From positions 1 through 27,006 of IMG/VR virus record IMGVR_UViG_3300002835_005343: DNA of 27,006 bases; one strand, written 5' to 3'. Positions 1 to 27,006 of the stretch are shown here, one piece after another. The DNA comes from a virus. Under the pieces are notes generated by a model, which was given only the letters and a program-made list of their open reading frames with translations, had not been told where the DNA came from and searched no databases. Every line of letters begins with the position of its first letter. The stretch's first letter is position 1. Made by a program: the position numbers and the translations under genes.

Positions 1-447
1 TACGTTTGAGATGCTTCCTGTTTCAAGGGCATACTCACGAATTGTATTAAATGATGATTGCTTGCTGATACCCATTGACCAGATTGCAACATACGGTGCT
101 TCAATTCCATCGTCAACTAGTACGTTGCAATAAAAGCGAAGACGGCCACGCCATCCAGCCTTTGGATCTTTGCGGTGCATTTCTTCCGCCCAGTCACGCC
201 CTTCTGACTCCATTGTGTCTACAGCCTTGCGCTTGTAGTCCTTTGGATTAACGTGCTCCTTAACAACAAGGGCAAGTCCACGCTTATCGTTATAGTTTGC
301 AGAGTCCTCGTCAAGTTCTTCAATGAATCGAATCTTAACAGATTGTCCGTCTGCGAGTTTGAGCCACTTTACTTTTGGCCCGTCGTTTTCATACTTTGGT
401 CTGTCGAGCAGGGCGTTGATGTTCTTGATTCCCTTTACAATGCTCAT
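1..447 (-). CDS. Probable phage single-stranded DNA-binding protein (3' end beyond window)
   Basis: The open frame starts with ATG at 447 and runs off the left edge, giving 149 residues. The start is preceded by AAAGGAG at a good distance. The protein begins MSIVKGIKNINALLDRPKYE and is followed by a Trp-Leu-x-Leu-x-Asp-Gly segment and then a Val-x-Ile-Arg-Phe-x-Glu-Glu segment. This layout resembles the N-terminal half of phage OB-fold single-strand binding proteins of the gp32-like kind. A later stretch is rich in Trp, Arg and Lys (around residues 85 to 105), plausible for nucleic-acid contact. It follows the primase by 25 bases and belongs to the same replication group as the helicase. Such a protein would coat single-stranded DNA at the replication fork. 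The assignment rests on resemblance and neighbourhood, and the missing C-terminus prevents checking for an acidic tail. Confidence 0.6.
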   Translation of the reverse strand, partial: MSIVKGIKNINALLDRPKYENDGPKVKWLKLADGQSVKIRFIEELDEDSANYNDKRGLALVVKEHVNPKDYKRKAVDTMESEGRDWAEEMHRKDPKAGWRGRLRFYCNVLVDDGIEAPYVAIWSMGISKQSSFNTIREYALETGSISNV

Positions 448-472
448 ATTATTTCTCCTTTGTGTGTTTATA

Positions 473-1417
473 TTAGTTTAGCATAAGAGATATGGATTTG
501 TCAAACTGAAACTCTAAATTCTTAAGTTCTTCGTCTGGCATATCTCCAATATCTTTATACTCATTGTTTAGTTTAATAACGGAAACACGACTAGAAAGTT
601 TTTCAACTATCCTATCTTTCATGTTTCCTCCCGCTTCATCGTTATCTGCAATAACTATTACATTATTGAAATACTTTTGAAGCAATTCTATTTGTGAGTT
701 TGAAACATTTGCCCCAAGTGTTGCAACGGCTGGAAGACCTACCTGGTCAAGCCTAATCGCATCAAATGATGATTCCACTACATATACTCTATCAGACTTC
801 TTAACTCTATGCAAGTTGAATAGGGTTTTACTTTTGGGAAGCCCTGGAGTGTTTTTAAAATCTTTTCCTTCAATTGATCTTCCAACAAACCCAATAGCAA
901 TTCCATCTGGGCTATGAACTGGAACAGTTACCATATCTTGCTTTTCAGAATATCCTAAATGAAATTTGCTACAAGATTGTAGGCCTATGTTCCTTGACTT
1001 AAAGTAATCTTTAGGCCTTTCTGTTTCTAACAAATTTTTATATAGTCTTTTTAGTATCTCAATGTCAAACTGTTTAAACTCTTCTACGGACAAAAGAGTT
1101 TTATCTATATCGTCTACAAGATTGCTTAGTTTTTCTTTTGATTTAATATATCGTGCTGACTCAAAATATGTTCTTCCAGAAGTATGCATTATCAATTCAA
1201 TTAGGTCTGCTGTTTTTTGACAAGAAAAGCAGAAGAATAATCCGCTTGTTTTGTGTACTTCTCCTGCTGGAGTTCTATGGTTATTGTGAAATGGACAAAA
1301 AATTATATAGTTATCTGATAGATCAGATTCAACGTCTATACCCGATCCTGTAAGGACTCGCTTGATTTGCTCTGCGGTATAAAGATTGGATTGGTTCCGT
1401 CTATACCTGCTATCCAT
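473..1417 (-). CDS. DNA primase, CHC2 zinc finger plus TOPRIM domain
   Basis: This 314-residue protein should lay RNA primers for phage DNA replication. A CHC2-type zinc finger is visible near the N-terminus: Cys41-x2-His44, then Cys63-x2-Cys66. The catalytic TOPRIM fold follows, with a conserved glutamate in VYVVESSFDAI (Glu215, Asp219) and the metal-binding ADNDEAG motif (Asp258, Asp260). It is shorter than bacterial DnaG (about 600 residues) because it lacks a C-terminal helicase-binding domain; a compact primase of this size is normal in phages. The ATG at 1417 has an AGAGGAAAAG ribosome site and lies inside the preceding gene, so the two overlap out of frame by 82 bases. The helicase lies one gene upstream, which makes this a primase-helicase replication unit. 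Confidence in the function is high because both metal-binding motifs are intact. Confidence 0.9.
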   Translation of the reverse strand: MDSRYRRNQSNLYTAEQIKRVLTGSGIDVESDLSDNYIIFCPFHNNHRTPAGEVHKTSGLFFCFSCQKTADLIELIMHTSGRTYFESARYIKSKEKLSNLVDDIDKTLLSVEEFKQFDIEILKRLYKNLLETERPKDYFKSRNIGLQSCSKFHLGYSEKQDMVTVPVHSPDGIAIGFVGRSIEGKDFKNTPGLPKSKTLFNLHRVKKSDRVYVVESSFDAIRLDQVGLPAVATLGANVSNSQIELLQKYFNNVIVIADNDEAGGNMKDRIVEKLSSRVSVIKLNNEYKDIGDMPDEELKNLEFQFDKSISLMLN

Positions 1418-1689
1418 TCGCTTTTCCTCTTCCCTGCGTAAACTGCCTGTATCGATAATTCAAATTCAAAAAAGTTCTTAGTATCATTATAGCGTATAGT
1501 GAAGTCTGGGTCAAGATCTAGCCTTGGCACATATCCACTTAGTTTCATTTCTGAAACCAACAGCCTTATATATTCTATTTTTAGTCTACCAATCATGGAG
1601 TCATCGTGAATAACCCCATCAAGATAAAACCTTTTTATAGGCTTATGATGATAGAAGGTTGGTGGCAAATACTCCTTGTTTTTTGACAT
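1336..1689 (-). CDS. Conserved small protein between helicase and primase, function unknown
   Basis: This 117-residue protein is soluble and basic in its first half, with a Tyr-His-His-Lys-Pro-Ile-Lys-Arg stretch near the start. The middle reads like alternating helix and strand (around residues 35 to 85). I do not recognise the family. No ribosome site precedes the ATG at 1689. Instead only 12 bases separate it from the helicase stop, and they hold TATAAT ending 5 bases before the ATG, which suggests a leaderless transcript. Its last 82 bases overlap the start of the primase gene in another frame. Its position, wedged between helicase and primase, suggests a role in replication, but that is inference only. 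Confidence 0.7.
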   Translation of the reverse strand: MSKNKEYLPPTFYHHKPIKRFYLDGVIHDDSMIGRLKIEYIRLLVSEMKLSGYVPRLDLDPDFTIRYNDTKNFFEFELSIQAVYAGKRKSEWIAGIDGTNPIFIPQSKSSESLQDRV

Positions 1690-1703
1690 ACCATATTATA
1701 ACT
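1690..1703 (-). promoter_or_regulatory. Candidate leaderless promoter (-10 TATAAT) before the 117-aa gene
   Basis: On the minus strand the spacer after the helicase stop reads TATAAT, then ATGGT, then the ATG at 1689. There is no Shine-Dalgarno sequence. A -10 box ending 5 bases before the start codon would place transcription initiation at or next to the ATG. A TGG element before the box is not present here (the bases are AGT), so this site is weaker than the others in the window. Confidence 0.4.
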
Positions 1704-2922
1704 ACTTATCTTCAAAGTCTTTATACCTATAGTATCCCTTGTCAAAATCACACTGAACCAAGAAGTCTCCCATGAACCCGTTACGGTTTTTTCTAAATGC
1801 ACACTCGATGATATCGCTATTAGTGCCACGCCCCAAGGCAAGCACCCAGTCTGCATCATAAGCAATCTGTCTAGACCATGCTGTCTGACCTAGTGTAGGA
1901 ACCGTAGAAAGGTCGTTAACATCATCTGGCGTAGCAGATGAGATAGCAATGATTGGAACTTCTTCACCAATAGCCATTAGTTTAAGTTCTCGTGAAAGGT
2001 TCTTCATTCGTACCGTTTCGTTGTCCGACTTCTGATTAGGAGCCATTAATTGTAAATAGTCAACAATCACAAAGTCTGGTTTGTACTGGTCAATCTTTCC
2101 ACGAAGAACAGAAGGGTTGATCTCTCCACCCTGATCATTTGAGATAATGTGAAACTCTGGCTTTCCCTGAAGATGTTTTGCATGCCAATCTTTAAGCATG
2201 TCAATTTCAATTTCACCATTACTAATTTTCCTGTGTGACCATCTGCCCTCACCCATAATAGTGAACACACGATTGCGAACTTCTGTCTCGCTCATTTCAA
2301 GAGAAATTACAAGAGGGGACTTGCCTTGCTTCCATGCCTGAACAGCAAAATAAAGAGCAAGCCAAGACTTTCCAATTCCTGGATAAGCAAGGAACACCCC
2401 AAGTTGTCCTGGCATAATTCCAGAAGGAAGATAGTTGTCAAACCCTGGAAGACCTGTCTTGATTCCAGACAAGCCAAGTGCCTGCTGCTTCTTAACATTT
2501 TCAAAATATGCAACTGCAGACTCTAGGTCTGTTACATCAATATCTCTTATTGCAGATGTATTCTTTTTTAACTCTGAGGTTTTTGTTATCAGATCGTTAA
2601 GAGCAATAACACCTTGATTATTTTGTACGTTTGCTGCAGCAGACCTCAGTATGTCCTTAAGGCTATCATTAAGATACTCCCCCTGAAGTTCTTCAAGGTG
2701 ATGCTTTGTTGCACCCACGTTTGGCAATGGCTCAAAATCTCTAAACTTTTCTGTAACTAACTCTGCTGGAGGCAAGGTGGCATTGGCTTCAAAGTATAGC
2801 CGAATAAATTCCCAAATATCTCCATGAGTTCTAAGAAGGCTATCTACGTTTGCTTGAAGAAGGACATGCATCTGTTTGTCTTGCAAGACAGCAGTGATTA
2901 ATTTTGACTCTGTATTATTCAC
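1702..2922 (-). CDS. DnaB-type replicative DNA helicase
   Basis: This 406-residue protein is a RecA-fold hexameric helicase that unwinds DNA at the phage replication fork. An N-terminal helical domain (about residues 1 to 115) matches the DnaB N-domain pattern. The linker is followed by the ATPase domain from about residue 150. Walker A is AYPGIGKSW with Lys185 and Ser186; the first glycine of the consensus is Ala179. LEMSE (residues 208 to 212) fits the DnaB H1a motif, and FVIVDYLQLM (284 to 293) is Walker B with Asp288. GQTAWSRQIAYDADWVL (about 345 to 361) fits the C-terminal DnaB motif region. The start is GTG at 2922, preceded by AAGGAGTGG inside the upstream gene, which it overlaps by 8 bases. 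The size is close to other phage DnaB-like helicases. The primase two genes downstream supports the call. Confidence 0.93.
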   Translation of the reverse strand: MNNTESKLITAVLQDKQMHVLLQANVDSLLRTHGDIWEFIRLYFEANATLPPAELVTEKFRDFEPLPNVGATKHHLEELQGEYLNDSLKDILRSAAANVQNNQGVIALNDLITKTSELKKNTSAIRDIDVTDLESAVAYFENVKKQQALGLSGIKTGLPGFDNYLPSGIMPGQLGVFLAYPGIGKSWLALYFAVQAWKQGKSPLVISLEMSETEVRNRVFTIMGEGRWSHRKISNGEIEIDMLKDWHAKHLQGKPEFHIISNDQGGEINPSVLRGKIDQYKPDFVIVDYLQLMAPNQKSDNETVRMKNLSRELKLMAIGEEVPIIAISSATPDDVNDLSTVPTLGQTAWSRQIAYDADWVLALGRGTNSDIIECAFRKNRNGFMGDFLVQCDFDKGYYRYKDFEDK

Positions 2923-3223
2923 TCAACCACTCCTTAGCCATTTTCCTACGCTCTGCTCTCTCTTCTGTATCTTTAACCTTGTCTTTCTTTGCCTGCAATA
3001 TTTTTTCTGCATTATAGGCAAAGTAGTTCCACGATGGATTCTCTGCAACTGAAAAATAATACTCAAGTATATCGTAGCATCCTGAAATTCCGTATGACTC
3101 TATAAGCCCGTCAGAGGCCCACTGCTCTACGTTTAAATTAAGTGATGGCTTTGACTCGTACCTTGCGGTATGATACTTGCTGTATCTTGAAAGCAAAGCC
3201 ATACGGTCTTTGCGTTCAGCCAT
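2915..3223 (-). CDS. Small basic protein directly before the helicase; possible helicase loader or partner
   Basis: The protein has 102 residues. The centre (about residues 33 to 70) contains WASDGLIESYGISGCYDIL followed by a segment rich in Tyr, Phe and Trp, and the C-terminal third is highly charged and helical (many Lys, Glu and Arg). I do not recognise a named family with certainty. It overlaps the helicase start by 8 bases and its own ATG overlaps the upstream stop as TAATG, so the pair is translationally coupled. Small helical proteins encoded immediately before a phage DnaB-type helicase often act as loaders. That role here is an inference from position and size only. A GAAGAG-like ribosome site precedes the start. 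Confidence 0.7.
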   Translation of the reverse strand: MAERKDRMALLSRYSKYHTARYESKPSLNLNVEQWASDGLIESYGISGCYDILEYYFSVAENPSWNYFAYNAEKILQAKKDKVKDTEERAERRKMAKEWLSE

Positions 3224-3483
3224 TACTTCTCTTCAGCCTCGCTTTGTGCTTCAACAATCTTTGCTGTCAACTTGTCTTCAACAAACTTGTAGACACGCTC
3301 AAAGGCTTGATCGGTATTTTCTCCATCACGCTTAGAGTCGACGACCCCAAGGTCAAGTCTTAGTGATTGAAAGTTTCCTAGATTTAGTGTGTACCCAAGT
3401 GTTACAGATACCTTTGTTGAATCGTTTTCCATTTTATACCCTTCGTTAAATAGATTCATTCCAGATTGGAACAAATCGTCCAT
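3223..3483 (-). CDS. Conserved small protein with beta-rich core, function unknown
   Basis: I place the start at the ATG at 3483 (MDDLFQSGMNLF), giving 86 residues. A longer frame from 3513 exists, but its ATG lies within the extended -10 promoter TGGTATACT, so it is probably not translated. The centre (VSVTLGYTLNLGNFQSLRLD) has the alternating pattern of beta strands, and the C-terminus is a charged helix ending in acidic residues. I recall similar small proteins near actinobacteriophage replication genes but cannot name a function. The start lies 38 bases inside the 3' end of the helix-turn-helix gene, in another frame. The stop overlaps the next gene's ATG. Confidence 0.7.
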   Translation of the reverse strand: MDDLFQSGMNLFNEGYKMENDSTKVSVTLGYTLNLGNFQSLRLDLGVVDSKRDGENTDQAFERVYKFVEDKLTAKIVEAQSEAEEK

Positions 3484-3988
3484 CTTCAGTTCTTCTATAA
3501 GTAAGTATACCATCGCCCATTCTGCGTGTCAACTCTTGCTTGCTGGGCGTAATATCATTAGTAATTAGTTTATCTTTCCTTGGTCTACCAATATGGTATG
3601 AAGCAAGTATATCACGAATCTCTCTTACTTGCGATTCAGAGTAGTATGATCTTACTTGAAATCCTCTTGCTCCACCCTTTTGAGATCCTGTTGGAAATGG
3701 AATAACTCCACGCTTCATTAGATCTGGCATATACTTTTTATGACGATTAACTAAATCAGCAGTCTGCCCCACTGTGTATGCCCGTTCTCTTTTATTTTTA
3801 AAATCACTAATCAGACAACTTTCAATCTGATCTTTATTTATATTATAAACAGACATAATTCCATTGGAGTGATTGTAGTGATGGATTCTGACAAGGTCTC
3901 CGTTAAGAAACCAAACCTTTTTGTTACCTGGAATTACAGGTGACTCATTGTACTTTTCGCTCTCAATTGTTCCCTTTTTAGTAGCCAT
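3446..3988 (-). CDS. MerR-like helix-turn-helix DNA-binding protein
   Basis: This 180-residue protein is a likely sequence-specific DNA-binding regulator. Residues 70 to 130 read as a winged-helix module of the MerR/excisionase kind: AYTVGQTADLVNRHKKYMPD gives the helix-turn-helix, a Gly/Lys-rich wing follows, and YYSESQVREIRDIL closes it. A basic patch with GRPRKDK (134 to 140) follows. The N-terminal 60 residues form a separate small domain with WFLNGDLVRIHHYN. The ATG at 3988 has a clear AGGAGG. The gene overlaps the zinc-ribbon gene by 55 bases upstream and the next gene by 38 bases downstream. It sits at the junction between late tail genes and replication genes, so control of that switch is a reasonable guess. 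Its target is unknown. Confidence 0.75.
   Translation of the reverse strand: MATKKGTIESEKYNESPVIPGNKKVWFLNGDLVRIHHYNHSNGIMSVYNINKDQIESCLISDFKNKRERAYTVGQTADLVNRHKKYMPDLMKRGVIPFPTGSQKGGARGFQVRSYYSESQVREIRDILASYHIGRPRKDKLITNDITPSKQELTRRMGDGILTYRRTEDGRFVPIWNESI
3504..3512 (-). promoter_or_regulatory. Extended -10 promoter inside the 3' end of the HTH gene
   Basis: The minus strand reads TGGTATACT, an extended -10 element, followed by a 20-base leader and the ATG at 3483. It lies within the coding region of the upstream helix-turn-helix gene. The same TGG-TATA(A/C)T sequence occurs at three other gene starts in this window (4581, 22096 and 22812), which raises confidence. It would give the replication genes a transcript independent of the tail genes. 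Confidence 0.5.
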
Positions 3989-4125
3989 CGGCCCTCCTGA
4001 GAATTACTAGGTGGATGAAAAAATTTTCTTGATCCACAAAGAATGCAGTATAGTTCTAAATTATTTATTTCTGTATACTGTCGATCTATAAACATTCTTC
4101 CGTTACATTTTATACACTTAATCAC
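3934..4125 (-). CDS. Small zinc-ribbon protein, conserved in phages
   Basis: The 63-residue protein has two Cys-x2-Cys pairs, Cys4/Cys7 and Cys27/Cys30, the arrangement of a zinc ribbon. These are followed by FFHPPS and a charged helix EGRWLLKREQLRAK. The start is GTG at 4125, whose first bases overlap the TGA stop of the lectin-like tail gene (GTGA), a typical sign of translational coupling. Its last 55 bases are shared with the start of the helix-turn-helix gene in another frame. It may bind nucleic acid or act with the neighbouring regulator, but no function is shown by the sequence. Confidence 0.75.
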   Translation of the reverse strand: MIKCIKCNGRMFIDRQYTEINNLELYCILCGSRKFFHPPSNSQEGRWLLKREQLRAKSTMSHL

Positions 4126-4574
4126 GAGGTAGGCTTTCCAACCGCTATTATATTAATACCTATTGTAGTTTCTCCTCCAGCATTAAACTTTACGAAGCCT
4201 TCAACTTTTGATGTTGATATATTACTAATTGTAATTGTTACGTCTTTTCCTGAATCATTATTTCCTGTGTTGTATGCTGTGGCTGTTACAATCGGAGGGT
4301 ATGCAAACTGCTTTCTAAAGTCGTGATACCAGGGCAGGGAAGTTCCTGCTGTCTGAAGTGATGTTGGCGTAACTGTTTCAAAGGCTGCAATAATTTGAGA
4401 CTCAGATGTTTTTACTTCTTGTGGGCCTTCGGGTCCCCTTGTAAAAATACCAACATAGCCCTTTCTAGAATCGCCTCCTATTACGGTGTATAACTCATTA
4501 ATAGATTTAACAATGTCGTATATGTATGTTACGTCTAGTGGTTGTCCACGCTCAGGTACAGGTAATATTGCCAT
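4122..4574 (-). CDS. Minor tail protein with H-type-lectin-like C-terminal domain
   Basis: I choose the ATG at 4574 (MAILPVPERGQPLDVTYIYD), giving 150 residues. A longer frame to 4631 would overlap the upstream gene and include the promoter-like sequence. Residues 1 to 40 look like an attachment segment with a helix. Residues about 60 to 148 carry F-x-Tyr-Pro-Pro-x-Val-x-Ala-x-Ala followed by strands and a closing Ile-x-Ala-Val-Gly, the pattern of H-type lectin domains found at the tips of phage tail fibres. It is the last gene of the tail cluster, a place where host-binding proteins are common. It probably binds a cell-surface sugar or polymer. Instead of a Shine-Dalgarno site, two TATAAT boxes stand just before the ATG, suggesting a leaderless message. 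Confidence 0.7.
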   Translation of the reverse strand: MAILPVPERGQPLDVTYIYDIVKSINELYTVIGGDSRKGYVGIFTRGPEGPQEVKTSESQIIAAFETVTPTSLQTAGTSLPWYHDFRKQFAYPPIVTATAYNTGNNDSGKDVTITISNISTSKVEGFVKFNAGGETTIGINIIAVGKPTS

Positions 4575-4589
4575 ATTATAATTATACCA
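4575..4589 (-). promoter_or_regulatory. Extended -10 promoter giving a leaderless mRNA for the lectin-like gene
   Basis: The minus strand reads TGGTATAAT, then TATAAT, then the ATG at 4574. The first box has the extended TGG element and ends 6 bases before the start codon, which would put the transcription start at the ATG. No ribosome-binding sequence is present. The upstream gene stops at 4582, inside the promoter. Confidence 0.55.
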
Positions 4590-5010
4590 GATCCAACAGA
4601 TCAGATTCGTAAACCTTGAGATATTCTGCAAGTTGTGGATTTGTAGAAGATATTTGAACTATTACCTTTACAGATTGCGTACCGCTTTTTAAAAAAGAAT
4701 AACTGTTTGAGGCGGTTGTGTCTAAGTATGTTGGGCTTGCTCCATCGAATCCAACAAAAATATCGTACCTTACTTGTGTTGATGCCTGTCCTGTTGTCCA
4801 ATTTACCAAGATAGTATTATTTATCTGATTAATATCTCCTAGCCCAGTAAGCACGACATCAGAGTTGGTGATAAATATTTTTGAGTATGCAGACTTTCTA
4901 TTTTTATCTTCTGAGATAATTCTAAACCTTACAACTCTTGAGTTTGAAGAACTTACTTTTCCAAGAAACTCTTTTTTTATAACAACGTTTTTAATTCCTT
5001 TATCTACCAT
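4582..5010 (-). CDS. Minor tail protein, beta-sandwich, function unknown
   Basis: The 142-residue protein is dominated by alternating hydrophobic strands. It starts with MVDKGIKNVVIKKEF and has a VRFRIISEDKNRKSAYS segment. The second half (about residues 65 to 120: ILVNWTTGQASTQVRYDIFV, then a loop and further strands) resembles a fibronectin-type-III or Ig-like sandwich. Three codons of context separate it from the 388-residue tail protein, whose stop lies at 5013. It lies between two proposed cell-contact proteins and is probably part of the tail tip or a fibre. I cannot assign a more exact role. Confidence 0.7.
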   Translation of the reverse strand: MVDKGIKNVVIKKEFLGKVSSSNSRVVRFRIISEDKNRKSAYSKIFITNSDVVLTGLGDINQINNTILVNWTTGQASTQVRYDIFVGFDGASPTYLDTTASNSYSFLKSGTQSVKVIVQISSTNPQLAEYLKVYESDLLDLV

Positions 5011-5012
5011 TG

Positions 5013-6179
5013 CTAAACACCCAGAGCAAATCTAAACTCAATATAGTTTGTTGTGTTTGCTGATTTTACAATTGGCCTTGATTCAACGCTCCTAATGACA
5101 GAGTACCCAGTAAGGCCATACAAAGAGTTTGTTGATGTAATATTTTCTAATCTTAACCCATCTAAGCAAACATAAAACGAGTCTGATGGCGATCCTGCCT
5201 CAGTTACACAAGCATAGATCCTTACTACAGAGACTTCTCTCCAGTCAAAGTTGTCAGTTTTGTTTAAATCTTTTAGTGCTTTCTTTTCAACAAGATATCT
5301 ATTTGAAGAAAGGTTTCTTTTGTCTAAAGATGTTCCTGCAGTATATCCAGTATCATCGATATCTATTTCAAATCTTGCATATTCTGTTGTTGATCCTGTG
5401 CCAGTGTGAGAAAAATCTATTAAAATTTTAACATTGTCTGGTACGGTATTGGCATCGCTAACTTTATTTACAACAGAAAATGCAAATCTTAATTCATCTA
5501 GTGGACTATTTTTTGTAAAGTCTACTGCGGTTTCGTTAAGCCTAATATGTTTGGAGCCTGCACCTACAACTAAATTTCCTGATGAGTTTTTGGTTAATGT
5601 AGAATCATTTCCGACTATAGCAATTATATTATTTAAAAATCTACATCTTTCATTTCTTGCTACTCTGTCTTCATCTGTAAAAATTCTATTATCTGCGTTA
5701 GTTGCAAAAACATTTATTGGCTGATTATTACTATCAACAACATTAATAATTCCATTATCAGAGTCTCCGTCTAGTGGTGTATATCTTATGGGTATCTCAA
5801 TGGCTGCAGACCCCACAGGCTGATAAAGCCAGGCATCTGTATCTGCAAAAGAATAAACGTTTCTACTATCAAATGATCCAGCAACTGGGTTTGAGGCAGC
5901 AGAGAATATACCAACCTCAGTGATCTCGTATCTTTCTTCTGTTGGTAGTTCTGCTGTTAGGACTACCTTATCAATACCGTTTTCATTTACGAAACCTCTA
6001 GAGATAATTGGCACACGAAACATCTCGAAGTCCAAAGACTTCTTTAACGAGTAGTCGCCAAACTGCCCATCAGAAGCCAGCGGAGAGGCTCCACAGCCTA
6101 CAGCAATGTGTGAGGCATATGATTGGGTCTGCCCTACAAGATACTTTGCTAAAAGATTTTTACCTATATTAGTTATCAT
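5013..6179 (-). CDS. Minor tail / fibre protein with jelly-roll-like C-terminal domain
   Basis: The protein has 388 residues. The N-terminal part (about 1 to 130), beginning MITNIGKNLLAKYLVGQTQS, resembles the attachment domain of phage tail fibres and collars that open with IxNxGxxxLAK-like sequences and a conserved Ala-Val-Gly-Cys-Gly. A middle linker (about 155 to 190) has many Asn and Asp residues. The C-terminal part (about 210 to 355) has the strand pattern of a carbohydrate-binding jelly roll, ending with YVCLDGLRLENI. It is preceded by a strong GGAGG and starts at the stop of the upstream gene. The likely role is a tail-tip fibre that docks on the hub and binds the host surface; this is inferred. 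Confidence 0.75.
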   Translation of the reverse strand: MITNIGKNLLAKYLVGQTQSYASHIAVGCGASPLASDGQFGDYSLKKSLDFEMFRVPIISRGFVNENGIDKVVLTAELPTEERYEITEVGIFSAASNPVAGSFDSRNVYSFADTDAWLYQPVGSAAIEIPIRYTPLDGDSDNGIINVVDSNNQPINVFATNADNRIFTDEDRVARNERCRFLNNIIAIVGNDSTLTKNSSGNLVVGAGSKHIRLNETAVDFTKNSPLDELRFAFSVVNKVSDANTVPDNVKILIDFSHTGTGSTTEYARFEIDIDDTGYTAGTSLDKRNLSSNRYLVEKKALKDLNKTDNFDWREVSVVRIYACVTEAGSPSDSFYVCLDGLRLENITSTNSLYGLTGYSVIRSVESRPIVKSANTTNYIEFRFALGV

Positions 6180-6772
6180 TAATTTCCTCCACTATGTATT
6201 GTATCACTAAAAACGTCTCCGCTGCTCAATACCTGGACCTCTAACTGCTCATCTTTCCTAGTATTAATTAGGTTAATGACCAAGTCTCCTGTTATGGGAT
6301 CGATATATACAGACTTGCAGTTTGGTGTTTTTATCCACTTATTCTTATCTTTTTCAATATACCCTGGATCATTTTCTGGCGGAGGGGGTGGTGTTATGTC
6401 ATACCCAGTTCCACACTCAGGAAGTCTGTCAAAAATAGAGAAGGACAAAGAATTAAAATAAGAATCAGATGACTGAAGCCTTAGAATGTTGTTTGGGTTA
6501 TATTGCAAATATAGATCTGTTAAATTTTTAATTGGAGAATAACTAACCTTTTGTCCATTTACCAGGTCATGTCTTGATATTGTTGCCAACTCGTAACCGC
6601 CAATATTTTCAAATATTAAATCTGTCATTGTTTCAACAGATAGCAACTCGTCGCCAAAAATAATTAAATCTGGTGTTGCAATTTTTATCGAAGTCGTGTC
6701 TGCTTTTACGTTGGCTTCTGGCAACGCTGCAGTTGAGTTTGTGGAACTTCCTGTACTAATTTTATCTGTCAT
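6179..6772 (-). CDS. Minor tail protein with proline-rich linker
   Basis: This 197-residue protein has a Ser/Thr/Ala-rich, probably flexible N-terminus (residues 1 to 30). A mixed alpha/beta region follows, and then a linker containing five prolines (PPPPPENDPGY, about 127 to 137). A beta-rich C-terminus begins at WIKTPNCKSVYIDP. The gene starts as TAATG at the stop of the hub gene with GAGG upstream, so it is probably co-translated with it. I associate similar proteins with the position just after the hub in actinobacteriophage tail clusters. A structural role in the tail tip is likely, but no catalytic motif is visible. Confidence 0.65.
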   Translation of the reverse strand: MTDKISTGSSTNSTAALPEANVKADTTSIKIATPDLIIFGDELLSVETMTDLIFENIGGYELATISRHDLVNGQKVSYSPIKNLTDLYLQYNPNNILRLQSSDSYFNSLSFSIFDRLPECGTGYDITPPPPPENDPGYIEKDKNKWIKTPNCKSVYIDPITGDLVINLINTRKDEQLEVQVLSSGDVFSDTIHSGGN

Positions 6773-9700
6773 TATAATACCTCACTTAAGAATAATGTCA
6801 TGTCTGGTCCGCTTGAATTTCTTGAAAAGTCAATATTATATACTACAAATCGATTTTGTGGATTTGATGCTATGCTTACATTATTTTCTATGTAATCTAA
6901 AGTAACTATGTCTCCAAGTTGGATTGTAGGAATTGAAAATATTTTAACCCCCAAAGATCTTCTAGGCTTTGATGTTTTTTCAACCATCCATTTCATAAGA
7001 CCCATTGCTTCGTCTTGTGACTGAATATATTGAGTATCTAAAGAAAAGTCTTTTTTCCCGTAGGTCATTCTGCTAAGTTTGATATCTTGATAATCTTGTT
7101 TAAATTTGAACGGATTAGAAATTAGCCTATCTGAAACAAACTGTGGATCTGAAGTGATGCTGTTCTTGTTAAAATAATCATCTACTGTAAGTTGATTACT
7201 AGACTGTTGTGTAAAAGTAATACCCTGAATTCTTAAATAATTTCCACTTGTTTCATCTAAATTAAGTTGTGTATCTGTTGCATTAAATATTAAAAACTCA
7301 GCACCATACGACCCTGCCTTAAATCCAGAAACCACATAGCCTTTTATATTATTGAATGTTGGAGAGATTTTTGCAGTTAGTGCTGGGTATGCCTTATCAT
7401 ACTTAAAACTAAATGACGCTGCTTCTCTCATAATACTTCCAAACTCTTCAAAGTACATATTGTATTTTGGAGGTCCTGAAGGTCCTATTCCAGAAAGGTA
7501 CGTGTTTTGAATTAGTCCGCTCATCGCATACTTTCTAAAAGATTCACTTGCAGTTATCTCGTTGTCTTCAAAAACTGAGTTAACTGGAGCATCTAAAGAA
7601 AACGTTGTGTTTTGGCTATAGTTATTAGATAGAGCATAAACATTCTCAAACATTGCTCTGGCCGATCCTCTTGTAAATAATGCAACATTAGAATATTCTG
7701 GAAGTGGATCTGCGTCATCCACAGTCTTTATTAATTTTCCATTTAAATATAAATAAAATCTACGAATGTTTCCTATGTTTTGATACTCAACGGCTAAATC
7801 GTAAACGGTTGGATTTTCTTCAGCAAACATTCTAGACTGTCCAGTAAACCTTCCATCGTCTACTAGAATATTGGCAAGGCCATCATATAAAGGAATAGGA
7901 ATAGCATTCCCACCATCTGACTTTACTTTATAAAAAAATACGTTGCTAACTGATCTTCTATCATCTGAAGATAACTTTTCTAATCCAAGTGCTGCTATCT
8001 CAAAATAATATCCAACATTCGTAGAAGTATTCAACATTACCGCTAAGCCAGCAGAGCCTCCAGATATACTTATGTTTTTATCTGGGGTAGATCCATTCAC
8101 AACAAAATAGGTGCTTGATCCATTTGCTGTTTGTCCAGATGTTTTTGCACTTTCTATTTTCCCAACAATTCTTAGGCGAGTTCCGAAGTGTTTATACTTA
8201 TTGTCTGGAAAAGACTTATGGACATAAGATATAAAATTTCTTGGCTTTTCTTTTGTTGTAAAGTTGGGTCCAGTTAAAGAAAGAGCGGAAGACTGAATCG
8301 ATCCTGGGTGTGGCTGTGTTCCTGTAGTAATCTCTCCAGCCATAACTGTTGACATAAAGTTTTTAATTAATCCTGTTCTAGAAGAAGTTCTTGCTAGTGC
8401 ATCAGAAGATATTCCTGTGTCTGTTATTTTGCCTGCAGTTGCTATCGTTGTTTGTGGAATAGGAGTCTTTTTTTCAAACAGGTATTCTGCTGACATGTGA
8501 CATCCTTTAATATTATCATCAGATTTCCAATAATCAGATATACCTGCGGAGTGTTCAACGACTGTTGTTCCAAACTGCCCACGCCCATGCTTTGCAACAG
8601 CACCATTCTTTAGTTTAATCGTGCCGTTTATGTCCTCATAAATTGGCTCAGCATAAATCCTTACAAGTCCTGTTGGATATATTTTTCCATTAAATGGCAA
8701 CTTGGAAAAATAATTTTGATAATCTTCTACAGATGTTATCCAAACATTTCCATATCCACTGACATTAAATTGAACTGCATCATACTTTATTATCTCTCCA
8801 CTAGAGTAGAAGTATCCATTGTATCTTGTGATCCAATATACAGACTCTCCAAGGCTAAAGGTATTGTTAATAACAACATTGTTTTTTACAAATGGAACGT
8901 CTGCTGCTAGGTTGGAGTTTAAGGGTATTGCACTAAGCACGTATGCAGACTGATTGTTTACTTCATTGTTAATTGATTTTGTGTTTTGTGTTCCAGCAAC
9001 TTCCCAAAGAAGAGCAGGCTTATATATATAAACTCTTTCGTCATCTAAAAGGCTGGCCTGCCTAATTGAACCAATAGATCTTTGAATGTGTCTTGTTGTG
9101 TAGTTGATAACTCCACCGTTGTAAACATTGTTTGATTGAGTCGACACCTCAATAATGTTTTCAATCTTGCCATTGCTAGTTCCTTTATTCTTAATCTCTT
9201 TGTCTGCAGACAAATCTTTTGTGCCTTTAAGTTCAAAGGTTGTTTCTCTTTGATTTTTTGTTGGCATAAAATAATCCTTGCTCATCATTACGAAATTATT
9301 ATATTCATCAAAAAACATTGCGGTTTGTGTTGATATGGCTAAGTCCTGTAGAATTTCTGCTACGCTTTGATCTGGAGCAACAAAAAAATATGGAATAATT
9401 ATTTCTGTTTCTCCATCAACTCTTTTAAATGTGTAGTTAGAAAACCCAATGCTGTCTAACAAAAGACATACAGCAGAACTAACAGATACCTGTGTCATTA
9501 GTATTTCTGGGGCAGTTATTGATTCTAAATACCAGTACATATCTCTTAATGTAAGAGAAACAGTTTTGGCCATAAAGTCTTGCTTAGGGAACGCATCAGA
9601 ATATAATGTTTTCATTGGAACAAAATAATCCCATCCATCTACATCAACAATAACTTCATAAAATTTAAACTGAATGTGACGATTAATGTATTTGGCAATT

Positions 9701-11064
9701 ATGCTTGACGAATTGTTTTCATTAAATGCCTGATCATAATCAAAAATATTAATAGTTCCATTTGAGGCAATTAACTGTCCTACTGGCAAACCACTCATTC
9801 CAAGGTCTGATGCGCTCTTATTAATCGAATAGTCTAGGGTTTTATCAGAAACATTCATAGCAAGTCTTGGAGAAATTTCTATTAGGTCAAAGGTAGAGTC
9901 TTTTACGTTCATTGCATCTACAACTATTCTTACGCCAGAAATAAACTCAAACTCTCTATATTGCTCTTTGTTGTCTAGAGATCTTGTAAATACACTTGGG
10001 GAGGTTGCATCAGTAACAAAGTTTGTTAGTCTGTCTACTGTTTCATCTTGAAGATACCAGCCATACCTTGGTGTTATTGTTTCATATTCTGTACCGTTCC
10101 ATATATGGAAAGTACCTATATCTTTTTCATTTATTTTAATAAGATAGGCATACCCGATTACAGATTTTTCTGGTAGGAGGCTAACGCTTGTGTATGTTTC
10201 TGCAAAAACAAAATTAGATCTCCATTCATTTGGAACTATAAGGCCATAGGCAATCTCAACATATCCATCACTCTTAATAACTGGTGAGCCGTCTATTCTT
10301 GTTATAGATGGATTAAAAGAAATAACATCTTGCCAGTTTCCGTCTTTTAGGAATTGAATTTTCCATTTGCTTGGAACTTTTTTATTTAAATCTCCAAAAA
10401 ATGCATCTGGTTTTGACCCTGTTGGCGAAGAGAATGGTCCTAAGTTTTCTGTGCCCACATGAGTTTGCATCTTAATAACAAGTCTGTTTGTTGGGACTGC
10501 TTCTTTATATACAACAAAAGGACAAGCATCTTCAATTGAATTTTGAGCGCCTCTTACCTTTGATGCAATTCCATATTCCTGTCCCGACTCTGTCCTATAG
10601 GATGTCCAGTATTTAAACTTATCGTTCTTATCTGGCATGTAATATCTTGGTCTATCTGCCATAAATAAGTTTGGATGGTGCACTTTGCCATTTTCAAAAT
10701 AAACAGCCTTGTTGATTCCTGATCTTGGTCTGAATTGTTCAAAGCATGCCTCTAAAGAATAAAGAGTTTTTAGTTTTTCTTTTTTTGTTAAAAATTTTGT
10801 TATTGTTGTGCTATTGTCAAATGTTCCATCGACTAAAACATCTGCATCTGTTGCTCCTGTATAAAAGTTGCCAGCGTCATTAATATCAAAACTTGTAGGA
10901 AGCGATGAGTAGATTGAAGAACTTTCAGTTGGTCGATATCTATAGTTTCCAATATGTTTTATATTGGTAGGACTATTCATATTCCATTCTGCTATTATTA
11001 CTGATTTGTTGCGTACCGTCGATGAGGTCTCTAAAAATGTTTGCAACTCTTTGTTTTCAAACAT
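6772..11064 (-). CDS. Large tail-tip hub protein with LamG-like insertion
   Basis: The 1430-residue protein is the second largest here and should form the baseplate hub at the tail tip. The N-terminal two-fifths hold many strands. Around residues 529 to 600 a segment (Ser-Val-Ser-Ser-Ala-Val-Cys to FFDEYNNFVMMSKDY) has the pattern of phage hub proteins. Residues about 949 to 1142 look like a LamG or concanavalin-like sandwich, including FYLYLNGKLIKTV and a following ALFTRGSARAMFENVYALSN. The C-terminal 80 residues (SLGVKIFSIPTIQLGDIVTL and onward to DMTLFLSEVL) match the closing beta domain of hub proteins. The start has GAAGAGG and overlaps the upstream stop. No peptidase or lysozyme motif was seen, so wall-degrading activity must lie elsewhere. 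Confidence 0.8.
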   Translation of the reverse strand: MFENKELQTFLETSSTVRNKSVIIAEWNMNSPTNIKHIGNYRYRPTESSSIYSSLPTSFDINDAGNFYTGATDADVLVDGTFDNSTTITKFLTKKEKLKTLYSLEACFEQFRPRSGINKAVYFENGKVHHPNLFMADRPRYYMPDKNDKFKYWTSYRTESGQEYGIASKVRGAQNSIEDACPFVVYKEAVPTNRLVIKMQTHVGTENLGPFSSPTGSKPDAFFGDLNKKVPSKWKIQFLKDGNWQDVISFNPSITRIDGSPVIKSDGYVEIAYGLIVPNEWRSNFVFAETYTSVSLLPEKSVIGYAYLIKINEKDIGTFHIWNGTEYETITPRYGWYLQDETVDRLTNFVTDATSPSVFTRSLDNKEQYREFEFISGVRIVVDAMNVKDSTFDLIEISPRLAMNVSDKTLDYSINKSASDLGMSGLPVGQLIASNGTINIFDYDQAFNENNSSSIIAKYINRHIQFKFYEVIVDVDGWDYFVPMKTLYSDAFPKQDFMAKTVSLTLRDMYWYLESITAPEILMTQVSVSSAVCLLLDSIGFSNYTFKRVDGETEIIIPYFFVAPDQSVAEILQDLAISTQTAMFFDEYNNFVMMSKDYFMPTKNQRETTFELKGTKDLSADKEIKNKGTSNGKIENIIEVSTQSNNVYNGGVINYTTRHIQRSIGSIRQASLLDDERVYIYKPALLWEVAGTQNTKSINNEVNNQSAYVLSAIPLNSNLAADVPFVKNNVVINNTFSLGESVYWITRYNGYFYSSGEIIKYDAVQFNVSGYGNVWITSVEDYQNYFSKLPFNGKIYPTGLVRIYAEPIYEDINGTIKLKNGAVAKHGRGQFGTTVVEHSAGISDYWKSDDNIKGCHMSAEYLFEKKTPIPQTTIATAGKITDTGISSDALARTSSRTGLIKNFMSTVMAGEITTGTQPHPGSIQSSALSLTGPNFTTKEKPRNFISYVHKSFPDNKYKHFGTRLRIVGKIESAKTSGQTANGSSTYFVVNGSTPDKNISISGGSAGLAVMLNTSTNVGYYFEIAALGLEKLSSDDRRSVSNVFFYKVKSDGGNAIPIPLYDGLANILVDDGRFTGQSRMFAEENPTVYDLAVEYQNIGNIRRFYLYLNGKLIKTVDDADPLPEYSNVALFTRGSARAMFENVYALSNNYSQNTTFSLDAPVNSVFEDNEITASESFRKYAMSGLIQNTYLSGIGPSGPPKYNMYFEEFGSIMREAASFSFKYDKAYPALTAKISPTFNNIKGYVVSGFKAGSYGAEFLIFNATDTQLNLDETSGNYLRIQGITFTQQSSNQLTVDDYFNKNSITSDPQFVSDRLISNPFKFKQDYQDIKLSRMTYGKKDFSLDTQYIQSQDEAMGLMKWMVEKTSKPRRSLGVKIFSIPTIQLGDIVTLDYIENNVSIASNPQNRFVVYNIDFSRNSSGPDMTLFLSEVL

Positions 11065-11702
11065 TATACCTCTTCCAAACTTATTGAGACATTCCAGTAG
11101 TCAAACTTAGTTCCTCTTTTTTCAACAGAGTATGAGAAATCACTAATAAACATTTCCACTATCTGATTATATTGTGCCAAATGGTCGTAAGGCTCTGCTG
11201 TTAATTTAAATGCACTCTTATTATCATAAGTCAAGAATACCCAAAAAGAACCTTTGTGAGAGTTGTACCATTCAAGCATATCTGCTCCACCCGCTCCGCC
11301 ATCTGTTGTATATGACTTGTTTGGAGACAGGCCAGTTTCTGCATTGAATGCTGGGACATCGTCATGAGACCTAGATGGAATCATATTCCAACTTGTGCTT
11401 AATGTAATCTTGTCTGCAATATGATAAGACCTCATTCGTCCATTAATCATTCTTTCTCTTCTTTCAATTCTTTCTTCTGAAAAACTAAGCGAAGACCTAT
11501 TGTCGTCAGTAATCAAGAGAAACTGGTCTAAAAGTTCTGGACCTGTTCCTTCTGGTGCTGATGCTCCTACTTCGTACCCTTGAGGAATATACAAACCATT
11601 TAAAAGCGTTCCAGAGTTTTCAGACCAAAGCATTCCACTTGGTCTGTGATACTTCTTTCGTCCCTGAATATACTTTACTTTATCGTCAAATTCATCGGCC
11701 AT
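11064..11702 (-). CDS. Distal tail (Dit-like) or tail-tip adaptor protein
   Basis: The 212-residue protein follows the tape measure directly, the usual place of the distal tail protein that joins the tail tube to the hub. It begins MADEFDDKVKYIQGRKKYHR and has a conserved-looking Trp-Asn-Met-Ile-Pro-Ser-Arg-Ser centre. It also contains a Gly-Gly-Ala-Gly-Gly-Ala-Asp loop, LEWYNSHKGSFWVFLTYDN, and a closing strand pair ending FDYWNVSISLEEV. The last feature (a strand describing a tail-protein beta sandwich) is typical of this position. The ATG at 11702 lies 11 bases inside the end of the tape measure gene and is preceded by GAGGGGTG. The Dit assignment is from position, size and strand pattern, not from a specific motif. 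Confidence 0.65.
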   Translation of the reverse strand: MADEFDDKVKYIQGRKKYHRPSGMLWSENSGTLLNGLYIPQGYEVGASAPEGTGPELLDQFLLITDDNRSSLSFSEERIERRERMINGRMRSYHIADKITLSTSWNMIPSRSHDDVPAFNAETGLSPNKSYTTDGGAGGADMLEWYNSHKGSFWVFLTYDNKSAFKLTAEPYDHLAQYNQIVEMFISDFSYSVEKRGTKFDYWNVSISLEEV

Positions 11703-14700
11703 TTAGCGACACCCCTCTAATTCTTCTATCATCAACCTGTTTAATTGTTGACATTACTGCTTGTGCAATTTCGTTTGGACTTGCATCTGTCTTAGCATTA
11801 ACAGTTAGTGCATATGTATTATTATACACTGATCCCATCGGAGATTTTCCACTATTGATTAACTTTAGATTGTCTACTCCATAAGAATCAACAGCATACT
11901 TGCTCATAACAAACTCTCCTGGTGTTAACATTGCTGGAACCGTGTCAGTTCCCTTTGCAAAGCCACCCATAGCAAACTTCATTGGGTTGATCAATCCGCC
12001 TTTTGCCCTATAGTAATTTGTTCCGTTCCACCAAGACCCGCCATTCAATAATTCATTTGTTGCATCTGCTGCTGCATCGGCAGCCTTTTGTGCAGCCCAT
12101 GCGTCTGCTGCTTTCTTTGCAGCGGCCTCTGCTGCTAAACGATCTGCTTCTGCTTTGGCTGCTGCTGCATCTGCTGCGTTTTGTTCTGAAGTTGTCTTAT
12201 CTCCAGTGTTTGTATTGTTTACCTTTTTTGTCCAGCCCTTATTATCATCCCACTCATAGTCATCACCTGGCTTTGGTGGCTTTGTCCATCCACCCTTGCC
12301 ATCTGAAATCCATGCTTTCCCTGGTGCTTGATTTGTGTTTCCGCTATTTCCGTTGTTGCCGTTGTTTCCGTTATTTCCACTGTTGCCGTTGTTTCCACTG
12401 TTGCCGTTGTTTCCACCATCAACATAGACTGTTGTAACGTACTGAGTTATATTCTCAGTTATATTTCTAATTTCATTAATTATTGAATCTGTTGTAACGC
12501 TCTTAGGTATCTTATTAATTGTGTCTAAAATTCCTGACCAAGAAGTTGCAGTAGTTGCTGCAGACTTATCTGCTGCTGCAAGCGCAATGGCATAGGCTTC
12601 TGCTAACTCCTTAATATCTTTAACTTTGTCTTTAGTTTCTTCCCATTTTTGAAGAGTCATTCCAGTAGTATCGTCAATAGCAATAGCCTCTTCTGCAATT
12701 GCTACCAAATACGCTTCTTGTGATGCTAACTCTTCATCTTGTTTTTCAAGATCTTCTAATATTTTAGTCTGAACCTTTTCGTTTGCTTCTTCTATTTTTA
12801 ATTGTTCATTAAGTTTTATAACTGCAGCATCATAGAGTGCCTGCTGGTTTCTAAGTTCTTCTGTTCTTTTTTCTTCTTGAATATCTATCTTCTCTTGCTC
12901 AAGAACAATTTTTTCTTGTTCTGCAGTAATTAGGGCCTTTAAGTCTAAAATTTGTTTTTCTATCTCTAATCTCTTAGGATCTGTTTCTAATTTATATATT
13001 TCTTGACTTATCTCAAATTGTCTTTCCGTAATCTGCTTTCTTGTCTTTCCATCTGCATTGGTCAGTGAGTCAAGTTCGTTTGTTCTGGCATTCTCAAGAC
13101 CCTGCATTAAGGCATCGCCTTGGTTTGCTGCAGAAGAGGCCCTCATCTCTTGTGCTACTCTGGCTGCTGCTGCGATATCTCCAGATGTAAGCGCATCTGC
13201 CAAGTTTAACTGCTGTCCTTGAGATTCAACAATTTGTTGATTTAACTCGTTTACCTTTTGCAATGCTTCTACTTGCTTGTCATACTTCTCATTAATATCT
13301 TCTGCAGCCTTGTCCATTATTGCAAGGTCATTGCTTAGTGCTTGATTTTCTTTATTGAAAGCATCTATTTTGTCTGTAAACTGTTCTTTTAATGTCTTTT
13401 CTTTACTATCAATATCTTTTTGATAACCCTTTATGGTTTTTTCCATTGTCTTGATGTTGTCTTGGATTCCCTTAATTATGTCATCGTATTTTTTGTTTAC
13501 ACCATCTATAGCATCAGATAAAATCTTGTCTTGATCTGCAATGTCGCTCTGAATCTTTGCCTTTCTGCCTTGAATTTGTTGAAGTTTTGTAGATGCAAGA
13601 CCCATGGTCTTAGCATTGGCCTCTCTTGCTGTCCTAATGCTGCTTATTGTTGCACCCTCTGGAACAGTTGGTATATCTGCCCCTGCTTTTGCATATCTTG
13701 CTGCAACATTTGCTGTGGCAATTTTACCAACCTGCTGTGCTGGTCTACCGTCTTTGTATTCAGATGTTGCAGTGCTTAGTTGTGATAAATTTAAATAATT
13801 ATAGATACTTCTTTTTGCATCCATTACTTTGTTTGCTGCATCAGCACCTGCCTGAACTTGCTGTGCAGTTGTCTTTACTGCAAAATCAATTGCAACCTTT
13901 ATGTCTGAATTTTCCTGTATAGCCTTAAGTCCAGCAACAATTTCTTTTAACCTGTCTGCAGCACCAGCAGCATTAGACTGATAGTCTTCCATAGCAGAAA
14001 TTGCTTCTGAAAGTGATTCTGGATCGCCAATGATAGATCTTAGGGAGTCTCCCGAAACGCCCTGATTTTTTAAGAATTCTACGACAGTAGGAATTTTTGC
14101 TATATCCTTTTGTTCCTGTATTGCTTTTGAGCCTTTAGAAATTAAGTTATTAATTTTTTGTCTGTTTGTTAATTGCTTGCTTAGTTCAACATTTGTCTTT
14201 AGTTCTTCATCGGTTATCTTGCCAGCAAAGATTGCTGCGGTTGTATATTCGTCCTGTAAAATATTTTCTATAGACACCGCATCATAACCAGCAGCAACTA
14301 GTTTACGCCTTACGCCTTCTTGCTCATTTAATAATAGTACAGACTTACTTACAGCAGAATTAAATTCTCCAACTACCGCTGCGTCAAGTCCCTTGTTATA
14401 TGTTTTACCAACCTTAGATAAAACAACATCTCCTGTTTTTGTTCCTTCTGGCAAGAATTTCTTTTTATTGTATGGGTCAACAATTCTACCCTTGTTCTTA
14501 CCCTTTTTAATTTTTGGTCCTGCTGTAGTAAAATACTTTGCTTGCTCTGTTGGATCTTGTGCCATTACAAAATCAATAAACTGCCTGTTTAGTTTCATGG
14601 CATTCATCTGCTGCTCTACGCCTCTGAACTTGTTCTCTACAGACTTAGAGTTTCCTGCAGCCAAAGCCTTGTTTAATTCTTCTATTCCTCCTGCTGCATT

Positions 14701-17700
14701 GATTGCTGCATTTCTAACATTCTTTAATCTTTCTAAAAGGGATTTGTATGGATCTTCTTTTTTAGTTTTATCTCCATCTCCATCTTTAAACTTTCCTGCC
14801 TTTTGGCTGGCGATGGCCTGTTTTTGTGACTGCATTGCTCTTTCTGCTGCTATAGCATCAATAGCGGCTGCTTGTCCAGCAGGAGATGCCCAATAGTCGG
14901 CAACAGTGCCTGCTCCACCTGCTGCCTTTACCTTTTCTTTAGTAAAGGCATCAATATCTCCCTGTCCAATTGTTTTCTTTACTGTAATGTATTCCTGAAT
15001 GACAGTTTTCTTTGTTTCATCTGGCAAGTTGCCCCACTGATCCCATACCGCAAGAAGGGAACTCATATTTTCTACTGTACCATCTCCGTCAGTATCTAAT
15101 TTAGAAATTGCTTCTTTTGTAATTGGAGTTGGCATTTGTTCAACCACTTCAAGTTCTTCTTGAAGTTTTTTAAGTTTATCCATAGCATCTTCTTGTTCAA
15201 AGAATGCTTCAAGGTTAATTTCTTTACCGTCCATCTTTTCCATGAGATTGATTGTTGAAACAAGTTTGTCTGCTTCTTCTGGATCGGCGTTGGCAATCTT
15301 GGCCATAATTGTTTTTACAACTGCTTTAGATTTTTTGCCCTTAAATCCTCCGAGAGAGTTGATTAACTGAGTAACTTTTCCTGGGTCTTGTAGTTTTGTT
15401 GTTACATCAAGGAATGTTTCAAGTTCGTCTTCTTTACCTGCAAACATGTCTAAAAGCGTTGTTGCAGTTGCGGTTGGAATTGCTCCAGATGCAACAATAG
15501 TGTTTATCTTAACTTCTAGTTCTTTACTCTCAAGGGCTGCAGAAGACTTTAAAAATGCGTCAGCAAAATCTCCTTGCCCCGTTGCCTCAGCCTTTAGCCT
15601 TACCTGATCTTTTAGTGAATCAAAGAATGCACCCTCTGTTGCTGCTCTTTTTTGTGCAATTTTAAATTGAGCAAGTTGATCTTTTAATATTTGTTCATTT
15701 GTTGCTCTTAAGGTTACTAAACCGTCTTTTCTTTTACCCTCTATTATTGAAATTTCATCGTCTATTAGTTTTCGCTTTGCTGAGTCTGCTGTTGACGCTT
15801 TCTTTACCTCAAGAATTTTTACTTCTTTATCATATTGAGCATTTAGTGAATCAATTTGAGACTGATTAAACTCTAAATCTTGTGTGCCTCTTGCAGCAGA
15901 TGATGCAGCCATTTTTTCTGAATCGGTCTGTGTAAATGCTTCTGCAAAGTTATATCCTTTGCCAGTTGCACTACCGCTAAGAATACTTTGAACAATTTGA
16001 CCACCTGGAATCATAGTTCCAATTGAGCCTAATAGGTTATCTCTACTAAAGGCATTTGTATCTTTTTCCATCTGACTAGCAAAGTTAGAGCCTAATTGTT
16101 TTGTTAAGTCTCTTTGCTCTTCTACTAATTTTACTCTTACTTCCAAAGGATTTTTGAGTAAGTCTTCTCCGCTTGGTCCGATAAGATCTAAAAGTTGTCC
16201 GCTGATTTGAGATGTAAGAGTTGTATTGTTTAAGTTAATTCCAATTTGGCTTGCAACGCTGTGCGCTTGCTCTGCACTCATTATTCCATCTGAAACATAT
16301 CCAGCAAGTTGAATAGCCATTGTCTTTGCTGCAACATCAGTTCCAGACTGCATGTTTTTAATAAATCCAGACATTACATCTTTGCCTACTTCATTTTCAA
16401 AGAATGTTGCTCCAAACTGCTCTTTTCCTCTTTCAAAACCAGTAGTGTATCTATCAGATGCAGAGGCCTGTCTCTTTCTAGCATAGATTTCAGTTGCTCC
16501 AACTTTTCCAGTTAAAGCACCAATACCCTTCATTTTTTCTGTTGTTGCAGATGTTTCGTCAACTAGTCTAGACTGTGATTCTGCTGCCTTCTTTGCTACC
16601 TTGTCTAATAAGAATAGACCTCCACCTGCTGCTGCTACTGCAGTTAATGCTATTCCAAATGGTCCCATACCTGCAAACATTGGAGCCATACCAGCAACTG
16701 CAGATGCACCCATTGCTGCCATGCCAGCAGTTTGTTGTCCTGCCATCATTAAACCCATACCTGCAGTTCCAAGGGCCATGGATGCTCCTCCTGAGAAGCC
16801 CCCTATCTTTTGCTGACGAGCCATTCTTTTTTCTTTGACTGCTGCTTTTGCATCTGCTTTTTGTTGTCTAGCAATTTCTTTAGCAGTTTGAGATGACTGT
16901 GCTATCTGTTTTCTTTCATCAGCCATTGCTTTTTGCTTTTCATGCTGGTTTCTTTTTTCAACTTCGGCAGCAATAAGCCTTGTTCTGTATTGAGTCAATG
17001 CCTGATTTATTTCTTTTTGAGTTAAGTTGTTTCTTTGCTTTAATAGTCTTGCTTGCTCTTGCATAGCATTTGTAATTCTTCCTTGTGCTGCCTTGCTTAG
17101 TCCTGGATCACCTTTAACCATTCCAGGCATAGAGAAGCCAGGTGCTGATGCAAAGCCTCTACGGAAATTCATAAGTTGTCTTCTTGTTGCAACTGTTTGG
17201 CTTGGTCCTAAAGAAGTAGTTCTTTGATCTCTTGAACTTCCGCTGCTTGCAGATGCTCCAGCAGGCTTTGGCCCAGTATTCTGATTTGTTAGTTTTGATT
17301 CTTTTCCAGAGTCGGTGTTAACCTTAAACTCATTTCTAGGATCTACTAAAACCTTGTCTGCTGATTGTGCAGCCAAGTCAATGCGTCTTGATGGTTTTAT
17401 TGAGCGATCTTTAAGTATTGCGAGCAATGACTTAGCATTTATTCCAGCATTTTTACCTAATGTTACACCAGGAATTTTATTTCCTTTTGCAGTATGGTCT
17501 GCTGCATATGCCTCTAACTCTGCTGCTTTTGCTACAAGTGCTCTCTGCTCTGGTGTCTCTGGGTGTAGACCCGTTTTCATAAATTCTGCTGCTTTTTTAT
17601 AATCAGACAAAAGAGCGGGATCTAATCCTAGAGGGTTTGCTCCGCCCTTATTGTTCCAATTTAAAATCTTTTCAAATCTTGGAGATCCCTTTCCAATAAA

Positions 17701-20700
17701 TCTATTGAGTGCGTAAGTGTCATACTGTGCAGTTCCAGTTTTAAACTTTAGCGGATCTCTTCCGCCAATTCCAGTATTACCAGTTATATGAGATAGTTCT
17801 GGAGACAACTTTTTAAGAATTTGATTGTCAGAAAGTCCTAACGTTCTCATCTCTATTGCTGCAGGACTCTTTAAAACATTCGCCATTCTTGCGTTATATT
17901 CATCTAAAAGTTTTCTTGCTACAGGTCTAACAACATCTGAAAGAACTCCAAGACCTCCACCAGCAGCCTTGCCAGTTGATCTAAGATCTGTTATGAAATG
18001 GTTTGGTGCTCCGAACCTTCCTTCAAAGCCTCCACCAGCAACGAAAGATCCTTTAGCATTTGGAACAACTCCCATTCTGTAAAGAAGCATATCTCTAACT
18101 TGTTGTGGAGTTCTTGCATATTTTGCTCTTCCGTCTGGGTCTTCTCTAAACTTATCCATATCTGCTGCATGAATATATTTTGTTACCCCGTCAACATTGA
18201 TTGGGGTCATCTTAGAAATTTCATTTAAGAACGATGACTGCCTTGGTGTATCAAACCTTTGTTCTTTCATTGAAGGAGGTACAGGGGCTTTTCCACCATT
18301 CCACGCTGCTTCTATAACTGCCCTTCTTGCAGGGTCAACACCTTCTAACGCTTTATTAAAGTCATGTTTAAGTTGAGTTTTTAATTTTTCTATCAATACC
18401 TGTTGCTGATTTTCTGATCCGACTACATACTTTCTAATCTGTTCTTCAACAACTGACTTTGTTGCTCCAGAGCCAATACCTTCTTCTGCTTTTACAACTC
18501 CTTCGCCTGCACGGGCATGCATTGGGTGTAGTGCTGCCCAATCAGTCTTTGCTCCCTTTCTGAGCCTCTCAAGCATATTATTATAAGTGATTTGCTCTTC
18601 TGGGCTTAGGCTTCCACCCCAGGACTTAATAACTCTTTCTAGTCTAGGAATAGATGCATTAATTTCTTTTTTAATTTCAGCATCATATTGCCTTGGAGTC
18701 ATACCCGCAGCAATTCCAGATGTTTCTTGTGCAAAGAACTTCTTTGCTCCACCCTTTACACCAAGTAAGTTTATAATTGCTTGCTGCTCCATGCTTGGCA
18801 TGACTTTGGCAAAATCTCTAAAACCAGATGCCCTATCAAATACTCCAGCAGTTCCAACATCTGCCAATACATTTCCAGACAGATTTGGCTTTTGTAAATC
18901 TTTGTCTCCTCTGAGAGTAGATGCGACCAACTGCTTTATCATGTCAGACTTGCTAAACTTACCACTCATTGATGCTATTCTTGGATCATAAGGCGACTCA
19001 ACAACAATAAATTTTCTTTGCCCTGTAGGGTCTGTTGGGTCTATCATTGTTCTAATAGTTTGTTTTGGTGATACAAGTCCGTGAACATCTCTAGCAATTT
19101 GTGTAGCCCGAACTTCTGCTAAAGCAGTTCTTTCATCTATTGTTGGTTTTACTACTACGATTTGTCCATTAGGCTTTCTATATACCCCGCCAACTCCACG
19201 AGCAGGAAAACTTCTTCCTGAAAATGACTGAAGCATAGTTCCAAAGTTTGTAGGTGGCACATCTGCAAACCTTCCAGCCTTAACTGAGTCAGATATCTTG
19301 TCTAAAATTTGTCTAGACTGTGATGCTTCTTTAGCAGACTTTGGCATACCAACAAATACTGGCCCCTTTGGTGATTCTGGATGAGGCTCGCTATATCCTT
19401 GTCTCGCATCATCTCTTCTTCTGTATTTTGCTTGCTGTGCTTTTCTAACTGCTGCTGGACCGTCAGACAGTGGTATTCCACGTCCTGGCCCCCCAGGAAG
19501 TCTTCCAGCCATAAATCCTGGAACCTTATCCTGGAACATTGCAGTAATCAAACCTCTATATTTGTCTGTAGTTTCTGTAGGAATAACTGCTTCTCCTGGA
19601 GAAAGCATTGCTGGAACAACATCTCCTGCACCCTTTGGACCAGGAACGCTAATAATTCCTTCTTTGTATTTTCTAACTGGCGGTAATTTGCTTGTTGCTG
19701 CTTTTGCTCCGCCCATTCCTCCAGCAAACAATCCTGGATTTTGTGCTGCCATTGATCTCATTTGAGTAGACAAAGAATTGTAGGATGCAGCAAGTGCAGC
19801 AACTGAAGCCTTTTCAACATTAAATACTTCAATAAGCCTTGTGTGTGTTTGGTGAAGTGCTTGAGAGGCTGCAGCAGATTCTATCTGTTCTTGAGTCATA
19901 TAGTTAAACGATGCACCCATTACAGATGTTTGACCATTTAGTTTGGCAATGCCACCACGAAGCATTGCAAAGAATTTAATAACATTTGCAACACCGTTTG
20001 CAAGCAAACCAAATGTCATAAGAACAATTGGTCCTAAGCCTGCTACTACACCAACGATAGTTGCAACAACCTTTTTAGTTTGATCACTAAGACCATTAAA
20101 CTTTTCAAAAAGATTTCCAAAGAATTTAACGACTGGAGTTAGTGCTTCAAGGAATGCTTTTCCTAAAGGCATAATTTCTTGCTTAAATTGCTCTAGTGCT
20201 GCTTGAAATTTAACTCCAGTTGACTCTTCTATCTTTTTCATTTCTCGTTCAGATAAAATTGCCAACTCTTCTATTGATGATCCCGCTAACTGAAATGCTC
20301 TAGACGCTTGAGATCCATCTTTTGTTACGTTTTGAAACAGTGTAGACAGACGAGCAAACTGGAATTTGCCAAATAGTTGCTCGATTGCTCTTGCACGATT
20401 TAGTGGATCAAGTTCATCTAAAGCCCTTGCAAATCCAACAACCGTTCCCTTAATGTCTCCCTTGTTTGCTTCAACAAGTCCCTTAATATTAATACCCAAG
20501 TTACCAAGGAACTTGGCTGCCTTGTCTGATGGGTTAATTAAAGAAGCAAGACCAGACTTAAGTGCGTTAGCGCCTTCTGATGCATTAATTCCGCCTTCCT
20601 TCATTGCTGTAAGGAAGAATGCTAAATCTTCTACCGAACCTCCAAGTTGCTTTATGACTGGGGCTGCTTTTGGAATTGCAATTGTCAAGTCTTCAATAGA

Positions 20701-21723
20701 TAGAAGTGTTTGGTTTTCTACTGCGTTTAAAAAGTCAATTTTCTTTGCAAGATCTTCGCTAGAAATTCCAAATGCGCTTTGTAAAGATATTGTAGTTTCA
20801 AGTGCCTGCTGTTGCTCTATCTGACCAAGTACTGCTAATTTTGTTGCTGTTTCAACTTGAGCGGATAAAGCATCTCCCTGAAAACCTGCTGCTGCAGCGG
20901 TTGCTGCCATCTCCATTGTTTTGGTTACAGAGACTCCGTACTTTGTATATTCGTTTCCTAGTTTTCTTATATTCTCAACTGCTGCATTTACTTCTGCATC
21001 ATTTGTAAAAGCATCTCCATAAACACGACGGAATTTTACTATTTCAGCGTCCAACTCTTTAAATGCTTTTGCTGCGGAGGCACCAAACAAAGCCAAAGGC
21101 ATTGTCAAACCAACCATCAACTGACGGCCTGCCCACTGAGTATTCTTACCAAAGTTTAGAAGTTGTGTAGATCCCTGCTTTAGTAATTGATTAAGGAATT
21201 GCTGTCTTTGTGCAGCGTATTGAATTCTTGTTCCAAGTTCTGTAAACTTGCCACTAGCCATTTGAAGACTTTTAGGCATGACCCTAATTGCGTCCATAAA
21301 TCCAGCATTGGATTTATTCATTTGGATGTACTGTGCCTGTAGTGCCTTTACTCTGTCTCTACGAGCACGATTAATAATCTCTCTTTCTTGTGCAAAAGCC
21401 TTACCTAAAATACGGGTGTTGGCAGTTGCTGCTGCCATAGTGTATCTGTAGTATTCACGAAGAGATAGTTTGTTTTTTTCTAAAGCAGAAGTAAAAGCAA
21501 GTGTGCTTCCTGCTACCTTAACTTGGCTTGCAGAAAATTTTCCTGTAGCACCTATAGATTGTATTAGTTGAGCATTTAAACCCTTTTGGGCATTTGCTGC
21601 AGCCAGGTTACCCTCAGCAAGTAATTGATGAAACTTACTGAGGCCTGCCTGAAGTTGTCTTAGTTGTGCAAGAGCGGCAGCCGTATTAAAATTAATATTT
21701 ATATTAGAATTTACATCTGCCAA
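11692..21723 (-). CDS. Tape measure protein with long insertion and coiled coil
   Basis: This 3343-residue protein sets tail length and is likely ejected into the host with the DNA; the length predicts a tail near 500 nm. Residues about 240 to 465 carry the TP901-type tape measure core. Hydrophobic stretches near 548 to 590 and 1637 to 1708 could cross or pierce membranes. A VPAMLSPGEAVIP motif near 700 recurs as VPAMLTPGEFVMS near 3260. A kinase-like segment lies at about 830 to 1060. Residues about 2720 to 3020 form a long coiled coil, followed by a Gly/Asn repeat (3103 to 3129), a Trp-containing repeat (3136 to 3166) and an Ala-rich helix (3180 to 3223). The start is TTG at 21723, preceded by AAAGAGGTG. 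No lysozyme, peptidase or Rpf-like wall-degrading motif was recognised. It lies downstream of both chaperone genes, as expected. Confidence 0.95.
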   Translation of the reverse strand: MADVNSNININFNTAAALAQLRQLQAGLSKFHQLLAEGNLAAANAQKGLNAQLIQSIGATGKFSASQVKVAGSTLAFTSALEKNKLSLREYYRYTMAAATANTRILGKAFAQEREIINRARRDRVKALQAQYIQMNKSNAGFMDAIRVMPKSLQMASGKFTELGTRIQYAAQRQQFLNQLLKQGSTQLLNFGKNTQWAGRQLMVGLTMPLALFGASAAKAFKELDAEIVKFRRVYGDAFTNDAEVNAAVENIRKLGNEYTKYGVSVTKTMEMAATAAAAGFQGDALSAQVETATKLAVLGQIEQQQALETTISLQSAFGISSEDLAKKIDFLNAVENQTLLSIEDLTIAIPKAAPVIKQLGGSVEDLAFFLTAMKEGGINASEGANALKSGLASLINPSDKAAKFLGNLGINIKGLVEANKGDIKGTVVGFARALDELDPLNRARAIEQLFGKFQFARLSTLFQNVTKDGSQASRAFQLAGSSIEELAILSEREMKKIEESTGVKFQAALEQFKQEIMPLGKAFLEALTPVVKFFGNLFEKFNGLSDQTKKVVATIVGVVAGLGPIVLMTFGLLANGVANVIKFFAMLRGGIAKLNGQTSVMGASFNYMTQEQIESAAASQALHQTHTRLIEVFNVEKASVAALAASYNSLSTQMRSMAAQNPGLFAGGMGGAKAATSKLPPVRKYKEGIISVPGPKGAGDVVPAMLSPGEAVIPTETTDKYRGLITAMFQDKVPGFMAGRLPGGPGRGIPLSDGPAAVRKAQQAKYRRRDDARQGYSEPHPESPKGPVFVGMPKSAKEASQSRQILDKISDSVKAGRFADVPPTNFGTMLQSFSGRSFPARGVGGVYRKPNGQIVVVKPTIDERTALAEVRATQIARDVHGLVSPKQTIRTMIDPTDPTGQRKFIVVESPYDPRIASMSGKFSKSDMIKQLVASTLRGDKDLQKPNLSGNVLADVGTAGVFDRASGFRDFAKVMPSMEQQAIINLLGVKGGAKKFFAQETSGIAAGMTPRQYDAEIKKEINASIPRLERVIKSWGGSLSPEEQITYNNMLERLRKGAKTDWAALHPMHARAGEGVVKAEEGIGSGATKSVVEEQIRKYVVGSENQQQVLIEKLKTQLKHDFNKALEGVDPARRAVIEAAWNGGKAPVPPSMKEQRFDTPRQSSFLNEISKMTPINVDGVTKYIHAADMDKFREDPDGRAKYARTPQQVRDMLLYRMGVVPNAKGSFVAGGGFEGRFGAPNHFITDLRSTGKAAGGGLGVLSDVVRPVARKLLDEYNARMANVLKSPAAIEMRTLGLSDNQILKKLSPELSHITGNTGIGGRDPLKFKTGTAQYDTYALNRFIGKGSPRFEKILNWNNKGGANPLGLDPALLSDYKKAAEFMKTGLHPETPEQRALVAKAAELEAYAADHTAKGNKIPGVTLGKNAGINAKSLLAILKDRSIKPSRRIDLAAQSADKVLVDPRNEFKVNTDSGKESKLTNQNTGPKPAGASASSGSSRDQRTTSLGPSQTVATRRQLMNFRRGFASAPGFSMPGMVKGDPGLSKAAQGRITNAMQEQARLLKQRNNLTQKEINQALTQYRTRLIAAEVEKRNQHEKQKAMADERKQIAQSSQTAKEIARQQKADAKAAVKEKRMARQQKIGGFSGGASMALGTAGMGLMMAGQQTAGMAAMGASAVAGMAPMFAGMGPFGIALTAVAAAGGGLFLLDKVAKKAAESQSRLVDETSATTEKMKGIGALTGKVGATEIYARKRQASASDRYTTGFERGKEQFGATFFENEVGKDVMSGFIKNMQSGTDVAAKTMAIQLAGYVSDGIMSAEQAHSVASQIGINLNNTTLTSQISGQLLDLIGPSGEDLLKNPLEVRVKLVEEQRDLTKQLGSNFASQMEKDTNAFSRDNLLGSIGTMIPGGQIVQSILSGSATGKGYNFAEAFTQTDSEKMAASSAARGTQDLEFNQSQIDSLNAQYDKEVKILEVKKASTADSAKRKLIDDEISIIEGKRKDGLVTLRATNEQILKDQLAQFKIAQKRAATEGAFFDSLKDQVRLKAEATGQGDFADAFLKSSAALESKELEVKINTIVASGAIPTATATTLLDMFAGKEDELETFLDVTTKLQDPGKVTQLINSLGGFKGKKSKAVVKTIMAKIANADPEEADKLVSTINLMEKMDGKEINLEAFFEQEDAMDKLKKLQEELEVVEQMPTPITKEAISKLDTDGDGTVENMSSLLAVWDQWGNLPDETKKTVIQEYITVKKTIGQGDIDAFTKEKVKAAGGAGTVADYWASPAGQAAAIDAIAAERAMQSQKQAIASQKAGKFKDGDGDKTKKEDPYKSLLERLKNVRNAAINAAGGIEELNKALAAGNSKSVENKFRGVEQQMNAMKLNRQFIDFVMAQDPTEQAKYFTTAGPKIKKGKNKGRIVDPYNKKKFLPEGTKTGDVVLSKVGKTYNKGLDAAVVGEFNSAVSKSVLLLNEQEGVRRKLVAAGYDAVSIENILQDEYTTAAIFAGKITDEELKTNVELSKQLTNRQKINNLISKGSKAIQEQKDIAKIPTVVEFLKNQGVSGDSLRSIIGDPESLSEAISAMEDYQSNAAGAADRLKEIVAGLKAIQENSDIKVAIDFAVKTTAQQVQAGADAANKVMDAKRSIYNYLNLSQLSTATSEYKDGRPAQQVGKIATANVAARYAKAGADIPTVPEGATISSIRTAREANAKTMGLASTKLQQIQGRKAKIQSDIADQDKILSDAIDGVNKKYDDIIKGIQDNIKTMEKTIKGYQKDIDSKEKTLKEQFTDKIDAFNKENQALSNDLAIMDKAAEDINEKYDKQVEALQKVNELNQQIVESQGQQLNLADALTSGDIAAAARVAQEMRASSAANQGDALMQGLENARTNELDSLTNADGKTRKQITERQFEISQEIYKLETDPKRLEIEKQILDLKALITAEQEKIVLEQEKIDIQEEKRTEELRNQQALYDAAVIKLNEQLKIEEANEKVQTKILEDLEKQDEELASQEAYLVAIAEEAIAIDDTTGMTLQKWEETKDKVKDIKELAEAYAIALAAADKSAATTATSWSGILDTINKIPKSVTTDSIINEIRNITENITQYVTTVYVDGGNNGNSGNNGNSGNNGNNGNNGNSGNTNQAPGKAWISDGKGGWTKPPKPGDDYEWDDNKGWTKKVNNTNTGDKTTSEQNAADAAAAKAEADRLAAEAAAKKAADAWAAQKAADAAADATNELLNGGSWWNGTNYYRAKGGLINPMKFAMGGFAKGTDTVPAMLTPGEFVMSKYAVDSYGVDNLKLINSGKSPMGSVYNNTYALTVNAKTDASPNEIAQAVMSTIKQVDDRRIRGVSLNGR
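12337..12417 (-). repeat. Gly-Asn-rich tandem repeat in the tape measure C-terminus
   Basis: Short imperfect repeats (built on GTTGTTTCC-like and GTTGCC units in the plus strand) encode GGNNGNSGNNGNSGNNGNN and continue for 27 residues. The stretch likely forms a flexible linker between the coiled coil and the Trp-containing C-terminal segment. The units are near-identical, so copy number could change by slippage without breaking the frame. Confidence 0.85.
18544..19236 (-). other. Kinase-fold-like region (HipA/PI4K pattern) within the tape measure protein
   Basis: Tape measure residues about 830 to 1060 read like a small-molecule or protein kinase of the HipA/phosphatidylinositol-4-kinase type. 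GVGGVYRKPNGQIVVVKP fits a glycine-rich turn and the strand with the nucleotide-binding lysine (Lys859). LAEVRATQIARDVHG (868 to 882) fits the helix with the partner glutamate (Glu870) and the small helical Ala-Arg face. FIVVESPYD (905 to 913) fits the hinge strand. GDKDLQKPN (939 to 947) matches the catalytic Asp-x4-Asn pattern (Asp942, Asn947), and GVFDRASGF (960 to 968) matches the metal-binding Asp (Asp963) 16 residues later. These spacings fit the family, but no alignment or structure was run. Activity is unproven. Confidence 0.45.
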
Positions 21724-21743
21724 TTCTTAAACACCTCTTTATT

Positions 21744-22070
21744 TTATTTTGTTAACGAAGTCAATACTGCGCTGGCATCAGCGTTTTGAACACCTGATGC
21801 TGCATCAATAATTTCGTAAACTGTAGGAAGGTCTAGAAGATCTTCTAGGACTGCCTTGTCTTCTGCCAATTCTGGCTTGTATTGTTTCATTGCAATTTGA
21901 ACACAGTTCATTAAAACATCCATAGACTTATTGTTATCTTCTGATGCTTCTGCTAATAGTGCAAACTCAGCCATAAATGGTCTAAGCAATGCCAACTTGA
22001 GAGGTCTTACTGCAATCTCTGTTCCGTCGATTAGTGTGATTGTCTTCTTATTTAAAGGCTTGTCAGCCAT
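21744..22070 (-). CDS. Tail assembly chaperone, G-only paralog
   Basis: This 108-residue protein is the short tail assembly chaperone, which would coat the tape measure during tail assembly. It is clearly related to the N-terminal half of the next gene upstream: ITLIDGTEIAVRPLK aligns with IELFDGTELYITPLK, and LPTVYEIIDAASGV aligns with MPTIYKLLDYSAGI. There is no slippery heptamer near its end, and only 20 bases separate it from the tape measure start, so it cannot be extended by frameshifting into a T domain. It has its own extended -10 promoter (at 22096) and a strong AAGGAGGAACT ribosome site, suggesting high expression. Calling it a chaperone rests on the order just before the tape measure and on homology to the longer copy. 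Confidence 0.8.
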   Translation of the reverse strand: MADKPLNKKTITLIDGTEIAVRPLKLALLRPFMAEFALLAEASEDNNKSMDVLMNCVQIAMKQYKPELAEDKAVLEDLLDLPTVYEIIDAASGVQNADASAVLTSLTK

Positions 22071-22095
22071 AGTTCCTCCTTATAAGGTTTAGTTA

Positions 22096-22104
22096 ATTAT
22101 ACCA
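22096..22104 (-). promoter_or_regulatory. Extended -10 promoter for the short chaperone and tape measure
   Basis: The minus strand reads TGGTATAAT between the two chaperone genes, with the AAGGAGG ribosome site and ATG (22070) following about 20 to 25 bases later. The exact match to the 4581 site supports a real promoter. Confidence 0.6.
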
Positions 22105-22124
22105 TAAAGCAGGCTTATTTTTTG

Positions 22125-22805
22125 TTATTCGTAAACCTCGTAAGTGAGACCCATTCCGATTCCAAAACCAGCCTTTTCTGCATTTTTCCCCTGCAGTGCA
22201 AGAATATCTTTGCCATCTTTTGCAGCACCTTTGCTAAAAACTCTAGCCTTCATATCCTCCCAGGCGTTTTCTTTGCCACTAGCCTTATCTAAATCAACGC
22301 CTTGCATGGCAGCCAAAAACTTTTTCTGACCATAATCTAAATCTCTTTTTACTTTAAGGGTTGCAACTATCTCTGGCATTGACATTGATGACTCCAGTTC
22401 GTCATAGTCTTTCCAAATTCCCAGCAAAAATACCTCAGCCTCTAATTCTGCCAAATCTAACTCATCCCAGGTGGAGCCACTTTCTTTTGCTTGTTCTTTT
22501 ACTGGCTCTTCAGAATTTTCATTTATTCTAATTCCAGCAGAATAGTCTAATAGTTTATATATTGTTGGCATGTCAATATTATCTTCTAACTGTTCTTGAG
22601 TTTTAATGCTTGGATAATACTGCCTCATTGTAATCGTTGCACATTTAGATAAATACGATATTGCTTCTTCGTCATTTTTTGATTTTTTAACATTTTCAAA
22701 TTCTTCTAAAAATAACTTAAGATATTTTATTTTTAACGGAGTGATGTACAACTCTGTTCCATCAAAGAGTTCAATTATTGAGGTTTTGTATATTTCTGTA
22801 GGCAC
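22125..22805 (-). CDS. Tail assembly chaperone, continuous G+T fusion
   Basis: I place the start at GTG 22805 (226 residues); a TTG further upstream at 22835 lies inside the terminator hairpin and is unlikely to be used. The first half (up to about residue 100) is a G domain, paralogous to the 108-residue gene downstream. After a linker (ENSEEPVKEQAKESGS) comes a T-like domain with LDLAELEAEVFLLGIWKDY, MSMPEI, a KKFLAAMQGVDLDK stretch, and a GFGIGMGLTYE end. In most siphoviruses G and T are joined by programmed frameshifting; here one frame carries both. An extended -10 box ends 6 bases before the GTG with no ribosome site, so the message may be leaderless. Confidence 0.75.
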   Translation of the reverse strand: MPTEIYKTSIIELFDGTELYITPLKIKYLKLFLEEFENVKKSKNDEEAISYLSKCATITMRQYYPSIKTQEQLEDNIDMPTIYKLLDYSAGIRINENSEEPVKEQAKESGSTWDELDLAELEAEVFLLGIWKDYDELESSMSMPEIVATLKVKRDLDYGQKKFLAAMQGVDLDKASGKENAWEDMKARVFSKGAAKDGKDILALQGKNAEKAGFGIGMGLTYEVYE

Positions 22806-22820
22806 TATATAAGTATACCA
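22806..22820 (-). promoter_or_regulatory. Extended -10 promoter just after the terminator, likely leaderless
   Basis: The minus strand reads TGGTATACT, then TATATA, then the GTG at 22805. The -10 box ends 6 bases before the start codon and lies directly downstream of the terminator T-tract. This would restart transcription after it has been stopped behind the major tail protein. Confidence 0.55.
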
Positions 22821-22852
22821 AACAGAAAGGCCCAACCCCGAAGGGTTGAGCC
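22819..22852 (-). terminator. Intrinsic terminator after the major tail protein
   Basis: The minus-strand arms GGCTCAACCC and GGGTTGGGCC form a 10-bp stem with one G-T pair, closed by the extra-stable C(UUCG)G tetraloop and followed by TTTCTGTTT. It lies 20 bases after the stop of the major tail protein gene and would end most transcripts there. Confidence 0.9.
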
Positions 22853-22871
22853 TCTCATATATTAAGTTGTA

Positions 22872-23537
22872 TTATACGAGTGAACGGTCTACGATCTTAC
22901 CGTATGATGCGTCATCGTTTGGAAGAAGACGGAATGATACTTCAAACATTGAAGCCTCATCACGCTTTGCTGATACTGTTACGCTCTCAATTGAGAGTGC
23001 ACGGTATGCAACATAGATTCTTTCCTTTGGATCTAGAGAAGAACCAGAGCCTGGTCCTACTGCTACGATACCACGCTCTAGAGGAACGTCGCCAATGTCT
23101 CCTGCTGACATTTTCATGTCTAGAAGACCTGCTGTTGAATCATCTAGGTCGTCAACATCTCCTGCAATCGCTACTAGAAGATTTTCTAGTGTTGCCTCTG
23201 CGAAAGATGTATTTAGGTTAACTGTCATACCTTGCTTGAATAAACGAGCAACGTCGAGAAGTTGATCTACTGCTACCTCACCAAAATCAGGCTGGAATGC
23301 AAGTTCCAAACCATTTGATGTGTAACCGATATTTGCGAATGCATTGTCTGATGACAATGCTTCTTTGTAGGATGTTGTGCTTGGTGCTAGATCTGGAAGA
23401 TCTGTTGCTGCCTGAGCATCAGTAATCTTTCCTGCGTTTGCACCTGAAGCAATATATCCTAGCGGACCTGCATTATGCGTAAATAGTGCTGCTGCACCAA
23501 CGATAATGTTACTACTTGAACCACGGCTGTATGCCAT
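22872..23537 (-). CDS. Major tail protein (tail tube)
   Basis: The start is taken as the ATG at 23537 (MAYSRGSSSNIIVGAAALFT), preceded by AGAGGTGAG, giving 221 residues. A longer frame from 23582 lacks a ribosome site. The protein is beta-rich, with Gly/Ala/Ser-rich ends, FQPDFGEVAVDQLLD, and a closing ESVTVSAKRDEASMFEVSFR segment that resembles the strand finish of tube proteins. It lies between the tail terminator and the chaperones, which is the standard position. Strong ribosome signals, its own promoter candidate and a strong terminator just behind it fit the high expression needed for a tube subunit. Confidence 0.85.
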   Translation of the reverse strand: MAYSRGSSSNIIVGAAALFTHNAGPLGYIASGANAGKITDAQAATDLPDLAPSTTSYKEALSSDNAFANIGYTSNGLELAFQPDFGEVAVDQLLDVARLFKQGMTVNLNTSFAEATLENLLVAIAGDVDDLDDSTAGLLDMKMSAGDIGDVPLERGIVAVGPGSGSSLDPKERIYVAYRALSIESVTVSAKRDEASMFEVSFRLLPNDDASYGKIVDRSLV

Positions 23538-23586
23538 ATATCTCACCTCTTTCATTTTATTAAAAGGGGGTTGTTTCCTCACCTCA

Positions 23587-23594
23587 ATTATACA
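23587..23594 (-). promoter_or_regulatory. Candidate promoter for the major tail protein
   Basis: The minus strand reads TGTATAAT about 50 bases before the major tail protein ATG, with the GAGGTGAG ribosome site in between. The TG adjoins the -10 box without the usual extra base. The site lies in the spacer after the tail terminator gene. Confidence 0.4.
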
Positions 23595-23603
23595 TGACGT
23601 TTA

Positions 23604-24230
23604 TTATGGAGTTGGCGTTGGAGTTGGCGTAGGAGTTGGCGTTGGAGTTGGCGTTGGAGTTGGAGTAGGAATAAACTCAGTAGTACTCTGTCCTGGTATT
23701 ATTCTTTCGTCTGGATGCCAATCGTAGTCAATTATAATCTTATTGCCTGCATACGTACGGGCTGTTCCAAAGTCTATGATATCTCTGGTTTCTTCTAACT
23801 GGTATATTTTGAAGTTATGAAAGAAGCATGGTCTAGAGTCATTATTCCATTTATCAATATTATCTCTTGCCCAGCAGTTTATTTCTTGTGCTGATATATC
23901 TGCATAGTCTAAAAGATCATTAACCTGCTGCTGTACCTTTATTAGTTTGCTTTGTGCATCATCTCCTACAGAGTAAAAATAATACAAAAGTTGTTCGCAT
24001 TTTATGTATGGAAATGGAGCCCTTCTCATCTTAAACATTCTATCGTATACGGCAAAAACCTCATTACTATCTGGAAATGTTTCAGTCAAAGCATCAATTT
24101 GTGTTGGCAATGTTGGGAAAAAGTATGTCGTGCCAGCAGAAGTTTCTGTGTCTGGATCAAAATTTGGACTTATCTTTGATGCTAAATAAGCATTGATAAT
24201 TGTAGGTGGATGATGAATTACTGCAGCCAT
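23604..24230 (-). CDS. Probable tail terminator protein with (Pro-Thr)n tail
   Basis: The 208-residue protein begins MAAVIHHPPTIINAYLASKI and contains MRRAPFPYIKCEQLLYYFYS and ARTYAGNKIIIDYDWHPDER. The order (just before the major tail protein), size and mixed alpha/beta pattern fit a tail terminator that caps the tube and joins it to the neck. The last 21 residues are Pro and Thr in strict alternation, encoded by a 6-bp repeat. I know of no functional need for this tail; it may be an exposed, flexible, possibly modified extension. The gene starts with TAATG at the preceding stop. The terminator role is inferred from position. Confidence 0.65.
   Translation of the reverse strand: MAAVIHHPPTIINAYLASKISPNFDPDTETSAGTTYFFPTLPTQIDALTETFPDSNEVFAVYDRMFKMRRAPFPYIKCEQLLYYFYSVGDDAQSKLIKVQQQVNDLLDYADISAQEINCWARDNIDKWNNDSRPCFFHNFKIYQLEETRDIIDFGTARTYAGNKIIIDYDWHPDERIIPGQSTTEFIPTPTPTPTPTPTPTPTPTPTP
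23607..23669 (-). repeat. 6-bp tandem repeat encoding a Pro-Thr tail
   Basis: Alternating CCA or CCT and ACT or ACG codons give ten and a half Pro-Thr units immediately before the stop at 23604. The repeat length is a multiple of three, so gain or loss of a unit would add or remove a Pro-Thr pair without a frameshift. Confidence 0.95.
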
Positions 24231-24904
24231 TATGCACCTACCCCTGCGTTAGCAATCCAGCGGTAACCTGTCTTTAATCCTAAAGCCCTACCGCCTCTTT
24301 TTGCAGAAGGCATATTTTTCTTATAGGCTTGTGGATATTTAAAGTACTGCAAAAGACCACTTGAGTTTAAAAAAGACTGTCTGAAGTAAACACCGAAAAA
24401 ATTATTAAGCACATTTTCAAACTGTCCCTGCGTTTGTCCTCCAGGATTTTCTACACGAACTTCCTTTGATGTGTAAACCTCTGTACCGTCAATTTCAAAT
24501 CTCAAGACATTTGCTCTTTTTGGTTTGATTGTAACAGCAATTCCTTCTTCCATAATTTTTGCTTTATTATAAAATGGAACGTTAGATCCTTCTTTAATTG
24601 ATATTGACTGCTTTAGCGATGATGTAAAAGTAATGCCAATATTGCTAACCTTATAGTCTAAATCAAAAAGTCTTCCTTCTGGACTTCCAGTCTTTTGCCA
24701 CTCATAAACATGATGAAGTAGGTCTGGAGACATTCTTGCATTTGCATCAACAAACTGTGCTGCTAATTCAGACACTTTTGGTGCTAAAGAAAGATAAAAA
24801 TCCATCTTGCCTTTCTGTATGCCCTCTAAAAATCCAGTCGAGTAGTCCATGATGTTATTCATCTCTTTTTTGAATTGCTTGCTGTCAATTACTAATTTTA
24901 ACAT
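24230..24904 (-). CDS. Head-tail neck protein (HK97 gp10-like)
   Basis: The 224-residue protein begins MLKLVIDSKQFKKEMNNIMD, a pattern common in HK97-gp10-type neck proteins with a helix that packs at the tail entry. A central beta region (SNVPFYNKAKIMEEGIAVTI) and a basic C-terminus (MPSAKRGGRALGLKTGYRWI) follow. The gene sits between the stopper and the tail terminator, the expected position. The start overlaps the upstream stop. The assignment comes from order and general pattern. Confidence 0.65.
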   Translation of the reverse strand: MLKLVIDSKQFKKEMNNIMDYSTGFLEGIQKGKMDFYLSLAPKVSELAAQFVDANARMSPDLLHHVYEWQKTGSPEGRLFDLDYKVSNIGITFTSSLKQSISIKEGSNVPFYNKAKIMEEGIAVTIKPKRANVLRFEIDGTEVYTSKEVRVENPGGQTQGQFENVLNNFFGVYFRQSFLNSSGLLQYFKYPQAYKKNMPSAKRGGRALGLKTGYRWIANAGVGA

Positions 24905-25353
24905 TAGACATCACCCGTCTGATTTTCTGATCTTCTAATTACCAACTTGTATGACTCAACTACTCCAAATGGACCAACAAATGGTTCATATGTTGCTATT
25001 TCAAATAGCGTTCCCTTACCAGATCTTGGTCCAGAGGTCTCCATATATACAAGGTTTCCTTCTTGATCTTTAATATCTGTTATTAGTATGTTTGTTAAAG
25101 AGTTTTTGCTATCACGAGAAGAAATTCTAACATCTGTTTTTGCTCTGCCTATAAGGATTGAGTTTTGTGTTATGTTTACGTTTGGCTTTACTTCTTCTTT
25201 AAATGCTGAACCGCCTGATGAAAAGGTACAGGCAAAAACTCTATCCAGAACCCACTGCTTTTTAATTGCACCAAAATCACCCTGCTCAACTATTGGATGA
25301 TAAACAGATGCCTGAAGAGGGTACATGAAATCTGGAGTTTCGCATACTGTCAT
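24904..25353 (-). CDS. Probable head-tail stopper / connector protein
   Basis: The 149-residue protein has a beta-barrel-like pattern with short strands and turns, including SGGSAFKEEVKPNVNITQNS and a closing strand TLFEIATYEPFVGPFGVVES leading to LVIRRSENQ. It comes right after the adaptor and before the neck protein, matching the stopper of SPP1-like siphoviruses, which plugs the portal after packaging. It starts at the adaptor stop (TAATG) with a GGGGTG ribosome site. The assignment is positional. Confidence 0.6.
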   Translation of the reverse strand: MTVCETPDFMYPLQASVYHPIVEQGDFGAIKKQWVLDRVFACTFSSGGSAFKEEVKPNVNITQNSILIGRAKTDVRISSRDSKNSLTNILITDIKDQEGNLVYMETSGPRSGKGTLFEIATYEPFVGPFGVVESYKLVIRRSENQTGDV

Positions 25354-26249
25354 TACAGCACCCCAATTTTTGTAATAGACTTAATATACTTTGAAAGTAT
25401 CTTGTCTACAATTATATTTCCTGTTCCTTCGAAAAGACCCTTATCAAACTGAATTCTGTATTGATCTGTGTTATAAGAAGAAATAAATCTCTTGTAATAA
25501 TCTAGTTTTCCGCACTCAATGTCATGAATAAGCATCTCTGTGGCTCTAACTATGTCAGATGGAACTGTTGTATATCCGTGCTCTACTGTTATTACGTAGT
25601 CCCATGTTTTGCCAAACCCTCTGTATATAAATTGCGGATCAAGAGAATCTGAAGACGCTGCTGGTAAAACTAGTGGTGCAGATTCTGCACGATTAATATT
25701 ATCTGTAGACTTTTCTACAATTGCTGTTTTGTCTGGTGTTACTTCAAACTGTCTGTCTTCTACTAACTTATTGTTTTCATATACTGACAAAACCTTTTTT
25801 ACATCATCCCAGATAGGCAAATAGTCTGATCCAGTTCCTGTAAAATTCAAAACCTTTTTTCTGTAGTAGAATCCATCTGGAACTACTGAGTCAATAACCG
25901 CTCTTGCAATTTCTTCATTAAGGGCATAGGCTGCTATATCACTTGCCGTTGTTGCCTTTGTAGATGGGTCAACATAAGGTCTAAATATTTCATATGTTTC
26001 GTCTTGTAAAATTTGCTCATCTGATGTTCCAAGATCTTTGACAATCTCAACTCTGTATGATGAGTCGTACTTTCCTGGCAAAGAAATCTCTAGAAGTTCT
26101 CCAGAAGATGACTCTGCAAAAGTTGATGTTGAAATTGAAAGATCCGCCATATCCGTTATGGTAACAGTTATATCTGCATCTACAATCCCCGCAGGAATTG
26201 TAAAATTAACAGGTACTTCTGCATATGGCGAAACTCTCAATATCTCCAT
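25353..26249 (-). CDS. Probable head-tail adaptor with N-terminal beta domain
   Basis: The 298-residue protein begins with a beta-rich domain (about residues 1 to 95, MEILRVSPYAEVPVNFTIPA) that looks like an Ig-like or jelly-roll addition. The rest is alpha-helical with a conserved-looking VPSDIVRATEMLIHDIECGK and DYYKRFISSYNTD, which resemble the helical adaptor that binds the portal. It is the second gene after the capsid, a usual adaptor position. The beta domain may extend to the virion surface. The function is inferred. Confidence 0.6.
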   Translation of the reverse strand: MEILRVSPYAEVPVNFTIPAGIVDADITVTITDMADLSISTSTFAESSSGELLEISLPGKYDSSYRVEIVKDLGTSDEQILQDETYEIFRPYVDPSTKATTASDIAAYALNEEIARAVIDSVVPDGFYYRKKVLNFTGTGSDYLPIWDDVKKVLSVYENNKLVEDRQFEVTPDKTAIVEKSTDNINRAESAPLVLPAASSDSLDPQFIYRGFGKTWDYVITVEHGYTTVPSDIVRATEMLIHDIECGKLDYYKRFISSYNTDQYRIQFDKGLFEGTGNIIVDKILSKYIKSITKIGVL

Positions 26250-26255
26250 TCTAAA

Positions 26256-26675
26256 CTACCTTACAACCTTTTGTACTTCTTCGGCTGTTGCTAAACGAAC
26301 ATGTGAACGAGTTAGCCACTTATCTGCCTGGTCCTTTGTTACGATATTAACACCTTTATAAACGGCTCCATTTGCCTCTTCCCAACGAACATTGCTTGTT
26401 GAGTAGATAGCAACCTTGTCTCCAAGATCTTTTGCTGGCTTAATATCTTTCTTTGGACCATCTGCTGCCATTGATCCAATAGCACCTGTCTCTGTAAATC
26501 CTAGTGACTGAACTGGCTCTTCTGCTGCTGGTGCTTCGACAACTACTGGATCGACTGCTACCTCAACTACTGGCTCTGCTACTGGCTCTGCTGATGTCTC
26601 TACCACTGGGGCTTCAACGTGTGCAGGCTGTTCATCATGTGATGAAAACGGCTGATTGTAATTATTATTTTCCAT
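26256..26675 (-). CDS. Small structural protein with acidic Pro/Val/Glu-rich linker
   Basis: The 139-residue protein starts with MENNNYNQPFSSHDEQ. Residues about 18 to 58 are mostly Glu, Val, Ala and Pro in short irregular repeats, a flexible linker. The C-terminal 60 residues hold a compact domain, DLGDKVAIYSTSNVRWEEAN and VNIVTKDQADKWLTRSHVRL, which I have seen next to phage capsid genes but cannot name a function for. It has AAGGAGG and its own extended -10 promoter just behind the capsid terminator. It could be a head decoration or a connector part. Confidence 0.65.
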   Translation of the reverse strand: MENNNYNQPFSSHDEQPAHVEAPVVETSAEPVAEPVVEVAVDPVVVEAPAAEEPVQSLGFTETGAIGSMAADGPKKDIKPAKDLGDKVAIYSTSNVRWEEANGAVYKGVNIVTKDQADKWLTRSHVRLATAEEVQKVVR

Positions 26676-26694
26676 TTGTATCCTCCTTGTTTGT

Positions 26695-26703
26695 ATTATA
26701 TCA
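26695..26703 (-). promoter_or_regulatory. Extended -10 promoter after the capsid terminator
   Basis: The minus strand reads TGATATAAT, followed about 20 bases later by the AAGGAGG ribosome site and ATG at 26675. It overlaps the tail of the capsid terminator. The same terminator-then-promoter arrangement is found after the major tail protein. Confidence 0.6.
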
Positions 26704-26745
26704 TTAAAGTATTAAGGGGGACAGGAGAGTGAACTCCCGCCCCCC
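26701..26745 (-). terminator. Strong hairpin terminator after the major capsid gene
   Basis: The minus-strand arms GGGGGGCGGGAG and CTCCTGTCCCCC form a 12-bp stem with two G-T pairs around a TTCACT loop. The tail downstream (TTAATACTTTAAT) is only moderately T-rich, so strength is uncertain. It begins 22 bases after the capsid stop. Confidence 0.75.
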
Positions 26746-26767
26746 ATTAAAGGTTACTGTTTACAGA

Positions 26768-27006
26768 TTACTCATCTGCAGCAGCGTCAGCGAATGCAAT
26801 TGCATCCTCTTCTTCCCATTGAATACCAAAGCGGACGAATACTGTGTACTCAATTGTGTCCTTCTTTGCTACGTACTCACGGTTTACAGTGATGTCACGC
26901 TGGAATCCCCATACACGGTTTGCAGGGAATGTCAAGTCGATATAGCCTGCTGGGTAGTAAGGAACTTCCTGAACTTCGATTCCGAGAACACGAGTTGTAC
27001 GTGCTC
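26768..27006 (-). CDS. Major capsid protein, C-terminal end (start beyond window)
   Basis: The frame enters at the right edge and stops with TAA at 26768, giving 78 residues. It contains RTTRVLGIEVQEVPYYPAGY, FPANRVWGFQRDITVNREYV and a closing TVFVRFGIQWEEEDAIAFAD, features of the C-terminal part of HK97-fold phage capsid proteins (the axial domain ending with a long strand). It is the most upstream gene here and is followed by a strong terminator. The absence of the E-loop and N-terminus leaves some doubt. Confidence 0.65.
   Translation of the reverse strand, partial: ARTTRVLGIEVQEVPYYPAGYIDLTFPANRVWGFQRDITVNREYVAKKDTIEYTVFVRFGIQWEEEDAIAFADAAADE

Follow-up and report, generated by a model that had tools for sequence, protein, structure and literature searches.

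The question raised by this locus is whether a kinase-like domain can reside within the tape measure protein (TMP) of a phage tail and, if so, what it would be doing there. The window (the whole stretch of DNA analysed, the 27,006-base IMG/VR virus record IMGVR_UViG_3300002835_005343) contains a TMP gene recognizable from its PhageMin_Tail core, its very long open reading frame (ORF) and its place in a tail gene cluster; tail, minor tail and unknown genes are its neighbours, and replication genes are found further away. A first-pass annotation had proposed a kinase-like domain at positions 18544–19236, which, on the minus strand, does correspond to residues 830–1060 of the 3343-residue ORF. 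These residues lie within a discrete domain that is somewhat larger, spanning residues ~783–1083. The domain had also been located between the TMP core and a hydrophobic segment; it is bracketed by two hydrophobic segments, with a second soluble domain separating it from the more distal one (Table 1). Two further features of this protein may be recorded here: a VPAMLTPGE-type motif near residue 700 (~680–715) recurs near the C-terminus (residues 3247–3280), as seen in BLAST cross-matches, and a GNNGNSGN low-complexity repeat at residues ~3104–3129, also near the C-terminus, has a weak collagen match in Pfam.

Table 1. Positions in the window of the TMP gene, its domains and the residues discussed in the text
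Feature	Position	Strand	Basis
TMP gene, 3343 aa	11692..21723	-	Unbroken ORF; PF10145, E 8.6e-29; phrog_10030, E 1e-97
Conserved TMP core (PhageMin_Tail), residues 252-452	20368..20970	-	Pfam match
First hydrophobic segment, residues 549-588	19960..20079	-	Kyte-Doolittle scan; position approximately kept in relatives
Kinase-fold domain (predicted), residues ~783-1083	18475..19377	-	AlphaFold2 model; structural matches; homologous boundaries in relatives
Gly-rich β1-β2 turn, residues 836-848 (GRSFPARGVGGVY)	19180..19218	-	Between model strands 47-51 and 64-67
K859, putative ATP-binding Lys on β3 (VVVKP)	19147..19149	-	Lys in 70/70; model strand 73-79
E870, helix-C Glu	19114..19116	-	67 Glu, 3 Asp; model helix 82-99
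E909, end of β5 (hinge)	18997..18999	-	66 Glu, 4 Val; model strand 122-129
Catalytic loop, R938-x-D940-x-D942-L-x3-N947	18883..18912	-	Four invariant residues; follows model helix 143-156
DFG-equivalent, D955-V-G957	18853..18861	-	D955 in 70/70, G957 65 Gly, 5 Ser; follows hairpin, model 166-171
D963, earlier proposed as catalytic Asp, unsupported	18835..18837	-	Asp in 26/70
Second soluble domain, residues ~1160-1535	17119..18246	-	Alignment; AlphaFold2 pLDDT 82, pTM 0.60
Second hydrophobic segment, residues ~1666-1710	16594..16728	-	Kyte-Doolittle scan

An AlphaFold2 model of the domain, built with 54 aligned sequences as input, has a pLDDT of 87.4 and a pTM of 0.85 and displays the two lobes of a kinase fold. 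The predicted N-lobe is composed of β1, the Gly-rich turn, β2, β3 carrying K859, helix C carrying E870, β4 and a β5 strand that ends at E909; helix E, the catalytic loop, a hairpin, D955 and five helices then follow. Each motif falls on the secondary-structure element where it would be expected in a kinase, and it is from these elements that we would place the residues in a presumed cleft.

A Foldseek search of the PDB with this model gave weak scores (best E 1.2e-3, TM ~0.25), with kinases or the kinase-like SidJ in the top rows. When Foldseek's best 1000 PDB matches were rescored with VIA-align, the best 50 rows listed were all kinase-fold proteins, with the atypical families leading. CtkA is the best match, with a Z-score of 10.5 over 203 residues at 4.6 Å, followed by PI4KIIα (9.9), FAM20C (9.4), HipT (9.2), HipA (9.2), VPS34 (8.9) and actin-fragmin kinase (8.3). 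AAK1, JNK and p38, ordinary kinases at the head of the Foldseek list, are absent from those 50 rows. As a control, the neighbouring soluble domain of the same TMP was processed identically and reached a best Z of only 4.5, to unrelated proteins. The predicted model thus has the β-stranded N-lobe with helix C and the helical C-lobe of the kinase superfamily, at Z-scores of 8–10.5, and its closest matches are the HipA, PI3/PI4-kinase and FAM20 types to which the first-pass annotation had likened it. Among viral structures in BFVD, the best matches of the domain are large phage proteins labelled portal or ADP-ribosyltransferase (A0A6J5S481, A0A6B9L6W7 from Mycobacterium phage Onyinye and A0A6J5PWC9; E 1.6e-5 to 1e-4). 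These model-to-model matches hint that related kinase domains may be present in other virion proteins.

Conservation of the putative active site was assessed in 70 non-redundant domains that are 44–100% identical to that of the window. Of 302 alignment columns, only 34 are invariant. Among them are K859, R938, D940, D942, N947 and D955, each identical in every one of the 70 relatives. K859, D942 and N947 had been singled out beforehand, along with E870, and all four are found where they were proposed; E870 departs from Glu only to become Asp (Table 1). The glycine-rich turn is likewise retained, with G845 present in 68 and G846 in all 70 domains. R938 and D940, both invariant, and the nearly invariant E909 had previously been overlooked. 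By simple counting, which ignores differences in conservation between residue types, the chance that the three residues named in advance would all hit invariant columns is ~0.001, and the motif residues recognized in the sequence thus appear to reflect more than chance.

The metal-binding aspartate requires reassignment. D963 had been proposed for this role, but it is Asp in only 26 of the 70 relatives, the others having Gly, Ser, Ala, Gln or Lys at this position. Of the three positions whose conservation was to decide the matter, therefore, K859 and D942 hold and D963 varies freely. The DFG-type aspartate is instead D955, part of the D955-V-G957 motif, and we reject D963 as the catalytic residue. 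With this change, the order R-x-D-x-D-L-x3-N, short hairpin, D-V-G is that of a kinase catalytic loop followed by DFG, and a full kinase residue set (Lys, Glu, Asp-x4-Asn and metal Asp) can be traced across the relatives. The domain is under purifying selection: dN/dS is 0.01–0.20 in seven pairs, every one of which gives a higher value for the C-terminal part of the TMP. One lineage (L248, L250, L252 and L254) has Val in place of E909 in all four members and Asp in place of E870 in part of them, and some of these kinase copies may be altered or weak. Taken together, we regard the kinase fold and the retention of its active site as well supported.

The same cannot be said of any recognizable sequence kinship. 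Neither Pfam, PHROGs nor the PDB, the last searched with phmmer and hmmsearch, gave a significant match to the domain, and 13 members of the domain family searched against Pfam matched neither the PI3/PI4 kinase family (PF00454) nor FAM20C (PF06702). The HipA family (HipA_C, PF07804) gave no match above the cut-off, in the record or by hmmscan, and a profile–profile comparison against ten HipA proteins using hhalign did not reach significance (probability 0.2%, P 0.31). The best local alignment with HipA placed the catalytic loops in register, though it is not significant overall and is given no weight here. Because the profile comparison failed to reach significance, the kinship with HipA is to be read as structural rather than as one of sequence. 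No HipB-like antitoxin partner is present among the 20 neighbouring ORFs that were scanned, which belong to tail, replication or unknown families or to none. At the sensitivities used, the domain was found neither in cultured phages and plasmids by tblastn nor in bacterial and archaeal genomes representing 84,980 species (one genome per species, profile scans with two alignments); the one weak cultured-phage match examined closely, in Xanthomonas phage PB119, was rejected, as it runs antisense to annotated genes. Uncultured viruses are a different matter. Successive overlapping scans of IMG/VR recovered 17, 205, 260 and 345 contigs with relatives, so that at least 345 viral contigs carry what is apparently a new kinase family. 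In the relatives that were looked at, the domain lies inside a long TMP-like ORF, with the exception of one broken copy (L016), in which the kinase region (8001–8844) is interrupted by frame changes and stops attributable to sequencing error or decay.

The hosts of these phages are probably Actinobacteria, as judged from gene content and TMP similarity: WhiB-type genes score above the cut-off in 6 of 12 large relatives, and the closest TMP cores from cultured phages, at ~30% identity, belong to Streptomyces phages of ~130 kb. Among 14 control genomes, the WhiB family matched Corynebacterium only. The G+C content of the window is 36–41%.

How the domain is distributed among TMPs that have the same N-terminal core bears on its role. 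Many of these TMPs carry the kinase domain and others do not, and at least three changes of presence or absence are needed on the TMP-core tree, where the kinase-free L246 and L264 are nested within kinase-bearing clades. In both cases an empty site can be recognized. Residues 1–751 and 1055–2911 of L252, whose kinase occupies residues 759–1061, align to residues 1–749 and 749–2591 of L246; similarly, residues 1–747 and 1041–2421 of L261 align to residues 1–747 and 730–2088 of L264. In the latter pair, a short MAGxIP motif flanks the L261 kinase on both sides (~740–1060) and is present as a single copy in L264 (~740), a repeat that may mark gain or loss of the kinase by recombination. These alignments indicate that the domain is accessory and can be removed from a TMP. 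Where the core is complete, the kinase begins downstream of the first hydrophobic segment (~540–590), at a residue between ~716 and ~1330, and in most cases precedes the next strong segment of this kind.

The histories of kinase and TMP core largely agree. The L248/L250/L252/L254 lineage has TMP cores 79–82% identical to that of the window and kinases only 44–52% identical. Horizontal replacement of the kinase was considered for these four and rejected: in the kinase tree they still group with the other members of their core clade, and they are therefore best described as a fast-evolving lineage. L099 (core 57%, kinase 69% identical) is a probable case of kinase exchange, with marginal support from the AU test (p 0.047).

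Seven kinase-free TMPs with the same core (L268, L271, L285, L291, L298, L300 and L301) have different, unrelated-looking soluble segments at residues ~740–1600, with FAH-containing or RGHIAS-containing motifs among the examples seen in the kinase slot. This pattern, as read from the sequences, suggests that the position is a variable cargo slot. The second soluble domain of the window TMP was considered as a possible second enzyme, and its structural search, the control described above, was without a match. It has an invariant S-H pair, an Asp, an Arg and an H-P pair, is present in some kinase-free TMPs, L246 among them, and matches one more uncultured-phage TMP in BFVD.

The interpretation we favor, with confidence a little better than even, is that the domain is an active atypical kinase of the HipA/PI3K/FAM20 type, which the TMP carries as an optional cargo module and which enters the host along with the genome. 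Its conservation, together with its removability, is more in keeping with an effector than with a structural component. Should the kinase be active, it might work in the cell that produces the virions, for instance by phosphorylating its own TMP or other tail proteins during assembly. The TMP gene lies among structural genes and would, by analogy with other phages, be expressed late, when the domain could fold in a cytoplasm supplied with ATP, and HipA-like phage kinases located near structural genes have been interpreted as late-acting (PMC8008677). However, the otherwise similar TMPs of L246 and L264 manage without the domain, so that tail assembly in itself does not require it, and we consider a role in the producing cell unlikely. 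A kinase fold can also be put to other uses, as in AMPylation by SelO and glutamylation by SidJ, and the domain might catalyse a different nucleotide-dependent transfer on a host target, including phosphorylation of a lipid or small molecule. The appearance of SidJ in the Foldseek list and the nearly tied Z-scores of protein kinases (HipA, CtkA and FAM20C) and lipid kinases (PI4K and VPS34) are in keeping with such an activity. The domain, however, retains the Lys/Glu/Asp/Asn/Asp set of ordinary phosphotransferases, while SelO-type pseudokinases are without the catalytic Asp, and this makes alternative chemistry, in our estimation, a distinctly unlikely explanation.

That the domain could be catalytically dead, a remnant serving the TMP as a kinase-like spacer or binding module, is suggested by the E909V and E870D changes of the one divergent lineage. 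A spacer is not expected to retain catalytic residues, however, and six core positions are invariant among relatives as distant as 44% identity, under strong purifying selection; we find this explanation highly improbable. Still less weight, indeed almost none, attaches to the idea that there is no kinase fold at all and that motifs in a coincidental order have been read into a generic α/β model. It draws on the lack of significant sequence homology to kinases and on the weak Foldseek scores, and is opposed by the confident model, the Z of 10.5, the presence of kinases only in the rows listed and the absence of such matches for the control domain.

In the delivery mechanism that we propose, the TMP would be packed in the tail tube and would exit into the host envelope with the DNA once the tail tip opens. 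A folded domain of 300 residues should not fit the lumen of the tube, and the kinase would therefore travel through it unfolded. Situated between the two hydrophobic segments of the TMP, it would pass in and fold on the cytoplasmic side, where ATP is available, binding ATP–Mg through K859, E870, D942, N947 and D955. The membrane-tethered enzyme could then phosphorylate its target, whether of host or phage origin, as soon as infection begins; by analogy with the T7 kinase, proteins of transcription and translation are candidates (PMC8008677). Catalytic activity, packing in the virion, arrival in the cytoplasm, tethering and the nature of the target are all things that we infer for the predicted kinase. 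The TMPs of T5 and lambda provide the analogy that makes delivery with the genome plausible. The T5 TMP fills the tail tube and is expelled upon receptor binding, its hydrophobic stretches have been proposed to insert into the membrane and it carries a separately cleaved cell-wall hydrolase, the muralytic domain (PMC10038345). The lambda TMP adjoins the inner-membrane protein ManZ during genome injection, as it is labelled by that partner (PMC13190303).

Comparison with known systems defines what is new here. The bacterial Ser/Thr kinases HipA, HipT and CtkA have the same order of β3 Lys, helix-C Glu, D-x4-N and metal Asp and are among the best structural matches, but the TMP domain has no significant sequence match to them and no HipB partner that we could see, and is embedded in a tail protein. 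The spacing from Asn to metal Asp also differs, at 8 residues in the TMP kinase and 18 in Escherichia coli HipA (N314 and D332). The resemblance to the PI3/PI4-kinase superfamily and to FAM20C, the Golgi casein kinase, is again structural, without a match to PF00454 in the one case or any sequence match in the other; known FAM20C-type enzymes are kinases of the animal secretory pathway.

Phage precedents are closer in biology. Among the polyvalent proteins (Iyer et al. 2017; PMC5512222), kinase domains form part of large phage proteins that are predicted to accompany the DNA into the host. Those kinases lose the C-terminal lobe, however, whereas the TMP kinase keeps it in our model, with five helices after the catalytic loop, and differs further in residing in a TMP and in matching no Pfam family. 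Gratiaviridae encode a stand-alone HipA-family kinase in a gene of its own between the portal and capsid genes (PMC8008677), which is likewise HipA-like and close to structural genes but not part of a tail protein. The TMP of T5, pb2, is also expelled into the envelope with an enzyme domain, in that case a C-terminal cell-wall hydrolase (PMC10038345); the kinase fold of the window TMP is internal and would need cytoplasmic ATP. Host-bound polyvalent kinases, stand-alone HipA-like phage kinases and enzymatic TMPs are thus already known, and it is the combination of a kinase fold with a TMP that is new. In agreement with the earlier claim that no tape-measure kinase had been described, full-text literature searches of open-licence papers found none.

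TMPs are usually seen as rulers and as pilots for the DNA, and the best-known enzymes that they carry are cell-wall hydrolases. The present findings suggest that uncultured phages frequently carry a new family of kinases, of which no cultured representative turned up in the databases searched. A fuller picture, which we offer tentatively and rate at somewhat under an even chance, is that a large group of probable actinobacteriophages has a TMP cargo slot between the two membrane segments, and that one common load of this slot is a new family of atypical kinase that would be injected with the genome, tethered to the membrane and active in the first moments of infection. If this is true, the tail of a siphophage can supply the host with a signalling enzyme ahead of all phage gene expression, and a kinase that is both conserved and removable offers a concrete test of TMPs as protein-delivery devices.
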